From Phycisphaerae bacterium (GTDB lineage: Bacteria > Planctomycetota > Phycisphaerae > UBA1845 > PWPN01), in the NCBI GenBank assembly GCA_018003015.1, contig JAGNEZ010000003.1, positions 62,001 to 126,000 of the forward strand: a DNA stretch of 64,000 nucleotides, read 5' to 3'. Position numbers and translations under genes: made by a program. Of the stretch, positions 1-64,000 are shown piece after piece (positions within the stretch are counted from its first letter, which is position 1; the number at the start of each line of letters is the position of its first letter). The notes under the pieces were generated by a model. The model had not been told where the DNA came from. It made no database searches and was given only the letters and a program-made list of their open reading frames with translations.

Positions 1-418
1 CGTGCAGGTTCTTGCCCGCATCCTCCTCCAGATGAGCCCGGATGATACCCACCCGGCGAGCCCGAGCGTTGACCCCGGTGGGCACGTCAAACGCACCATC
101 GAAACTCAGCGGCAGATCGTATTGACTGATCTGGTAATTCTTGGGCAGATCAGGGTAATAGTAGCTCTTGCGGTCCCACTTGGTGAAAGGGGCAATCTCA
201 CAGTTCAAGGCAACGGCCGTACGCACCGAGAACTCGAACGCCTGGCGGTTCATGACCGGGAGCACGCCGGGCATGCCCAGGCAGACGGGACACACATTGC
301 TGTTCGGCTCCGCCCCGAACTCAACCGGACACGAACAGAACAACTTGCTCTTGGTGGCAAGCTGAACGTGAATCTCCAGTCCGATGATCGGACGGATCTT
401 GAGTTGGCTCCGGTCCAT
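1..418 (-). CDS. gatB: Aspartyl/glutamyl-tRNA amidotransferase subunit B, 5' part (runs off left edge)
   Basis: This is the N-terminal 139 residues of GatB. GatB is the tRNA-binding subunit of the GatCAB amidotransferase, which converts misacylated Glu-tRNA(Gln) and Asp-tRNA(Asn) to the amidated forms in the cytoplasm. The translation opens MDRSQLKIRPIIGLEIHVQL, the family's hallmark start. It continues with the zinc-type cysteines (LFCSCPVEFG, then NVCPVCLGMPG) and the KSYYYPDLPKNYQISQYDLP motif. The start ATG at 418 places the conserved IGLEIHVQL at residues 12-20, as in the family. The rest of the gene lies left of the window. No gatA or gatC is visible next to it. The identification is near certain and only completeness is unknown. 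Confidence 0.96.
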   Translation of the reverse strand, partial: MDRSQLKIRPIIGLEIHVQLATKSKLFCSCPVEFGAEPNSNVCPVCLGMPGVLPVMNRQAFEFSVRTAVALNCEIAPFTKWDRKSYYYPDLPKNYQISQYDLPLSFDGAFDVPTGVNARARRVGIIRAHLEEDAGKNLH

Positions 419-675
419 GACGCTGTCCCCAAGGGCTAGCCTGGCCGGATCGCTCGCCGGTCGAGGCCCGCCGGATCCCCTTTTACTCCAGCCAGCCAGG
501 CCTGCCAAGGGGCGAAAGGATGAACGCTGGGTGCCGAAGGGGGGCATCAATCGGTGGCTTCGTCTCGCACCAACGGTGGCTTGCCCGATTCTTCGGTCGG
601 CGGCCGATGTCAGACGGCCTCTGCCACCAACCATGAAACGGACTCCGCACAGCACCTCGGTTCAGGGTCCGGCCG

Positions 676-1575
676 TCACTTGAAGAGCTGGCGGCGAGCC
701 GCCTTCGTGATCGCCGCCACGGCCGGATGCCGGATCCGGCGCTCTACGGTGATCGCGAAGAACCGTTCCCGATGGTCCTCAATCGATCCGATGGGCTCCA
801 CGCGAAACCGCCTCATGATGTCCGACTCGACCACGTCATAGCCCGCGAAGAACCCTTCGCCGTGCTCGCCAAAGGTACTCAACAGGGCAACGTCCTCAAA
901 CTCCCCGATGACCTTGGGCGTGACGTCGACCGACTCGAGCCACCGGTCAATCGCGGCCCGCAAGGCACCGCCCGACGCCGGGAGCAGCGCCGGTGCGCCA
1001 TGCAGCGATCGCGGAAAACCCTTGCGCATCCGGTGAGCGTGCTTCGGCGAGGCAAACAGCGTGACGCCGCACTCGCCGAGCAGGTGACTGTAAGCCCGAA
1101 CTCTGATGTGCGGACCCACCGGCGCGTCCGACAGGACCAGGTCCAGATCGTGAACCGCAAGGGCGGGCAGCAACTGGGCCGGCGACCCGTCCACGCATGA
1201 GATCCGGCTCGGTTCCGGCAGGTGAATCACCGGCGACAGAAGCCGGTATGCGACCAGTTTCGGGATCACGTCGTTGATCCCCACGTTCACCTGGATGGAG
1301 ACCCCGACGGAACGGCCCTTCAAGGTGTCCACCATCTCGCGGCCAAGCGCAAAGATCTCGTCCCCGTATCGGAAAACCACCCGCCCCATTTCCGTCAGCG
1401 CCAGGTTTCGCCCGACACGATCGAACAGCTTCTCGCCCAGCGAACGCTCAAGCTCATGGATCTGGGCGGAGATCGTCGGCGGAGCGAGCAGCAGTTCCTG
1501 CGAGGCCGCAGCTATAGAACCCGCCCTCGCGACCGTCCAGAAGTAAAAAAGATGATGGTAGTTGAGCCAGTCCAT
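676..1575 (-). CDS. nhaR: LysR-family transcriptional regulator, NhaR-like
   Basis: The 299-residue protein matches the length of NhaR (about 300). Residues 1-60 form a LysR winged helix-turn-helix; the N-terminus MDWLNYHHLFYFWTVAR and the PTISAQIHELERSLGEKLF helix are characteristic of the NhaR branch. Residues about 90-295 form the periplasmic-binding-like effector domain. NhaR of enterobacteria responds to sodium and activates the antiporter gene nhaA. No antiporter is visible here, so the target and ligand are unknown. The gene is divergent from the 1961-9404 run and could act on it, but no LysR box could be demonstrated. A strong promoter lies so close to the ATG that the mRNA is probably leaderless. 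The family call is firm; the symbol is by resemblance. Confidence 0.88.
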   Translation of the reverse strand: MDWLNYHHLFYFWTVARAGSIAAASQELLLAPPTISAQIHELERSLGEKLFDRVGRNLALTEMGRVVFRYGDEIFALGREMVDTLKGRSVGVSIQVNVGINDVIPKLVAYRLLSPVIHLPEPSRISCVDGSPAQLLPALAVHDLDLVLSDAPVGPHIRVRAYSHLLGECGVTLFASPKHAHRMRKGFPRSLHGAPALLPASGGALRAAIDRWLESVDVTPKVIGEFEDVALLSTFGEHGEGFFAGYDVVESDIMRRFRVEPIGSIEDHRERFFAITVERRIRHPAVAAITKAARRQLFK

Positions 1576-1960
1576 CCCCTTATGATAGTTCGTTTATTAC
1601 GATGTGTCAATTCACCATTCTCTATTTGCCTAAGTATGCAGGAAAGGGTATAGTGAGCATGGACGAAGAAGCGGCGACCTCGATCACCCACAAGCACCCA
1701 GGCGAAGCCATCCGGACCTAGGTCGTTGGCCCGGACATCGCTCGTCGCCCAGCCACCGGACCAGGCCCCCGCGGCGCCCCGTGCCGCGGACCCGGTCGGC
1801 ACCCCCGGCATCAACCTGTCGGCGGGGATGCCCGCCGGAGACGATCGTTCGTATTTATCGATGAATGGTTGAGTTAGATTCTAAGAATCCGTACAGCGAT
1901 GCCGGACGTATATATCCGGTGGAGACCAGGGGAACACCCTGAAACCCAAAGGAGATGGGC
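1576..1960. other. Divergent intergenic region with two dyads
   Basis: These 385 bases separate the LysR gene from the 1961-9404 run. Besides the leftward promoter at 1582-1610, I see a dyad GATTC-TAA-GAATC at 1877-1889 and CCGGA(N8)TCCGG at 1902-1919, both upstream of the rightward genes. They could be operator sites or a leader hairpin. No convincing rightward sigma-70 promoter was found. The middle (about 1650-1860) is GC-rich with no gene that I can support. Confidence 0.45.
1582..1610 (-). promoter_or_regulatory. Sigma-70-type promoter of the nhaR-like gene, predicted leaderless
   Basis: On the minus strand a perfect -35 TTGACA (1605-1610) and a -10 TATCAT (1582-1587, one mismatch) are separated by exactly 17 bases. 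The expected start of transcription, about seven bases past the -10 box, falls on or next to the A of the start codon at 1575. Only AAGGGG separates the -10 box from ATG. Confidence 0.7.
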
Positions 1961-2347
1961 ATGCGAATCAGGATGAGCGGACATGGCGTCGAGGTCAACA
2001 CCGTCCTGAGAAAACGGGTGCAGCGGCGGCTCCAGTTCGCCCTGTCCCGGTTCTCCAACCGCATCCGCGCCGTCGCCGTCCGACTGAGCGACATCGGCGG
2101 CGATCGGGGCGGGGCAGATCGCTCCTGCCGGATCATCGTCCACCTGTCCCCGACCGGCACGATCATGATCGAGGACCGCGACCCAGACCACTCGGTCGCC
2201 ATCGATCGGGCCGCGGATCGGGCCGGACGGGCCGTGGCTCGCGAGCTGCGCCGCCGCTGGGAAGTGAGAAGACGTGCAACCCTGCGCGGCAACGACGCCC
2301 AGTTTCGGTTGCGGGGCGCGTCATGGGCGTTCAGCCACAGGAGCTGA
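1961..2347 (+). CDS. hpf: Short HPF/RaiA-type ribosome hibernation factor
   Basis: The 128-residue protein has the HPF/RaiA (sigma-54 modulation, S30AE) layout. A beta strand with GHGVEVN is followed by a basic helix (RKRVQRRLQFALSRF), then strands including IRAVAVRLSDI and a CRIIVHLSPTGTIMIED stretch, and a second basic helix. Such proteins bind the decoding centre of idle 70S ribosomes in stationary phase or stress. It has only the N-terminal domain, so it is the short form without the dimerisation domain. I chose ATG 1961 over ATG 1955 because AAAGGAG (1948-1954) is correctly spaced for 1961. It is the first gene of the packed rightward run. In many bacteria hpf neighbours a PTS EIIA gene, and here an EIIA domain occurs further down the same run (4487). 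Confidence 0.8.
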   Translation: MRIRMSGHGVEVNTVLRKRVQRRLQFALSRFSNRIRAVAVRLSDIGGDRGGADRSCRIIVHLSPTGTIMIEDRDPDHSVAIDRAADRAGRAVARELRRRWEVRRRATLRGNDAQFRLRGASWAFSHRS

Positions 2348-2420
2348 ACGAGAACCAGATTCGGCCCAACAGGGTCTGACCGTGTCCTCAGCCTAGGACA
2401 CGACTTCCAGGAGGTGCTCT

Positions 2421-2720
2421 ATGGTAAACCAGACGGATCGGATTGTTCGATACTTCCGCCGGCGATGCGGGGAGGGACGGATTCTGCACAACGCCGCATG
2501 CCACTTGCTCCAGTTGATCCTGGAACAACCAGGTACCGATCGCGTGGAGGACTTGATGGCATTCTGTGGGAATCCCGAGAACCTCAAACCCTGGTTGCCG
2601 AATGAGACTGACCGGCTCATCTTCTCGGAAGGCCTGCTCGAGGGACTGCGCGACCTGGCGTCGCAACCGCACTACAGGAGCAGGCACCGCATGAGGACGG
2701 CGCCAGCCAGTATGAATTGA
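2421..2720 (+). CDS. Small hypothetical protein, 99 residues
   Basis: I do not recognise this protein. It is 99 residues long and predicted soluble, with no signal peptide or membrane segment, and it ends in a basic tail. A good ribosome-binding site (AGGAGG, spacing about 8) precedes ATG 2421. Its stop codon lies in the ribosome-binding region of the next gene, which supports translation as part of the run. Cysteines at CGEG, AACH and AFCG are scattered and form no obvious metal site. The reading is supported by position, ribosome-binding site and tight spacing rather than by homology. Confidence 0.6.
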   Translation: MVNQTDRIVRYFRRRCGEGRILHNAACHLLQLILEQPGTDRVEDLMAFCGNPENLKPWLPNETDRLIFSEGLLEGLRDLASQPHYRSRHRMRTAPASMN

Positions 2721-2728
2721 GGCCGACC

Positions 2729-3079
2729 ATGGTCACTCACTATCCAAACGGAGACGTCGAGTTCCGCTTCTTCCGGCCCAACGCCCAGCGCGTCTGCCTC
2801 GTCGGCGACTTCAACGGCTGGCGCCGATCGGAAGCGGCCATGAGCAAGAGGAGCGACGGATGGTGGACCCGCCGGTTGCACCTCAGGCCGGGAGCCTATC
2901 AGTTTCAGTACCTGGCCGACGGCGAGCGCTACCTCGACTTCGCGGCCTTCGGCGTGGAACGGGGACCTCTGGGCGGATGGAACTCCGTGGTGGTCGTCGG
3001 CCAGCCAACCGGAGCGAAAACGACCGGACGGCGGGATGTGTCGCTACAGGTCGCCGCCGCGGCAGGACGTGAGGCGTGA
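2729..3079 (+). CDS. CBM48 glycogen-binding domain protein (stand-alone)
   Basis: The 116-residue protein consists almost entirely of one CBM48 / isoamylase N-terminal-type domain. Its strands include VEFRFFRPNAQRVCLVGDFN, GWWTRRLHLRPGAYQFQYL and a final WNSVVVV. The VGDFNGW motif and the GAYQFQYLADG turn match the glycogen-binding domain of the AMPK beta subunit and of branching enzymes. No catalytic domain follows, so it is probably a targeting or sensor module for alpha-glucan. I chose ATG 2729, since GAGG at 2719-2722 is spaced correctly; an upstream TTG at 2717 is also possible. It sits between an unknown gene and an Rnk-type gene in one run. Its partner could be another protein of the run, but that is inference. 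Confidence 0.8.
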   Translation: MVTHYPNGDVEFRFFRPNAQRVCLVGDFNGWRRSEAAMSKRSDGWWTRRLHLRPGAYQFQYLADGERYLDFAAFGVERGPLGGWNSVVVVGQPTGAKTTGRRDVSLQVAAAAGREA

Positions 3080-3115
3080 AATGTGCGGCCGGAAGCGGTC
3101 AAGGAGGCTGATGTC

Positions 3116-3544
3116 ATGAAAGCCAGAAACATCTACATTACCGTGGAGGACATGACCCGGCTCTCGGAGTACGTGCGCGTCGCCCGGGCCCGGCACCAGG
3201 AAGACATCTCTTATCTGAACACCCTGCGCGAAGAACTCGACCGGGCGGACGTCGTCCTGCCCGAGCGGATGCCCGCCGACATCGTCACCATGCACTCGCA
3301 GGTGCTGCTCCGCGATCTGGCTTCGGGCGAGGAAACACAGTATGTGATCGTCTTCCCCGAAAACGCGGACATCCTCGAGGGCAGAATCTCCGTCGTATCG
3401 CCGATCGGGGCCGCGATGCTCGGACGCAAGGTCGGTGACACGATTCGGGTTCACGCACCGGCCGGAACCAGACGAATGCGGATCGAGCGACTCCTGTTCC
3501 AACCGGAAGCAGCGGCGATGTTGTCGAGAGAGGCCTGTGCCTGA
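3116..3544 (+). CDS. rnk: Rnk-type GreA/GreB C-terminal domain protein
   Basis: The 142-residue protein matches Rnk, the regulator of nucleoside diphosphate kinase, in size and layout. An N-terminal helical hairpin (MTRLSEYVRVARARHQED) is followed by a GreA/GreB C-terminal FKBP-like domain with the typical SVVSPIGAAMLGRKVGDTI strand-turn. Rnk binds RNA polymerase near the secondary channel without GreA-like cleavage activity. ATG 3116 is preceded by AAGGAGG (3101-3107, spacing 8). The in-frame upstream start at 3083 has no comparable site. The gene lies 37 bases after the CBM48 gene and 28 before the next. The family is clear; the exact role in this organism is inferred. Confidence 0.82.
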   Translation: MKARNIYITVEDMTRLSEYVRVARARHQEDISYLNTLREELDRADVVLPERMPADIVTMHSQVLLRDLASGEETQYVIVFPENADILEGRISVVSPIGAAMLGRKVGDTIRVHAPAGTRRMRIERLLFQPEAAAMLSREACA

Positions 3545-3571
3545 TCGGGCTGAGCCCGGGAAAGGACGCTG

Positions 3572-4438
3572 ATGTGGTCCTTCACCGAATCACGAGCGAA
3601 AACGCCGGAGGGCCGCCTGCAGAATGCCATGCAGGACATCGCCACCCTGCTGAAGCGTCTGGGGGAGACCGAAGCGCTCTCCCGATTCAACGCCGGCCTG
3701 ACGTCCGGCCCGAATCCGTCGGACGCGACACTGCTCGGATGGCTGGCACACACGATCGGGCCGCAAGCGACGCTGCGAGTTATCGCTTCGTACGCTCGGC
3801 AGCCGTGCTTCTGCTGTCACAACGGCCTGGAACCCTGCGACTCGTGCGACGGCCGAGGGCATTCGGGTGGCAGCGAGGTCTGCGTGCAGTGCCTGGGACT
3901 CGGCGCAGCAAGATGCGACTTCTGCGCCGGATCCGGCTTGGTGACGTATGACGCCGTCCCCCACGGGCTTCAGGTACCGGTGGCGCTGCGCCGAATGAAA
4001 GACGCCGTCAGCCGCGTCCGGCAGCATCTCGACCAGCCCCTGCCGCGAGTCTCGGACGTCGAACCGATCAGCAGTCTGAGGCAGGCCGCGAAGGCTCTGT
4101 CGGACCTGAATCGGGCCCTGGGGGTGTTCGAGAACGGCCTGTTGTTTTCCAAGGACAGTACCAACTGCGGCCGGAAGACCCAGACTGAACTTGCTCATGT
4201 TGTGCGATCGAGCGTACAATGTACGGTCGCCTGTCGTTCGAGAATGCGAGAGCTCATCGAGGTCATGGCCGGCGCCGCCCGGCTCGCGGCTGAATCGGTC
4301 TCTCAGGACGCTCGCCACCGGGCCATCTTGCTCGAACAGGCGAGGTTCTACGACTCCTGCCTGGGACGTTCGGACCCCTTTGCGGGCACAGGTCTCGAAC
4401 ACCCCTACCTCGACAAGGCCGTGGCCGCGCCGGCGTAG
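3572..4438 (+). CDS. DnaJ-type zinc-finger protein of unknown function
   Basis: The 288-residue protein has a DnaJ-like cysteine-rich centre at residues about 79-122. Four cysteine pairs (CFCC, CDSC, CVQC, CDFC) occur with glycine-rich spacers such as CDGRGHSGG and CAGSG, a pattern that binds two zinc ions. There is no J domain and no DnaJ C-terminal domain. The flanks (1-75 and 130-288) look helical and soluble. It may be a zinc-dependent scaffold or chaperone-like partner for the enzymes downstream. AAGGA precedes ATG 3572 at good spacing. The gap to the EIIA/opine-dehydrogenase gene is 48 bases. The function is not known. Confidence 0.7.
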   Translation: MWSFTESRAKTPEGRLQNAMQDIATLLKRLGETEALSRFNAGLTSGPNPSDATLLGWLAHTIGPQATLRVIASYARQPCFCCHNGLEPCDSCDGRGHSGGSEVCVQCLGLGAARCDFCAGSGLVTYDAVPHGLQVPVALRRMKDAVSRVRQHLDQPLPRVSDVEPISSLRQAAKALSDLNRALGVFENGLLFSKDSTNCGRKTQTELAHVVRSSVQCTVACRSRMRELIEVMAGAARLAAESVSQDARHRAILLEQARFYDSCLGRSDPFAGTGLEHPYLDKAVAAPA

Positions 4439-4486
4439 CCGTCGCCGCGAACCGGTGACCAGTGAACCCGCGAAACAGAGAACCAC

Positions 4487-6169
4487 ATGCGTATCTCCCA
4501 ACTCCTGGATTCACGTTGCGTCCTGACCGGCGTCTCCGCGACGGGCAAGGAAGCCGCCCTCAATCGGCTTGTCTCCACCCTCGGTGAGGCCCGCGGTGTC
4601 GATGTCGAACTGGCCCTCCGCGACATCCGCGCGAGGGATCGGGCCGGGGCTATCCTCCTGCCGTTGGGACCCTATCGTGTGGCCGTGCCTCACGCGACCA
4701 CGGCCGCCTGCAAACAGCTCCTCTTCGCCATGGCCACCTGCCGTGAAGGCGTGCAATGGGATGACGATCCGGAAAACCGAGCCCATCTGATTGTCGTCCT
4801 GCTCGGTCCGCCCCAAACCCGTGGGCTGTATCTTCGCGTCCTCAGTCGCATCGCCCGACTCTGCTCGGACGAGAAGGTGGTCGAGTCGCTGCTCAACGCG
4901 GAGTCGCCGGAGCAACTGATCGAACGCTTGGCGGAGGAGGAAGAACCACTGGGGGAGATCGTCGCCGCGGACGGCATGCCGGCTTTCTGTATTCTCGGGG
5001 CCGGGCCCGGCGGACTGGCCATGGCCGGGCACCTGGCCCTCACGGGCTGCAAGGTCAACCTCTTCACCCGCAGCGAAGAACGACTTGCCCCCATTCGGGC
5101 GGCTGGTGGCATCCGTGTCACTGGTGAGGTACACGGCTTTGCCACCCTCAATCTCGTCACGACAAGTATCGGCGATGCCGTACGGGACGCGGATGTAGTC
5201 ATGGTGGTCGTGCCGGCCACCGCCCACCGCAATATCGCCAATCTCGTGGCCCCACACATCAAGGATGGGCAGATTCTGGTGCTCAATCCGGGCCGGACGG
5301 GCGGAGCGCTGGAAGTGGCCCAAGTACTGCAAGCCAGGAATCCGCAGGTCCGCCCCTACGTGGCCGAGGCCCAGACATTGCTGTACGCATCGCGACTCAC
5401 CAATCCCGGCCAGGTGCACGTGTTCGGTATCAAGAGCTCCGTCCCCGTCGCCGCCCTGCCGGCCTACCAGATCGCCGATATCCTGCCCGTCATCCGCAGC
5501 GCTTTGCCCCAATTCATCCCCGGCGACAATATCCTGAAAACCAGCCTCGACAATATCGGGGCGGTATTCCATCCGGCTATCACCGTCCTCAACGCCGGCC
5601 GAATCGAGGATACCCACGGCGACTTCGAGTACTACGTTCGAGGCGTGACGCCAGCCATCGCTTCCGTCCTGGAGGCGATCGATCGAGAGCGGATCGCCGT
5701 GACCGGCGCGCTGGGTATCCGAGCCCACACCGCTCGCGAGTGGCTCTATCTGGCGTACAACGCGGCCGGCAAGACGCTGCTCGATGCGATTCAGGCGAAT
5801 CCCGGATACCGCGGCATCCGGTCCGTCGCCACCGTGCAGCACCGCTACATTTCCGAAGACGTACCCATGAGTCTGGTCCCCATCGCGTCGATCGGTCAGA
5901 TGCTCGGTGTCCCCACACCGACCATACGCGCCGTGATTCACCTGGCGTGCGTCATCCACGGCGTGGACTACTGGGCGGAGGGACGAACGGTGCAGCGATT
6001 AGGGATCGCCGGCATGTCGGTCAAGGATATCCGTCTCCTGGTCGTGGGAGCGGAACCGGCAACCCCAGTACCCAACACACCACCCAGCCAGCACCCGTTG
6101 GATGGCGATTCGCTCGAAGGAGCCTTGTGGAAGCCGGAGATCAATACCCATGAGGACGCATTCAGTTGA
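4487..6169 (+). CDS. PTS EIIA (PtsN/fructose type) fused to opine-dehydrogenase-like NAD(P) oxidoreductase
   Basis: The 560-residue protein joins two families. Residues 1-150 form a type-2 PTS EIIA domain with the phosphorylatable histidine in VAVPHATT (His69). Residues about 165-530 form an octopine/nopaline-dehydrogenase-type enzyme. That part has a Rossmann motif ILGAGPGGLAMAGHLAL (about 168-184), the VVPATAH and LNPGRTGGA segments after it, and a C-terminal helical domain with N-x5-HP at IGAVFHP (His362), the conserved catalytic position in this family. Known members reductively condense an amino acid with a 2-oxo acid. The EIIA domain probably couples activity to phosphotransfer state, which is inference. 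The last 50 residues are Pro/Ser-rich and extra. The gene overlaps the next by 20 bases. No EI, HPr or sugar permease is nearby, so a regulatory role is more likely than transport. Confidence 0.85.
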   Translation: MRISQLLDSRCVLTGVSATGKEAALNRLVSTLGEARGVDVELALRDIRARDRAGAILLPLGPYRVAVPHATTAACKQLLFAMATCREGVQWDDDPENRAHLIVVLLGPPQTRGLYLRVLSRIARLCSDEKVVESLLNAESPEQLIERLAEEEEPLGEIVAADGMPAFCILGAGPGGLAMAGHLALTGCKVNLFTRSEERLAPIRAAGGIRVTGEVHGFATLNLVTTSIGDAVRDADVVMVVVPATAHRNIANLVAPHIKDGQILVLNPGRTGGALEVAQVLQARNPQVRPYVAEAQTLLYASRLTNPGQVHVFGIKSSVPVAALPAYQIADILPVIRSALPQFIPGDNILKTSLDNIGAVFHPAITVLNAGRIEDTHGDFEYYVRGVTPAIASVLEAIDRERIAVTGALGIRAHTAREWLYLAYNAAGKTLLDAIQANPGYRGIRSVATVQHRYISEDVPMSLVPIASIGQMLGVPTPTIRAVIHLACVIHGVDYWAEGRTVQRLGIAGMSVKDIRLLVVGAEPATPVPNTPPSQHPLDGDSLEGALWKPEINTHEDAFS

Positions 6170-8024
6170 AACGACGGATCGCTTCGGCCTGGTCCGACCA
6201 GCCATCGAAGCCCACACCCTGGGCATCACCTCGGTGGAACAGATCCTCCGAGATTGTGGCTACACGGTCGTCGTGGGAGACGCCCCGACCTGTGAGGCGT
6301 TCAACCGGCCTGAAGATCCCCGCTATTGCGCGGCCATCGAGCAATGGCTGCGCGAGAACCGAATCACCATCCTGGGTTTCAGCTACCGCCTGGATCCACG
6401 CCAGGGAGCCCTCCTCTTCGAGAGACTAATCCACCAGCTCAAGACCAGAAGATTGCTCGCCGAACAGGGCGGCTTTCTCAAGGCAGTCTACTTCGCCGGC
6501 CTGCCCAAAGCGTGCGAGCTGGTGCAACAGCGCGTTCCCGAGGTCGCCGGTGTCTTCCGTGGCGACGAGACCCCCATAGAGACCCTGGCAATGCTCGCCA
6601 TCAGACCGGACACTATGCCGAGAAACCTCGCCGAAGGCGCCGGCTATGACCAAGCGAGACTGTCGTTCGGGAGAGACCTGATCCAAAAGGGCCACTACCT
6701 GCAGGTCCGACCTGTCGACCGGAGCGGCTGTGGAGAATTCGGCACCCGGCGGGACACCCTGGTCCGACGCGTGGAACATGCCCGGACCCACCAACTGCCT
6801 CCCCTGATGCGAGCCCACATCGGACCCTATCAGGCCGACCGGGCCCAGGCCGTCTCTCTGTTCCTTGAATGGACCGGCCGCCTGGCGAGATCCGGCTTAC
6901 TCGACATCCTGTCGATCGGAACCTCCCAGTTGACCCAGTCCGCATTCGGGGAAAACTGGAATGGCAGACCCAATGGGGGCGGAGTACCCATCAACTCCCC
7001 GACCGAGTTCGCAGCAGTCTGGCAGGCCGCCCGGCCAATGCTCGTCCGTACCTATGCCGGCACAACCCACATCCCCGAGCTGGCCAGGATGTACGAACAG
7101 ACCCTGTACATGGCCTGGCATGCCCTCTCGTTGTGGTGGTTCTGCCGCATCGACGGCCGAGGCCCCTACTCGGTGCGTGAGAACCTGGAACACCATCTCC
7201 AGACCATCAGGTACGTGGCGTCCGTGGGTAAGCCCTTTGAGCCGAATGTACCCCACCACTTCGCCTTTCGCGGCGGAGATGATGTCACCTGTGTCGTCTC
7301 GGCGGTGCTTGCCGCCAGAGCGGCCAAACACCACGGCATTCGCCACCTGGTACTTCAGAACATGCTGAACACCCCCAGGTCCACTTGGGGCGTTCAGGAT
7401 CTCGCCAAGTCCCGTGCCATGCTGCAGCTGGTTCGCGAACTGGAGGACGATTCTTTCCACCTCATCCTGCAACCCCGCGCGGGCTTGGATTATTTCTCCC
7501 CCGACCTGGCCAAGGCGAAGGCTCAACTGGCGGCCGTCACCGCCCTCATGGATGACATCGAGCCTCAGAATCCAAACAGCCCCCCAGTCATCCATGTGGT
7601 AAGCTACTCCGAAGCCTCGCACCTGGCCGATCCCCCCGTGGTCGACGAGAGCATCCAGATCACTCGCCATGCCCTGGCCGAGTACCGGCGATTGCGCGCC
7701 AAGGGCAGCGTGGACGACATGACCGAGAATCCGGAAGTCGCCCAGCGGACCCACGAGCTGCTGCAGGAAGCCCGCGCCATCCTCGCGACAATCGAGACCC
7801 ATGTACCGTCATCGTGCTCTCCGGAGGGGCTGTATCGCATCCTCGCAGGCGGCTTCCTCGCCGTTCCCTACCTCTGGGAATGCCGGGAAGAGTTCCAGCG
7901 CGCCATCCGCTGGCCAACCCGGCTGATACGCGGGTCCGTCAAGGTCGTCGATCCACAGGGCAATCCGCTTCCTGCCGCCACGCGGATGGAGATGGTCCTC
8001 GATGATCTGAAACGGCAGGCTTAA
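6150..8024 (+). CDS. B12-dependent mutase-like protein: cobalamin-binding domain fused to GlmE-like barrel
   Basis: The 624-residue protein starts with a cobalamin-binding Rossmann domain (about 10-150). EAHTLGITSVEQILRDCGYT carries the lower-ligand motif in the form E-x-H-x-x-G (His22), followed by TILGFSYRL and AVYFAGLP at the usual S-x-L and G-G positions. Residues about 220-520 resemble the barrel of glutamate mutase subunit E: PNGGGVPINSP corresponds to GGGISYNVP, and TCVVSAVLAARAAKHHGIRH corresponds to its later helix-strand unit. In Clostridium these are two proteins (GlmS, GlmE); here they are one chain. It probably catalyses a radical carbon-skeleton rearrangement of an amino acid, but the substrate cannot be read. 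Residues about 530-624 are a tail I do not recognise. ATG 6150 overlaps the upstream gene by 20 bases, implying coupled translation. Confidence 0.75.
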   Translation: MRTHSVETTDRFGLVRPAIEAHTLGITSVEQILRDCGYTVVVGDAPTCEAFNRPEDPRYCAAIEQWLRENRITILGFSYRLDPRQGALLFERLIHQLKTRRLLAEQGGFLKAVYFAGLPKACELVQQRVPEVAGVFRGDETPIETLAMLAIRPDTMPRNLAEGAGYDQARLSFGRDLIQKGHYLQVRPVDRSGCGEFGTRRDTLVRRVEHARTHQLPPLMRAHIGPYQADRAQAVSLFLEWTGRLARSGLLDILSIGTSQLTQSAFGENWNGRPNGGGVPINSPTEFAAVWQAARPMLVRTYAGTTHIPELARMYEQTLYMAWHALSLWWFCRIDGRGPYSVRENLEHHLQTIRYVASVGKPFEPNVPHHFAFRGGDDVTCVVSAVLAARAAKHHGIRHLVLQNMLNTPRSTWGVQDLAKSRAMLQLVRELEDDSFHLILQPRAGLDYFSPDLAKAKAQLAAVTALMDDIEPQNPNSPPVIHVVSYSEASHLADPPVVDESIQITRHALAEYRRLRAKGSVDDMTENPEVAQRTHELLQEARAILATIETHVPSSCSPEGLYRILAGGFLAVPYLWECREEFQRAIRWPTRLIRGSVKVVDPQGNPLPAATRMEMVLDDLKRQA

Positions 8025-8048
8025 CCCACCCCCTAGGAGACCATATCC

Positions 8049-9404
8049 ATGGCGGGTATTGCAGGAATCGTAGGCACCGGCAAAAGTGAGTCCGTCAGCC
8101 GAATGCTGACCCGAATGGCCCATCGTGGCCGGGCCGGACACAAAGTGGTCGAAACGAAGGGCACCACGCTCGGCGCCGTTTGGCCGGCCGGCGCTCGCCG
8201 CCCGATCCTCCGGGAGCACCACGTCGCCTGCGATTCCATCGGCAACGGACAGTTCGCGGAAGCCCGCGCGAACGACGGCACCCTGACGCTCTCACGCGAT
8301 CCCATCGGAGCCGTCCCGCTCTACTATGGCCAACACGCGGACGGCTCGCTCTGCTTCGCCTCGGAGGTCAAGGGCCTGCTGGAAATGACTAGGGATGTGA
8401 ACGAGCTTCCGCCCGGCTGTCAGTATGACGGCCAGCACCTGATCCGAGGCGATGAGCTGCAGGTCAGGGGAACCATCACCGAGCAGCCCGAAGATGTCGC
8501 CACCACCTTGTGGGCCTGCCTGGACGGGGCGGTCAGAAGTCGCATTCACCAACACACGATGGGCGCATGGCTGTCCGGCGGACTCGATTCCAGCGCCATC
8601 GCCGCCCTGGTCCGACCGCACGTGCGCAGGCTGTACACCGTCGCCGGCGGCGTGGCAGGATCACCCGACCTGGGTTTTGCCCGGCAGGTCGCGGACGTCA
8701 TTCGGTCGGACCACCACGAGGTCGTGATCAGTCTCCCAGAAATGCTCCACGTCCTCCCGACCGTCATCTACCACCTGGAGTCGTTTGACGCCCTGCTCGT
8801 ACGGTCCAGCATCATCAACTACCTCGTGGCACGACGCATGGCCGAACTCGCTCCCGAAACCTTCTCCGGCGAAGGAGGCGATGAACTGTTCGCTGGCTAC
8901 GACTATCTCAAAACCCTGGAGAGCTGCCACCTCGCCCAGGAACTCGTGGATCTCATCGGGCGGCTGCACAATACGGCCCTGCAACGGGTCGACCGCTCGG
9001 CCGCCGCCCACGGGCTCGTGGCCCACGTCCCTTTCGTCAACCCGACCATCGTCGATTACGCGACGCGCATCCCCGTCGAGTTCAAGATCCGCAACGGCAT
9101 CGAAAAGTGGATCCTGCGTCAGGCGATGAAGGACCTGCTGCCCCCGGCCGTCCTCAACAGACCCAAGGCCAAGTTCTGGCAAGGCGCCGGCGTCGGCGAC
9201 CTCCTGTCGAACCACGCCGACCAGCACATCTCCAATGAGGAGTTCAGACACCAGCGGAACCTGGACAACGGCTGGATGCTCAACAGCAAGGAAGAGCTCA
9301 TGTACTACCGGATCTTCAAGGACGCCTTCGGCACACTCGAGAATCTATCCTGGATGGGCCGCACCAAGGGGGCCCCGTCCGTCACGAGACTCGAGCGAAC
9401 GTGA
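8049..9404 (+). CDS. Asparagine-synthetase-like amide ligase lacking the glutaminase nucleophile
   Basis: The 451-residue protein has the AsnB fold: an N-terminal Ntn-type domain and a C-terminal ATP pyrophosphatase domain with SGGLDSS (176-182) and the later FSGEGGDELFAGYDY motif. These residues bind ATP and adenylate a carboxylate. The glutaminase half is dead: the invariant start MCG reads MAG, so the nucleophilic Cys is Ala. The block carrying the glutamine-binding NGEIYN and GSD motifs is also missing, making the domain about 55 residues shorter than in E. coli AsnB. The remaining parts (MAHRGRAGH, LSRDPIGAVPLYYG, FASEVKGLL) keep the scaffold. It should therefore use free ammonia, an amine, or an internal amine as in beta-lactam synthetases. 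AGGAG (8036-8040) precedes ATG 8049. It is the last gene of the run, 24 bases after the mutase. Confidence 0.88.
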   Translation: MAGIAGIVGTGKSESVSRMLTRMAHRGRAGHKVVETKGTTLGAVWPAGARRPILREHHVACDSIGNGQFAEARANDGTLTLSRDPIGAVPLYYGQHADGSLCFASEVKGLLEMTRDVNELPPGCQYDGQHLIRGDELQVRGTITEQPEDVATTLWACLDGAVRSRIHQHTMGAWLSGGLDSSAIAALVRPHVRRLYTVAGGVAGSPDLGFARQVADVIRSDHHEVVISLPEMLHVLPTVIYHLESFDALLVRSSIINYLVARRMAELAPETFSGEGGDELFAGYDYLKTLESCHLAQELVDLIGRLHNTALQRVDRSAAAHGLVAHVPFVNPTIVDYATRIPVEFKIRNGIEKWILRQAMKDLLPPAVLNRPKAKFWQGAGVGDLLSNHADQHISNEEFRHQRNLDNGWMLNSKEELMYYRIFKDAFGTLENLSWMGRTKGAPSVTRLERT

Positions 9405-9474
9405 ACGGCCTGCGCAGTACCCACGATCACCCTGAACAGCCCTTCGTGCCCATGATCCCAGGAAACCGTCGAGT

Positions 9475-12400
9475 TCAGCCCGTCACGCAGGACGGATCGA
9501 CCATCACCCCCGCACCGCGGTAACAGCGCTGGAAGATACCAAAGTCGGATTGGTCAATGTCCAAATCCCCGTCCAAGTCGGCTCGCTCACCGCCAGGCAC
9601 GGGCGGACCCATCGCCGGTCCAGTCCAGCACCCCCGGAAAACCACGAAATCGTCACCGTCCACGTCACCATCACAGTCGAAGTCCGGCGAAAACGGCGGC
9701 CGCCACGGGCGGGCGGCAATCCGGGCCTGCGCCGCGGCCAGCATCGACGGCCAAACCGTGTTGTCAATCGGAAAGCCGTATTCCGAGGAGAAATGATCGC
9801 GCAAATCCTGCCCGGCCGAGGCGCTGAACGCCGCGACGATCCACGTGGCCTGCTTCCCATCATCATTGATGGTCACCGGCAACCCCTCCTGCGCCGGCTG
9901 GAACGTGCTGAACAGGTCAAACCACGCCTTCGGGCCGTAAGCCTCGTACACCTCATAGAAAATGCCGTCCATCAGGTCGGGCGTCAGACTCCGGTAGTTC
10001 TTGCCGGCATTCTTGTACTTCACCAGTTGCTGCTGGTATGCAGCCTTGGCATTGTCGAAATCAAGGTCAATACTCTCCCGGGCCAACGATCCGACCGCGG
10101 AGGGACATGCCCCCAGGCAGTGGCGAGTCCACATCCCGCACAGCGTCGCAAGCCCTTCACTGTAGGTGAAGTTGAGCATACAACCCGGGGCGGTGATGAA
10201 CTGGTACAGCGGGCCGGAGGCAAGGATGAAATTGTGCCCCAGCTCGTGAAAGATAATCCCCCACTGCGGAACAGGACGACGCGGATCGGCGACGATGTAG
10301 CAACTCTTCGGATCAGGGCTGCAGAACAACCATCCCAGCCGGATCGGATTCGTGCCCGCAAGGCCGCACACCGCAGTGCTCTCGTTGTTGGTCACGTCGC
10401 ACACGAAGTAATGCAGACCGCCACGATAGGGCAGCGTTCCGGTCAGATCGTGCTGCGCCCGGTAGGCGAGATCCGTGGCCGCAACCTGATCGTAGTCAGC
10501 AGCAAGCTTCGCGAGGTCAAAGCCCTGGATCAGCCCCGGCGCGTAAAACGCGATCCGATCGCCCCGAAAGGGCTCGTGCTGCACACCCAGGTCCACATCA
10601 GTGCAGCGAATCAGCGCCTGGTTGTCCGCAATGACACCGTCCGCCGTGACCTCGACCCAGCCCGTGGTCCCGGACGCCATGGCCGACGGCGCTGCCGTGA
10701 CCACCCCGGCCGCATCCACGGTGCCCACGCTTGCACTCAAACCGCTGTACTCCAGGCAATAGTCGCCGGTCGGCAGCAGCTCGCCCGCCGGGCCGCGAAT
10801 CTCAACTTCCAGCTGCCCACTGGGTACACCAGGCGATAACAGCAGCAGCGGCGTGGTGACGATGACGTGAGCCGGCGCCGGCCGCGTCAACCCCAGACTC
10901 CACTCCCATGTCTCCCCATTGGTGATCACCGAATAACCGTTGTACGTGTCACCCCCCAAAAGCACGATCGCTCCCCGCGCGCTGTCATACGCCATCGCAT
11001 GCGATCCGCGAGCCCGCGGCACCGCCTTGGCGAACCGCATCATCGCCCAGCTCTCACCGTCCCACCACCAGGCGTCGTTCTGGTAGGTGTAGGTGGCTGT
11101 GCGGCCGCCAAAAAGCACCGTCCTCCGCCCGTGGCGGTCATAGACCATGGCGTGGTCCAGCCGTGCAGCCGGCTCGCCCCTGACCCCCGAGCTGCGCCGG
11201 GTCCAGTCCACCCCATCCCACTCCCAGGTGTCCCGGTAATACGTCGAGTAGCTGCTGTAGTGGTAGCCGCCGAACAACACGGTGACCCCGCGGTCGCGGT
11301 CATAGACCATGGCATGCAGATGTCGCGCCAAAGGACTGTTGCTCGCCGTCCGCTGCGTCCAGGTCGACCCGTCCCACTCCCAGGTCTCGTCGTTGGAAAC
11401 TCCGGTGTAACCGCCAAAAAGAACCACCACATGGCGGCGGCTGTCGTACACCATCGCGTGGCCGCTACGCGACGAGGGCCCACCCACAGCCTTCTTGACC
11501 CAGGCGACACCGTCCCACTCCCACGTCTCCACCCCCGCACTGTTGCCGCCAAATAGAACAACGACATGGCGATCGCTATCGTACGCCATCGCATGGCCGT
11601 GACGAGGAGAAGGACCGGTCGTCGCCTTGAGCACCCAGAGATTACCATCGTACTCCCAGGTCTCGGCCCCGCCGGAGGTGCCACCAAATAGAACAACCAC
11701 CTCGCGGTCGCTGTCGTACGCCATGGCGTGCGCCCTGCGCGGCGAGGGACTACCCCTGGCAATCTGTATCCACTCACCACCGTTCCACTGCCATGTGTCA
11801 CTGCCGGCGCTGCCACCCTGCAGACTCCCTCCAAAAACCATCGCAGCCTGCTGAATAGGGTCATACACCATGCCATGATCCCACCGCGATGGAGGGCTCG
11901 CCACCGGCGCACGCTTCGCCCACGACACCCCGTCCCACTCCCAGGTCTCGTTCGTGTAGGGACTGGTCTTGCCACCGTACAGCGTAATCACCCGCCGAGC
12001 CCCGTCGTACACCATCGCGTGCCTCTCACGCGGCGATGGACGCGCCGCCGGACTACGCTCGGCCCACACCGCCCCATCCCACTCCCACGTGTCATTAACC
12101 GCCCCGCCGCTGCCCCACCCCCCAAAGAGCACCGTCACCTCCCGGTCACGGTCGTACACCATCGCATGCTCATACCGCGGCGACGGCCGGACCGCCGGAT
12201 CCAGCAGTGCCCAATCCGTGCCGTCCCATGTCCATGTGTCACTCATGTAACTGCCGGTCATCCATCCGCCAAATAGCAACACCACGCCCCGGCTGACATC
12301 GTAAACCATCGCATGGCTAGTAAGAGCAGGCGGCATGTGCACAGGATTCCGCTGCACCCAACTCGTGCCGTCCCATTCCCAGGTCTCGTCACTGTACGAG

Positions 12401-12735
12401 GTCGCACTGCCTGCAGTGCCTCCAAAAAGCACTGTCACCCCGCGAGTCGAATCGTAAGCCAATGCATGCCCGCTCCGGGCAGACGGGCCGGACGTGGACC
12501 GCAAGGACCACGCCGAGCCGTCCCACTCCCACGTCTCTCCGAAGGCAAAACCCAGTTGGCCCCCAAACATGACCGTCACTTGCCGAGCACTGTCGTAAAC
12601 CATGGCCAGCGAAGCCCGGGCGTCCGGCTGGGGCTTATCCCAACCCGCACAGGTCTGGCCAACTACCGGGCAAACACCTAGCGCCAGAACCAACGCGACG
12701 GCCACCCCCCTCAAAACGCTGAGCTTCCGTCCCAT
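9475..12735 (-). CDS. Secreted kelch-repeat metalloprotease-like protein with C-terminal dockerin
   Basis: The 1086-residue protein has four parts. A signal peptide (1-26, hydrophobic, ending VVGQ) comes first. Twelve kelch-like repeats follow (about 38-622), each of about 45-54 residues with HAMVYD, VVLFGG and ETWEWDG..W signatures, forming beta-propellers. Next is a beta-sandwich-like segment, then a zinc-peptidase region with FHELGHN (about residue 829) and a following YSEGLATL glutamate, the gluzincin pattern. The C-terminus holds two dockerin-type calcium loops (DCDGDVDGDDF and DLDGDLDIDQSDF). It is probably exported and attached to or displayed at the cell surface. GGAAAGGAG precedes ATG 12735 at good spacing. 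The protease activity is inferred from the motif only, and the substrate is unknown. Confidence 0.8.
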   Translation of the reverse strand: MGRKLSVLRGVAVALVLALGVCPVVGQTCAGWDKPQPDARASLAMVYDSARQVTVMFGGQLGFAFGETWEWDGSAWSLRSTSGPSARSGHALAYDSTRGVTVLFGGTAGSATSYSDETWEWDGTSWVQRNPVHMPPALTSHAMVYDVSRGVVLLFGGWMTGSYMSDTWTWDGTDWALLDPAVRPSPRYEHAMVYDRDREVTVLFGGWGSGGAVNDTWEWDGAVWAERSPAARPSPRERHAMVYDGARRVITLYGGKTSPYTNETWEWDGVSWAKRAPVASPPSRWDHGMVYDPIQQAAMVFGGSLQGGSAGSDTWQWNGGEWIQIARGSPSPRRAHAMAYDSDREVVVLFGGTSGGAETWEYDGNLWVLKATTGPSPRHGHAMAYDSDRHVVVLFGGNSAGVETWEWDGVAWVKKAVGGPSSRSGHAMVYDSRRHVVVLFGGYTGVSNDETWEWDGSTWTQRTASNSPLARHLHAMVYDRDRGVTVLFGGYHYSSYSTYYRDTWEWDGVDWTRRSSGVRGEPAARLDHAMVYDRHGRRTVLFGGRTATYTYQNDAWWWDGESWAMMRFAKAVPRARGSHAMAYDSARGAIVLLGGDTYNGYSVITNGETWEWSLGLTRPAPAHVIVTTPLLLLSPGVPSGQLEVEIRGPAGELLPTGDYCLEYSGLSASVGTVDAAGVVTAAPSAMASGTTGWVEVTADGVIADNQALIRCTDVDLGVQHEPFRGDRIAFYAPGLIQGFDLAKLAADYDQVAATDLAYRAQHDLTGTLPYRGGLHYFVCDVTNNESTAVCGLAGTNPIRLGWLFCSPDPKSCYIVADPRRPVPQWGIIFHELGHNFILASGPLYQFITAPGCMLNFTYSEGLATLCGMWTRHCLGACPSAVGSLARESIDLDFDNAKAAYQQQLVKYKNAGKNYRSLTPDLMDGIFYEVYEAYGPKAWFDLFSTFQPAQEGLPVTINDDGKQATWIVAAFSASAGQDLRDHFSSEYGFPIDNTVWPSMLAAAQARIAARPWRPPFSPDFDCDGDVDGDDFVVFRGCWTGPAMGPPVPGGERADLDGDLDIDQSDFGIFQRCYRGAGVMVDPSCVTG
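10870..12624 (-). repeat. Twelve tandem kelch-like coding repeats
   Basis: Twelve degenerate in-frame repeats of about 135-160 bases encode the kelch-like units of the 9475-12735 gene. At DNA level the most constant stretches are those encoding ETWEWDG and HAMVYD. This is a protein repeat array, not a CRISPR array. Confidence 0.8.
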
Positions 12736-13281
12736 GACCCACTCCTTTCCAACCCCTCCAACCGCGACCTCGCCCCTCGCTCCCTAGCAGCCCACCAGGC
12801 CGGGCGCACCGACCCTCGATTCAGAAGGGAAGACAATCCAAAGAGGCAACCGCAAAACGGCCTAGGTATGCACCCCCTCTAGTATACCGCAAACCACCAT
12901 GCGAAATCAAGCTCCAGCACAATTCGTGCTCCCTGAGAGAACCTCCCCGCAACCCAACCTCCCCAACGCCACCCAGCCAGAAATCGCCGGCATGCGACCC
13001 TACACCCAAACCGAACCGGCTTCGCACCCTCCACCCATAACGGTCTGATAATCACCGACCAGATCGAGCCGCCACCTGGCCAAAAAGGCCGCTGGACACG
13101 CCAGAGTCATTGTCGGCCGGCGGAGATGCCCGCAAACGCTCCACTCGATTCGTGCCCGTCCGCCCCCCCCCGCCTGGACCGCTTGCAGCTGTTGGGCCAG
13201 AATAGGCCCGCGATACGCGGGTGTGGAGGACCATGTGACCCAAGAACCGAGCCCTCGGGACTTGGAATGAGGTGCACGGCC
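12736..13281. other. Divergent intergenic region between kelch gene and fumC
   Basis: Of these 546 bases the left part is the leader and promoter of the leftward gene (promoter at 12881-12910). The right part (about 12920-13281) lies upstream of fumC. It is GC-rich and contains GATAAT at 13047-13052, a possible -10 box without a good -35. I see no gene in it; open frames here have no ribosome-binding site or family features. Confidence 0.4.
12881..12910 (-). promoter_or_regulatory. Candidate sigma-70 promoter for the kelch/dockerin gene
   Basis: On the minus strand TTGATT (12905-12910) and TATACT (12881-12886) are separated by 18 bases. Transcription would begin near 12874 and leave a leader of about 138 bases before ATG 12735. 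Confidence 0.5.
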
Positions 13282-14688
13282 ATGTCGACCGGCAGAACAC
13301 GAATCGAATCGGACAGCATGGGCCAGATGGAAGTGCCCGACTGGGCACTCTGGGGAGCCCAGACCCAGCGGGCCGTCCAGAACTTCCCGATCAGCGGGTA
13401 TCGGTTCGACCGGCGGTTCATCCGGGCCATGGGACTGATCAAGTCGGCCGCCGCACACGTCAATCGCGAACTCGGCCTGCTGGACGAACGCCGAGCCGGG
13501 TGGATCACTGCGGCCACCGAAGAGGTCATCGAGGGCAAGCTCGACGACCATTTCGTGCTCGACATCTTCCAGACCGGTTCCGGAACCAGCACGAACATGA
13601 ACGCCAACGAGGTCGTCAGCAACCGGGCGATCCAACTGGCCGGCGGCAAGGTCGGCTCACGCGAGCCCGTCCACCCTAACGATCACGTCAACATGGGCCA
13701 GTCGAGCAACGACGTCATCCCGACGGCCATCCATGTCGCGGCGGCGGAGGGCCTCAAGAACGACCTGCTCCCCACACTGGAAGCCTTGGCCAAACGCCTG
13801 ACCGAGAAGGCCAACCGCTACTGGAACGTCATCAAGATCGGGCGAACCCACTTGCAGGACGCCACACCAATCCGGCTCGGCCAGGAAATCAGCGGCTGGG
13901 CGGCTCAGGTGAAACTGAGCCAAGAACGTATGGCGCGGGCAACCATGGCGTTAGGCGCACTACCCATCGGCGGTACGGCCGTCGGCACGGGCATCAATAC
14001 CCACCCGGAGTTCGGCAAGCGAATGGCCGCCAAGCTCACCAAACTGACCGGCATCCCGTTCTCAGAAGCGGAGAACCATTTCGAGGCCCAAGCGGCCAAG
14101 GACGCCATTTGCAGCGCCAGCGGCGAGCTTCGGGCGGTGGCCGTCGCCCTGACCAAGATCGCCAACGACATCCGCTGGCTGGCCAGCGGGCCGCGGTGCG
14201 GACTGGCCGAGATCCGCATCCCCAGTACCCAACCGGGATCAAGCATCATGCCCGGCAAGGTCAACCCGGTCATGAGCGAAATGCTGATTCAGGTCTGCAC
14301 CCAGGTGATCGGCAACGACCTGGCGGTTACACTCGGCGCCCGCGACAGCGTGTTTCAGCTGAACGTGATGATGCCGCTAATCGCCCGCAACCTGCTCGAG
14401 TCCATCCGCCTGCTGACCAACGCATTGAAGGTGTTCACCGAGCGATGCGTGGCCGGACTCCAAGCCAACGAGCAGCGCTGCGCGCTGATGATCGAGCAGT
14501 CGCTGGCGATGTGCACGAGCCTCGCCCCGGCCATCGGCTATGACCAGGCGGCGGCCATCGCCAAGGAAGCCTCGGCTACCGGCCAGACGGTCCGGCAGGT
14601 GGCCCTGGCCAAAGCAGTCTTGCCCCCCGAGCAGTTGAGCAAGCTGCTCGACCCGGCAACCATGACCGCACCCACGGAATCGGCCTGA
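13282..14688 (+). CDS. fumC: Fumarate hydratase class II
   Basis: This 468-residue enzyme interconverts fumarate and malate in the TCA cycle as a cytoplasmic homotetramer. Diagnostic segments are GSGTSTNMNANEV, HVNMGQSSNDVIPTA, KIGRTHLQDATP, and the superfamily signature GSSIMPGKVNPVMSEM near residue 320. Length and order fit class II (iron-free) fumarases. I chose ATG 13282 (MSTGRTRIESDSMGQMEVP), which begins where family members begin and is preceded by GAGG (13270-13273). A longer frame back to 13126 encodes Pro/Cys-rich sequence unlike fumarase. The stop codon overlaps the start of the next gene (ATGA), so the two are probably cotranscribed. Confidence 0.95.
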   Translation: MSTGRTRIESDSMGQMEVPDWALWGAQTQRAVQNFPISGYRFDRRFIRAMGLIKSAAAHVNRELGLLDERRAGWITAATEEVIEGKLDDHFVLDIFQTGSGTSTNMNANEVVSNRAIQLAGGKVGSREPVHPNDHVNMGQSSNDVIPTAIHVAAAEGLKNDLLPTLEALAKRLTEKANRYWNVIKIGRTHLQDATPIRLGQEISGWAAQVKLSQERMARATMALGALPIGGTAVGTGINTHPEFGKRMAAKLTKLTGIPFSEAENHFEAQAAKDAICSASGELRAVAVALTKIANDIRWLASGPRCGLAEIRIPSTQPGSSIMPGKVNPVMSEMLIQVCTQVIGNDLAVTLGARDSVFQLNVMMPLIARNLLESIRLLTNALKVFTERCVAGLQANEQRCALMIEQSLAMCTSLAPAIGYDQAAAIAKEASATGQTVRQVALAKAVLPPEQLSKLLDPATMTAPTESA

Positions 14689-15383
14689 TGACCCACGAAC
14701 CCCATTTGTGCCCCAAGCTCGACGGAACGTCCCCAAGACCACTCTGTGGCCCAGACGCCTCGCCCGTGTCCTGTCCGCCGCCCGGCCGACGTTTCGCCCG
14801 CTCCCGCGACTGGATCTGCCCACTGGTCACGCTGGCGGTGGCCGCCTTGTGGACCCTGGCGGCCAAGGGGGCGGCCGACCACGTCAACCATAGCAACCTC
14901 GCCCGCCTCATGGGCACGGTCATGTTCGGAACCAGTCTCTCACCCGACTCGGGCAACGAGACCGCCCTGCCTTTTCCCCTGCCCGGACCGAAACAGACCA
15001 GACCCGCTCCAGCCAAGCCGCTCTTCCACGAATCCCTCGCCCGTCAGAGCGGATCCGTGGAGGGCACCACTTACATCTGGCGATGGAGCATGATGGCCGT
15101 GGCCGTCCTGCTGACATTCGCCGCGATTCTCTCGCTGGCCACGAGCCAGACCAGACCGCTCCACCTCCTGGCCGCGCTCGTCATCCTCGCCAGTACCGTC
15201 GGGACTTATCTGGCTATACGCCAACTGGTCAACCCCGCCCGCGGCGGCCTCGAGGAGCAACCCCTGCTGTTCTACGTACTCGTGTTGGGTCTGCAGTCGC
15301 TCTACGGATGGGTGCTCCTGTTCCTGTTTGCACCTCGCCCCGCGCCGCGGATGCCCGCCCCTTCCCAGGGCGGCCACAGATAA
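14688..15383 (+). CDS. Hypothetical membrane protein, about four transmembrane segments
   Basis: I do not recognise this 231-residue protein. Hydrophobic stretches lie near residues 44-60 (CPLVTLAVAALWTLAA), 130-150 (WSMMAVAVLLTFAAILSLA), 155-175 (LHLLAALVILASTVGTYLAI) and 192-212 (LFYVLVLGLQSLYGWVLLFLF). A polar loop of about 65 residues follows the first. The N-terminal 35 residues are Pro/Cys-rich and the C-terminus ends in a short basic tail. It starts inside the fumC stop codon (ATGA overlap), a strong sign of translational coupling. A role linked to fumarate metabolism is only suggested by position. Confidence 0.65.
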   Translation: MTHEPHLCPKLDGTSPRPLCGPDASPVSCPPPGRRFARSRDWICPLVTLAVAALWTLAAKGAADHVNHSNLARLMGTVMFGTSLSPDSGNETALPFPLPGPKQTRPAPAKPLFHESLARQSGSVEGTTYIWRWSMMAVAVLLTFAAILSLATSQTRPLHLLAALVILASTVGTYLAIRQLVNPARGGLEEQPLLFYVLVLGLQSLYGWVLLFLFAPRPAPRMPAPSQGGHR

Positions 15384-15409
15384 CTCGGAGAATCAACTGC
15401 CCGCTGACA

Positions 15410-15424
15410 ACCCGGCATCCGGGT
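15410..15424. terminator. Small hairpin between convergent genes
   Basis: ACCCGG-CAT-CCGGGT forms a six-pair stem in the 117 bases between two convergent genes. There is no T-run, so it is only a weak candidate for a bidirectional terminator. Confidence 0.3.
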
Positions 15425-15500
15425 GAACCGTAATCCTGCAGGTGTGCGGTTCGTCGCCAGGAACGCCGCATCCCGAAACCGGTCCCCCAGGCCAGGCTGG

Positions 15501-16805
15501 TCACTTGATCAATCGCGCGTCGCACCAGTCGGCCTGGTCGCCGATGTCCTGTTCCTCGCCGAAATCCACCTTCAGCTCCAGCCGCTTGGCCCCCTTGATG
15601 GGAACGAGGATGTCCATCGCCTTGTCTCGGCCGGTCACCCGTCCGCTGCGGTAGACCTCCTTGCCGTCGGCCAGAACGCTGAAGATGGCGTTGCCCAGCG
15701 GCCGGGAACCGTCGTCGATCCCAATCGTGGCCGCCAACTGATCATAGCCCGTCTTCAAGTCGTAGCTGAGCACGGCCTGCGAGTGCATGCCGATGCCGCG
15801 AAGAAAGCTCCGACCGCCCATGCGAAGCTCACGGTTGGCCACCGAGCGGTTGTAGCGATACGGCCAGCGGGTGACGCCGAACGGCTCAAACGAGTACCCC
15901 GCCGGCTCCAGGTCGCTCAGGAACACCAGGCGGTCACCGCGAAAGCCAATCTCCATCAGCCGCGAAACCGGCACGACCACCGCCTTGTTGCCACCGATAA
16001 TCAGCCGGATCGTCTCGACGTCACCACCCGTGATTCGCCCGCAGAGAATCGACCCGTCGTCCAAAGTACACCTGGCCGGGGCTGCAGCCCCACGACCCAC
16101 GCCCGCGGCCATGACCAGACCACACGCCTTCTGGGCCGCAAACGCCACACTCCTGTCGCGCCAGCGGAACGAGCCACCCTTCACGTCAAGCGACTCCAGC
16201 GTCCCGCGCAGGGTCTGCATCTTGTTGTTGGCCCCCATAATGAAAAGCGCGTCCTGCGAGGCATCCGGTCGGTCAAGCGCCTTGCCAAAAGCCCCCACAG
16301 CCTCATCGCTCCATGAGCCCAGATAGCGAACACCGGCCAGATCACTCAGCGAGAGCTTCATCCGGTCGGCCAATGCGGCCGCCACCTCGATCCCCTCCCG
16401 ACCTCCCGCCAGTAGGCGACCAGGCAACTGACTGCCGTCCTTGAGGTAGATGACAAGTTCGACCCCCTCGGCCGGCATCGTCGAAGACGGAGAACCCGCC
16501 GGAGCACTCATCGCCAATCGCGAACCGCCAGCCCCAGGCCATTTCACCGACATCACGTCATCGGCCTTCAGGGAGAACTCCTGCGTGCCCTCGGCCAGCC
16601 GCAGCGAACCATCCCCGTCAGCCCCCAACCAAGCACCGCTGACCGTCTTCCCTTCAACGGTAATCACCCGAACCACCGGCCCGGCCGCCAACGTCGCCCC
16701 GGTGGCACACGCCAGAACCAGCGATGCCCCCACCAAGAGAAATCGTCGCCGGACACTCCTCGATCTCGGTGAGGCGTATCCCCATGTACCCGTCTCACTT
16801 CTCAC
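15501..16805 (-). CDS. Secreted NPCBM-domain protein
   Basis: The protein has about 434 residues from a proposed GTG start at 16805. This choice avoids overlap with the upstream gene (stop at 16837) and puts a signal peptide (RRRFLLVGASLVLACATGAT) near the N-terminus. The start is uncertain because no clear ribosome-binding site is visible. The C-terminal 130 residues match the NPCBM fold (novel putative carbohydrate-binding module): SFLRGIGMHSQAVLSYDL, then DQLAATIGIDDGSRPLGN and AKRLELKVDFGEEQDIGDQ. Residues about 30-110 contain two small beta-rich repeats (VRVITVEGKTVSG, LVIYLKDGSQLPG). It is the last gene of a leftward group of three exported proteins. It probably binds sugar polymers outside the cytoplasm; no catalytic domain is evident. 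Confidence 0.75.
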   Translation of the reverse strand: MRSETGTWGYASPRSRSVRRRFLLVGASLVLACATGATLAAGPVVRVITVEGKTVSGAWLGADGDGSLRLAEGTQEFSLKADDVMSVKWPGAGGSRLAMSAPAGSPSSTMPAEGVELVIYLKDGSQLPGRLLAGGREGIEVAAALADRMKLSLSDLAGVRYLGSWSDEAVGAFGKALDRPDASQDALFIMGANNKMQTLRGTLESLDVKGGSFRWRDRSVAFAAQKACGLVMAAGVGRGAAAPARCTLDDGSILCGRITGGDVETIRLIIGGNKAVVVPVSRLMEIGFRGDRLVFLSDLEPAGYSFEPFGVTRWPYRYNRSVANRELRMGGRSFLRGIGMHSQAVLSYDLKTGYDQLAATIGIDDGSRPLGNAIFSVLADGKEVYRSGRVTGRDKAMDILVPIKGAKRLELKVDFGEEQDIGDQADWCDARLIK

Positions 16806-16836
16806 TTCTCGACCGTCGCCAAAAACAACGCTCAAG

Positions 16837-17988
16837 CTACTCTTCCTTCGCCAGTTGCCGGTAGTACTGCTCGACAAGTTGGCGGTATCGGCTCGGGAAG
16901 CTCTCCCGTAGAGATTGCAGAATACGCTGCCGCTCTTCCGGACGCATCTGGCCCCATTGCTCTCCGGGCCGAACCGTCGCCCGGCGTTGCAGCGGCCCCT
17001 TCCCCCCCTCGCCGCTCGGAAGCATCGAGTCGCTCGCCGGGGCCACCGGATTGCCCTGAGCCTTTCCACCCTGCCCACCCTTGCCCCCCTTGGCCCGCTG
17101 CGGTTGTTGCTGCTTCTCCTGCGCCTCAGCGTCCTGAATCAGCTTGTCAAGGAGCTCGACTGCCCGCTGCTGCTTGTCCCGAACCGGCTGCCCCGCGCTA
17201 CCCCTCGCCAGCCGCCGGCTCGCGTACGTCATCAGGTCGGAAACGTCACCCAGACCCTCCGGCCGCCGAACACTCAATTCTTGAAGCATCTGACGAGCAG
17301 GCAAACGATACTTGTCGGGCGCACCCGGATGCTGCAGCTCAAATTGCCGCAACGATGCCAGCGCCTCCTCATAACGCAGATCGAGTACTTGGCAGTACGC
17401 GGCCAGAAAATCCACTTCCGCCTCCAGGAACGTCTTCTCCATCAGTTCGGCTTCGCGCCCAACAAGTGCGGCCAGCAACAGCTCAGCCTGGTCGGTGCGA
17501 TCCTGCTCCACCAGGGCCCGGGCCAGCATCGCCGTCGCATGCAACGCGATGTAGGCATCCCGGTCCGCCATCAGCGGCCCAAGCGCCTTCTCGGCAAGCG
17601 CGTAGTCCTCCTTCTCCATCGCATCAAGAGCGGTCCTGAACGTCGGCGACACGATCGCCAGGGCTGCGGTCATAAACCCCTGCGGCTCCTTCTCCTCACG
17701 ATGCGCCTTCCACCCCTCGACCACCGCCTTCCTCGCCGCCGGCTCCACATCCGGCGAGCCCTGAACATGGGCAACAAACCGATCGATCAACTCCACCGCC
17801 CCCTTGCGCGCCGCCTCAGGTGACAGAATAGGCCGTAACTCGCCAGCCGGCACCGAGGCCGCCGGGCGAGTAGCCACGACCCGAGACACCGGCTCAGAGG
17901 CGGCCGCCGACAATGCCTGCTGGCAAAGCAGCAGCGCCACAAGCGCACCGCCAAACCAAGTAGTACTACCACGCCATATCGTGATCAT
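16837..17988 (-). CDS. Exported helical-repeat (TPR-like) hypothetical protein
   Basis: The protein has about 383 residues from ATG 17988 (MITIWRGSTTWFGGALVALL), which gives a clear signal peptide ending near AAASE. A longer start at 18030 would add 14 residues in front of it. Residues about 70-250 are alternating helices with TPR-like spacing (MEKEDYALAEKALGPLMADR, LLLAALVGREAELMEKTFL). Residues about 300-345 are Gln/Gly/Lys-rich low complexity. The C-terminal 35 residues (RPEERQRILQSLRESFPSRY) form a charged helix often seen in planctomycete exported proteins. No enzyme motif is present. It sits 32 bases upstream of the NPCBM gene and 74 bases downstream of the coiled-coil gene, likely in one operon. 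Confidence 0.65.
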   Translation of the reverse strand: MITIWRGSTTWFGGALVALLLCQQALSAAASEPVSRVVATRPAASVPAGELRPILSPEAARKGAVELIDRFVAHVQGSPDVEPAARKAVVEGWKAHREEKEPQGFMTAALAIVSPTFRTALDAMEKEDYALAEKALGPLMADRDAYIALHATAMLARALVEQDRTDQAELLLAALVGREAELMEKTFLEAEVDFLAAYCQVLDLRYEEALASLRQFELQHPGAPDKYRLPARQMLQELSVRRPEGLGDVSDLMTYASRRLARGSAGQPVRDKQQRAVELLDKLIQDAEAQEKQQQPQRAKGGKGGQGGKAQGNPVAPASDSMLPSGEGGKGPLQRRATVRPGEQWGQMRPEERQRILQSLRESFPSRYRQLVEQYYRQLAKEE

Positions 17989-18061
17989 CTCTCGACAACC
18001 TGCTCCACTCGCCCCTTTCTCACCGCTCACTTCGCACTGCCACGTCGCGAAGCGACGTGCC

Positions 18062-19687
18062 TCATTGCCCCGTCGCCTTCTCGTTCATCTTCCGGGCCAT
18101 CTCCGCCACCTGACGCTGCCGGTCCGCAGTCCGGCGCATCAGCCGGTCGCGATCCGCCCCCTCGCTCGCCAGCCTCTCGTGCTCCGCCGTCTGCCGGTTG
18201 ACCCGCATCTGGCAGGACCGCAGCAGCTTCAGCTCCGCCGAGGCCGGCAGCAGCGGCGGGCTCGCCCCTTGACCCTGCTCACCCGACGGCGACTCACCCG
18301 AGGCAATCTGCTGGCGAAGCTGCTTCACCGAGTCGATCAGCTCCTCCAACGACGCGATGACCTCGGCCATCATCCGTTGAGTCGGCTCGTCGGTCGCCTT
18401 GTCCCTCAGCCGCCGGGCGATCTCCACCATGTCCTCGCGGAGCTGCTCGACCAGCCTGGGCACCACGATCGTCGTGCCCTCCTCCTTCAGGATTCGCAGG
18501 GCGTCGTCCGCCTCGCCCGCTAGACCCGTCTCGTCCTGGATCAGCCCTGCCAGCTTGAGCTCATCAGCATGGGCCCAGGTGACCGGGCCTTTCGCCTGCA
18601 AGGCAACCGCCCCCTCCTTGATGGTCGTCTGCTTGATCAGCATGCTCCGGAACCGCGACTCCAGACCGGCCAGCATCTGCTCCTGCTGCTCGCGGCGAAG
18701 CTGATCGAGCGATTCCTCCAGCTCGCGCTTGGCCCGCTCGAGTTGGTCAATGGCCTTCTGCTGGTCCTGACTGGCATCACCTCTGTTCTGCGCGTCCAGC
18801 TTGTCCGCCGCATCACCCATGTGCTGACGAGCTTGCTCCACACGGTCAGCCCCCGGCGCCGGCTCCTGATTCTGCCCGTTCTGGCCACTCTGGCCGTCCG
18901 AAGAAGGCGATTCTTGAAATGACTGCGCGTCGGAAGGGCCACCCTGTATACCCGGCCTCGGGTCGCCCAACAACGGCTTGCCCTTCTGTGAACCCCCTTC
19001 GTCCTTGCCATTGTTCGGAAATCGGTTCGAGGAATCCCCCTTCGACCGGTCCGTCGAGGGCTTCGTCGTCCCGTCGCCATCGCTCGGCTGAGACGAGGCC
19101 CCACCCTTCATCCGCTCGATTAGTTCCTCCGCCCTCTTCTGCAGCTGGCGCTGTGTGTCGGCCAGCCCCTTGGCCCCCTGCGCATCCTGCCGATCCTGGC
19201 CGTCCGTGGCCCCCTTGAGCCGCTTCTGCTGGTCGAGCAACTGCAGGATGCGCTCCTCGATCGCCTTCAGCCGCTCGATGGCCTTGGCCCGCTCGTCACG
19301 GCCGTCCTCCTCTTCGGTCAGGGCCTTCACCAGACCCTCCAGCCCCGCTAGCACCGCCGCCTGACGATCGGCCGCATCAGTCAGCTCCCCTTTGTCCAGC
19401 AAATCGATGCTTTCATCCATCAACCGCCGGAGCAGCAACTCCCGAGCCCGGTGCAGGGCGGCCTCCAGCCGCTTGGCCTGCTCGGGCTCCGTCGCCTTGA
19501 GCTTCTCCGCAAGCCGGTACATCCGGTCTTCGAGCTGCGTCATCCGATCACGAACAATCTCCTGCCGAGCAGCCAGAGGATCCTTGGCCGTCCCCGAATC
19601 CGCAGGCCCACTTTGGGCCCAGGCAAAACCGGGGACCGCCAGAAGAAACAGCCCAACCCACACCACGGTGATCCAGTGAGGCATCAT
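18062..19687 (-). CDS. Exported coiled-coil protein
   Basis: The protein has 541 residues from ATG 19687, which starts a clean signal peptide (MMPHWITVVWVGLFLLAVPG, cleavage near AWAQ). Heptad-rich helices run about 30-190 (QLEDRMYRLAEKLKATEPEQ, ERILQLLDQQKRLKG). Next comes a low-complexity Gly/Ser/Gln linker (about 195-290), more coiled coil (290-370), and a C-terminal helical domain. It is probably a periplasmic scaffold. No homologous function is recognised. It is the first gene of a leftward trio (with 16837-17988 and 15501-16805), and the M16 peptidase gene lies 86 bases upstream on the same strand. An alternative start at 19744 adds residues before the signal peptide and is less likely. 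Confidence 0.65.
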   Translation of the reverse strand: MMPHWITVVWVGLFLLAVPGFAWAQSGPADSGTAKDPLAARQEIVRDRMTQLEDRMYRLAEKLKATEPEQAKRLEAALHRARELLLRRLMDESIDLLDKGELTDAADRQAAVLAGLEGLVKALTEEEDGRDERAKAIERLKAIEERILQLLDQQKRLKGATDGQDRQDAQGAKGLADTQRQLQKRAEELIERMKGGASSQPSDGDGTTKPSTDRSKGDSSNRFPNNGKDEGGSQKGKPLLGDPRPGIQGGPSDAQSFQESPSSDGQSGQNGQNQEPAPGADRVEQARQHMGDAADKLDAQNRGDASQDQQKAIDQLERAKRELEESLDQLRREQQEQMLAGLESRFRSMLIKQTTIKEGAVALQAKGPVTWAHADELKLAGLIQDETGLAGEADDALRILKEEGTTIVVPRLVEQLREDMVEIARRLRDKATDEPTQRMMAEVIASLEELIDSVKQLRQQIASGESPSGEQGQGASPPLLPASAELKLLRSCQMRVNRQTAEHERLASEGADRDRLMRRTADRQRQVAEMARKMNEKATGQ

Positions 19688-19773
19688 CGCGATCCTAGCC
19701 CGCCTCCCAAAGGGGGTCAACGAATCCCCACCGGCGGCCACCACGCCTCCTCAACTCCCCACGAATACCATGG

Positions 19774-21018
19774 TTACGCAGGCCAGGCCCTCGGGCCAAC
19801 GCTCACCAGGTGACCCTGGCCGGTCACCGAGAATACCTCGAGATACCGCCCCACCGTCTCGGCCGTGATCGCATCAACCGCGGCCAAACGCTCCTCGGCA
19901 GGTCGCGGCCGGCCAAGATAGTCGACGTCGTCGGCAATCTGGCCCAGCCGGTAGAACGGAGCCTCCGATTCCGTGGCCAGCGACGTGCGCCGCAGATTCT
20001 TGACCCGCTGCAGCTCCTTGGGCTCCGGACCGCAGTCGGCCAGGCTTCGGGCCTCCCGGCGCATGGCGTCAAGTACCTGCTCACAGTTCTCCGGCTCGCA
20101 CAGGGCATACAACAGCATGACCCCAAAGTCGCCGTACTCCTCACGAAACGCGCCCGCTCGGGTGCTCAGACCCTTCTGCACAATGTTCCAGTAGAACCGC
20201 GAGTTGCTGCCGCCCAGAATCGCCGCCACCGCCTCCGCCGTCTCGTCCAGGGGATCGGCCGCCGACGGCGCGGAAAATGCCAACAGCACCGCCTGCTGAT
20301 GAAAACGCTCCAGCGGACGAACGGCCACACCCCTGGTCACGCTCGGCGGCCGGCGGGTGTCGGCCACCCCGTCGGCTTCCCAACCGCCGCAGATCCGCTC
20401 GGCCGCCGCAATCGCCGCCCCCGGCTCGATATCCCCGGCAACGATCAGAACCAGGTTGCTGGCCGCGTACCGCCGTCGATGGTAGGCCACCATCTGGTCC
20501 CGGGTCATGGCCCGAATGGTCCGCTCGTAACCCAACACCGGCCAGGCCAGCGGACTGCCCGGACAAACGCGCTCGTAGAGAAAATCGTAGGCGTTGCTGG
20601 TCAGATCATCGTTCGACATGGCAATCTCTTCCAGCACCACGTTCTTCTCCATGTCGAACTCGCCCGGCGGAAACGTCGGACGCATGATGTCGGCCAGTAG
20701 CCCAAGCTGTCGTTCGAAATCCTCGGACCGAACCCAACCATAGTAGAACGTGCGGTCCTTGCTGGTGAAAGCGTTGTACTGGGCCCCCATCTCGTCAAAC
20801 TCGATGTTGACCTGCTCCCAACTCCGCTTCGCCGTCCCTTTGAAGCACATGTGCTCGAGAAAGTGGGAAACCCCGGCCATCTCCGGCGGATCGTCCCGAG
20901 CCCCGGTGCGAACCAGAAATCCGCAGGCCACCGAGGGCACGTGAGGCATGACCTCGATCACGAGCCGCAGGCCGTTCTCCAAACGATGCTGGATGAAGCG
21001 AGGGACAGACATAGGCAC
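19774..21018 (-). CDS. M16-family zinc peptidase (processing-peptidase-like)
   Basis: The 414-residue enzyme has the inverted zinc motif H-x-x-E-H as HFLEH at residues 52-56. The second glutamate follows in NVVLEEIAMSNDDLTSNAYD near residue 132, the pattern of pitrilysin/insulinase and mitochondrial processing peptidase beta. The N-terminal catalytic half (1-210) is followed by the non-catalytic M16_C half (RFYWNIVQKGLSTRAGAF, VDYLGRPRPAEERLAAVDAI). The size fits the short bacterial form. There is no signal peptide, so it is probably cytoplasmic. Such proteins degrade peptides, but the substrate here is unknown. The gene lies upstream of the coiled-coil trio on the same strand. Confidence 0.9.
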   Translation of the reverse strand: MPMSVPRFIQHRLENGLRLVIEVMPHVPSVACGFLVRTGARDDPPEMAGVSHFLEHMCFKGTAKRSWEQVNIEFDEMGAQYNAFTSKDRTFYYGWVRSEDFERQLGLLADIMRPTFPPGEFDMEKNVVLEEIAMSNDDLTSNAYDFLYERVCPGSPLAWPVLGYERTIRAMTRDQMVAYHRRRYAASNLVLIVAGDIEPGAAIAAAERICGGWEADGVADTRRPPSVTRGVAVRPLERFHQQAVLLAFSAPSAADPLDETAEAVAAILGGSNSRFYWNIVQKGLSTRAGAFREEYGDFGVMLLYALCEPENCEQVLDAMRREARSLADCGPEPKELQRVKNLRRTSLATESEAPFYRLGQIADDVDYLGRPRPAEERLAAVDAITAETVGRYLEVFSVTGQGHLVSVGPRAWPA

Positions 21019-21496
21019 ACGTCACAAAGTCAACACGCACAACAGGAAGCCAGAAGCCAAAGTCAAGAAACGAATGCACCAAGACACCGGGACGCACCAA
21101 ACACAGCGGTGCGGCGCCGCACGCTTCACGCTTACGCCGGGCCGCCCGCCCAAAGCCGCCACGTCCCCGATCCTCCATGCCCCCCACGCGGCGTCCCTTC
21201 TCGCCCATCAGTATAAGGCAATCCAACGCAGTTGGCGCGGGCCAGGGGGCAACGCACCCCTCCCGGCAAACCCGCGGAACAACCTCCGAGAAACGAAGGA
21301 CCTCCTCCCGGCAGAAAACCCCCATCCCGCCCGGGAATATCGCCCCAGATCACCTCCCGCCGATCCGGCCACCGTGAGCGCCCCACCACCCACGCCAGTC
21401 GCGGTTTTTACCCGAATGCCCCGCTTCACCACAGCCAACATATCGTAGAGTCAATACCCACGGGACCAGATGGCTTTTAGGTTATGGGAGGGTCAC
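21019..21496. other. Divergent intergenic region
   Basis: These 478 bases lie between the leftward M16 gene and a small rightward gene. The segment is GC-rich, and none of its open frames has both a start context and protein-like composition. A purine-rich patch occurs near 21046-21075. I see no clear promoter, repeat or RNA gene. Confidence 0.35.
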
Positions 21497-21745
21497 ATGG
21501 CGGCAACCGAATCAACCAACCTTCATCAGTTCATCGCCTACTTCGAGGAACCTGAACCGGGCGTTCCGGACGGCCACACGGGCTGGTACCACAGCAACGG
21601 CAAACAGCCGCTGCAGTCCGCCAGCGACGTGTTCACCTGGACCGAGGGCAGCGCCACCCTGGTGAAGCCGGACATTGCCGGTCCGTTCACCGCTAAATCG
21701 CTGGCGGTCGCGGATCTGCAAGCATCCCTCAGCCAGAACAGCTAA
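21497..21745 (+). CDS. Small hypothetical protein, 82 residues
   Basis: This 82-residue, acidic, probably cytoplasmic protein begins MAATESTNLHQFIAYFEEPE at ATG 21497, preceded by GGGAGG (21486-21491, spacing 5). An upstream ATG at 21470 lacks a site. The middle contains aromatic and Gly residues (GHTGWYHSNGKQPLQSAS) and the end is a short helix. I do not recognise a family. A stem-loop (21791-21820) follows it before the DUF362 gene. Confidence 0.6.
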   Translation: MAATESTNLHQFIAYFEEPEPGVPDGHTGWYHSNGKQPLQSASDVFTWTEGSATLVKPDIAGPFTAKSLAVADLQASLSQNS

Positions 21746-21790
21746 CCTCGTTAAGCTTCGTTCGTGTCCGTCTATCAGGTCGCACGGCTT

Positions 21791-21820
21791 CCCGTGGCCC
21801 GCGCATGCGTGGTCCACGGG
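21791..21820 (+). terminator. Stem-loop between small ORF and DUF362 gene
   Basis: CCCGTGG (21791-21797) pairs with CCACGGG (21814-21820), and the 16-base loop itself contains the palindrome CGCATGCG. There is no T-run. It could be an intergenic attenuator or terminator. Confidence 0.35.
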
Positions 21821-21868
21821 CGGTCGTGCTTCATTGCGGTCGACCACACCCATACCTAGAATACGCGG

Positions 21869-23167
21869 ATGAGTCGATCACCCGTCGCCATCATCCGAAC
21901 CACGCCGGCCACCATCCTGGCCGATTACCACCGTCTGATGAACCTGGCCGGTTATCGGAACGTCATCGACCCCCACGCCGACACCGCCCTGAAAGTCAAT
22001 ATCTCCTGGCATTTCTTCTACCCCGGTTCCAGCACCACACCCTGGCAGCTCGAGGGCGTCATCCGGACCATGAAACGAGATGGCTACGACCCAAACTTGA
22101 TCCACGCTTGCCATAACCGCACCGTCGTCATCGACGCCCATCTCGGCGAGCGAGAGAACAAGCAGATCTGCCCCGTCCAGGCCCACGGGCTGCGCAACGT
22201 GCATCTCTACGAAGGCGAAGAGTGGATTAACATCCGCGACGCAGTGGGCGATCTGACCAGCCAATTCCTCTGCCTGAACCAGGTCTACCCCAACGGCTTC
22301 TCGATCCCCAAACGCTTCATCGGCGAGAACATCATCCACCTGCCAACCATCAAGACCCACGTGTTCACCACCACCACGGGAGCAATGAAGAACGCTTTCG
22401 GCGGCCTGCTCAACGAACGCCGACACTGGACCCACCCCGTGATCCACGAGACCCTGGTCGACCTGCTCATGATCCAGAAGAGAATTCACCGCGGACTCTT
22501 CGCGGTCATGGACGGCACCTTCGCCGGCGACGGGCCCGGCCCACGGTGCATGATACCCCACCTCAAGAACATACTCCTTGCGTCCGCTGACCAGGTCGCC
22601 ATCGACGCCATCGCCGCCAGGCTCATGGGCTTCGACCCGCTCAAGGACTGCAGGTTCATCCGCCTGGCGCATGACCTGGGCTTGGGCTGCGGCGATGTAC
22701 GCGACATCGAGATCGTCGGAGATGTCGACGCCGCTGAAGAAAACTGGCATTTCGACGGCCCCTTCAAACAGATGACCTTCGCCAGCCGCATGCAGCATCG
22801 GATCTACTGGGGCAGACTCAAGACCGCCCTGGAGTGGTCGCTCAAAACCTGGCTCGCTCCCTGGGCCTACGTCGCCAGCGTGATCTATCACGACATGTAC
22901 TGGTACCCGCGCAACGGCAGCATCCGAATGCACCAGATCCTGCACAGCGATTGGGGACGCCTCTTCCACAACTGGGAACATCTCACTCCCGACCAGAACG
23001 GCTGGCCGGACGTGGGCAGCGAACCGGCCCGCCTGAAACCCGGAACCGCCCGGCTCCTGAGCAAGGCCGTGCGCGTGCTCGGCACCTGCGTCGTCGAGGC
23101 CCCCGAAGCCGCTCGCCTTCGCCGAAGAAAGACCGTCCGCCCCGCCGGAACCCCAGCCCACGGTTAG
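21869..23167 (+). CDS. DUF362-domain protein
   Basis: The 432-residue protein matches DUF362 across about residues 40-290. Conserved segments include LKVNISWHFFYPGSSTTPW, IIHLPTIKTHVFTTTTGAMK, NAFGGLLNERRHWTH and MDGTFAGDGPGPR. Members often carry iron-sulfur clusters in an added ferredoxin domain; none is present here (no CxxCxxC). A C-terminal part (about 310-432) is helical with a hydrophobic stretch (WLAPWAYVASVIYHDMYW) and an arginine-rich tail. The molecular function of the family is not established. It is followed 97 bases later by a two-component operon with its own promoter, so cotranscription is not required. Confidence 0.82.
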   Translation: MSRSPVAIIRTTPATILADYHRLMNLAGYRNVIDPHADTALKVNISWHFFYPGSSTTPWQLEGVIRTMKRDGYDPNLIHACHNRTVVIDAHLGERENKQICPVQAHGLRNVHLYEGEEWINIRDAVGDLTSQFLCLNQVYPNGFSIPKRFIGENIIHLPTIKTHVFTTTTGAMKNAFGGLLNERRHWTHPVIHETLVDLLMIQKRIHRGLFAVMDGTFAGDGPGPRCMIPHLKNILLASADQVAIDAIAARLMGFDPLKDCRFIRLAHDLGLGCGDVRDIEIVGDVDAAEENWHFDGPFKQMTFASRMQHRIYWGRLKTALEWSLKTWLAPWAYVASVIYHDMYWYPRNGSIRMHQILHSDWGRLFHNWEHLTPDQNGWPDVGSEPARLKPGTARLLSKAVRVLGTCVVEAPEAARLRRRKTVRPAGTPAHG

Positions 23168-23194
23168 GACACCTCCACACTCCCGCCCAGTCCA

Positions 23195-23223
23195 TTGAGC
23201 AAGCAGCCCACCAAGCCTACAAT
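23195..23223 (+). promoter_or_regulatory. Sigma-70-type promoter of the two-component operon
   Basis: TTGAGC (23195-23200) and TACAAT (23218-23223) are separated by exactly 17 bases. The predicted start of transcription is near 23230, about 35 bases before the GTG start of the response regulator. Confidence 0.6.
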
Positions 23224-23264
23224 CCTCGGTATGGACACATCCGTCATGGCTTGAGGACCGAACC

Positions 23265-23945
23265 GTGCGCTTGCTGGTAGTCGAAGACAACCCCAAAATG
23301 GCAGACTTCATCCGTCAGGGCTTCGCCGAACAAGGCTACGCCGTGGACGTCGCCCCCACCGCCCACGACGGCGAAGCCTGCGCCGCCAGCGGTAACTACG
23401 ATTGCGTCGTGCTCGACGTCATGCTGCCCGACCAGGACGGCTTGACCGTCTGCCGCCACCTCCGGCGACGCGGCGTTCGAACACCCATCCTCATGCTCAC
23501 CGCCCTCGGCTCAACCTCCGACAAGGTCGCCGGATTGGAGGCCGGCGCCGACGACTACCTCGCCAAGCCCTTCGAGTTCGTGGAACTGATCGCCCGGGTG
23601 CGGGCCCTGCTCCGCCGCGGACAGGCCCAGGAGGCCACCACCCTCAAGTTCGAGGACCTCGAGATGGACCTCCTCGCTCGCCAGGTCACCCGGGCCGGCC
23701 ACAAAATCAAACTCACAACCAAGGAGTTCGCGATGCTCGAAACATTCATCCGGAATGCCAACCGGGTGCTCAGCCGAACCGAAATCAGCGAACGCGTCTG
23801 GGACATGAACTTCGACCCCGAGAGTAACGTCATCGACGTCTATGTCAGCAACTTGCGCCGAAAAGTCGACAAGGGCTTCAGCCGGCCGTTGATTCACACC
23901 GTCATCGGCACCGGCTACTGCATGCGCTCCCCAACCTCCTCATGA
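23265..23945 (+). CDS. OmpR-family response regulator (CusR/QseB-like)
   Basis: The 226-residue protein has a receiver domain (1-118) with the acidic pair VVEDN, the phospho-acceptor Asp51 in VVLDVMLPD, Thr in MLTALG and Lys in AKPFE. It is followed by an OmpR-type winged helix (about 128-222: LTTKEFAMLETFIRNANRVL, DVYVSNLRRKVDKG). It starts with GTG at 23265, the only start that preserves MRLLVVEDN. It overlaps the kinase gene by four bases (ATGA), so the two form an operon. Target genes are unknown. The absence of a metal-efflux system nearby leaves the CusR resemblance uninformative about signal. Confidence 0.93.
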   Translation: MRLLVVEDNPKMADFIRQGFAEQGYAVDVAPTAHDGEACAASGNYDCVVLDVMLPDQDGLTVCRHLRRRGVRTPILMLTALGSTSDKVAGLEAGADDYLAKPFEFVELIARVRALLRRGQAQEATTLKFEDLEMDLLARQVTRAGHKIKLTTKEFAMLETFIRNANRVLSRTEISERVWDMNFDPESNVIDVYVSNLRRKVDKGFSRPLIHTVIGTGYCMRSPTSS

Positions 23946-25429
23946 ATCAACGAGACATCATGAACCGCCCTCTCTTTACCCTTCGCCTCAAACTCACCCT
24001 CCTCTACCTGGCCGTGTTCGGCGTGCTCCTGGGCGGCCTGTCAATCATCCTGGTCACCATGCGCGAACAGTACATCACCGAGGACTTCGACCAGCGACTC
24101 ATAGGCCGAGCCATGAGCATGCTGTATGCGATCAACCTGGCCGAGACCCGGACACCCGCCACCTTCCCCGCGGTGGACGGCGCGGGCGGACGCATCCCCT
24201 TCCGCTTTCCAGGTTACTTCTTCCAGCTCCGCTCGGCAGACGGCACAACCATCGAACGGTCGGAGAATATGGGCCAACGGACTCTGCCGTGGACCACCAC
24301 AGCCCAGGCATCGCGAACCGCCGGCGCGGCCCAGCTCGAAACCGTCCACCGCGACCTCGCCGAGGCACTGACCGGAGACGGCGGCGAACTGCGCCTGCTA
24401 ACCCTCTACCACGCCCCGACGAATCGCCCACCCTTCTTCCTCCAAATCGCGGTCAGCACCGCACCCATCAGACAGTCCATCGCCCAGCTCCGAAGCCTCT
24501 TCCTGGGCGCTATCCCCACCGGACTCCTCATCGCCGGCGCGGCCTCCTGGCTGCTGGCCCGACGAGCTCTGGCCCCCATCGGCCAGATCGCCCGCGAAGC
24601 CCGCGAACTGACCGCCGCCCATCTCGATCGCCGCCTGGCCCTGCCCCCGGGACGAGATGAAGTCGCCGAAATGATCGCCACCATCAATCAAATGCTCGAC
24701 CGGCTGGAAGCCGCCTTCCGGGCCCAGGAACGATTCGTGGCCGACGCGGCCCACGAGCTCAAAACACCCGCCGCCGTCCTTCTCGGCCAGGCCCAGGTCC
24801 TGGCCAGTCAGCCACGCTCGCTCCACGAATACCAGAACTTCCTCACCAGCGTCCAAGAGGAAATGCGGCGGGTCAATCAGATGGTAATCAGCCTTCTCAC
24901 CCTCGCCCGGGCCGACGCCGGACTGCCCATGGAGATCGTCTCGCCAGTGCCCGTCCACGACGTCGTCACCGACGTGGTCCAGCGAAGCCAGCCCAACGCC
25001 GATCAGCGCGGCATACGCCTCGTCCCAAACCTGGCGATGCCCGGCGCGGACGATCAGGAACCGACCGTCTGCGGCGACTCCGAACTGCTCCGCTCGATGA
25101 TCCTCAATCTGGTGCAGAACGCGGTTCGCCATTCGCCTCCAGGAGAGATCGTCGAAATCGCTGTGTCCCGCCGTGGATCGGAGGTCCACGTCTGCGTGGG
25201 CGATCGGGGCCCCGGGATCCCCGCCAAACACCTCGACCAGATCTTCGGCCGCTTCTTCCGAGTCCCCGGCAGCGACACAGGCGGCACCGGCCTGGGTCTG
25301 GCTATCGCCCGGGCCGTAGCCCGTATGCATGGGGGTGACATCGAGGTCCGCAACCGGCCGGTGCGTGGATGTGAGTTCACCGCCCGCCTCCCCGTCGGCA
25401 AGGCCCGGCCCGAACCCAACAGCCCATGA
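23942..25429 (+). CDS. Membrane sensor histidine kinase
   Basis: The 495-residue protein has transmembrane segments near 16-38 and 183-205. These flank a periplasmic sensor region of about 145 residues that contains no recognised domain. HAMP follows (about 207-258; LARRALAPIGQIAREARELT), then HisKA with phospho-acceptor His271 in DAAHELKTPAAVL, and a HATPase domain with N box (LNLVQNAVRHSP), G1 (VGDRGPGIP) and G2 (GGTGLGLAIARAVARMHGG). This is the standard EnvZ/CusS-type layout. It is translationally coupled to the response regulator 23265-23945. The signal sensed is unknown. Confidence 0.93.
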   Translation: MNQRDIMNRPLFTLRLKLTLLYLAVFGVLLGGLSIILVTMREQYITEDFDQRLIGRAMSMLYAINLAETRTPATFPAVDGAGGRIPFRFPGYFFQLRSADGTTIERSENMGQRTLPWTTTAQASRTAGAAQLETVHRDLAEALTGDGGELRLLTLYHAPTNRPPFFLQIAVSTAPIRQSIAQLRSLFLGAIPTGLLIAGAASWLLARRALAPIGQIAREARELTAAHLDRRLALPPGRDEVAEMIATINQMLDRLEAAFRAQERFVADAAHELKTPAAVLLGQAQVLASQPRSLHEYQNFLTSVQEEMRRVNQMVISLLTLARADAGLPMEIVSPVPVHDVVTDVVQRSQPNADQRGIRLVPNLAMPGADDQEPTVCGDSELLRSMILNLVQNAVRHSPPGEIVEIAVSRRGSEVHVCVGDRGPGIPAKHLDQIFGRFFRVPGSDTGGTGLGLAIARAVARMHGGDIEVRNRPVRGCEFTARLPVGKARPEPNSP

Positions 25430-25501
25430 CCAGCCCGGCCACCGTACCCACAAGCCCCTCCCGGCGTTATGATCGCCAGCAGGTCTTCGAGGCCGATGCC
25501 T

Positions 25502-25990
25502 ATGCCTTCTCTGCTTGCCGTCGACCTGGGAATCAAGACCGGCCTCGCCCTCTACGACGGTCAGGGTCGGCTGATCTGGTACCGCAGCCGCAACTTCGGC
25601 ACGGCCGACCGGCTGCGAAGAGCCATACATGCCCTGCTCAACGAGCTGCCCGACCTGCAATACCTGGTCCTCGAAGGCGGCGGAACCTTGTACAACCTCT
25701 GGAATCGCGAAGCCCGGCGACGCGGACTCAACATCCGACAGGTCAGCGCGGAGCAGTGGCGCGCCCGTCTGCTAAAACCCAGCAGACAGCGCAGCGGCAC
25801 TCAGGCCAAGCGATCCGCCAACGATCTGGCCCGCCAAGTCATCGAGTGGTCCGGTACGCCCAAACCGACATCCCTCCGCCATGACGCCGCTGAAGCGGTG
25901 CTGATCGGCCTGTGGGCGGTCCAGGAAATCGGCTGGTCGACGGACTTGAAGTGGCTCCCGGGAAACAACCGTCGTACCACGTCCCCGTGA
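25502..25990 (+). CDS. RuvC/RNase H-fold nuclease-like protein
   Basis: The protein has about 162 residues from ATG 25502 (ATG 25496 is equally possible). The start LLAVDLGIKTGLALYDGQGR is a first beta strand with the catalytic-type Asp. The second acidic site is in YLVLEGGG and the last in LRHDAAEAVLIGLWA, giving the D..E..D order of RuvC-like resolvases. The central part is basic (RRRGLNIRQVSAEQWRARLL). RuvC itself is elsewhere usually next to ruvA/B, so this orphan may be a different structure-specific nuclease. It lies between the kinase gene and the GH13 gene with short gaps. The fold assignment comes from motif pattern only. Confidence 0.65.
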   Translation: MPSLLAVDLGIKTGLALYDGQGRLIWYRSRNFGTADRLRRAIHALLNELPDLQYLVLEGGGTLYNLWNREARRRGLNIRQVSAEQWRARLLKPSRQRSGTQAKRSANDLARQVIEWSGTPKPTSLRHDAAEAVLIGLWAVQEIGWSTDLKWLPGNNRRTTSP

Positions 25991-26038
25991 AGCCGTGCGA
26001 GTTGCCTAAAACGCTGCGGACCCAAAGGAAACTCAACC

Positions 26039-28630
26039 ATGGTCACCCCCATCTCGGCTACCACGACAGCAACTATCCTCGTGGCATTCGCGACCACCGG
26101 CGCCGCCGGCCCTCTCATCCTCGAAAACCAGAAGCTCGCCCTGCGGTTCGATTCGTCAACCGGTGCGTGGATCGGCTGGGTCGACAAACAGTCCGGCCAA
26201 GAGTTGGTCGTCGCTCCCGCCGCCAGCGCGCCGGAAGGACTGGTCACCCCCCAACTCGACGCCAACGCCCTCGATGCCGCAGTCAAGGCCGGCCACGCCA
26301 TCTCGCTGGAAGGCACTTGGCGGTTCGCACCCGAGCCGGAGAAGACCGACGCCGACATAACCGCCGCTCCCGAGTTCAACGACCAGGCGTGGGAAACCAC
26401 ACCCGTACCCAGCCGCGATGACACCGGCGACCGGCGGCTCAGGGACCGCGTGGGCACCTTCTGGTACCGAACCACAGTCACACCACCGGCGACATGGCAA
26501 AACCACGACCTGGCCCTGGTCATCGGAGCCGTGGATGACTTCGATACCACCTACTTCAACGGAATGCAGATCGGAGCCGTCGGCCAGGAGACACCCCACC
26601 ACTGGGAAACACCCCGGCACTACACCGTGCCGGCCAGCCTCGTCCAGCCTGGACACCCAAACACGGTGGCCATTCGCGTCCACAACGGGGCCTTCTCCGG
26701 AGGAATCACGGGACCGGTACGCCTCGGGCCGGCGGCGGATATGCCCACACCCGCAGCGGCCTCGGTGATCGACCATCAGGCGTCCGACAACCCCCCCACA
26801 CTGACCCTGACTATGCGCCTCGACCCCTTCCGGGTGCAGACTACCTACACCCTCGAACCAGGCCCCTGGGCCATCTCCCGCCGCTTCAAGATCCAGAACA
26901 CATCGGCCAACCCCCAAGTCGTGCGCGCCATCGCCTGCCATCTCCCATCCCTGTGCCCCGGGCCGAGAACCGCCGCCATCGTTCCCGACTCGCTTCCCGT
27001 CGGCGATCAGCCGATCCAGACCTTGGACACCGGCCAGGTCATCCGCCCATCCTCCCAGGACGGCCTGGTCTACCTGTGGAGCCCCGCGGCCGCCCATGGA
27101 TGGGGAACATGGTTCTGTTCCGAGAACGAGTATGCTCCCGCCACCATCGCGCCCGCCGGGAACGGCGCACGCGTCAGCCACTCGCCGGGCACACTCGCCC
27201 GATTGGCACCAAAAGAACAACTCCAGCTCGGCACTCAGTACGCCTGGCTGACCCACGGCTCACGCGACGACGTCCTTCACTCTGTGCAGGCCATCTTCCG
27301 CATCGTCCATCTTCAAGCCCCCAACCACGGTATCGAACAACTCCGCGAACGCATCCTCTACTGCGGCCACCCCGGCGGAATGCCCGAGCAAGGCTACCGC
27401 GGCTTCGGAGGATTCAAGGCCCTCCAGGCCTACGTCCCTACCCTGCAGAAAATGGGCGTCGATCTCCTCTGGCTCCTGCCCATCTTCGAGCACGGCGATG
27501 GCCAGAAATGGAATCTCTACTCGCCCTTCGATCACTTCCAGATCAGTCCACTCTACGGCACGCCGCAAGAGTTGAAACAACTCTCCGCAACCGCCCGATC
27601 CGCAGGCATCGATCTGATGTTCGACCTCGTTCCGCATGGACCACCCGATCACACCCCTCTGGCCAAGACCCATCCCGAGTGGGTCTGCCTCGACGAGGCC
27701 GGCAAACCCACCTACGTCTGGGGCCAACTGGCCTTCGACAACGCCAACCCCGCCTGGCAAGAGTACATGCGAAAGGCCGCCGAGCACCACGCCCGCGAGT
27801 TCGGCGCGGTCGGCGCCCGCGTCGATGTGGCCGCCGGCAGCCCGCCCAACTGGGATCCCAAAACCGGCTACCGACCCAGCCACTCCACACTCGGCGGCGG
27901 CCTCGGTATGGACCGGGCCATCCGCGAAGGCTTCCTCCGTGTGCATGGCAAAGCCCTCCTCCTGCCGGAGGAGTACACCGGGGCCCGGATCTTCTACCGC
28001 GATGCCGACCTGACTTACGATGCCCAGCTCTTCTTCCTGTTCGTCGACCTCCATGCCCGTAAGGCCCCGCCCCGCGAGTGGGTCGCGAGCCTCCGCAACT
28101 TCCTCCACGACCAAGCCCTCACCCTCCCGCCCGGCGCTGTCAAGATGCGCTGGACGGCTAACCACGACACCGTCTCCTGGACTTTCCAGAAAAAGCGCAC
28201 CCGCGAAGTCTACGGCCTCGAAAGAGCCCGAAGCCTGCTCGCCTTGTGCTGCCTCATCGACGGCGTACCCATGATCTACCAGGGCGAGGAAAACCCGACA
28301 CTCTACGGCGGCAAGGGCGAGTCAATCGTCGACTATCTCGGCAAGCTCATCGCCTGCCGCAAACGACTGCCGGCCATCTCGCGAGGCCCGGCCGACTACC
28401 ACGCCGTCCACGCCGGCGACACCGTCTTCGCCTGCCTCCGCGGACAAGGCGGCGACTGCGCGATCATCCTCGTCAGCCTGGATCCCGCCCCAACGACCAG
28501 TACCCTGACCCTGCCCCCGGCTTTGGCGGCAACGACAGCATGGCAGGATGAACTGACCGGAGAGACAATACCGGCCACGAGCGTGCGCATGGCCGGCCAT
28601 CAGGTTCGCGTGCTGACGCCCAGACGCTGA
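26039..28630 (+). CDS. Secreted GH13 alpha-amylase-family enzyme with N-terminal jelly-roll domain
   Basis: The 863-residue protein starts with a signal peptide (about 1-23). Residues about 75-240 form a GH2-type sugar-binding jelly roll (WRFAPEPE, FWYRTTVTPPATWQ, YFNGMQIGAVGQE). A beta-sandwich follows (about 245-440), then a GH13 barrel (about 470-780). The four GH13 regions can be seen: MFDLVPHG, GARVDVAAGS (nucleophile Asp), LLLPEEYTG (acid/base Glu) and WTANHDT. It probably hydrolyses or transfers alpha-glucosidic bonds outside the cytoplasm. The combination with a GH2-like domain is unusual. The next gene, a pullulanase-like GH13, follows 64 bases later. Confidence 0.82.
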   Translation: MVTPISATTTATILVAFATTGAAGPLILENQKLALRFDSSTGAWIGWVDKQSGQELVVAPAASAPEGLVTPQLDANALDAAVKAGHAISLEGTWRFAPEPEKTDADITAAPEFNDQAWETTPVPSRDDTGDRRLRDRVGTFWYRTTVTPPATWQNHDLALVIGAVDDFDTTYFNGMQIGAVGQETPHHWETPRHYTVPASLVQPGHPNTVAIRVHNGAFSGGITGPVRLGPAADMPTPAAASVIDHQASDNPPTLTLTMRLDPFRVQTTYTLEPGPWAISRRFKIQNTSANPQVVRAIACHLPSLCPGPRTAAIVPDSLPVGDQPIQTLDTGQVIRPSSQDGLVYLWSPAAAHGWGTWFCSENEYAPATIAPAGNGARVSHSPGTLARLAPKEQLQLGTQYAWLTHGSRDDVLHSVQAIFRIVHLQAPNHGIEQLRERILYCGHPGGMPEQGYRGFGGFKALQAYVPTLQKMGVDLLWLLPIFEHGDGQKWNLYSPFDHFQISPLYGTPQELKQLSATARSAGIDLMFDLVPHGPPDHTPLAKTHPEWVCLDEAGKPTYVWGQLAFDNANPAWQEYMRKAAEHHAREFGAVGARVDVAAGSPPNWDPKTGYRPSHSTLGGGLGMDRAIREGFLRVHGKALLLPEEYTGARIFYRDADLTYDAQLFFLFVDLHARKAPPREWVASLRNFLHDQALTLPPGAVKMRWTANHDTVSWTFQKKRTREVYGLERARSLLALCCLIDGVPMIYQGEENPTLYGGKGESIVDYLGKLIACRKRLPAISRGPADYHAVHAGDTVFACLRGQGGDCAIILVSLDPAPTTSTLTLPPALAATTAWQDELTGETIPATSVRMAGHQVRVLTPRR

Positions 28631-28694
28631 TCCTTCAGCGCGATCCGCACGCGCATCCGCCCAGGCCGGCAGACGTCTCCTGTCGGAGAAGACC

Positions 28695-30638
28695 GTGACA
28701 ACCATGGGACCTTCCAAGTCCGTGCAGAACAGGCGACTCGCCCGAATCCGACTGCGCAACAGTCGTATCCTGCGGGAACGCCGGTTCGCCACCCCCCACG
28801 CCGACCTCGGCGCCGCCTACTCGTCAGCGGCCACCACCTTCCGACTGTTCGCCCCCACCGCTCGACAGGTGAGACTCGTCCTCGCCCATACACCCCAAAC
28901 CGGTCAGGAACTCGTCGAGCACCACATGGCCGCCGATCACCACGGCCTGTGGGAAACCCGAATCACGGGCGATCTCGCCGGCCGATACTACGCCTACAAG
29001 CTCAGCGGCCCCGGTCTCGATCCCCGTCGCGAGGTGACGGACCTCTACGCAGTCTGCGCTCAGACCGGCCAGACCCGGGCGATGATCATCGATCTGGTCA
29101 AGACCGATCCACCCGGCTTTCGCGACCATCTCTACCACCGCCCATCACCACCCACCAACGTGGTGATCTGGGAAGTACATGTCCGCGACTTCAGCATCGC
29201 AGCCAGCTCCGGAGCGGCACATCCTGGCCAGTACCTCGCCTTCACCGAACTCGGTACACACCTCCCCGGTCATCCGGAAGTCAGCACCGGAATCGACCAT
29301 CTCCGCGAACTGGGCGTTACCCACGTGCAGCTGCTTCCCGTCCAGGCGTTCGATAAACGCAACATCGAAGATGCCAACACCTATAACTGGGGCTACATGC
29401 CCGTACACTTCAACTCTCCCGACGCTTGGTTCGCAAGCTCGTCAGACGGGCCTGAATGCATCACCGAGCTCAAGGCGGCCATCCATGCCCTGCATCAGGT
29501 GGGCATCGGCGTCATCCTCGACGTGGTCTACAACCACACCTCCCCGCTGGCGGCTTTCGAAGCCCACGTGCCCGGCTACTACTACCGCCTCGATGGCCGC
29601 GGCCGGTTCGGCAACGGCTCCGGCTGCGGCAACGAGTTCCAAACCGAGAGCCCCATGGCCCGCAAGTTCATCCTCGACTCGCTCAAGTTCTGGGTGCGGG
29701 AGTACCAGGTGGACGGATTTCGCTTCGACATGATGGGCCTCATCGACTTCGTGACCATGCAAACAATCCGAGACGAGCTGTGGAAGATCGATCCGGGCAT
29801 CCTGATTCACGGCGAGCCCTGGACCGCCGCCCGCACCCGATTACGCAACCGATCCGACAAGACCCGCATCCCCGGAACCGGCATCGCCGCGTTCAACGAC
29901 GAATTTCGAGATGCAATCAAGGGCGACCGGGAGGGAATCGTGCCCGGCTTCATCCAGACCGGCGTCTACGCCGCGCGAATACGACGCGGCCTGGCCGGTG
30001 TCGCCGAGCAATGGCCCGCAAGCCCCCTCGACACACTCAATTACTTCGAATGCCACGACAACCTCACCGCCTGGGACAAGCTCCTGGTCAGCACGCCGGG
30101 CGCGTCCGTTGCCACCCGTGAACGAATGATGCGCTTCGCGACCCTGATCCTGCTCTGTTCGCAGGGCCGCATCCTCCTCCACGCTGGTCAGGAGTTCTGC
30201 CGGACCAAGCAGGGATGCACCAACAGCTACAACCAGCCCGACAGCATCAATCAGCTCGATTGGACGGCCAAACTTCACCATCACGCCGTATCCGGCTATC
30301 TCAAGGGACTCATCGCCCTCCGCAAAAACCATCCCGCCTTGAGACTGGCCGACGCCGCCGAAGCCCGCAAGCGGGTCTCGTTCCCAGAGAGCCCTTCTGT
30401 TCGATCGGTCGTCTGCCGGATCGACGGCCGCGAACTGCCCGGCGAGCTCGCAAACCTCATCCTCGTCCTTCTCAACGGCGCCAGAATGGACACCACCTTT
30501 AAGCTCCCCACCGGCCCGTGGTCCGTGTTCGCCGATGAAAATCAGGCCGGCATGTGGCCACTGAAGCAGATCACCGACAGGATCCTGCTTCCTGGCCACT
30601 CTGGAGCACTACTCATCCAGTCAGGGCCCGCACTCTGA
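28695..30638 (+). CDS. Type I pullulanase / debranching GH13 enzyme
   Basis: The 647-residue protein has a CBM48 domain (about 45-140: TTFRLFAPTARQVRLVL, GRYYAYKLSGPG) and a GH13 barrel. It carries the pullulanase signature YNWGYMP and all four regions: DVVYNH, GFRFDMMG (nucleophile Asp), IHGEPW (acid/base Glu) and YFECHDN. Enzymes of this type cleave alpha-1,6 branches of glycogen or pullulan. No signal peptide is present, so it is probably cytoplasmic, unlike the exported GH13 upstream. I prefer GTG 28695 because GGAGA (28685-28689) is well spaced for it; ATG 28704 is the alternative. Together with 26039-28630 it suggests outside and inside steps of alpha-glucan use. Confidence 0.88.
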   Translation: MTTMGPSKSVQNRRLARIRLRNSRILRERRFATPHADLGAAYSSAATTFRLFAPTARQVRLVLAHTPQTGQELVEHHMAADHHGLWETRITGDLAGRYYAYKLSGPGLDPRREVTDLYAVCAQTGQTRAMIIDLVKTDPPGFRDHLYHRPSPPTNVVIWEVHVRDFSIAASSGAAHPGQYLAFTELGTHLPGHPEVSTGIDHLRELGVTHVQLLPVQAFDKRNIEDANTYNWGYMPVHFNSPDAWFASSSDGPECITELKAAIHALHQVGIGVILDVVYNHTSPLAAFEAHVPGYYYRLDGRGRFGNGSGCGNEFQTESPMARKFILDSLKFWVREYQVDGFRFDMMGLIDFVTMQTIRDELWKIDPGILIHGEPWTAARTRLRNRSDKTRIPGTGIAAFNDEFRDAIKGDREGIVPGFIQTGVYAARIRRGLAGVAEQWPASPLDTLNYFECHDNLTAWDKLLVSTPGASVATRERMMRFATLILLCSQGRILLHAGQEFCRTKQGCTNSYNQPDSINQLDWTAKLHHHAVSGYLKGLIALRKNHPALRLADAAEARKRVSFPESPSVRSVVCRIDGRELPGELANLILVLLNGARMDTTFKLPTGPWSVFADENQAGMWPLKQITDRILLPGHSGALLIQSGPAL

Positions 30639-30812
30639 TTCGTGCCCGGCCCACCACGCGTCACAGGAAATGACCGCCCTGTCCTTCTTCTCGATCGCTA
30701 CGACACCTTGCCGCTTGGCCGGAATCTCCCCCAGGAACAGCTCCCGAATCAGACACTTCTCACAGATCGGCTCCAGTTGTCCGGGACCCTTCATGCGATA
30801 CACTTCCATCAC
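30621..30812 (-). CDS. Possible small cysteine-containing protein
   Basis: A 63-residue leftward frame contains EPICEKCLIRELFLG (a CxxC) and later AVISCDAWWAGHESECG (two more Cys), a composition that looks like a small metal-binding protein. The frame stays open and protein-like upstream of the proposed GTG/ATG at 30812/30809 until a stop near 30870. That suggests either an unrecognised start or a degraded gene. It lies downstream of the VIT/VWA gene on the same strand and overlaps the end of the pullulanase gene by 18 bases on the other strand. No ribosome-binding site is evident. The call is uncertain. Confidence 0.35.
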   Translation of the reverse strand: MMEVYRMKGPGQLEPICEKCLIRELFLGEIPAKRQGVVAIEKKDRAVISCDAWWAGHESECGP

Positions 30813-30898
30813 CGCACCGATCAGCTGGCCGCTCCAATCGCCAGCAGATGGCGTGACTGCCGAGCCGTTGCCTCAAGCACGAGCCCTGCAACGCAACG

Positions 30899-33076
30899 TC
30901 ACGGTGTCCGCTGCACGTCGCGATCGCTTGCCATCGGCTCGCCCCGGTCCGTACCCCGTTCGGCTCCCTCGACGGCCGTCTTGTATCGCACGCCTTCCGG
31001 GACTGGGACGGGAACTTGGACGGTCGTGCCGTGGTCGCCCGCCGTCCGGGTGAACGAGTCAACCGCGACAAAGGCCGTGTAGGCGGACATCAGACCGTAT
31101 TCCAGGGCCAGGGATCTGACCTGGTCGATCCGCGTCCTCGCAGGTTCGCTCGTCGCCCAGTCGGAGAGGTCGGCGATCTTCATCCGGGCCCAGACCGCGG
31201 GCAGGGCCGGGTGGCGGGCGGAGGCCTCACCAAGGTGCGTAGGGACAACCATGTCACGGCGCTCGCCGCCAACCTGGCCGGTGATCCGTACGTTCGGGCC
31301 GCCCGCACCGGTGAACCGCCCCGTCACCACGACCGGTCGGCCCACGAGAAGATCGGGAACCCGCTCCGGATAGACGTCGGTCACCCGCAGCCCCCCCCAG
31401 TCGATCTGCAGATCGGTCATCGCGGGATGACTGATCCGCTCGAAGAAAGCATCCATCACCCGGCTGGCCGAGTCCTTGAGGCTCAGGTAGGCCACCGCTC
31501 CGCGGCCCACCTTGGCCATGCCTTCCATGAAGTAGCGGTTGGGCCCTTCGCCCACACCAAAGCTGAAAATGCGGGACGCGCCCAGCCGCTGGTGGGTCTC
31601 GGCAATGATCTCGGGCTCGTTGCCAATGAAGCCGTCGGTCATGAGACAGACGAAACGGAGACGACTCGGATCGTGGGGAAAGTCGAGGGCCGCCTTGACG
31701 CCCTCGATGACCATCGTACCCCCTTCACTTTCCAAGCTTCGCAGATACCTCAATCCGCGAGCAACGTTGGCGGGCGTGGCTTCAAGCGGCTTCGGGCCGA
31801 GGGCGGAGGCATTGTTCGAGAAGCGGATGATCTGGAAGCTGTCACCCGCCTCCATGCGGTGCAGAGCCCGCTCGATCGCGTTCTTGACCTGGGCGATGGG
31901 CTGACCGTCCATGCTGCCGGAGCAGTCCAGCAAGAAGATCATCTCCACCGGCTTCCGTTTGAGTGCCGCGAGCCCCTCGGGCGGATAAACCATTAGCGCG
32001 AAGAATCCACCGCGCTGATCCTGGTGGGTCAGCATGGCGGATTTGACCGCGCCGCCCGCCACCCGGTAGCGGAGAACGAAGTCCTTGTTGGGAATCGCGT
32101 CGAAGTTGCTCAGCGCCACGGTCGCCTTCTCGGGGGCGCCCTTGCGAACGGCAACGACGTGACTGAGGCACTCGATCTGCTCAATGGCGACTCCGGCCTC
32201 GATCTCGACGGAGAGGGCGATGTCGTGCCCGCTGCGTTCGCCGGGCTTGAGGTACGTCACCTCGGTGTGCTGGCCCGAACGGCCCGGCTGATCTCGCGGA
32301 GCAGAGCCCACACCGTCCGTGTTGCCGGGCGGATTGAACCGCGGACCGACGACCATCGGGAAAACAAACTCGTAGCACCCATCGAGATAGGTCAGGGTGT
32401 TGAAGTAACGGATGTTGATGTCGATGGCTTTGCCTGCCTCGATATTGGCTACCTTCTGAGTGAAAACGTTGGGCCGCTCCTGGGTGAGCAGCGATGCGAC
32501 GTAGCCCTGGTCGCGGGCCTCCCGGTAGATCTCCTCAGCTTCCTTGCGGTCACGAATGATGCCGCGGATCTTGCGCTGACCAACCGTCATGACAAACTCT
32601 TTGACCGCGGCGTTGTGCGGGAGCGGGAAAACGTAGACGGCTTCGATCTTGCCCTCGTAAGGGTTGTGATACTCCTGCCGCACGTCTACCATGGCGATGT
32701 AGCCGCTGATGGCCGCCTTGACGTCGGTGTGCTTCAGCGGCAGGGGGATCTCCTTGTCACCCGGCATCTTCGCCATGAGCGCCCCTGTACCGGGTTGGCC
32801 CTCGGTCGGCTGAAAGTCGGGCTCCTCCGGCCGCTGAATGACCCACAGCTCCTCCTCGGGAGAGGGCAGCGAGCCCGGCGGGGCTTCAGGCATCCCCGCA
32901 CCCCCCTTGGCCGAGTGACTCCTTGGCGATCCCTTGGGAACCTGAACTGGCAATCCCACAGCAGCCCCAAACTGCGGCCCTTCCGAACACCCCCCGCCGC
33001 TCAACACCAGACTGACCGGGCCACACGCCAGGAAGAAGAACAGCCATTCGATCCTTCGGGTCCCTTTCATCCACAT
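30899..33076 (-). CDS. Exported VIT + von Willebrand A domain protein
   Basis: The 725-residue protein has an N-terminal hydrophobic export signal (WLFFFLACGPVSLVLS) followed by a cysteine (GGGCSEG), which could be a lipid anchor although the lipobox is not canonical. Residues about 105-245 form a VIT domain (AAISGYIAMVDVRQEYHNP, EAVYVFPLPHNAAVKEFVM). Residues about 375-550 form a VWA domain with the metal-ion site D-x-S-x-S as DCSGSMDG, followed by a beta-rich C-terminus. VIT-VWA proteins are common in planctomycetes and probably mediate protein interactions at the envelope. It follows the secreted 33131-33781 gene by 54 bases and is in the leftward group that starts with the sigma factor at 35034. 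Confidence 0.88.
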   Translation of the reverse strand: MWMKGTRRIEWLFFFLACGPVSLVLSGGGCSEGPQFGAAVGLPVQVPKGSPRSHSAKGGAGMPEAPPGSLPSPEEELWVIQRPEEPDFQPTEGQPGTGALMAKMPGDKEIPLPLKHTDVKAAISGYIAMVDVRQEYHNPYEGKIEAVYVFPLPHNAAVKEFVMTVGQRKIRGIIRDRKEAEEIYREARDQGYVASLLTQERPNVFTQKVANIEAGKAIDINIRYFNTLTYLDGCYEFVFPMVVGPRFNPPGNTDGVGSAPRDQPGRSGQHTEVTYLKPGERSGHDIALSVEIEAGVAIEQIECLSHVVAVRKGAPEKATVALSNFDAIPNKDFVLRYRVAGGAVKSAMLTHQDQRGGFFALMVYPPEGLAALKRKPVEMIFLLDCSGSMDGQPIAQVKNAIERALHRMEAGDSFQIIRFSNNASALGPKPLEATPANVARGLRYLRSLESEGGTMVIEGVKAALDFPHDPSRLRFVCLMTDGFIGNEPEIIAETHQRLGASRIFSFGVGEGPNRYFMEGMAKVGRGAVAYLSLKDSASRVMDAFFERISHPAMTDLQIDWGGLRVTDVYPERVPDLLVGRPVVVTGRFTGAGGPNVRITGQVGGERRDMVVPTHLGEASARHPALPAVWARMKIADLSDWATSEPARTRIDQVRSLALEYGLMSAYTAFVAVDSFTRTAGDHGTTVQVPVPVPEGVRYKTAVEGAERGTDRGEPMASDRDVQRTP

Positions 33077-33130
33077 GCTCCTCGTACCGTGATTGAACCC
33101 ACCTTCTCGGTGTTCCGACAGCTCGACATC

Positions 33131-33781
33131 TCAATCCAACGACCACCCTCCGGCCGGGCCGGTACTCGTCGAGCCCGGTTTCCGCTCCTCCACGCCCACC
33201 AAGGGCGTCAGAGACTTGCCTTCAGGATCGCCAGCGGTCTGCAGCCTGACCTCGTATCCCGGCCGGCCGTCACCACTGACCTGAACGTGAATCGTAGCCA
33301 TCCTCGTCCGCCCGGTGGGCAGATCCTGCCCAGTGCTGAAAGCGGCCAGAATCACCCGATGGTTCATCATGGCCGCGGGATCGTAATACGGCGGCTCGCT
33401 GAACGCCGCATGCTCACCACCCTCGATGCCGACAATCTTCACCACCCCCGACTCGGCCATCAGCTCTACCTGGTAGGCCGCTAACCGCCGACCCCGTGAA
33501 TCGATGTACACATCAACCGCCTCAAAGCGGAACACCGGTTGTGTTCTTGTGTCAGCCATGGCCTGAGCATCAGTCGTCATCATTGGGTTCGTTTGGCCAA
33601 ATAGCACCTGCCGCCATCCCCCGGGCACGCCATGGCGAACCGCGCCACCGCTGACCGCTGACCCCTGAGCGCTGATCGCTCCTGACCCCTGACCGCTGAT
33701 CGCTCCCATTGGCTTCGTTTCGCCAGGAAAAGTGAGGCCCAGTATCGCCAACGTCAGTATCACCAAGTCCATGTTACTCAT
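33131..33781 (-). CDS. Exported hypothetical protein with an in-frame repeat insertion near its N-terminus
   Basis: The 216-residue protein starts with a hydrophobic segment (MDLVILTLAILGLTF) that looks like a signal peptide. A beta-rich region follows at about 75-200 (FRFEAVDVYIDSRGRRLAAY, RMATIHVQVSGDGRPGYEVR). The family is not recognised. Residues about 25-48 (Gly/Ser/Ala-rich) are encoded by a short tandem repeat of the kind CTGACCGCTGATCGCT, flanked by an imperfect 21-base direct repeat. This suggests a repeat element inserted in frame between signal peptide and mature protein. It lies between the dockerin membrane protein and the VIT/VWA gene, with short gaps on both sides. Confidence 0.6.
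   Translation of the reverse strand: MSNMDLVILTLAILGLTFPGETKPMGAISGQGSGAISAQGSAVSGGAVRHGVPGGWRQVLFGQTNPMMTTDAQAMADTRTQPVFRFEAVDVYIDSRGRRLAAYQVELMAESGVVKIVGIEGGEHAAFSEPPYYDPAAMMNHRVILAAFSTGQDLPTGRTRMATIHVQVSGDGRPGYEVRLQTAGDPEGKSLTPLVGVEERKPGSTSTGPAGGWSLD
33580..33727. repeat. Intergenic-type mini-repeat carried inside a gene
   Basis: An imperfect direct repeat, CATTGGGTTCGTTTGGCCAA at 33580-33599 and its variant starting at 33707, flanks a block. That block contains tandem CTGACC/CTGATCGCT units (33650-33705). Related units occur between genes at 35222-35247. Confidence 0.5.
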
Positions 33782-33805
33782 GACTTTGTCACCCGGTATG
33801 CGTGG

Positions 33806-34288
33806 TCAGTTGGTCAGACGAACCGCCCGGTACGCGACCAGATCCACATCCCGGCGGTCGAGGACACCGTCACGGTTCATGTCCCAGGCCGCCTGCCCCA
33901 GAACACCCCTGTCGATGCCCTTGGCCAACGTGAGAGCATCCAGAATGTCCACCCGCCCGTCACCATTGACGTCCTCCCGATCAGCCTGGGCAACCGTCAC
34001 CGGAGGTCCCGACGGAGACGCGGTCTCCCGCCCCGGACGCCCGATCAGCCCCCCGATCCACACGATACCGGCCACACAGGCCGCCGCCGTCCCGATCGAC
34101 ACCGCCCGAACCACCAACCGCCTCCGCCGTTGCCTCGCCATCACCCGCCGGGCCGCGACCAGCACATCCTCATCCACCAGCGGCGGCACGCTCGGCGCCG
34201 CCCCAAACAAGGCACGCAGATCGTTTGCCAGCTCCTGCGGAGCTTCGGGGCCCCCGGGATCGAAGCTGGGACCATTCCGGTCGGCCAT
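33806..34288 (-). CDS. Membrane protein with extracytoplasmic dockerin; candidate anti-sigma factor
   Basis: The protein has 160 residues from ATG 34288 (MADRNGPSFDPGG). The first 65 residues are acidic to neutral and cytoplasmic. A basic stretch (ARRVMARQRRRRLVVR) precedes one transmembrane segment (VSIGTAAACVAGIVWIGGLI). Outside are two dockerin-type calcium loops (DVNGDGRVDILDALTLAKGI and DMNRDGVLDRRDVDLV). It lies 110 bases after an ECF sigma gene on the same strand, the usual place for a one-pass anti-sigma factor. No zinc-binding HxxxCxxC motif is visible, so the anti-sigma role is inferred from topology and position. The longer frame back to 34378 adds Cys/Gly-rich sequence and is less likely. 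Confidence 0.65.
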   Translation of the reverse strand: MADRNGPSFDPGGPEAPQELANDLRALFGAAPSVPPLVDEDVLVAARRVMARQRRRRLVVRAVSIGTAAACVAGIVWIGGLIGRPGRETASPSGPPVTVAQADREDVNGDGRVDILDALTLAKGIDRGVLGQAAWDMNRDGVLDRRDVDLVAYRAVRLTN

Positions 34289-34398
34289 GTCATTGTCTCC
34301 TATCCTGAAGGGCGCCGAGGTGCCGAAAGGTTCAACCAACCCGCACCCCACGCCAGGTCTCTTACCGCACGAGCACATCCATGAACCACGACCATGCG

Positions 34399-35034
34399 TC
34401 AGGCACCGAAGTACCTCCGAGTCCGCGGATCCGCCCGCAAGGCGGCCAGGGCATGATGAAGCCGCGACTTCACCGTCCCCGTCGGCACGGCCAGGGCCTC
34501 GCCGATCTCGTGCAACTCCATGTCGTCCACGAAACGCATAAGTACCGTCTCCCGCTGGGCTTCCGGCAGACCGGCCAGCACCTCGAGCAGGTCGGCACGA
34601 GCCATCGGGCCACCCTCGGAAGCGACGGCCGCCGCCGAGGACATCGCCGCCTCATCAGAGGCAAACCGACCTCGCTTACGCCGAGCAGCCTGAGCGAGAT
34701 GCTTCACGACCGGGTACAGAAACGTGGTCATGCGGGCGGACAGCCGCAAACCGGGCAACTTGCCCAGGAGGTAAATGAATGTCTCCTGAAGGACATCCAA
34801 CGCGTCGTCAGGATGCCCCGTCCAGCGGAGCGCCAGCCGGGTCACCCAATCACGATACCGGTAGTAAAGAGCCTCGAAGGCCGCCGAGTCGCCCCCCCGG
34901 GCCGCAGCCAATAGGTCCTCGTCGCTCCGCGGGTCTGACTCGGAATATGGCCGCAAGATCGATTCGCTCCAACGCCGCACGCCCCGCCCAACGACACCCA
35001 CACCCCCTGTTCCGTATGAGGCTGCAATACGCAT
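34399..35034 (-). CDS. ECF-type RNA polymerase sigma factor
   Basis: The protein has about 211 residues from ATG 35034 (MRIAASYGTGG); a GTG at 34980 is an alternative. Region 2 is clear (AFEALYYRYRDWVTRLALRW, DDALDVLQETFIYLLGKLPG). A basic linker follows, then region 4 (LPEAQRETVLMRFVDDMELH, AVPTGTVKSRLHHALAAL), which binds the -35 element. The frame is open much further upstream, to 35706, antisense to the nicotinate phosphoribosyltransferase gene, but that part is a GC-rich shadow. The gene starts the leftward group sigma factor, dockerin membrane protein, secreted unknown, VIT/VWA protein. It may therefore control its own envelope proteins. The start codon is the least certain part. Confidence 0.85.
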   Translation of the reverse strand: MRIAASYGTGGVGVVGRGVRRWSESILRPYSESDPRSDEDLLAAARGGDSAAFEALYYRYRDWVTRLALRWTGHPDDALDVLQETFIYLLGKLPGLRLSARMTTFLYPVVKHLAQAARRKRGRFASDEAAMSSAAAVASEGGPMARADLLEVLAGLPEAQRETVLMRFVDDMELHEIGEALAVPTGTVKSRLHHALAALRADPRTRRYFGA

Positions 35035-35221
35035 ACCCCGGATCGCGGCCCCCTTCCAGTGGCTAGAGCAAAGGAGAACTGCCGTGCTATTCAACCGGGT
35101 CCCACGACAGACGGGCACTCCAAGCTTCACGCCCAGCACCCGAGACGGTAAGCTGGGCAACGCAGAGGCAGGATTCACGTGACTCCTGCAAAGAGCCGAT
35201 TGCCCCAAGCTGGCTACTGAA

Positions 35222-35247
35222 TACTGACCGCTGACTGCTGATCGCTG
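35222..35247. repeat. Mini-repeat of the CTGACCGCTGA type
   Basis: The segment contains CTGACCGCTGACTGCTGATC, overlapping units almost identical to those inside the gene at 33131-33781. It sits directly upstream of ATG 35254, so it may form part of the leader of the nicotinate phosphoribosyltransferase gene. Confidence 0.45.
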
Positions 35248-35253
35248 CTTACC

Positions 35254-36447
35254 ATGCCCCGATTCGACGCTGCCGACGAGTACTTCAACCGCTCGTACGA
35301 GACCGTGACCGGCACACCCTATGAGCAGATTCCGGTCGTCTACGGCGTGTTCAGCCGCGAGCCAGGAATGATCACCGGCATGCAGGATGTGCTGGAGCTG
35401 GTCAACAACCACTGCCCCGGGCCGGTCACCGTCCGAGCCCTGTCCGATGGCGATCGGTTCGAGCCAATGCAGATGGTGATGACCCTCGAGGGCCCCTTCG
35501 GGCAATTGGTGACGCTGGAAACAACCTATCTCGGCATCCTGTCCCTCTCCGCCGCGACCACCAACATGGCGGCCATCGTCGAGGCAGCCAATCCGGCCCA
35601 GGTCATCGATATGGCCGCCCGGCACTACCCGCCCGAACTGCTCGTGGCGATCGCCGAGGCGGCCGCGGTCGGCGGAGCGGCCGGAACCACCACACCGCTC
35701 GGCCATGCGGCCGTCATCACCCGTTACGGCATCAGCGACGACCGCATCCAGATCGGTTCACGCGATTCCACATCCTTCAGACTCCATGCAACCATCCCCC
35801 ACGCCCTCAACGCCGTCTACGGCGGCAGCAGCATCGAAAGTGCGGCCGCATACAACAACCGCTGCCCGGCCACACCCCTGACCGTACTCCTGGACTACGA
35901 AGGACGCGAGCGCGACACCTGCTCGGAGGCAGTCAAACGGTTCGGATCCAGCTTGTACGGCGTGCGGCTGGACACCCCCGCCAATCGCGTCCACCAGGGC
36001 GGACACGAGAAGGCCGACCGGGCTCTGGAAATGCGCATCCTCTCGCAAGTCCCCGCCGCCAACCGCAAGGCAGCCATGGCCGCCCTCGCCCGGCACGGCT
36101 TCGGCCCAGGAGTCACCATCGAGGCCGCCTACGCCATCCGCGATCTGCTCGACAAGCTCGGCTCGCGCCACACCCGGCTCGTGCTCAGCGGTGGCTTCGA
36201 TCTGGATAAGGTCCGGACGTTCCGCCTCTGCAACGCCCCGGCGGACTACATCGCCACCGGTTCGTGGGTTCGTTTCGGCATCTTCACCAGCGACATCCTC
36301 CGCGTTTTTGAGAACGACCAGTGGATCCCGCGCTGCAAGACCGGGCGCCGCAGCGAACTGATCGAGCCGGATGGACTCCCCATCGTGCTCCAGAAGAACC
36401 CCCCGGCGGCCTCGCCCTCCGAGACCGACGAGCCTAAAGTACCTTGA
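35254..36447 (+). CDS. Nicotinate phosphoribosyltransferase-like enzyme
   Basis: The 397-residue protein has the type II phosphoribosyltransferase fold of PncB/NAMPT/QAPRTase. An N-terminal beta domain (residues 1-95, with PVTVRALSDGDRFEPMQ and LVTLETTYLGILSL) is followed by a barrel with RQ/R-type phosphate-binding segments and the C-terminal LVLSGGFDLDKVRTFRLC. PncB makes nicotinate mononucleotide for NAD salvage. The length is typical of the shorter bacterial form. The catalytic His region is less clear, so nicotinamide or another pyridine substrate cannot be excluded. ATG 35254 lies just after a mini-repeat. The gene is divergent from the sigma-factor group. Confidence 0.8.
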   Translation: MPRFDAADEYFNRSYETVTGTPYEQIPVVYGVFSREPGMITGMQDVLELVNNHCPGPVTVRALSDGDRFEPMQMVMTLEGPFGQLVTLETTYLGILSLSAATTNMAAIVEAANPAQVIDMAARHYPPELLVAIAEAAAVGGAAGTTTPLGHAAVITRYGISDDRIQIGSRDSTSFRLHATIPHALNAVYGGSSIESAAAYNNRCPATPLTVLLDYEGRERDTCSEAVKRFGSSLYGVRLDTPANRVHQGGHEKADRALEMRILSQVPAANRKAAMAALARHGFGPGVTIEAAYAIRDLLDKLGSRHTRLVLSGGFDLDKVRTFRLCNAPADYIATGSWVRFGIFTSDILRVFENDQWIPRCKTGRRSELIEPDGLPIVLQKNPPAASPSETDEPKVP

Positions 36448-36558
36448 GTGCTCGGCTTAGCGCCCCCTTCACCAGGGGCCTCTCCGGGCAGCAGGCCGGG
36501 CCGGCAGGAATTGTGAATCGGCTTTACGCCCGGCTCACCGGCGTTGAACAAATTCGAC

Positions 36559-36587
36559 TTGGTTTCCACCGGTCGAAGCGAGATAAT
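36559..36587 (+). promoter_or_regulatory. Weak candidate promoter for the lamin-tail/dockerin gene
   Basis: TTGGTT (36559-36564) and GATAAT (36582-36587) are 17 bases apart. The -10 box has one mismatch and the -35 box three. The start of transcription would be near 36594, leaving a leader of about 120 bases that ends in GAAAGGAGG. Confidence 0.35.
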
Positions 36588-36717
36588 GGGCCACGCCCAG
36601 GGGGTGTCGGAGGCGCCCCCGTTCTTCCCGAGAGTGTCCTGAATCGAGAGACGCGGCAGCAGCAGTGCTCTCCAGAGTACCATGCCCATCTCTAACTTCT
36701 GAAAGGAGGCCATCACG

Positions 36718-39700
36718 ATGTCCCATCGTCCCCCCCGTATCGTCGCCCTCGCCTGTGCCACCCTGGCCGTGACCGCCGGCACCGGCCTGGCTGGGACAAT
36801 CGCCGACGCCAAGACACACGCCGCGGGTGAGACGGTGACGATCGACAGCGCGGTCATCACCTCCACCACCGACCTGATCAACAGCTCCTCAAGCGATTCA
36901 ATGTACATCCAGGATGAAACCGGCGGCCTCACCATCTACGGCTCACCAACGGCTATCGGGGCCATCCTCGCCATCGCCGGGGAAGGCGACGCCATCAGCA
37001 TCACCGGCAAAGTCGTCATCTACAACGGGCTGTTCGAACTGGGCACCCCCTTCACCGATGTGGTCAAGCTCGGACATCCCGGCGTCCCGGCACCGACCGA
37101 AGTCGCCGTCGCAGACTTCCAGGACAATAGCCCCACCGCCGAAGCAATGGAGAGCAAACTGGTCAAGCTCGGGAACGTCGTCTTCAACCAGACCGGCAAC
37201 TTTGCCTACAACGTCAACTACACGGTCAAGGACGCCAACAACCCCGCTCCAACACCCGCGGCCACGACCCGCGTGTCCACGTCACTGCTCAACCTCGTGG
37301 GCGAGCCCATCCCGACCGTCGCAGTCGACCTGGTCGGCATCTTCAGCCAGTATAGCTTCAGCAACCCCGCCGCCGGCTACCAGCTCCTGCTACGCAGCAA
37401 GTCCGACGTGATCCCGGTCAACGGCAACTTCCCGCCTAACGTCCTCGCCCCGCCACCCCTCGCCATTAACCAAGGCGCCAGCCCCATTACCCTGACCATC
37501 CAGGCCACCGACCCGGACAACGGACCGTTCCCGCTCAAGTACAGCGTCAAAACCGGAGCCGCCGGCACCGGACCCTCGCTGAGCCTGCCCTTCTGCGGCA
37601 CCCTGACCGATCCCGCAAGCACCCCGGCCGGCAATGACGTCACGGCCGGCGGCCCACTGGTCGGCAACCAGGTCGTGTTGACACCCAACCCCGACGCGAG
37701 CGGATGGTTCGTCTTCACCCTGGCGGCCGACGATGGCGCCAACACCGGCGAGGCCAAGGTCAACGTCTTCATCCAGGACAGCACCCGGGCGGTCATCACC
37801 GAAATCATGTACGCACCCGCCAACAACAATCCCGACGAGGCCAACTTCGACAGCGACTGGGAGTGGATCGAGATCACCAACCGCACCGATACCGACATCT
37901 ACCTGGGATCCCTCCTCGACGGCGCCCTGACCACCCAGGACAACCTCTACTATCTCACCCTCCCCGCCAACGCCACCCTCGTGCTCGCCAAGCCCGACCG
38001 CGCAGTCTGGACCCGATCCATGTTCCTCACCGAGTGGAGCCCGCTGGCCGACACCACCGTCCTCCAAATGTTCGGCTACGGACTCGAGGGCGAACCGAGG
38101 CTGGGTAACGGCGGCGACCTCCTGCGATTGTTCGACGCCGACGGGAGACTGCTCGACGTGGTCGCTTTCACCAACGGCGACGGCTGGCCAATCGCCAACT
38201 ACCAGAGCAGCATCTACCTGCGACACGACGCCATCGACACCGCCGCGAACGACAACGGGACCAACTGGCAGCTGTCCGTCTCCGGCTCCTGTGACGCCTG
38301 GACCACGCCCGGCGGAGACATCGGCAGCCCAGGGATCATACCCAGTAATGACTGTAGCTTCCCGCCAACCGCCGACAACCTCGAGGCCTTCGTCACCCAA
38401 GACAGCTCGGCCGGCGTGGCCATCACCCTGGCGGGCTCCGACCCGGACGGCAACGAGGTGACCTTCCAGATCGTCACCGATCCGGCCAGCGGTACCATGA
38501 CCGACCCGGACAACAACGACGCCAGCGTGGGCGCCGGCAGCACCCTGGCCGGTACCCACGTCCGCTACTTCCCGGCCACGGGCATGAGCGGCGACGTCAC
38601 CTTCACCTACAAGGTCAACGACGGCTCAAACGACTCGCCAACGGCCACCGTCACCGTCCACATCATTCCACCCGCCCCGGACAAGGTGATCATCACCGAG
38701 ATCATGTACAACCCGAGCAACCTCGACGCCAATTGGGAGTGGGTCGAAGTCCACAACCTGACCGACAACCCCGTCGATCTCAAGACCCTCAACGACGCCA
38801 AGAACGAGAACGACGGGAACCTGGCTGGCATGACCCTGCTGGCCCACGAAACCAGAATCATTGTGAAGGAGGAAATCGCTGGAGCGAACCCCCGGACACT
38901 CGCCGACTTCCTCGCGGAATGGTCGCCTCTGACCGCCGACCAGGTGCTCGCCATCGGCGGCACCAGCATCCTGCCCGCCCTGAACAACACCGGCGGCGAT
39001 ACCCTCACGCTCATCGGCGCGGACAACGCCGTCCTCGATACCGTCGTCTACGAAGTCGACAGCGCCAATGGCTGGCCCAGCAATGACGGCAGGGCCAGCA
39101 TCTACCTCCAGGCCGGATCCCTGACCACCGCGGGCAACGACCTCGGAACCCACTGGGCCCTGTCAGTCGACGGCACCGACGGAGCGTACCGCAGCGCGAC
39201 CAGCGAAACCGACATAACCTACGACGTGGGCAGCCCCGGCATCCTGCCCAGCAGCATCCCCGTCACCCCGCCGGCCGTTCTCTCCATGGCCTCACGCAAG
39301 AGCCACGGCACCACCGGAACATTCGACATCCTCAACACAGATGCCAAGCCGATCGAGTGCCGCAAGGGCGGACCGACCCAGCTGGTCGTCACCTTCGACA
39401 AGACCATCGCCCAAGTGACCGGCACGAACGCCGATGTTAGCCTCTCCAGCGGGACCGTCGATTCCCTGGTCATCGACGGCCCCACCCTGACCATCAACCT
39501 GACCGGGACCGCGGATTCCGCCACCCTCGTCGTCGGCTTCGCGGGCATCGCCGCCAGCGGTACTCCCACCGCGCAAGTGACCGACACGGCCCGCATCTGC
39601 GTCCAGATCGGCGATGTGAACCAGGATGGCAGGGTCAACGTGCTCGACATGACCCGAGTACGCAACAACACCGGGGCTACCATCGCGACGACCAACTTCA

Positions 39701-39792
39701 CGGCCGACCTCAATGTGGACGGCAGAGTGAACACGCTGGACATGACCACCGTGCGCCTCAACCTCGGCAAGGTGCCGATCAACTGCCCGTGA
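36718..39792 (+). CDS. Secreted multi-domain protein: OB-like, two lamin-tail domains, dockerin
   Basis: The 1024-residue exported protein opens with a signal peptide (RIVALACATLAVTAGTGLAG). Residues about 25-225 look like an OB-fold domain (MYIQDETGGLTIYG, GDAISITGKVVIYNGLFEL). Ig/cadherin-like segments follow. Two lamin-tail domains can be seen (VITEIMYAPANNN..WEWIEI at about 360-540 and IITEIMYNPSNLDANWEWVE at about 655-845). At the C-terminus two dockerin loops (GDVNQDGRVNVLDMTRV, DLNVDGRVNTLDMTTV) come just before the stop. Lamin-tail domains in bacteria are usually found on secreted nucleases and adhesins; no nuclease motif is present here. AAAGGAGG precedes ATG 36718 at good spacing. 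It is probably a surface or matrix protein. Confidence 0.85.
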   Translation: MSHRPPRIVALACATLAVTAGTGLAGTIADAKTHAAGETVTIDSAVITSTTDLINSSSSDSMYIQDETGGLTIYGSPTAIGAILAIAGEGDAISITGKVVIYNGLFELGTPFTDVVKLGHPGVPAPTEVAVADFQDNSPTAEAMESKLVKLGNVVFNQTGNFAYNVNYTVKDANNPAPTPAATTRVSTSLLNLVGEPIPTVAVDLVGIFSQYSFSNPAAGYQLLLRSKSDVIPVNGNFPPNVLAPPPLAINQGASPITLTIQATDPDNGPFPLKYSVKTGAAGTGPSLSLPFCGTLTDPASTPAGNDVTAGGPLVGNQVVLTPNPDASGWFVFTLAADDGANTGEAKVNVFIQDSTRAVITEIMYAPANNNPDEANFDSDWEWIEITNRTDTDIYLGSLLDGALTTQDNLYYLTLPANATLVLAKPDRAVWTRSMFLTEWSPLADTTVLQMFGYGLEGEPRLGNGGDLLRLFDADGRLLDVVAFTNGDGWPIANYQSSIYLRHDAIDTAANDNGTNWQLSVSGSCDAWTTPGGDIGSPGIIPSNDCSFPPTADNLEAFVTQDSSAGVAITLAGSDPDGNEVTFQIVTDPASGTMTDPDNNDASVGAGSTLAGTHVRYFPATGMSGDVTFTYKVNDGSNDSPTATVTVHIIPPAPDKVIITEIMYNPSNLDANWEWVEVHNLTDNPVDLKTLNDAKNENDGNLAGMTLLAHETRIIVKEEIAGANPRTLADFLAEWSPLTADQVLAIGGTSILPALNNTGGDTLTLIGADNAVLDTVVYEVDSANGWPSNDGRASIYLQAGSLTTAGNDLGTHWALSVDGTDGAYRSATSETDITYDVGSPGILPSSIPVTPPAVLSMASRKSHGTTGTFDILNTDAKPIECRKGGPTQLVVTFDKTIAQVTGTNADVSLSSGTVDSLVIDGPTLTINLTGTADSATLVVGFAGIAASGTPTAQVTDTARICVQIGDVNQDGRVNVLDMTRVRNNTGATIATTNFTADLNVDGRVNTLDMTTVRLNLGKVPINCP

Positions 39793-39879
39793 GCGCAAGA
39801 GTTCCTAGGTGGTTAAAGGTTCTTCAGGGCCGGCCGCGATGACCCGACCGACGTCGATACTCCCCGCCCGAGCCGCCTC

Positions 39880-42800
39880 TCATCGCGGGCATGGGAACTG
39901 AAGCCAGGTCGACTCCAGGAGAACATCGACCCTGTCCGGCCAGACCTGAACGTCCAGGATCGACCGACCCGCAACCCCCGCGGGCTGGGTCGGCACGACC
40001 GGCTGGCCAATGGCCCGCCCCGTCGCCTTGTCCAGGAGCAGCAGCCGCGGAACCATCACCCCGAGGCGCGACTCCACCGCGACCACGTCCTGGTCATGGT
40101 CGGACACCTGGCCGCCGGCCCGGGCAGGCGAAGGTTCGGCAGCCACGATCGAGGCGATCGGGATGGCGTTGGCCGAGGCCTTCAGCACCTCGGCGGACAG
40201 ATGCGTCCGGGCGGGAAGCTCACCCTGCTGCCAGATGACCGAACCATCGGCCATCCGCAGGGCGGCGACACCCCACCGCTGCCGCTCGATGCCGAGCCGA
40301 GCCCCGCCCGTCGCCCGTCTCTGCATCCCGCATACGTACAGGATGCCGCCCTGGACAACGCCGTCGAGAACGCCTTCGGCACAAGCCTCCACCCGGGTCT
40401 GCCAGCACACCTTGCCGCTCAAGGGATCCACCAGCGAAAGCTGCCCGGACTGATCGGCGACGGCCAGCAGATCCGGCGCGGGCTTGAAGAGCTGGGCGAT
40501 TCGGTCCGTCCCGGCCAGCCGCCAGCGCTCTACTCCGGGCGTGGCCAGGTTGAAGGCGGCCACATCCTGAGCCTGCGCCGGGCCGCAGATCACGCCGTCG
40601 AACAGCATGATGCTGACCCGATCGTCACCCTGAACGAATGAGCAAGAACCGATCGTTCGCCCGTCGGAGAGAGCGAAGATGTCCACGTGCTCGAGGCCGG
40701 CTTCCATCGCGACCACATACTCGCCCCGGGCCCGAACCCAGTACCAGGACTGCCGGTTGTTGGTCCGTTGCCACAGCACGCGGTCGCCGGCATCGGCCCG
40801 GCAGACCTCGAGCCGGCCACGGGCGTCCGCGCTGATCACGTATCCCTGGTGCAACCACACCCACGCATCCGAGAACGCCGATTCCCGAGCCGCGGTGAGC
40901 GGGGGATCGAAGGGCCGCGACCAGAGCCGCCGCCCGGTCAGCGTGCCCAGTGCGTAGAGGCCCACCGGACTGCTCATCACCAGCGTCTGCCCCTCGATAA
41001 CTCCTCGGACGCGCGAACGGTTGCGCCGGCCGGAACGCAGCAGCAAGTCCATCCTGCGCTCCTGCTGGCTCTCCTGTTCCGATTCGACACTCAGTTCGTG
41101 CAGCAGGCGCAGGTCGGCCTCCCATAGGGGCGGGGCGAGCACCGCAGCCGCCTGGGCCTCCACCCGGCTCGTGCCCTCCAGGACGAGCCGTTTGTCAACC
41201 AGCGGTTCGGAGCGGTCACCCCTGACCAGAATCGGGACGCGATCACTGGGAGAAACCACTTGAGGCGGACCCGGTACCCCAAGCACCGCCGGAGCCAGCG
41301 CCGCCTGATGCCGAGTCAGCATCTCCGTCGCCACGCGCTCTCGAAGCCGGGCCGCAAGCTGCGCAGCGGGCAGCGTCTTCCGATCCTCACCGACCGGCGC
41401 CACCGCCCGCTCGGCGGAAGGATCGAGCAGCAGGTCCGCGGGCAGCGGAACCGAGGCGAACTCGCCGGCCAGGCGATCCAGCAATGCGACCGCCGCGGCG
41501 GGCTGATGCAGGTCCTCGGGCTGCAGATACAGCCCCGCCAGCCGAGCGATGGCCTCGGCCTTCACGCCGGGCGGTGACGCGGGATGGTGCATGGCTCGAG
41601 CAAAGCACCTTTCGGCCTGCTCGAAGCGATACTCGCTTGCCGCCCACGCGCCCAGCAGGACGGCAGCCTCGCACGACGGCTGGCCCAGTTCCTCACTCTC
41701 CATCGCCCAGCCCAGGAAAGCCTGCTCCTCCTCTTCACTTTCCCGACGAAAACGGGTGCGGATCTCAGCCAGAAAGACCCTCTGATCACCTTCGGACAGA
41801 TCCCCCAGGGCCTTGGCCAGCCGCCGGGCCGCCAGCATGCGAGCCCGGCTCTCGTACCCCTCGCCCTGGTTCAGCATCTCGTCGCCGGCTGCACTCAGTA
41901 CCAGTGAAAGGTACTGGCGGCATGCATCGAGCACGCGGCGGTTGCGATGGTAATGGTCGCCCAGGGCCACCGCGGTGTGGATCGCGTCGCCCGGCGAGCG
42001 AGCGATGGCTCGGGCCTGTTCGAGCAATTCCAGGGCCCGGGCCGGGGCCAGGTCGGGCCCCGAAGCCAAGTCCAGCATGGCCGTCACCTTGAGGTGAACC
42101 AGGTGGCTGTAACGCTGCGGACTGTGGGCCTCGAACGCGGGCGGCACCGCGCCCAGAACGACCAGGGCGGCGTCGGGTTTGCCGCGAAGCAGTTCCAGCC
42201 AGGCCAGGCGAATCGCCGCCGAACCGTCGGCCGGCTCGGCACCGTGCCGGGCCAAGGCGTCCCGGTAGCCCTGGCCCAGGTCCGGATACTTGTGGACGTC
42301 GAAGGCCGCCAGGCTGTAGAGGGCTCCGTCCCAGGCCAACAGGTTGCCCAGAGGCTCACGCTCGCCCTGTGGAGGCACATCGATGGCTCGTCCACTGCCC
42401 GCATCCATCGCCACCAGACCGGACACGGTGGGCAGGTAAAGCCGGTCGCCCGCGAGAATGCCCCGCCCGCTGGCCTCGGCGCAGGGCTGCGTCCAAACCG
42501 GCCGACCGGTCTCGATATCCGCGGCCACCACGGTCTCGCCGCCCAGCCACACCCGCTGATCGGTTGCGGCGATGACGTACTGAGCATTGGCCCGCGGCAC
42601 CATCCACCGGATCCGCCCGCTCGCCCGGTCGATGCACAGGAGAAAGTCGGCGTCCTGGGGAGCCAGGAGTACCACGTCGGCCACAGCCATCGCCGGCGTG
42701 GGCAGCCAGGAATCGCCGATGGTCTTACCTGCGGCCTGGTCGTACCGCGACACCCAGCGAATCGAGAAGTCGCTTGCTTCCATGGCCACCAGGACGCCTC

Positions 42801-44448
42801 GCCCGGTGGGGAAGTAGACCACTCCGTCGACCACGCACGGGGACAAGGCGTACAGGGGATCGAACAGTTCCGATCCGATCCCGCAGAGGTAGATGTGCCG
42901 GACCAGTCCCCCGGTTTGAGGATCAAGCACGATGGCGTACAGATCCGAACCCAGCCGGCAAGGCGCCACCAGATGATCACCCAAGACCACCGGCACGGCC
43001 AGGAACTGGGCCCCAGCCAGATCGGGGCTGTTCTCCGTGGACCAGAGGAGCTTGCCGTCCGCCATGGCGTAGGCCGCCAGCCGGTTCGGGACTAGCCCGG
43101 CAGGGGCATAGTAGCCCCGCTGGAGCATCGGCTGCCCGTTGGGATTCCACAGCGGAATCGGATCCGGCAGCCGGACGGGCCACTCGATCGTGAGTGCACT
43201 TCCGAAGGCCAGTGCCACTCCCCCGCCCACACTGTCGCCATAGACCTGGGTAACCAGCGAATGCCGCGCCAGAACGGCATCCGGGTCGTTACCTCCCTGG
43301 ACCACCCATCCGCCCGGCCCAAGCACAACGCCCTGCTGGATCAGCTGCGGGGGGACCTGGGCGACCTCGGTGGCAGGCGTCTCGCTCTGCCAGACGATCT
43401 CGAACGTCTCGCTGTCCAGGGCGAGCAACTGGTCTGCGGCCTTGAAAAGCACGAGCCGACCGTCCGTGACCGGCAGCGCCGCAGGCAGGAGCTTCTGCCG
43501 GACGGCGAAGCGCTGGAGCCGGCCCAGCCCTTCGCGCGGGGGTGTGATCGGCAAGGCCATGTGCCAGGGCAACTCGGGCGGGAACGCCGGCTCGACCGCC
43601 GGCATGGGCCCCGAACGAGCCGCGGTGCCCATCGCGATCGGCCAACCGGCCGCCCGCTGCGCGGCCCGCGCGGGCTGAGCCTTGTCGAGCAACACCCGCA
43701 ACTGCCGGACCCGCTCGTCGCGCCGCGAGGGATCCGCCGCGTCCGGCTGGGCGGTCGCCGCCTCGGCCAGCCGTTCGGCGGCACGTTCGGGTTGGCCCAG
43801 CCTGGCCAGGCAGATCGCCCAGCGGGATGGTACGACCCAGGTGGGAAGATCGGAATCCGGGTAGACCGTCCGCAACCACTGCAGCACGCTGGCCGCTTCA
43901 GAGAACCGCCCCTCGTCCATGAGCCAGTCGGCCAGGGTGACGGCCGCTTCGTCGCCGACCCCGGACAGCAGGAAGCGATCCGCCACCGTCCGGCACAGGT
44001 CGAGATCGTGCTCCCGTTTGGCCTGCTCGAACAAGGCGGCGGCCTCACCGTCATGGACCAGTCGGTAGGCCTGGCGGCCCGCCTCGGGCAGTTGGGCCAA
44101 AGCCCGTTGGGCGTGCCGCCGAGCCGACTCATAGAGCTGCCCGTCCGCCGTCAGCACATGCTCGCCGGGCAGTTCAATGATCCGCTGCAGCGAGTCGATG
44201 GCGAGCTTCCAATCCTGGCGTTCGATGCCGTCGTTTGCCCGGCTCAGCAGCGTGCTCGCCTCCTCGCTGGGATGCAGCACCGCCGCGTAGGGACCGGCCG
44301 AGGCGTGTTGCGTTTCTGCCGGCCGGCTCTGGCTCCGATTCGTTGGCGGGGCGGCCTGCCAAGCCGCTCCAGCCCCCACCGCGGTCACCAAGACCAGCGA
44401 GGCGGCCGCGCAGAGAACGACCGAGAGTCTGGGGTGAGCTTGCTGCAT
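39880..44448 (-). CDS. Giant exported PQQ-propeller and TPR protein
   Basis: The 1522-residue protein has a signal peptide (LSVVLCAAASLVLVTAVGAG). A helical TPR-like region follows (about 60-280; RANDGIERQDWKLAIDSLQR). A first PQQ-type propeller comes next (about 330-710) with repeated strands such as LLALDSETFEIVWQSE, VLVAMEASDFSIRWVSRYD and LLCIDRASGRIRWMVPR. A second TPR-like region (about 715-1060) precedes a second propeller (about 1165-1520; TLTGRRLWSRPFDPPL, LVDPLSGKVCWQTRVEA). Such proteins are typical of planctomycetes. No PQQ-dehydrogenase active site is recognisable, so a scaffold or binding role is more likely than alcohol oxidation. It is divergent from the AmrS gene. Confidence 0.82.
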   Translation of the reverse strand: MQQAHPRLSVVLCAAASLVLVTAVGAGAAWQAAPPTNRSQSRPAETQHASAGPYAAVLHPSEEASTLLSRANDGIERQDWKLAIDSLQRIIELPGEHVLTADGQLYESARRHAQRALAQLPEAGRQAYRLVHDGEAAALFEQAKREHDLDLCRTVADRFLLSGVGDEAAVTLADWLMDEGRFSEAASVLQWLRTVYPDSDLPTWVVPSRWAICLARLGQPERAAERLAEAATAQPDAADPSRRDERVRQLRVLLDKAQPARAAQRAAGWPIAMGTAARSGPMPAVEPAFPPELPWHMALPITPPREGLGRLQRFAVRQKLLPAALPVTDGRLVLFKAADQLLALDSETFEIVWQSETPATEVAQVPPQLIQQGVVLGPGGWVVQGGNDPDAVLARHSLVTQVYGDSVGGGVALAFGSALTIEWPVRLPDPIPLWNPNGQPMLQRGYYAPAGLVPNRLAAYAMADGKLLWSTENSPDLAGAQFLAVPVVLGDHLVAPCRLGSDLYAIVLDPQTGGLVRHIYLCGIGSELFDPLYALSPCVVDGVVYFPTGRGVLVAMEASDFSIRWVSRYDQAAGKTIGDSWLPTPAMAVADVVLLAPQDADFLLCIDRASGRIRWMVPRANAQYVIAATDQRVWLGGETVVAADIETGRPVWTQPCAEASGRGILAGDRLYLPTVSGLVAMDAGSGRAIDVPPQGEREPLGNLLAWDGALYSLAAFDVHKYPDLGQGYRDALARHGAEPADGSAAIRLAWLELLRGKPDAALVVLGAVPPAFEAHSPQRYSHLVHLKVTAMLDLASGPDLAPARALELLEQARAIARSPGDAIHTAVALGDHYHRNRRVLDACRQYLSLVLSAAGDEMLNQGEGYESRARMLAARRLAKALGDLSEGDQRVFLAEIRTRFRRESEEEEQAFLGWAMESEELGQPSCEAAVLLGAWAASEYRFEQAERCFARAMHHPASPPGVKAEAIARLAGLYLQPEDLHQPAAAVALLDRLAGEFASVPLPADLLLDPSAERAVAPVGEDRKTLPAAQLAARLRERVATEMLTRHQAALAPAVLGVPGPPQVVSPSDRVPILVRGDRSEPLVDKRLVLEGTSRVEAQAAAVLAPPLWEADLRLLHELSVESEQESQQERRMDLLLRSGRRNRSRVRGVIEGQTLVMSSPVGLYALGTLTGRRLWSRPFDPPLTAARESAFSDAWVWLHQGYVISADARGRLEVCRADAGDRVLWQRTNNRQSWYWVRARGEYVVAMEAGLEHVDIFALSDGRTIGSCSFVQGDDRVSIMLFDGVICGPAQAQDVAAFNLATPGVERWRLAGTDRIAQLFKPAPDLLAVADQSGQLSLVDPLSGKVCWQTRVEACAEGVLDGVVQGGILYVCGMQRRATGGARLGIERQRWGVAALRMADGSVIWQQGELPARTHLSAEVLKASANAIPIASIVAAEPSPARAGGQVSDHDQDVVAVESRLGVMVPRLLLLDKATGRAIGQPVVPTQPAGVAGRSILDVQVWPDRVDVLLESTWLQFPCPR

Positions 44449-44517
44449 GCGATCTCGATTCCGACATTCGATTCTATCGGTCGAACATGGGGGCGTCGAG
44501 GAGCAACGGTTGCACGC

Positions 44518-44523
44518 TATAAT
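44518..44523 (+). promoter_or_regulatory. Perfect -10 box upstream of amrS
   Basis: TATAAT at 44518-44523 lies in the 197-base divergent region. No -35 resembling TTGACA is found at 16-18 bases upstream, so activity is uncertain. The leader to ATG 44646 would be about 115 bases. Confidence 0.3.
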
Positions 44524-44645
44524 ACTCCGGTACCGCCCGACCGGGGCACAGGACCACGATCCTCCGGCGGTGGCCGATCAGGGTGCGGGCACCGGGCTCG
44601 CATGTGGGCCTCCAGGCTTGGCGGGCGGCGGTCCAGGTAACCATC

Positions 44646-45755
44646 ATGGCGGTTGCACTGAGGACACTCCTGGCGGACAACACCATTGCGGCGGCTCCGG
44701 AGCTCGTCCGCGACGAGGGCGAGGGCGTCGTTCGGTGTCTGGCCTGTGCTCACCGATGCCGTATCGGCGAGGGCAAGGCTGGTGTTTGCCAGGTGCGTTT
44801 CAACAGCGCCGGCCGACTCCGCGTGCCCGGCGGCTACGTGGCCGGTCTCCAGGTCGATCCGATCGAGAAGAAGCCGTTCTATCACGTCTACCCCGGCCAA
44901 GAGGCCTTGTCGTTCGGCATGCTCGGGTGCGACTTCCACTGCTCGTACTGCCAGAACTGGATTTCGAGTCAGACGCTGCGCGATGACCAGGCGGTGGCCG
45001 CACCCCGAGCGGTCACGGCGGAGCGGATCGTGGAACTGGCCGTTCAGCACCGTTCGCCGGTCATGGTCAGCACCTACAACGAGCCGCTGATCACCGCCGA
45101 CTGGGCGGTCGAGGTATTCAAGCTCGCCCGTCCGCACGGGATTCGATGCGGATTCGTCTCCAACGGCAATGCCACGCCCGAGGTCATCGAGTTCCTTCGC
45201 CCGTGGGCGGACCTCTACAAGGTGGATCTGAAATGCTACAACGACCGCAACTACCACAAGCTGGGCGGGACCCTCCAGGCGGTGCTGGATACCATCAGCC
45301 GGCTCAAAGAGCGGGGCTTCTGGGTCGAAGTCGTCACCCTGGTCGTCCCCGGTTTCAACGACAGCGAGCAGGAACTCGGGGCCATCGCCCGTTTTCTGGT
45401 CGGGGTATCACCTGAGATTCCGTGGCATGTAACCGCGTTTCACCCCGACTACAAGATGACCGATTCGCCGCGCACGCCGCCGAGCACGTTGCTGCGGGCC
45501 TGGGAGCTGGGGCGGGCCGCGGGGCTCAAGTTCGTCTACGCCGGCAACCTGCCCGGATCGGTCGGCGACGGCGAGAACACCCGCTGCCCCGCCTGTGGCG
45601 GACTGCTGGTCAAGCGTTACGGTTTCCAGGTCGAGGCGAACCATGTTCGCGCCGGCCGATGCCCCAAGTGCGGGACGGCCGTCCCGGGCATCTGGGCCGA
45701 CGGTCCGGAGCGATCCTCCGGGGGCCAGAGCCGCCCGCGATCGGTTCCGCTGTGA
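44646..45755 (+). CDS. amrS: AmmeMemoRadiSam-system radical SAM enzyme
   Basis: The 369-residue protein matches the AmrS family. N-terminal cysteines (VRCLACAHRCRIGEGKAGVC) precede the radical SAM motif CDFHCSYCQNW, followed by VSTYNEPLITADWAVEVFKL, KVDLKCYNDRNYHKLGG and WHVTAFHPDYKMTD. A C-terminal zinc-ribbon-like CPACGG...CPKCG is also typical. I chose ATG 44646 (MAVALRTLLADN); the frame upstream to 44583 is unlike the family. The family occurs with Memo and AMMECR1 proteins, neither of which is in this window. The biochemical reaction is not settled. The gene is followed by two more radical SAM genes on the same strand. Confidence 0.9.
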   Translation: MAVALRTLLADNTIAAAPELVRDEGEGVVRCLACAHRCRIGEGKAGVCQVRFNSAGRLRVPGGYVAGLQVDPIEKKPFYHVYPGQEALSFGMLGCDFHCSYCQNWISSQTLRDDQAVAAPRAVTAERIVELAVQHRSPVMVSTYNEPLITADWAVEVFKLARPHGIRCGFVSNGNATPEVIEFLRPWADLYKVDLKCYNDRNYHKLGGTLQAVLDTISRLKERGFWVEVVTLVVPGFNDSEQELGAIARFLVGVSPEIPWHVTAFHPDYKMTDSPRTPPSTLLRAWELGRAAGLKFVYAGNLPGSVGDGENTRCPACGGLLVKRYGFQVEANHVRAGRCPKCGTAVPGIWADGPERSSGGQSRPRSVPL

Positions 45756-45833
45756 GATCGGGTGTTCTGCCGTGCCCGTCACTGCTACAATCCCCGTGTC
45801 CGTGGTGATCTCAGACCTTTGGAGCATGGATGC

Positions 45834-47684
45834 ATGGAACTTCCGCGTCGCTCGCGCGGCGACGAGTTGCTCAAGCCGGGCGAGTTGTTGGCGTTGCGCG
45901 CCCGCCTGCGGAACCTGTCCCGCGATCATGATCTGGCGACGGTGATTGCCTGCGCCTTCGACCATCGCACGCGCATGCTGCCGTTCATCTACGCCGACAT
46001 GCACATGGTCCCGGCGGGGGTACGGGCCATCGCGTCGGCCATGCTCGATGCCGGCTTTCACAAGACGCGGATCGTGCTCCAGCAGTGGAACCGCAGCTTC
46101 CGCCCGTCGGAGATGCGGCTCGACGGACGGATCCCGGATCTGTTCATGGTCTCGAGCATGCAGATCCACACCACGGAGTGCAAAGCCCTGATCCGCGATG
46201 TCTGCCGAATCGATCCCGGGCTGCGCCCGCTGATCATCGCCGGCGGAGCGAAGGCCATTTACGAGCCGTGGGACGTGTTCAGCGCCGATCCCCAGGACCG
46301 CTGGGGAGCCGACGTGGCCGTCACTGGCGAGGAGTATGTACTGCTCAGCCTGTTGGAGGTGCTGCTTTCGATCAGGGCCCGGGGCGAGCCGCTGCGATCC
46401 ACGTTCATGCGGGCCCGCGACGGCGGGATGCTCGACGAGATCCCGGGACTGGTCTATGCCCGCACCGATCTCGAAGGTGTGCCCGAGGAACTCGTTGACA
46501 CCGGGGTGCAACGGCTGGTCGGCGATCTCGATGAACTGCCCCATCCTGTCTTGGGCTACTCGGTTCTCGAGCCCCCGAGTCGCAAGGTCGCGCTGGGCGC
46601 CGCCGCCCTGCCGACCGGCGCCGTTCGCAGGCATAGCCGGCTGGCCTCGCTGGTGCTGACCTTCGGGTGCAAGTTCGCGTGCCCGTATTGCCCGATTCCG
46701 GCCTACAACCAGCGTCAGCACCGGGTCAAGAGCGGCGAGCGGATCGCGGACGAGATGGTCCGGCTTGCCGACACCTACGGCTTCCGCTACTTCTTCGGCG
46801 CGGATGACAACTTCTTCAACGATCGCGATCGGACTCTGGACATTCTCGGCACGGTGGCCCTGGCCCGCAGGAATCCCGGCGGAAAACGATACCGATTTCA
46901 GTGGGGTACCGAGGTCACGGTTCACGACGCCCTGAAGATGAAGGACAACATGCGGCTGGTGCGCAGCGCCGGGATACGGGCCCTCTGGCTCGGCGTCGAG
47001 GACATGACCGCCACGCTGGTCAAGAAGGGCCAGAGCGTTGACAAAACCACCGAGGCCTTTGGCGTGCTTCGCAGGCACGGCATCTGCCCGATGCCGATGA
47101 TGATGCACCACGACACCCAGCCGCTGCTCACCCGCGGCGATCATCCGTACGGCCTGCTCAACCAGATCCGAGTGCTTCGCAAGGCCGGGGCCATCAGCCT
47201 GCAAGTGCTGATGATCACTCCCGCGACCGGTTCAAGAACGTATGAAGAATCTTATAGTTCTGGGCTGGTCTACCGGTCGGCGGGCGGCCGGCAGGTCCAG
47301 GTGCACATGCTCGACGGCAACTACGTGGTCGCTTCGCGGCACCCGAATCCCTGGCGGAAGCAGCTCAATCTGATGATCGCCTACTTGTACTTCTACAATC
47401 CCCTGCGGATGGCATGGGGGCTGGTCCGACCCAAGAGCCGGCTCTACCTGGCCGACGCAGGCATGCAGGTCATCGGCATGTGGGGGCTGACCCAGACCAT
47501 CCGCCGGACGCTGGGGTGGGCCGCGCGTCTGCTGCGCGGCGGCATCGTCCGCAGCGAGCGCAGCCCGGCCAGCCTCATTCCGATGCGAAGCCCGGACGGC
47601 CAAGCCGCCAGCCACGCGCTGCCCGGCACCCCGGGCGGCAGCCCCGTCGCTTTGACGGTCAGCGCATCGTCCTCCCGGTCCTGA
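45834..47684 (+). CDS. Radical SAM protein with N-terminal B12-binding-like domain (1)
   Basis: The 616-residue protein has a Rossmann-like domain at about 40-180 with the B12-domain positions MLDAGFHKTRIVL, LFMVSSMQIH, PLIIAGGAKAI and ADVAVTGEEYVLLSLLEVLL. The cobalamin lower-ligand DxHxxG is not evident. A radical SAM barrel follows, with CKFACPYCP near residue 280 and later GADDNFFNDRDR and LWLGVEDMTATLVKKGQ. The C-terminus (about 500-616) holds a helical part and Ser/Gly-rich tail. It resembles the B12-radical SAM families that modify lipids, peptides or tRNA, but the substrate is not identifiable. GGAG lies upstream of ATG 45834. It lies 78 bases after amrS. Confidence 0.82.
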   Translation: MELPRRSRGDELLKPGELLALRARLRNLSRDHDLATVIACAFDHRTRMLPFIYADMHMVPAGVRAIASAMLDAGFHKTRIVLQQWNRSFRPSEMRLDGRIPDLFMVSSMQIHTTECKALIRDVCRIDPGLRPLIIAGGAKAIYEPWDVFSADPQDRWGADVAVTGEEYVLLSLLEVLLSIRARGEPLRSTFMRARDGGMLDEIPGLVYARTDLEGVPEELVDTGVQRLVGDLDELPHPVLGYSVLEPPSRKVALGAAALPTGAVRRHSRLASLVLTFGCKFACPYCPIPAYNQRQHRVKSGERIADEMVRLADTYGFRYFFGADDNFFNDRDRTLDILGTVALARRNPGGKRYRFQWGTEVTVHDALKMKDNMRLVRSAGIRALWLGVEDMTATLVKKGQSVDKTTEAFGVLRRHGICPMPMMMHHDTQPLLTRGDHPYGLLNQIRVLRKAGAISLQVLMITPATGSRTYEESYSSGLVYRSAGGRQVQVHMLDGNYVVASRHPNPWRKQLNLMIAYLYFYNPLRMAWGLVRPKSRLYLADAGMQVIGMWGLTQTIRRTLGWAARLLRGGIVRSERSPASLIPMRSPDGQAASHALPGTPGGSPVALTVSASSSRS

Positions 47685-47762
47685 ACCCGAGGAAGACACC
47701 GCCCTTGCTATCTTGCGGGCGGGCGCAGATAATACCACCCTCTTACCCGCGAACTCGCCTTT

Positions 47763-47825
47763 GATGAGTCAGAGGGCGCAGTGGGGTAGTCTGGCCCGAT
47801 GCGCCTCTCGTTGGGGTGGCTCATC
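47763..47825 (+). promoter_or_regulatory. Nested stem-loop upstream of second radical SAM gene
   Basis: GATGAG (47763-47768) pairs with CTCATC (47820-47825). Within it AGAGGGCGC (47771-47779) pairs with GCGCCTCT (47801-47808), with one bulged G, closing a loop of about 20 bases. It lies in the 179 bases between two radical SAM genes, 38 bases before the second start. It is probably an RNA structure of the transcript. Confidence 0.4.
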
Positions 47826-47863
47826 AGCCCTCCGGTGTTCTTTGGCAGGGAGTAGTTTTTCGC

Positions 47864-49561
47864 ATGACAACAGTGGGTACGATCGACATTGCCGGGAGTC
47901 CAGTGGAAGCCCGGCATCCTCTCGGATCGCGCGCCAAGGTCCTGCTGACCAGTGTTTTCGGACCTTACGCTCAGAACGACGAATACGGCAGCCGGGTTCT
48001 CAACCCGATGGAGCTGTACCACAACCAGGTCACCCGAGTCCAGGGGCCGTTTTCGCTGCGGATGTTCCATCGCTCTTGGGGCATCATGCTCATTCAGGCC
48101 AACATCCAGGCCCCGTCCGTGGTACTCGACTTCCCGAGCCTCGACCGCTTCGTCGAGGAGATTACCACCCACCGCTATGACCTGATCGGCATCACTTCCA
48201 TCATTCCGAACATCCTGAAAGTCCGGAAAATGTGCCAGTTGATCCGCCAGTATCAGCCCGAGGCCACCATCGTCGTCGGCGGGCACATCGCCAACGTGCC
48301 CGACCTGCACGAGCGGATCGATGCCGACCACGTCGTGCGCGGAGAAGGCGTACGCTGGATGCGCCGCTTCCTGGGCGAAGATGAGTCCCGGCCGATTCGC
48401 CATCCGAGGATCGTCTCCGGGATCGGCACCCGGTCCCTGGGCGTCACCGTCCGGGAGAAACCCGGGGACGTCGCCGCGACGCTGATTCCTTCCGTCGGCT
48501 GTCCGATGGGCTGCAACTTCTGCTCGACGTCGGCCATGTTCGGTGGCAAAGGCAAGTGCGTGCACTTCTTCGAGACCGGCGATGAGCTCTTCGAGGTGAT
48601 GTGCGACCTGGAGCGCGATCTCAAAACCCGCTCCTTCTTCGTCATGGATGAGAACTTCCTGCTGCACCGCAAGCGGGCTCTCCGCCTGCTCTCGCTGATG
48701 ATCGAGCACAACAAGGCCTGGTCGCTCTACGTCTTCACCTCCGCCAACGTGCTCCGCTCGTACACCATCGAGCAGCTGGTGAGCCTGGGCATCTCCTGGG
48801 TCTGGATGGGCATCGAAGGCAAGGACTCGCAATACGCCAAGCTGAGCGGGACCGACACACGGGCACTGATCAGGACCCTGCAGGAGAACGGTATCCGCGT
48901 CCTCGGCTCGACGATCATCGGCCTTGAAGATCACACCCCGGCCAACATCGACGCGGCGATCGAGCATGCCGCCAGCCACGACACCGAGTTCCACCAGTTC
49001 ATGCTGTACACGCCGATCCCGGGTACGCCGCTCCACGCCCAGCACGAGGCCGGGGGCACCCTGCTGGATCTCGATGATCACGAGTGGGCCGACATCCACG
49101 GCCAGCTCCGCTTCAACTATCGCCACCCGCACATTCGCGACGGGCAGGAGACCGAGTTCCTGATCCGGGCTTTCGAGCGCGATTTCGAGGTCAACGGCCC
49201 GAGCATTGCCCGCGTGGTCCGCACCACGCTGCAGGGCTACCGGAAATACAAAAACCACCCCGACCGGCGAATCCGTTCTCGATTCGCCTACGAGGCCCGC
49301 GACCTGGCGGCGACCTATGCCGGGGCGATCTGGGCCGCCCGCTGGTGGTTCCGCGACCGACCGGCGGTTGCGGCGCGTTTGAGAGCCACGCTCCGGAGCC
49401 TATACAGCGAGTTCGGCCTCAAGGCTCGGCTGGTCGCCCCCCTCGTCGGCCGCTACATCCGCCGCAAGCTCAAGCAAGAGACACGACGCCTCCAGTCCGG
49501 GTGGACCTACGAGCCGCCGACGTTCTACGAGGTCAAGAACGCCACCGTCGTCCCAGGCTGA
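47864..49561 (+). CDS. Radical SAM protein with N-terminal B12-binding-like domain (2)
   Basis: The 565-residue protein parallels the previous gene. An N-terminal Rossmann-like region (about 20-165; KVLLTSVFGPYAQ, DLIGITSIIPNILKVRKMCQ, ATIVVGGHIANVPDLHE, ADHVVRGEGV) is followed by a radical SAM domain with CPMGCNFC near residue 212. Later segments are MDENFLLHRKRALRLL and GISWVWMGIEGKDSQYAKLSG. The C-terminal 200 residues are helical and basic. It starts at ATG 47864 with AGGGAG upstream. Arrangement and fold suggest a duplication or functional pairing with 45834-47684; the reaction is unknown. Confidence 0.85.
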   Translation: MTTVGTIDIAGSPVEARHPLGSRAKVLLTSVFGPYAQNDEYGSRVLNPMELYHNQVTRVQGPFSLRMFHRSWGIMLIQANIQAPSVVLDFPSLDRFVEEITTHRYDLIGITSIIPNILKVRKMCQLIRQYQPEATIVVGGHIANVPDLHERIDADHVVRGEGVRWMRRFLGEDESRPIRHPRIVSGIGTRSLGVTVREKPGDVAATLIPSVGCPMGCNFCSTSAMFGGKGKCVHFFETGDELFEVMCDLERDLKTRSFFVMDENFLLHRKRALRLLSLMIEHNKAWSLYVFTSANVLRSYTIEQLVSLGISWVWMGIEGKDSQYAKLSGTDTRALIRTLQENGIRVLGSTIIGLEDHTPANIDAAIEHAASHDTEFHQFMLYTPIPGTPLHAQHEAGGTLLDLDDHEWADIHGQLRFNYRHPHIRDGQETEFLIRAFERDFEVNGPSIARVVRTTLQGYRKYKNHPDRRIRSRFAYEARDLAATYAGAIWAARWWFRDRPAVAARLRATLRSLYSEFGLKARLVAPLVGRYIRRKLKQETRRLQSGWTYEPPTFYEVKNATVVPG

Positions 49562-49670
49562 CCCGGTTTTGCGGGACACCCGTGCTGAACAGGAGACCGG
49601 GGCCTGCGTGAAACGCGAGCTGCGGCCTCCTGCATTTGCGGCCGGGCCGCGGCCCACCTACGCTGTGTTC

Positions 49671-50777
49671 ATGAGGACTGCCTTTCCACCATCGGGTGCG
49701 GGAGGACGCACCGTGCGGTTCGGTTTGGCCGGCCTATGTTCGCTGCTGTGGGCGGGGCTCCACCCGTGCTCATCCGCTGTCGGCGAGGAGGGAACCGCGC
49801 TCCCGGCGCCGCGATGTGAACCGGTGATTCACGGCGTTCTCTGGTGGGTGGATCCCGCGGCCCATGGCCCCAAGCTCCTCGAGATCCTCGATGCCATGGA
49901 CCGGGTCGGCATGAACACGCTCTGGATCCTCGGGCCGCAGACTTGGCTGATGGATCCCACGGCCCCCTTGCTTGATCGCATCTATGCCGAGGCCGACCGG
50001 CGCCGGTGGCGCGTGATCTTGGCCACATCAGGAATTGGCGACTGGTACCACCGATGGGACATCCCGGCACTGATCAAGACGGAAGAGGCCGTCATCCCCG
50101 ATCTGGCCCGGCGTTACGGGCGCTATTCGTCTTTCTTCGGCTGGTACATCAACTACGAGATCTACATGGAATGGGACGAGAAGTCGCGAATGATCCGACG
50201 TTTATACAATCGCATCGGCGAGCTCACGCGGCAGGCGACGCCGACAGCTAAGCTGACCATCTCGCCGTTCTTCCTGGCGGACAAGAACCACGTCCGCGGC
50301 GACTTCCGGTACGCGACCCCGGACGAGTACGGTCGCTGGTGGTCCGAGACCATCCGCCAGGCGGGCATCGACGTGGTCATGCTCCAGGATTCCGGGGCCG
50401 AGCACTGCGAATGCGTCGAGACATCGACCCGGGTGGCTTTCTTCGACGCGATGCGGAGGGCGGCTGTGGCTCGCGGGGCCGAGCTCTGGGGCAACGTTGA
50501 GATGGTCGAATACCGGGCGAAGGACTGGGGGGAATACGGTCGGCGGCTCAGGCAGCACCGGGCCAGTGGAACAGCGTATCCCTGGTCGTTCGAGATGAAG
50601 CGGAATGCCCTGAAGCTCGATTTGGCGTCGCGATACTGCACGGATATCGTGAGCTGGGGATGGGAGTTCTGGAACCCAGCCCTGCCGCAGACTGCGGTGG
50701 GCGACAGCCGGGCCAGTTACGCGGCTTACCGGGAGTATCTGAGGACGCTGCCTGCGACGAAGCCGGTCGAACCGTAG
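49671..50777 (+). CDS. Exported DUF4434-like glycosidase-fold protein
   Basis: The protein has 368 residues from ATG 49671 (MRTAFPPSGAGGRTVRFGLA), which gives a signal peptide (FGLAGLCSLLWAGLHPCSSA). The mature part looks like a TIM barrel of the DUF4434 kind: VIHGVLWWVDPAAHG, MNTLWILGPQTW, FFGWYINYEIYMEWDEKSR and WETI-type segments such as YGRWWSETIRQAGIDVVMLQ. ELWGNVEMVEY and SWGWEFWNP complete the barrel. The acidic residues in INYEIY and NVEMVEY could be catalytic. Family activity has not been shown for most members. It follows the radical SAM pair by 109 bases; any link is unproven. Confidence 0.65.
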   Translation: MRTAFPPSGAGGRTVRFGLAGLCSLLWAGLHPCSSAVGEEGTALPAPRCEPVIHGVLWWVDPAAHGPKLLEILDAMDRVGMNTLWILGPQTWLMDPTAPLLDRIYAEADRRRWRVILATSGIGDWYHRWDIPALIKTEEAVIPDLARRYGRYSSFFGWYINYEIYMEWDEKSRMIRRLYNRIGELTRQATPTAKLTISPFFLADKNHVRGDFRYATPDEYGRWWSETIRQAGIDVVMLQDSGAEHCECVETSTRVAFFDAMRRAAVARGAELWGNVEMVEYRAKDWGEYGRRLRQHRASGTAYPWSFEMKRNALKLDLASRYCTDIVSWGWEFWNPALPQTAVGDSRASYAAYREYLRTLPATKPVEP

Positions 50778-50881
50778 CTGAAGGAGAAAGCCGGGGAGGC
50801 GTGGAGCGGGAGGTTGGCGGGGGGAGCGTTTCGCTCATGGCTACTGCGGCCTCGCCGTTATCGGTGTGCGGCTCGCCTCGC

Positions 50882-51610
50882 TCATGACTCGCCCGGCGTA
50901 TGCGCATCGAAGAGGCTGTCGGAGGTGATCAGCGGATCGCCCTGGTCGGCATCCCGCCTCAGGCAATCGCGGACGCACTGGATCGACTGACGAAGGCCCT
51001 CGAGGCGGGGATGGATGGCCAAGGCGGCGCGGTAAGCTCCCATGGCATCCCCAAGCCTCTTGCAAGTAGCATAGCAGTGCCCGAGCCCGGCCATGGCCCC
51101 GAAGTGGAGCGGATTGAGCCGCAGGGCTTGCTTGCAGTCCTCGGTCGCCCGATCGTATTCGCCGGCCAGAAAACAGGCGATGGCCCGCTGGTTGTACGCC
51201 TCCGCGAAGCACGGAGCCTTGGCGATCAGCACGTCCAGTGCCTCGATGGCGTCCTCGAACCGGTCATGGCCGATCAGTCCCACGGCCTGCATCAGCCCGG
51301 CGTTCTGGGCCTCATTCCCGGAGCAGAACCAGATCGACCACAGGGCGTGCTCGGCATAGGCGATGGTGGCGGGATCCGGGCTGTGCAGCAGGCGGGCGAC
51401 ACGGGGACTGTCCGCCATCCTGCCGACAAACGCAAGGCAGACCAGGGCGATCTTCACCGCGTCACCGTTGTCGCTCGAGAGCAGGTCGAGCAGTGACTCA
51501 CGTGGCCAGTACCGATCCAGGCAGGCGAGGAGAGATTCCGGGTCGTGCTGTTCGATCAGCGGCGTGAGCTGACTCACGAAATCCGCACTTCTGTGATCGG
51601 CTTGATCCAT
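50882..51610 (-). CDS. HEAT/TPR-repeat protein
   Basis: The 242-residue soluble protein has helical pairs throughout. Residues about 25-100 resemble HEAT-type repeats (AVKIALVCLAFVGRMADSPR). Residues about 105-215 are TPR repeats (RFEDAIEALDVLIAKAPCFA, AYNQRAIACFLAGEYDRATE, ALRLNPLHFGAMAGLGHCYA). Such proteins are protein-protein adaptors. No signal peptide is present. It is convergent with the DUF4434-like gene and follows the flavoprotein gene (51810-52892) by about 200 bases on the same strand. The partner is unknown. Confidence 0.75.
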   Translation of the reverse strand: MDQADHRSADFVSQLTPLIEQHDPESLLACLDRYWPRESLLDLLSSDNGDAVKIALVCLAFVGRMADSPRVARLLHSPDPATIAYAEHALWSIWFCSGNEAQNAGLMQAVGLIGHDRFEDAIEALDVLIAKAPCFAEAYNQRAIACFLAGEYDRATEDCKQALRLNPLHFGAMAGLGHCYATCKRLGDAMGAYRAALAIHPRLEGLRQSIQCVRDCLRRDADQGDPLITSDSLFDAHTPGES

Positions 51611-51809
51611 GCATCACCTGCAAATGCTGCAAGGCCACCCTGCAGGCCCAAGCGAGATCCCTCATCAGGCCTTCGACCCGACCGGAGCAGGGGATGGGTC
51701 CCCGATCGCCGGGCAGCTCAGAGGTGCACCCCGTGGTTCTGATGTTCGTCTTCCACCAGCTCCACACCCGATTCTAGGCACGGGCCGGGCCGGTGTCCAA
51801 GAGAACGCG

Positions 51810-52892
51810 TTACTCGGTTCGCTGACCTCGCCAGAAAGCTGCGGCGAGCCGCGCAGCCATCTGCCGATTTGAGAACACCAGCGGAAGGAGGAACGGCGTC
51901 TCGATGTCCGGGGGGCGAAGATACTCGGCCATCGCGGTCCGCCAAAGCCGGTCGAAATCCTGAAGCGTATCTTGAGGCTGGGCGCTGCGAACGGCCTCCG
52001 CAAGCACACTCACCGCGAGCTTCGCGGACCACATCGCGGGGTAGATGCCCTCCAGGCTGGCGAAGCACACGAACCCCCCCGCATCCCCGATCCGCAAGGT
52101 ACCCTTATCGACCAGCGAGTCCATTTCCAGTGCTGAAACCGCGGGTGCGGGACGCGTGATGATCTGGGCATCGCCGACCGTCGCCGGCAACACCCGGGCC
52201 TCACGCCCTTCGACGAGGAAGTCCCGTAACAGGGCTGCGACATTCTCGCGGCTGCCGGACGCACACAGGGTGACCACCAGCTGCTCCGATGTCTGCCACC
52301 ACACGATGCCGTGACGCCCGAGAGCCCAGTGAAGCCGGTCATCGCCCCCGTCCTTCGAGGTCCGCCCCTGATGCGCGGCGAGCCAGCGGCCCTCGGAACG
52401 ATCGCCGGCGTCCGGCGGCGTGCCACAACCACTGGCCACGACCAGGAAACGCCCCTGGATCGTCTCGCCATTCCCGAACTGGACGAGCGTCGCGCGCTCG
52501 CGCACCTGCACCTTGCCGGGCGCCACTCCGAACACCGCCCGAGCGCCTGAGCTGACGGCCTGTTCGACCAGCGACCGATTCAATTCACCGTAGTCGACTC
52601 GGAACGCAGGCGGTTCCGTCTCGCTTGCCTCGGCCGTTCGTTCCAGATCCGCATTGTGGAACACGGCGCCGGAGATCGGCTTGCCGGCAAAGGCCGCGGG
52701 GGCAACACCCATTTCGTCGAGGATCGAGAGTACCGGCCGCGTAATCCACTCGGGTCGAGCGGGCGTCGGCCGGCCGGGATCAACGGGATCGACCAAGGTC
52801 ACGTGGAGTCCGCGCTGTTGGGCCAGGCCGGCGCAGGTCGCGCCCGCGACCCCCGCCCCGAGCACAACAAGGTCGTAACAGGGTTGATTCAT
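51810..52892 (-). CDS. FAD-dependent oxidoreductase (geranylgeranyl-reductase-like)
   Basis: The 360-residue protein starts with a dinucleotide-binding motif (DLVVLGAGVAGATCAGLAQQ) and has a later FAD-contact motif (GTLRIGDAGGFVCFASLEG) in the position of the GD segment of the PHBH/geranylgeranyl-reductase group. The middle contains VDYGELNRSLVEQAVSSGAR, the usual second strand-helix. Members hydroxylate, halogenate or reduce lipids and phenols; the substrate is unknown. It lies only 14 bases downstream of lipA, so the two are probably cotranscribed. Confidence 0.8.
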   Translation of the reverse strand: MNQPCYDLVVLGAGVAGATCAGLAQQRGLHVTLVDPVDPGRPTPARPEWITRPVLSILDEMGVAPAAFAGKPISGAVFHNADLERTAEASETEPPAFRVDYGELNRSLVEQAVSSGARAVFGVAPGKVQVRERATLVQFGNGETIQGRFLVVASGCGTPPDAGDRSEGRWLAAHQGRTSKDGGDDRLHWALGRHGIVWWQTSEQLVVTLCASGSRENVAALLRDFLVEGREARVLPATVGDAQIITRPAPAVSALEMDSLVDKGTLRIGDAGGFVCFASLEGIYPAMWSAKLAVSVLAEAVRSAQPQDTLQDFDRLWRTAMAEYLRPPDIETPFLLPLVFSNRQMAARLAAAFWRGQRTE

Positions 52893-52906
52893 GACCGCAT
52901 GGTACG

Positions 52907-53809
52907 CTATCGCTTCGCCCGGTCAAAGACCTCGGCTGCGTTGTAGCTGCTCCGCACGAACGGGCCCGAGGCCACGCCGGAGAATCCGAGAGCCTCGGCG
53001 ACTCGTGCGAGTTCGTCGAACTCGGCGGGCTCGTAGAAGCGTGCGATCGGCGCGTGCTTGGGCGTCGGCTGCAGATACTGCCCGATGGTGACCAGGTCGC
53101 AGCCGACAGTCCGGAGATCGGCCAGCGTCTGGCGGAGTTCGTCTTGGCTCTCACCCAGCCCGACCATCAAGCCGCTCTTGGTGGTCATCTCCGGACATCG
53201 CTCCCGGACTTGGCGGAGCACGGCGAGAGAACGGTGGTACTTTGCCTGCGGGCGCACGATCGGTGTCAATCGTTGGACGGTTTCCAGATTGTGGTTGAAG
53301 ACATCCGGGCGCGCGTCGCAAATGAGGGCGATGCACTCCGGCCGGGCGTGGAGATCGGCCGGAAGAACCTCGATCGAAGCCTCCGGAACGCGCCCTCGAA
53401 TCGCGCGAATACAGGCCGCGAATTGGCCCGCGCCCTCATCCTCCAAGTCATCGCGAGCGACGGCGGTCACGACGACGTGCCGCAGCCCAAGCCGGGCCAC
53501 CGCCTCGGCCAAGCGATCGGGCTCGTCGGTTGCCGGCGGCTCGGGACGGGCGGTCGTCACCGCGCAGAAGCGGCAATGCCGTGTACAGCGGTTGCCGAGA
53601 ATCATGAACGTGGCGGTCCGATGCGACCAGCATTCGGTGAGGTTGGGGCACCGGGCTTCCTGGCACACCGTGGCAACACCGCTTTCCGCGACGATGCGTC
53701 CGGTACCGGCCATCTGGCCGCCGCTGGGCAACGGGCGCCTGAGCCAAGGCGGTAAGCGGCGTTGCGGCCGAGGATGATGCTCTGGCGGCAGGACGGGCAA
53801 GGAAGTCAA
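52907..53809 (-). CDS. lipA: Lipoyl synthase
   Basis: The 300-residue radical SAM enzyme inserts two sulfurs into protein-bound octanoyl groups. It carries the auxiliary-cluster motif (CQEARCPNLTECW), the radical SAM motif (CTRHCRFC) and the C-terminal RSSY whose serine ligates the second cluster. VFNHNLETVQRL, TTKSGLMVGLGES and LTIGQYLQP-type sequence (VTIGQYLQPTPKH) also match. The frame opens with a TTG at 53809; this includes the LPPWLRRPLPSG segment found in the family, while ATG 53713 would cut it off. No lipB is visible. It heads a probable operon with the flavoprotein gene. Confidence 0.95.
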   Translation of the reverse strand: MTSLPVLPPEHHPRPQRRLPPWLRRPLPSGGQMAGTGRIVAESGVATVCQEARCPNLTECWSHRTATFMILGNRCTRHCRFCAVTTARPEPPATDEPDRLAEAVARLGLRHVVVTAVARDDLEDEGAGQFAACIRAIRGRVPEASIEVLPADLHARPECIALICDARPDVFNHNLETVQRLTPIVRPQAKYHRSLAVLRQVRERCPEMTTKSGLMVGLGESQDELRQTLADLRTVGCDLVTIGQYLQPTPKHAPIARFYEPAEFDELARVAEALGFSGVASGPFVRSSYNAAEVFDRAKR

Positions 53810-54680
53810 ACCACGTTCTCCCTACAAGACGCGCCGGCACCACTACCGGCCTACCCATCTTACGCTTGATCAGCCGCCGGACCAAACGACGGGCAGCATG
53901 ACGATCTGGGACACGCCGGGCTGCAGGAGGGCCAAGAGCCGAAAGTCACGATCCTTTTTTGCCCGGGGCCGAAACGTGACGTATATTCCTAATGGCTTGA
54001 TGAGGGTCTGAACGATGCCTCAGATGCCGGAAATCATGGGCCAGGATCAGGACCTGGGGCCACCCGGGGTGGCTGGTGGCACGCGTACCCCCCGGGGGCG
54101 CGGACCGGAGTTCGACGACCGCCCGAGCAAGGATCACCCGTGGTTGCGGCACAGCCAATCGGGGGTATCCGTATCCCCGTTAACTATGCGTCTGGTCGAT
54201 TTCTCCGGCGAGGGAGAGCGCGCTCCTCCGTGAGCATGACGGCTGGGGGCAAGGAGAGAAGAAGCGGAGAGCGAAAAGCGTGCATCGGCCGGCCCGCGAG
54301 GCCCGCATATCCCGGAGGGGGGAGTGGGGGTTACTGCGAGGGAGCGGCCGAGTGTCGTTCTATGTGCTCGTGTGAAGGAGGTTTCTGCCTCCTTGAACGG
54401 ACCTTAACGACAGGTCGCCTTGTTGGCGGCCGAGTGCGTTTCTTTTAAGAGAGGCCCTCATCGGGCCTAGGCATCGGCCCGCGAAGCTGACGGCGCCGAG
54501 AGCCAAAATCTACTGCGTCAACGGCGAACGCCCGGAGATCAAGTCCGCAGCGTTCGCCGTTGGGCGTTTTACGCCTTATCGCCGCCGGGAACGGGCAGAA
54601 CGCCGTCGGGAGGACCCGCTGCGGCGAGCACGGAACCGGGGCAGGAAGGCGTCTCATCCTCCGCCCGGGCGGACCGAGAT
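53810..54680. other. Sparse region, about 870 bases, without a supported gene
   Basis: No gene with clear family features is seen here. A rightward frame at 54015-54233 (72 residues, starts MPQMPEIMGQDQDLGPPG) is weak: there is no clear ribosome-binding site and the composition is Pro/Gly/Arg-rich. The segment 54230-54420 is purine-rich with several GGAG-type patches. A 12-pair hairpin lies at 54520-54561. I found no tmRNA, RNase P or SRP RNA hallmark by eye. Confidence 0.4.
54520..54561. terminator. Twelve-base-pair hairpin
   Basis: AACGGCGAACGC (54520-54531) and GCGTTCGCCGTT (54550-54561) are perfect complements separated by 18 bases. A second small stem (GGCG-TTTTAC-GCC) follows directly. 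It lies downstream of the broken leftward gene and may terminate leftward transcription, but a clear T-run is lacking. Confidence 0.45.
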
Positions 54681-55110
54681 TCACTTCTCCTTGGGCTTTG
54701 GGAGCGTCTGAGCCAAGAGCTTTCGGGCGTGTTCCGCGAAGTCGCGTTCGTAGAGGGCCTTCAATTGCCCACGAAGATCGGTGTCCTTGGCCACGACCAG
54801 CATCCGCGTCACTTGCACGGTCTCAAGATCGGCCGAGACCGTGCCCTTATCCTGGCTCCACCGGACATCGCATGCCGTTGGCGGCGATGTCGAACACGTC
54901 TGCGGGCGTGATCCAGCCGGGCACCTGGATACCCAGCACCGCCTTCTGTACCGGTCGGATGATCGTGCCCAATCGATCGGAAGCCATGTTGTCGTTGACC
55001 ACCAGCACCACAAGGGCTTCGTCGCCGACCAGCAGCGAGCGGACCCACAGCAGCCGTGGGGCCTTCACCGGTAGGTGCGCGGGCGAACTCCGAACGACCA
55101 GCGGACCTAC
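54681..55110 (-). pseudogene. Frameshifted remnant of a C-terminal domain
   Basis: Two leftward frames join into one protein-like sequence by a single-base shift near 54860-54870. The first reads APRLLWVRSLLVGDEALVVL...IQVPGWITPADVFDIAANG. The second continues with VRWSQDKGTVSADLETVQVT...DLRGQLKALYERDFAEHARK to a stop at 54681. The piece looks like the C-terminal beta domain of a secreted enzyme; I do not recognise which. It has no N-terminal part and overlaps the end of the next gene. It is either a decaying duplicate or a gene broken by a sequencing error. Confidence 0.6.
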
Positions 55111-56594
55111 GGCCGGAATTGGATGGAATACAGATCCGCATCCACCATCACAAACCGCAACCGCACCGGTGTGCCGGCCAGCGCACTCACGTCAAAGCCC
55201 TTCTTCCAGGCGACGGTACGCTCAATCTCGTCACCCCAGATCGCAAGGCAGTCATCGAGCGCGAAGCCCGGCACCGGCAGGCCCTCGGCATCCTGAACCT
55301 CGACCTTGACACTGCCGGGAGCACTGGTTGAGTAGTTGATGACCAGGCTGCTGCCCGAGAACACGAGCGGCCTGGTCACCATTTCGCCACCGGCGTAAGG
55401 AGCGTTGACGGAGATGAAGCCGTCCAGTCGGAACGTCCCACGCTGTAGCCGAGGCATGACCTCGTCGGCCGGGTAGTTGTCGTAGTGTTCCGCCCAGTAG
55501 ATCGACAGCTCGGTGTCGCTGGTCTGCACGATCCCCCACGACGGCGTGCTGTTGCCGTGGGCCCCGCCCCAGTTTTTGGGGTCGAGGCCCGGCCGGATCA
55601 TCGCCTCCATGAACGTCCGGTCCCAATGCAGCCCGTCCCGGCTGGACATGAAGACTGCATCCGAGAAACCGTCTGTCTTTCGCGGCTTGAAGCCGATGGT
55701 ATCCCGGTCCCTGGGGTGAATGAACCGCATGGGGAAACCCAGATAGACCTCCGGCGCTCGGAAGTAGGTCACGATACCGTTGGTGTAGAAGTGTTCGATC
55801 GGCGTGTCGCCGAAGTCCAGCAACTCCGACTTGCCCCAATGAACGAAGTCCGGCGACGTCGTCCGGGCGATACTCTTCTTGCCCTGCTGACTGGCCCGGA
55901 GAAAGCACACGTACTGCCTTCTCGCCGCGTCCCAGAAAGCGGTGTTGTGCGAGTCGAACGCGCCATCGGTGATGATGGGGGCGTCCTGGAGACGCCTCCA
56001 GTGAATGCCGTCGGCGGACACGAACGCCACCAGCACGTTCCGCTTCTGCTCACCTTCCCCCGGCCGAGCCAGCGTCACCGCCTTGTATCGCTCTTCCGGC
56101 CCGGCCGCGGGATTCGAGTCTATGAACGGCGAGAAGTTGTGGCACTCGTCGTAGGCCTTCCCTCTGCCCATCCAGATAATGTTGTTGTCCTTGGAGCCAC
56201 CCTGCTCAAAGAGGCCGAGCTTGGGGCGGACCCAACGAATACCATCATCGCTCTCGGCCATGCAGGTGCACTCGCGACCCAGGTCACCTCCGCCCCGGTA
56301 GTACATCCGGAACCGCCGGCCGTCCTTCAGAATCGTGACATACGCGCTCTGCCCCCCCTCCCAGGTTTGATCGAATGCAAACACTACCCCGCGCGGGATC
56401 GGACTGTGCAGCCTCAACGTGGCGTGCTTCATCCCGGCAATGAGCTCGCGATCGAGAAACAACATCAACCGCGAGCCGATCTGAAATGGCTTCTCGCTTA
56501 CGTCGACCGCCATCGCCGTCGACGTGACCAGCGCCGCGACGAAAGCCGATTGCACCACCCACCATCCGAGCACTGGTTGGCTTCGTTTCAACAT
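55107..56594 (-). CDS. Exported five-bladed propeller glycosidase (GH32/43-like)
   Basis: The protein has 495 residues from ATG 56594 (MLKRSQPVLGWW), with GAGGTG as ribosome-binding site and a signal peptide (VVQSAFVAALVTSTAMAV). Propeller blades show GH32/43-type repeats: FLDRELIAGMKHATLRLH, FRMYYRGGGDLG, MAESDDGIRWVRPKLG, YKAVTLARPGE, FVSADGIHWRRLQDAP, DSHNTAFWDAARRQYVCF. A beta-sandwich follows (about 400-495). Related planctomycete proteins are annotated as glycosyl hydrolases acting on fructosides or furanosides; the catalytic Asp/Glu assignment is uncertain here. An operator-like dyad lies about 63 bases upstream. Confidence 0.78.
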   Translation of the reverse strand: MLKRSQPVLGWWVVQSAFVAALVTSTAMAVDVSEKPFQIGSRLMLFLDRELIAGMKHATLRLHSPIPRGVVFAFDQTWEGGQSAYVTILKDGRRFRMYYRGGGDLGRECTCMAESDDGIRWVRPKLGLFEQGGSKDNNIIWMGRGKAYDECHNFSPFIDSNPAAGPEERYKAVTLARPGEGEQKRNVLVAFVSADGIHWRRLQDAPIITDGAFDSHNTAFWDAARRQYVCFLRASQQGKKSIARTTSPDFVHWGKSELLDFGDTPIEHFYTNGIVTYFRAPEVYLGFPMRFIHPRDRDTIGFKPRKTDGFSDAVFMSSRDGLHWDRTFMEAMIRPGLDPKNWGGAHGNSTPSWGIVQTSDTELSIYWAEHYDNYPADEVMPRLQRGTFRLDGFISVNAPYAGGEMVTRPLVFSGSSLVINYSTSAPGSVKVEVQDAEGLPVPGFALDDCLAIWGDEIERTVAWKKGFDVSALAGTPVRLRFVMVDADLYSIQFRP

Positions 56595-56656
56595 CGTCAC
56601 CTCGGCTCCATCCTGACACCCCGGAGGCGGGTGCAGATTCATCCCACGGTAATTCA

Positions 56657-56687
56657 TGTTGACATGTTGGTGGCGGCCTTGTCAACA
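56657..56687 (-). promoter_or_regulatory. Operator-like 8-base inverted repeat
   Basis: TGTTGACA (56657-56664) and TGTCAACA (56680-56687) are a perfect inverted repeat with a 15-base spacer, about 63 bases upstream of the GH32/43-like gene. On the minus strand it contains TTGACA, a possible -35 box. It is probably a binding site for a dimeric repressor. Confidence 0.5.
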
Positions 56688-56699
56688 GGACGATCGTCT

Positions 56700-57629
56700 T
56701 CAGATGGACAACTCGGCTCGAAGTGCGGATGTCAGATCGGGATGTGTGAAGCAGAAGCCGGTGCTCAGCAGTCGCGACGGCTCGGCGCGAGTGCTTGACA
56801 GGAGCAGTTCACGGCCCATTTCACCGAACAGCAGGTTTATCGCCATGGCCGGCATTCGCAGGATGGCGGGGCGGCCAAGCACCTTACCCAGGGTGACGGT
56901 GAACTCGGCGTTGGTGACCGGATGGGGCGAAACGGCGTTGACCGGGCCGCTCAAGACATCGTTGGCGAGCAGGTGCTCCACGCAGCGAACCAGATCCGTC
57001 AGTCCGATCCAGCTCATCCACTGGCAACCGCTGCCGATCGGTCCCCCCAGACCGAGCTTGGCGGGCGTCAGCATGCGGGCCAGGGCTCCCCCGCGAGCAG
57101 ACAGGACGACACCGAGGCGCAGGAGAACCACTCGTACGCCAGCGTCGCGAGCGGCCGTGGTCGCTTGCTCCCACCGGCGGCAGACCTCGGCCAGGAAACC
57201 GCATCCAGCGGGACTGTCCTCGCTCACCTGTTCCTCGCCCCGGTGTCCATAGTACCCCACGGCCGAGGCCGAGATGAACGCTTGCGGACGCGGCTCGAGT
57301 CGAGCCATGGCCTCGGCCAGCAGTCGCGTGCCCTGGAGGCGGCTCTCCAGAATGGTCTTCTTCCGGCCTGCGGTCCAGCGGCCAGCCGCGATGCTCTCAC
57401 CCGCCAAGTTGACGATGGCATCGACACCTTGAAGGGCGCCGAGGTCGATGCGACCCTGGACCGGATCCCACTCGATTTCGCTGGACCCGGGTCGGGGCGG
57501 ACGTCGAACCAGAGGGACAACCTGCTGGCCCTTGGCCGCCAGGAAGGCCGACAAGGCCGATCCGACCAAGCCGCTCGCACCGGTCATGACAACGCGTTTC
57601 GGGGCCGCTGTTGCAGGGGACGTGCTCAT
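56700..57629 (-). CDS. TIGR01777-family sugar-nucleotide epimerase-like protein
   Basis: The 309-residue protein is a short-chain-dehydrogenase-type NAD(P) protein of the YfcH/SulA-like group. Its features are the Rossmann motif (VVMTGASGLVGSALSAFL), VDAIVNLAGESIAAGRW, FISASAVGYYGHRGEE with the Y-x-x-x catalytic area, and the C-terminal NAVSPHPVTNAEFTVTLG typical of TIGR01777. The substrate is unknown. It begins at ATG 57629 (MSTSPATAAPKR), where the family usually starts; the longer frame to 57764 is unlike it. It lies between the PEP-CTERM gene and the GH32/43-like gene, all leftward. Confidence 0.85.
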   Translation of the reverse strand: MSTSPATAAPKRVVMTGASGLVGSALSAFLAAKGQQVVPLVRRPPRPGSSEIEWDPVQGRIDLGALQGVDAIVNLAGESIAAGRWTAGRKKTILESRLQGTRLLAEAMARLEPRPQAFISASAVGYYGHRGEEQVSEDSPAGCGFLAEVCRRWEQATTAARDAGVRVVLLRLGVVLSARGGALARMLTPAKLGLGGPIGSGCQWMSWIGLTDLVRCVEHLLANDVLSGPVNAVSPHPVTNAEFTVTLGKVLGRPAILRMPAMAINLLFGEMGRELLLSSTRAEPSRLLSTGFCFTHPDLTSALRAELSI

Positions 57630-57834
57630 GCTGCCGACTCCGTTTCCCGGGCTGGTGAAGACGCGGACGGGGGAGTTGCGGCTAACCCGCGGTGGCGTCA
57701 CATCTCCCGCCCCGGCGGCCGCATCGAACCATCGCCGTTCCGCATGTCGCCCCCCGTCGCGCAAGACAACGCCGCCGGCTGATCATGGTAGCCAGCACGG
57801 CGAGTGGGCACCAGCAACCGTGCCGACAAGGCAG

Positions 57835-57870
57835 AACCGGCCGGACAGCCCGTCTGGCATCCGGCCGGTT
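57835..57870 (-). terminator. Strong hairpin downstream of PEP-CTERM gene
   Basis: AACCGGCCGGA (57835-57845) and TCCGGCCGGTT (57860-57870) form an 11-pair stem with a 14-base loop. It lies 37 bases past the stop of the leftward PEP-CTERM gene and is a probable terminator, although the T-run is weak. Confidence 0.5.
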
Positions 57871-57906
57871 TGACCAAGTCTGGGGTGTGTTTTTCTCGGC
57901 GAGCGA

Positions 57907-58593
57907 TCAAGCCCTGCGACGGCGGCACGCGATGACCGCGCCCAGAGCCAAGAGGGTCAGACTCATGGGCTCGGGGATCTGGATGAGGACGTCCTGTCCG
58001 TCCTGGCCGGTGCTGGCCCAGGTCAGGTTCAGGACGCTGACGGTGGTGTTGTGCCAGCCCCCGAGGACGGCGGCGCCGGCCGCCGCCTTGATACTCGAGG
58101 TACCGGCGTACTGGGAGGGGTTGACCAGCTCGCCCTCGAAGGACCAGATGGCCTCCTGAGCGGCGGCGGCGCGCTGATTGACGTCGCTGATGCCGAACGT
58201 GTTGCCTGCAGTATACTGATCGTAGATCCACGCGGACTCTTCACTCAGCGGGTCATAGTTGGGCAGCGTCTGGCCGCTCAATCCGCCCTTGACCGCACCG
58301 CTGCCGATTGCGGCATTGAAGTGGTTCTCGCCGTAGAGCGGCTCGTCGTACTCGAGGCAGAAGGTCACCAGTCGATCGCCGGCGTAGCCCGGAACACCGG
58401 TCACCTGGTCGAACACGATCTCGGCGGACCAGCGATAGAAGTATGGCAAGCCGTAGCCAACGCCGCTGGTGGGCGGGGTGTTGTGGGCGCCGCCGAGGCC
58501 TGAGCCCAGGCCATCCCAATGCAGCGTTGCGGCCGAGACCGGCAGGCTGGTGAGAACCCAGATCGCCGACAACAGCAGGGATACTCTTTTCAT
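57907..58593 (-). CDS. PEP-CTERM sorted exported protein
   Basis: The 228-residue protein starts with a signal peptide (MKRVSLLLSAIWVLTSLPVS). It ends in a PEP-CTERM sorting tag, IPEPMSLTLLALGAVIACRR plus basic residues: PEP motif, transmembrane helix and arginine cluster. The mature part (about 22-200) is Gly/Ala/Thr-rich with aromatic strands and no recognised domain. Such proteins are cleaved by an exosortase (not in this window) and released or anchored. GGAGAGGAG precedes ATG 58593. Function unknown. Confidence 0.85.
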   Translation of the reverse strand: MKRVSLLLSAIWVLTSLPVSAATLHWDGLGSGLGGAHNTPPTSGVGYGLPYFYRWSAEIVFDQVTGVPGYAGDRLVTFCLEYDEPLYGENHFNAAIGSGAVKGGLSGQTLPNYDPLSEESAWIYDQYTAGNTFGISDVNQRAAAAQEAIWSFEGELVNPSQYAGTSSIKAAAGAAVLGGWHNTTVSVLNLTWASTGQDGQDVLIQIPEPMSLTLLALGAVIACRRRRA

Positions 58594-58782
58594 TCCGTAC
58601 ACTCCTCTCCGAAGGCGGGGGGGAATTTCGCCGACTCACGCGCCGGCGGCATATATATCGGCCAATTCATGGGGTCAGCGAAGTTCCAGCCGCCTGATTG
58701 CCCTGGCGCTGTTCGCGGCTTGTTGGAGGGTCGGCTTGTCCGTCGGACCCTGCAAGGGCAGGTGGCGGGTTGTGCGCCAGGG

Positions 58783-61539
58783 TCATCCGGGCAGGTTTCC
58801 CCTAGCGAGGGAATCGAGCAACTGCTTCGCCCTGCCCGGCGAACCCACCAGATAGACCACCGACGGTGTGGGCAGGACCGATATCGTCGCTGCCGGGCTA
58901 CCCATCAGGTCCAAACACCGCGCCTCAACCGGAATGGTGATGGTCCCATTCGGCGACTCGTCTTCCCGCCAGAGGACAAGCACCGATCGCCCTGGCGACT
59001 CGAAGGCATAGCAGTGACCGGACCCGGGCAAACTCTTCTCCCCCACGAAAACCGGTTCGGGACCCAGCAGGTCGGTGAAGACGGCCAAGGCCGGAAACAC
59101 CTTGCGGGGAGCGCCGCCGCGGGAGAACAGGCAGCACTCGAATCCCCACTCGTTCACCGCCTCGTTGGCTCCTGAATGGAGAAAGAGCTTTTGGACACCT
59201 CGGCCGAGCATGATGGTGAACAGCCGGATGGTGTACTCGGCGCATTGTCGTTCGTTCGCCAGTGGGCTGACCCACGACCATCCATTCTCGAAGAACGGTC
59301 GCCACGGAAGATCGTCCACCGCGTAGTAGGATACCTCGGTGATCCAGATCGGCTTGCGCCCACCATGCTGGTCCATAAGCGTGGCCAGCGCGTCCATTTC
59401 CGCGATGAAGCCCTCGGGGCGGCCACGACCCGGGTAGGCATGCAGATTGAAGATGTCGACGTAGTTCAGGCAGCCGGCCTCGATGACCTCACGGGTCATC
59501 AGACCAGGCGGGCCGGCGATGCCGCCGATGACCCTGCAGCCGGGATCACCCCGGCGCATGGCGGCCGCGGTGGTCTTCAACAGCCGGACATAGTCGACCG
59601 GCGTGTAGCGCTTGCCGGGATAGCCCTGGACGCGTTGGCCGGGGAGGGCGTAGTCGGTGTAGATCGGCTCGTTGAGGAACTCCCAGACATGGATCCGATC
59701 CCGGTATCGGCCCACGGTCTTCTCGGCGAAGTCGGCCAAGTACCTGGGTTCCTTCGGCCCCCAGGACTGTCGCAGCCGAACACCGGGGTATCCCTCAACC
59801 GGCAGGTCCGCCGGTGCCTCTGATGACCAGCTTGTCGAAGGGAAAGGAGGAAGCAACGGCAGGACTTCTGCCCCCGCGCGCAGCACGCGGTTCAGTTGAG
59901 CGTCCGCTGCCTGCCAATGGAAGTCGCCTGGAGACGGCTCGATGTCCTGCCACTTGAGGGACCAGTCGCGATACCACGAGACCCCGGCCATGCCGGCCAG
60001 CCGGATGAGATCGGCGCTGGCGAAGGCATGGTTGATGCCCAGCACGGTGTCGCTCGCGGTTCGCCTGGGAACCATCGCGAGCGACAGGATCCGGGACTCG
60101 ATCCGGCTTCCCAGGTCGAACCGGGCCAGGATCCGGCAGTATCCCCGCCATTCAGCCGGAAGGCGGATCTCGCGCTCGGCCGCCGATCTGGCCGGCACGG
60201 CCAGTGATTCCGCGGGAAGCGTGATCGGCCGATCGAAGAAATCGCGGACCTCGAAGTTGACCTTCACGTTGGCGGGTGATGGGGAATCGTTGTATCCCCG
60301 CAGGCGCAGTGCGATGCGTTCACCCTGTTCGAAAACGCCCGAGTTGCCTGGCGGATCCAACGCCGCCTCGACCGCCGCTCTCGGCTGGAAGGGCGTGGCC
60401 CGCTCGCCTTGCTCCAGTTGGATCGCGTCGACATCGACGCTGACGTCTCGTTCCTCGGTCACGTCCGGCCCGACGGTCGCGAAAACGAATCGGTGTGGGG
60501 GACGGAATGTGAAGGCATATCGCTTCCAGGCATTGGAAAGCGTGACCTGTTGTCTCAGGTCCTTCGGGCTGCCCTCGGGATTCTGCGAACGCACGCCGAG
60601 AATCGCCTGGACACCGTTCGCGCTCGCCCGCATGTCGCAGGAGATCGTATAGGCCGCGCCCTTCTCCACCGGAATCCACCCGACGTGAGCGGCCAGCGGC
60701 TGCCGTTCGTGATGGACGGTCGGCTTGAAGTAATCGAAGTAGAGAACCGGTGTCCGTTCGCCGCCGAGGGAGACGCGCAGAAACGACGGTCCCGAAGTGC
60801 CACCCGAGGTCTCGATATTCCCGTGGAGGCCGGCCAGAGATCCCCAACCGACTTTCCTGCCCAGCGAGGACCATCCGGCCGCACCAAGCTCGAAGGAGCC
60901 ATTGGGGACCAGATTGCGGCCGCCCGCGGGGACGATCCTGTCGGTGAACTCGATCGGCTGACCCGCCGTCTCGAGGAGTCTCACCTCGTCGAGATAGAAT
61001 GTGCCCGGCTCGTTGAACCAGAACTGCAGCCGACTGGTCCGGCCGACGGATGCGGTGGCCCGGAAGACGCGGCGGAATTCCTGCCACGTGGGCGTGACGG
61101 GCAGCCCGGCCTGCAAGCCACATGACTCCCATGAACGCGTGTCGTTGATGGCGACGTTCACGTTTCCGCCGGCAAGTCCCTCGGCCCGAGCCCGGCAGGA
61201 GAACTCATAGACTTTGCCTTTCTCCAGGCTGATGAGCCCGACTTGAGCCAGCATCGCGTGGCTCGCCCCGGATTTGCCCTCGCAGCGGGTACAGGTCAGC
61301 TTCGCGCAGGGATTGCCCTCCACCGTCTCCACGTCGAGCCGCTGGGTGACATGCTCGTCGCCGGCGATCTGCCATCCCTCCGGCCTGTTATCCTTGACGA
61401 TCGAGAACGCGCCATTGCGGACGAGACTCACCGCCTCCGGCCGGCTCTGAGGTCCTTTCGACTCATCTTGCCCGAAAGAGGTTGAAAGGGGTATGCAAAC
61501 CGACAAAGCGACGGCGAGCATTGGGGTGAATCGGATCAT
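58783..61539 (-). CDS. Exported carbohydrate-binding/clan-A glycosidase
   Basis: The protein has 918 residues from ATG 61539 (MIRFTPMLAVALSVCIPLST, a signal peptide). Two jelly-roll domains of CBM4/9 type occupy about 35-195 (GKVYEFSCRARAEGLAGGNV) and 205-375 (NLVPNGSFELGAAGWSSLGR). After a beta linker (about 385-490) comes a TIM barrel with the clan-A catalytic pair: acid/base in VWEFLNEP and nucleophile in IWITEVSYY. The C-terminal domain is beta-rich. The layout resembles GH39/GH5-like enzymes; the substrate is unknown. It starts 33 bases after the purM stop, on the same strand. Confidence 0.8.
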   Translation of the reverse strand: MIRFTPMLAVALSVCIPLSTSFGQDESKGPQSRPEAVSLVRNGAFSIVKDNRPEGWQIAGDEHVTQRLDVETVEGNPCAKLTCTRCEGKSGASHAMLAQVGLISLEKGKVYEFSCRARAEGLAGGNVNVAINDTRSWESCGLQAGLPVTPTWQEFRRVFRATASVGRTSRLQFWFNEPGTFYLDEVRLLETAGQPIEFTDRIVPAGGRNLVPNGSFELGAAGWSSLGRKVGWGSLAGLHGNIETSGGTSGPSFLRVSLGGERTPVLYFDYFKPTVHHERQPLAAHVGWIPVEKGAAYTISCDMRASANGVQAILGVRSQNPEGSPKDLRQQVTLSNAWKRYAFTFRPPHRFVFATVGPDVTEERDVSVDVDAIQLEQGERATPFQPRAAVEAALDPPGNSGVFEQGERIALRLRGYNDSPSPANVKVNFEVRDFFDRPITLPAESLAVPARSAAEREIRLPAEWRGYCRILARFDLGSRIESRILSLAMVPRRTASDTVLGINHAFASADLIRLAGMAGVSWYRDWSLKWQDIEPSPGDFHWQAADAQLNRVLRAGAEVLPLLPPFPSTSWSSEAPADLPVEGYPGVRLRQSWGPKEPRYLADFAEKTVGRYRDRIHVWEFLNEPIYTDYALPGQRVQGYPGKRYTPVDYVRLLKTTAAAMRRGDPGCRVIGGIAGPPGLMTREVIEAGCLNYVDIFNLHAYPGRGRPEGFIAEMDALATLMDQHGGRKPIWITEVSYYAVDDLPWRPFFENGWSWVSPLANERQCAEYTIRLFTIMLGRGVQKLFLHSGANEAVNEWGFECCLFSRGGAPRKVFPALAVFTDLLGPEPVFVGEKSLPGSGHCYAFESPGRSVLVLWREDESPNGTITIPVEARCLDLMGSPAATISVLPTPSVVYLVGSPGRAKQLLDSLARGNLPG

Positions 61540-61571
61540 GAGGCGGATCCTCCGTGGAAGGCTCGCCGCAC

Positions 61572-62675
61572 TCACCGGACCTGGAGCGTGTCTCCCTCAA
61601 AGGTCAGGCCGAGGGGCACGATCTCCACTGCCTTGCGCGAGCCCTGTTGCCGCACTTCGCCCGCTTGCCAGGCGTGGTAGCCGGTTCGCCCGGCGATCTC
61701 GACGCACGGGGCGGCCTGCTCCGGGGCGACATAGACCGCGAACCCGACGCCCATATTGAACGTGGCAAAGGCTTCGCGCACATCCACCGGCCCGACCTTC
61801 ATGATGAATCTGAAAACCGGGGGCGGCTCGCGGGTTTCGGTGATGCGATAAACGAACGGCTCTTCCAAGCGCATCAGCTTGCGCCAGCCGTGCCCGGTCA
61901 CGTGGGCGGCGTAGTGCAGGCGGATCCCCGCTTGCTGACAGGCGGCCACGAATCGCACGTAGATCACCGACGGGTCAAGCAGGGCCTCGCCGTAGGTCCG
62001 GCCATCGTCGATGCGAGCCAGGTAACCCTCCGGCAGCCGATCCGCCAGTGCACGGCACAGGGTCAGCCCGTTGGTCTGTACGCCGGAACTGGCCAGCAGG
62101 ATGATGGCGTCACCGTCGCGCACGTCGCCGACGATTCGGTGGGACTTGGGGGTGATTCGTCCGATGGCTGACCCCGCCAGCACGATGGTATCGGGGCGGA
62201 CGATGCCCTTGAGCGCCGGCGTCTCCCCGCCGCCCCAGACGGCGTTAGCCTGCAAGCATCCCTCGGCGAACCCGGCCGCCAGGTCCTCCGCACGGGCGGC
62301 ATTCTCGAACCAGGCGGCGTCGCCGACGGCGGCGTGCATGGCCACGGAGATTGGCAGAGCCCCGATGGTAATCAGGTCATTGACGATTGTGGCTACCGTA
62401 TCGATGCCCACGTGGCGATACAGACTCCGCCCGGTGAGTCTGAGCATGGCGTCGGCCACGAGATTCTTGGTGCCGAGACCTTCTTCGACATGGGCCAAGT
62501 ACTCGGTTGGGGTCTCGACCAGGTAGGCGCTCTCCCCGCGAATGCCGGTCGGCTCGGACAGTCCGTGGCCACCCAGCGCGCCGGCCGTCGTAGCCGCCTG
62601 CTTCTGGCAGGCCCGCTTGAAGGCGTCCAGCGTGCCGTAGTTGACGCCGGTCTGCTCGTAGCTCAGAGAACTCAT
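61572..62675 (-). CDS. purM: Phosphoribosylformylglycinamidine cyclo-ligase (AIR synthase)
   Basis: The 367-residue enzyme of purine synthesis matches PurM: SYEQTGVNYGTLDAFKRAC at the start, ETPTEYLAHVEEGLGTKNLV, TVATIVNDLITIGALPISVAM, WGGGETPALKGIV and ILLASSGVQTNGLTLCR. It uses ATP to close the imidazole ring of FGAM. I chose ATG 62675 (MSSLSYEQ). It is somewhat longer than many bacterial PurM proteins, mainly at the N-terminal side. Neighbours are unrelated to purine synthesis. Confidence 0.92.
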   Translation of the reverse strand: MSSLSYEQTGVNYGTLDAFKRACQKQAATTAGALGGHGLSEPTGIRGESAYLVETPTEYLAHVEEGLGTKNLVADAMLRLTGRSLYRHVGIDTVATIVNDLITIGALPISVAMHAAVGDAAWFENAARAEDLAAGFAEGCLQANAVWGGGETPALKGIVRPDTIVLAGSAIGRITPKSHRIVGDVRDGDAIILLASSGVQTNGLTLCRALADRLPEGYLARIDDGRTYGEALLDPSVIYVRFVAACQQAGIRLHYAAHVTGHGWRKLMRLEEPFVYRITETREPPPVFRFIMKVGPVDVREAFATFNMGVGFAVYVAPEQAAPCVEIAGRTGYHAWQAGEVRQQGSRKAVEIVPLGLTFEGDTLQVR

Positions 62676-62717
62676 GCCGATGTTGTAGAGCACGCAGCCG
62701 GGCGGGTCAAACCAGGA

Positions 62718-63161
62718 TCAGCGATCCTCGTCTTCGGGTTCACGAGCCGGTTCGGTAGGCGTGCCCGACGTCGATGTGTCCTCCCCGGCGGAGGTTTGGC
62801 TCGCCAGCCAACTGTGCCGGGCGGAGTTGAGGAACATCAGGGCGAAGATGAGCACCAGGACGCCGTTCGGGATATCACCCTGCGACAGCCAGATCAATGC
62901 CTCGATGCCCAGGGCCAGTCCGACCAGGCCCGAAGCGACCGCGTCCACCAGGAACGCCCCCCGCCAGCCGGTCCACGCCAGGGCGGCGACGATCAGCATG
63001 GCCACGCCACCGATCCGCATAATCCAGTTGAATACCTCGACCGAGTTGTTGTAGAAGTCGGAGTCGCTCGCGCCCACCCGCTCGAACCAGATACCGATGA
63101 TCAGCATGAGAGCACCGGCGATCAGCGCGGGAAACACGATCGGGTACGTATCCTGTCGCAT
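62718..63161 (-). CDS. Small membrane protein, four transmembrane segments
   Basis: The protein has 147 residues from ATG 63161 (MRQDTYPIVFPALIAGALML), with GGAGG directly upstream. Hydrophobic segments are at about 7-25, 38-58, 62-82 and 90-110 (RIGGVAMLIVAALAWTGWRG, LVGLALGIEALIWL, GVLVLIFALMFLNSARHSW). The C-terminal 35 residues are Ser/Thr/Pro/Glu-rich and polar. The family is not recognised. It lies between the nitrilase-like gene and purM, on the same strand. Confidence 0.65.
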   Translation of the reverse strand: MRQDTYPIVFPALIAGALMLIIGIWFERVGASDSDFYNNSVEVFNWIMRIGGVAMLIVAALAWTGWRGAFLVDAVASGLVGLALGIEALIWLSQGDIPNGVLVLIFALMFLNSARHSWLASQTSAGEDTSTSGTPTEPAREPEDEDR

Positions 63162-63177
63162 GTGCGAGTTCCTCCTT

Positions 63178-64000
63178 TCAAAAACGATACAGCGCCACGC
63201 GGCGTTCATCAAAGATGTCGGTCCGGGGGGCCACGTTCTTGTCGCCGGCCGCGGAAAGGTCGATTCGAACGACGGCTTCTCTGGGATCGTTCGCGGAGGC
63301 ATGGGCCAGCACCGCGCCGTCCGGACCGACGACGACGCCGGTCTGCCGGTTTGCGCCGGCGACGAAGACGCGGTTTTCGAGGGCCCGGGTTCGGAGCAGG
63401 GCCAGATCCTCGGGCGCATCGAAGACCAGCAGGATCTCCAAACCTTCCAGGGCAAGGCATCTTGGCCCGGTGAACGATCGGACCGCCTGCCCGGAGACGC
63501 ACCCCACCCGGGCTGGCCCCAACGTGAACAAGTCGGTCCGCACGGGAAACGTCGCTGCTCGAATGCCAAAGGCGTTGGCCAGCATCGCCAACCGCTCGGC
63601 CGATTCCTCCCGGGTCATGTTCGCGAGCAGGACCTCGACCCCTTGGCGCTGCAGCGGTTGGAGGAGGTTCTCGCCCATGCCGCCGGTGAATCGGCCCTCA
63701 ATCACCTGGGTAGGCACGGCGGCCACGGTGACCTCACGCACCTGGCCGCTCGCGGGCCGCACCGGCGGCCGATCGTCAAGCAGCCGTTCGCGCCACGCAT
63801 CCGCTACCCACACGCGTCGGGAGGCCCCGCGCGGCAGCTCCGCGACGATCACGGCATCACCTTCCGGCGGGGCCTCGACGGCGACCGACCCGTCCGCTCG
63901 GACGATGCGGCTCATGCCCACGTAGTTGGTACCCGGCATCTCCATGCCGGCCTTGTCGGCGCAGATGAACGGCAGCCCGAACTCCCGAGCCCGAGCCTCG
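63178..64000 (-). CDS. Tandem nitrilase-superfamily protein, C-terminal part (runs off right edge)
   Basis: The frame is open to the window edge, so the N-terminus is missing; 273 residues are visible. The first 60 look like the end of one nitrilase-type domain (REFGLPFICADKAGMEMPGT, then MSRIVRADGSVAV). From about residue 90 a second one follows: REVTVAAVPTQVIEGRF, RVGCVSGQAVRSFTG and RALENRVFVAGANRQTG..VGPDGAVLAH. In the second copy the usual Glu and Lys positions are not conserved, so it may be inactive or use a different set. Its stop is 16 bases from the start of the membrane-protein gene. Confidence 0.72.
   Translation of the reverse strand, partial: EARAREFGLPFICADKAGMEMPGTNYVGMSRIVRADGSVAVEAPPEGDAVIVAELPRGASRRVWVADAWRERLLDDRPPVRPASGQVREVTVAAVPTQVIEGRFTGGMGENLLQPLQRQGVEVLLANMTREESAERLAMLANAFGIRAATFPVRTDLFTLGPARVGCVSGQAVRSFTGPRCLALEGLEILLVFDAPEDLALLRTRALENRVFVAGANRQTGVVVGPDGAVLAHASANDPREAVVRIDLSAAGDKNVAPRTDIFDERRVALYRF

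Follow-up and report, generated by a model that had tools for sequence, protein, structure and literature searches.

A recurrent three-gene cassette in Phycisphaerae that may make an amide of an acidic-amino-acid opine

CENDH/ArODH, the N-(1-D-carboxylethyl)-L-norvaline dehydrogenase of Arthrobacter sp. 1C (1bg6), uses apolar amino acids. Hot-spring metagenomic enzymes that are also nearest to ArODH (mODH-45, mODH-582 and others) prefer L-Asp and L-Glu with pyruvate and are efficient in the reductive direction, and mutagenesis established that exchange of residues 111 and 198 switches the preference between Asp and Phe (PMC10787698). They were described as isolated enzymes, with no known physiological role (PMC10787698). 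Among cobalamin-dependent enzymes, glutamate mutase epsilon (GlmE; 1cb7, PF06368) is a TIM barrel, and lysine 5,6- and ornithine 4,5-aminomutases additionally require PLP, held by a Lys of the cobalamin domain. The AsnB family includes E. coli AsnB (1ct9) and two relatives with a dead glutaminase: CarA (1q15) and beta-lactam synthetase (1jgt), which has a Tyr348–Glu382 dyad and acts on an N-carboxyethyl amino acid. Here we describe a locus in which homologues of all three classes are encoded side by side.

The locus lies in a window of 64,000 nucleotides, the whole stretch of DNA analysed, and all coordinates are positions within it, on the plus strand. Gene A (4487–6169; 560 aa) encodes an EIIA domain (PTS_EIIA_2/PtsN-like) fused to a CENDH-type opine dehydrogenase. 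Gene B (6150–8024; 624 aa), the start codon of which was picked by comparison with relatives, encodes an N-terminal B12-binding domain followed by a GlmE-like TIM barrel. Gene C (8049–9404; 451 aa) encodes an AsnB homologue with a dead and shortened glutaminase domain. Genes A and B overlap by 20 bases, and B and C are spaced by 24. These coordinates and spacings, recomputed here, agree exactly with those of the first-pass annotation, and its three domain assignments are borne out by Pfam matches, structure matches and predicted folds. No cobalamin riboswitch or other Rfam element was found at the cassette at the gathering threshold.

The dehydrogenase domain of gene A is homologous to CENDH/ArODH over its full length, and 1bg6 is its nearest solved structure (E 1.6e-78). 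Both the Rossmann domain and the helical Octopine_DH domain are above cut-off (Octopine_DH E 5.5e-48; PF02317 163.2 bits against a cut-off of 30), which places the protein among the opine dehydrogenases. The catalytic His202 (ArODH numbering; His362 in gene A, 5570–5572) and the conserved Arg292 and Asp297 are kept in all cassette dehydrogenases. The specificity residues are different: where ArODH has Ala111, Asn198 and Ile35, gene A has Arg at 111 (Arg270, 5294–5296), the position that determines specificity for acidic amino acids, Gly at its partner position 198 (Gly358, 5558–5560) and Arg at 35 (Arg195, 5069–5071), a marker of NADPH use (PMC10787698). Arg111 and Gly198 are present in 19 of 19 cassette dehydrogenases, and position 35 is Arg in 17 of 18 readable sequences. 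By contrast, three non-cassette dehydrogenases of the same order have Tyr111/Asn198, and none has the Arg/Gly pair. The occurrence of this signature across all cassette dehydrogenases is new here. By the published description, the mODHs share Arg111/Gly198 with gene A. From these residues we predict that gene A acts on an acidic amino acid and pyruvate, with NADPH.

A further difference from CENDH/ArODH is the domain in front. Residues 1–150 of gene A match PTS_EIIA_2 (E 4.9e-21; 75.6 bits against a cut-off of 27) and belong to the Fru/Ntr type of EIIA; the predicted phosphorylation site, His69 (VAVPHA; 4691–4693), is kept in all four aligned fusions. Genes for EI and HPr are adjacent in the host genome, so phosphotransfer control, as first proposed for this locus, is possible. 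It would not be a general property of the cassette, as the EIIA fusion is present in only 5 of the 19 cassette dehydrogenases.

The N-terminal domain of gene B is recognized by Pfam weakly in the window's own protein (PF02310, E 0.035) and more clearly in the family, five of six members of which match (best 5.7e-8). The model of this domain from a relative matches the corrinoid protein 1y80 (Z 15.7). A DxHxxG-type motif, EAHTLG in gene B (6207–6224), contains the putative cobalamin-binding His22; the His is found in 18 of 19 alignment rows, the remaining row having a gap, and the Asp position holds Asp or Glu in a long subfamily and is missing in a short one. For the barrel, structure prediction gives a match to glutamate mutase epsilon (1cb7_B; Foldseek E 2.4e-10, Z 23.7), and the predicted structure of a relative matches it too (Z 33.5); the two families share a colinear C terminus (hhalign probability 95%). 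Two GlmE-like subfamilies, 27–35% identical, occupy the same cassette slot. The first-pass annotation had singled out the one-chain B12 mutase as unusual: the B12 domain is indeed on the same chain as the GlmE-like barrel, in contrast to GlmE itself, but this arrangement is not unique, as the host genome encodes a canonical GlmS–GlmE fusion at another locus.

The substrate residues of GlmE are largely changed in gene B. In a profile alignment, the claw residues Arg66 and Arg100 correspond to invariant His223 and Gln263 in the gene B family, and Glu171, Tyr177 and Tyr181 are lost. Close to the position of GlmE Arg149 the family has an invariant Arg300; the alignment is ambiguous by two residues here, so that Arg300 is only a suggested counterpart. 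Gene B has no match to PF06368 above cut-off (its relative G485 scores 17 bits, below the cut-off of 26.6). Gene B is thus not a classical glutamate mutase, and with most of the GlmE substrate residues gone, free glutamate is unlikely to be its substrate. The next best folds are lysine 5,6-aminomutase (Z 20.6 for gene B, 30.4 for the relative's model) and ornithine 4,5-aminomutase (Z 19.1 and 27.6, respectively). A PLP/B12 aminomutase of the KamDE or OraE kind was rejected because in the family alignment no Lys position of the B12 domain is conserved.

Gene C matches Asn_synthase (E 1.7e-56), and its synthetase half is homologous to that of E. coli AsnB (E 1.7e-42). It keeps the ATP-pyrophosphatase motif SGGLDS (8574–8591), which is invariant in the cassette AsnB family except at one Leu/Phe position, and a Glu at the AsnB Glu348 position (Glu275, 8871–8873). 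It lacks the intact GATase domain and N-terminal Cys of a glutamine-dependent asparagine synthetase: the N terminus reads MAGIAGI, with Ala2 (8052–8054) in place of the nucleophile, and the glutamine-binding NGEIYN segment is deleted. The description of gene C as a glutaminase-dead AsnB therefore holds. It does not extend to the whole family, six cassette relatives of which keep Cys2 and an apparently working glutaminase. The Cys-less proteins fall on one side of a single branch (support 100/99), by which the tree rejects repeated loss and indicates that the loss is one old event. The stretch VTTIRAS of E. coli AsnB reads ALLVRSS in gene C, and the acceptor is thus probably not plain aspartate. 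Similarity to the glutaminase-dead relatives is weaker than to AsnB (E 3.3e-20 to 1jgt, 4.4e-15 to 1q15). Glu275 occupies the position of Tyr348 in the beta-lactam synthetase dyad, and identity with that enzyme was rejected for the missing Tyr; its reaction type is weighed below.

Gene B occurs in about 21 genomes from three phyla (the phylum-wide single-sequence search was less sensitive than the profile searches that followed). At 18 of 21 gene-B loci an opine dehydrogenase lies within a cluster of a few kilobases, directly adjoining gene B in 17, and at 12 the cluster includes an AsnB. In four Bacteroidales loci an ATP-grasp ligase replaces AsnB, and the Bacteroidales copies sit inside capsule-synthesis loci. 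Three cassettes (L009, L011 and L042) have neither enzyme alongside; the amide step is therefore not universal. Cassette genes mostly overlap or are spaced by less than 60 bases, as expected for the operon coupling proposed from the window alone, and the linkage, anticipated for planctomycetes, extends well outside them. Gene B had no match among 72,556 plasmids, and a plasmid origin was rejected. At L012 glutamate formiminotransferase genes directly follow the cassette, with imidazolonepropionase further along (histidine breakdown); in G548 and G588, AsnB is grouped with oxoprolinase/caprolactamase-like genes.

That the three genes are neighbours by accident is extremely unlikely. Their phylogenetic spread is patchy, so single pairs could be fortuitous, but the same set in the same order recurs in unrelated genera of three phyla, which makes the cassette more than chance, and of the 114 genomes in the window's order, the 4 that have gene B are precisely the 4 that have the cassette-type dehydrogenase. 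Separation of the genes, which had been named as grounds for abandoning the idea of a set, does occur in one distant relative, G588; there the three are scattered, yet all are retained. As an explanation of the whole set, accident is already refuted.

We give an even chance to the reading that genes A, B and C work together as a single biosynthetic cassette whose product is an amide of an acidic-amino-acid opine. Gene A, assumed to run reductively, would use NADPH to join pyruvate to Asp, Glu or a related acidic L-amino acid and so form an N-(1-carboxyethyl) amino acid, as its specificity residues suggest. Gene B, as an AdoCbl-type mutase, would carry out a carbon-skeleton rearrangement before or after opine formation, with the opine a likelier substrate than the amino acid; the fold comes from predicted structure, and the reaction and substrate are what we infer. 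Gene C, judging from its residues, would convert a carboxylate through an acyl-AMP to an amide with free ammonia, its glutaminase half being dead. In the window's lineage, EIIA phosphorylated through the host's EI and HPr would probably tune the dehydrogenase to the PEP:pyruvate ratio. In Bacteroidales the ATP-grasp ligase probably couples the product to a glycan or amine. Elsewhere the free product may perhaps be a compatible solute, the weakest step of the scheme.

An opine-like or amide product had been suggested for this locus, with gene C either closing or amidating a carboxylate. The general idea is supported. Because the beta-lactam-synthetase Tyr is Glu in gene C, lactam closure is less likely than amidation by ammonia. 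We consider it unlikely that gene C closes a lactam ring within the opine, in the manner of beta-lactam synthetase with its substrate N2-(2-carboxyethyl)arginine; the outcome would be a small lactam or a cyclic opine, for example an N-carboxyethyl pyroglutamate. In favour of this reading, the substrates would formally be of a similar class, N-carboxyethyl amino acids, the glutaminase is dead throughout one clade, and the Cys-less AsnBs of G548 and G588 are directly coupled to genes for hydantoinase/oxoprolinase subunits, for which the caprolactamase subunits are the nearest NCBIfam models; the sister clade, however, has an intact glutaminase, which makes sense for ammonia transfer only, and gene C is closer to AsnB than to 1jgt. 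A catabolic cassette is also improbable. It would take up or use an acidic-amino-acid opine or a product of histidine or glutamate breakdown, the dehydrogenase working oxidatively and the mutase funnelling the skeleton onward, as the FtcD-type and HutI genes on the same strand at L012, the Na:alanine symporter gene adjoining a lone gene B in L044 and probably L045, and the alanine racemase downstream in L011 would suggest. However, an enzyme that spends ATP, whether amide synthase or ATP-grasp ligase, points to synthesis, as do the capsule loci and the reductive efficiency of the dehydrogenase relatives (PMC10787698). The neighbourhoods of L012 and of G548 and G588 are fitted equally well by catabolism or lactams.

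As an aminopolycarboxylate, N-(1-carboxyethyl)-Asp/Glu is expected to be a strong chelator. The product could accordingly be an opine-type metallophore (compare staphylopine and pseudopaline) and not a solute or glycan part, and at L055 a CusA/CzcA-type RND gene precedes the cassette in the same orientation, at a distance of 75 bases. This is the one such neighbourhood, amidation would weaken chelation, and the part of the neighbours that was scanned and annotated showed no metal regulator, TonB receptor or nicotianamine-synthase-like gene; we find this very unlikely.

Word searches of the literature, which cover subscription journals thinly, found no paper describing this gene combination, and the cassette appears to encode a small-molecule pathway without published description. 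More tentatively, and with some doubt, we suggest that an undescribed AdoCbl mutase family rearranges the opine or its amide within a pathway that has spread horizontally, with an exchangeable amide enzyme (AsnB or ATP-grasp) and a first enzyme placed under PTS control by a fused EIIA sensing the PEP:pyruvate ratio. If the amide-opine cassette is real, the acidic-amino-acid opine dehydrogenases described in 2024, for which no role is known, would acquire a physiological context, a new AdoCbl mutase family whose substrate pocket is altered would be added, and glutaminase-dead AsnB and ATP-grasp ligase would prove to be exchangeable steps. The gene set is small and open to reconstitution in vitro, so that the product can be found. 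Finally, with EIIA on a pyruvate-using dehydrogenase, control of planctomycete biosynthesis by phosphotransfer would be open to a direct test.

The set comprises three open reading frames, gene A (4487–6169), gene B (6150–8024) and gene C (8049–9404), with a 20-base overlap between A and B and a 24-base gap between B and C; a recheck returned the same positions as the first-pass annotation. Residues 1–150 of gene A form a PTS_EIIA_2 domain, and its dehydrogenase is of the Octopine_DH type, nearest to CENDH (ArODH; PDB 1bg6). Gene C is an AsnB homologue (N-terminus MAGIAGI), the glutaminase domain of which lacks the glutamine-binding part.

The distribution of gene B is rare and patchy. A single-sequence search found it in 5 of 392 genomes of the window's phylum, two of these being weak matches (E near 1e-3), and profile searches found it in 4 of 114 genomes of the window's order, 11 of 297 of an Acidobacteriota relative's phylum and 4 of 198 of a Bacteroidales relative's family. 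At 18 of the 21 gene B loci with neighbourhoods, the cluster includes an opine dehydrogenase, adjoining gene B in 17 and separated from it by AsnB in one (L055). At the remaining three, one contig begins within gene B, and in G548 and G588, which are related genomes, gene B stands alone. Separation of the genes, which in close relatives would by the first-pass annotation count against the set, occurs in G588, a distant relative, where they lie on three separate contigs, yet all three are present; a search of G548 for the dehydrogenase did not find one. AsnB is in the cluster at 12 of the 21 loci. In four Bacteroidales, within capsule-type loci, an ATP-grasp gene whose C-terminus is that of an amino-acid ligase (called by family scan in L052 and L010, by sequence likeness in the other two) lies just upstream of the dehydrogenase. 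Across the 114 genomes of the window's order, cassette-type dehydrogenases (E below 1e-170; the next at approximately 1e-60) and gene B are confined to the same four genomes; under independence the chance of this overlap would be approximately 1.5e-7, a figure that overstates the case, as two of the four share one genus. The cassette is real, conserved and present in several phyla. We found no description of a pathway with this gene set in the searchable literature.

Six opine dehydrogenases from hot springs favour L-Asp and L-Glu as the partners of pyruvate; pairing Arg at ArODH position 111 with Gly at position 198 shifts the preference from Phe to Asp, and Arg at position 35 is linked to NADPH (Telek et al. 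2024, PMC10787698). Arg111 and Gly198 are present in every one of the 19 cassette dehydrogenases, which span three phyla, and Arg35 in 17 of the 18 that are readable (Ile in L054); three non-cassette dehydrogenases of the window's order instead show Tyr111 with Asn198. By this rule, the most likely products are N-(1-carboxyethyl) acidic amino acids.

A single-sequence Pfam search with gene B gave next to nothing, a weak B12-binding match (E 0.035); its relatives match the B12 domain with E values down to 5.7e-8. The top solved-structure match of its predicted structure is the glutamate mutase epsilon subunit, GlmE (Foldseek 2.4e-10; Z 23.7 over 361 residues). For the relative L056, a better model (pLDDT 87.6) gave Z scores of 33.5 with GlmE, 30.4 with lysine 5,6-aminomutase and 27.6 with ornithine aminomutase, and its N-terminal domain 15.7 with a corrinoid protein. 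The His of a DxHxxG-type motif occurs in 18 of 19 rows of the family alignment, the other having a gap there. Fold and His together point to an AdoCbl-type mutase.

The first-pass annotation suggested that this mutase could rearrange an amino acid, which needs correcting. When the family profile is aligned with GlmE (hhalign probability 95%, with E 1.1e-8 in one comparison), the invariant His223 and Gln263 fall at Arg66 and Arg100, and Glu488 at Glu330; the residues holding the glutamate amino group are changed. The residue roles are those of the C. cochlearium enzyme, for which the sequence used agreed with the PDB chain. Because most of the glutamate-binding residues are changed, free glutamate is probably not the substrate; our best guess is the opine itself. 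The host also has a separate, canonical single-chain GlmS–GlmE glutamate mutase (PF06368, E 8.3e-142) at L067 (G000:C70:2000-14000; ORF 4031–6949, minus strand), directly upstream of another AsnB-like gene (2073–4007, minus strand). This is a second mutase–AsnB pair in the genome, in surroundings that look rich in glycosyltransferase genes.

Gene C retains the SGGLDS motif and, like E. coli AsnB, has Glu at the position of AsnB Glu348, the general base for ammonia, whereas β-lactam synthetase has Tyr348, part of its Tyr348–Glu382 dyad. As the glutaminase is dead, the nitrogen probably comes from free ammonia. A lactam product nevertheless stays in play, because at sites away from gene B in G548 (L076, 3972–7201) and G588 (L077, 3769–6998) a Cys-less cassette-type AsnB is translationally coupled to hydantoinase B/A genes, which are oxoprolinase- and caprolactamase-like. 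The dead glutaminase noted earlier is borne out for gene C; its history is revised, a single well-supported branch of the AsnB tree parting Cys-bearing from Cys-less members. That split cuts across the long and short gene B subfamilies (27–35% identical), both of which fill the same slot beside dehydrogenases that are approximately 50–65% identical between them, Bacteroidales excepted, so parts have been swapped while the set was retained. The dehydrogenase, mutase and AsnB proteins nonetheless show correlated pairwise distances (Mantel P 0.0002 to 0.0095).

At several loci the neighbouring genes give hints of ion or osmotic stress: an NhaR-type regulator close to the cassette in the window and in L043 (both over the NCBIfam cut-off), an MscS gene in L012, a CLC channel gene in L048 and, following AsnB, genes for MarC-type membrane proteins (confirmed by Pfam in L047). 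Bacteroidales neighbours hint at glycans, and a single case, L055, at metal efflux; there (2501–7375, G926) a CusA/CzcA-type RND gene lies directly upstream on the same strand, followed by EIIA-dehydrogenase, AsnB and gene B. In the window, the NhaR-type LysR gene and small stress-type genes (S30AE, CBM48, GreA/Rnk-like and a Cys-rich 288-aa protein) lie just upstream (676–4438), a run conserved in L008, a close relative whose 288-aa gene looks broken. At 9475–12735 (minus strand) is a probably secreted 1,086-aa protein, which has numerous FGG/ETWEWDG (kelch-like) repeats and a C-terminus resembling a dockerin. DUF5698/DUF2179 membrane protein genes lie near the cassette in L043 (5906–6466, directly downstream) and L046 (5220–5819). 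The L012 cassette (4800–10323, minus strand) is closely followed by cyclodeaminase/FchA-like and FtcD genes, with HutI farther along the same strand (histidine-to-glutamate breakdown).

The EIIA fusion is present on gene A, as first annotated, but is not universal among cassettes. The phosphorylatable His is kept in all four aligned fusions, and genes for HPr and EI adjoin each other in the host genome. EIIA phosphorylation tracks the PEP:pyruvate ratio, and the dehydrogenase is expected to use pyruvate as co-substrate, so a putative phosphotransfer regulation of this enzyme would be sensible. The core idea of the first-pass annotation, a three-gene opine or amide set, stands: a conserved multi-phylum cassette whose first enzyme is predicted to form an opine.
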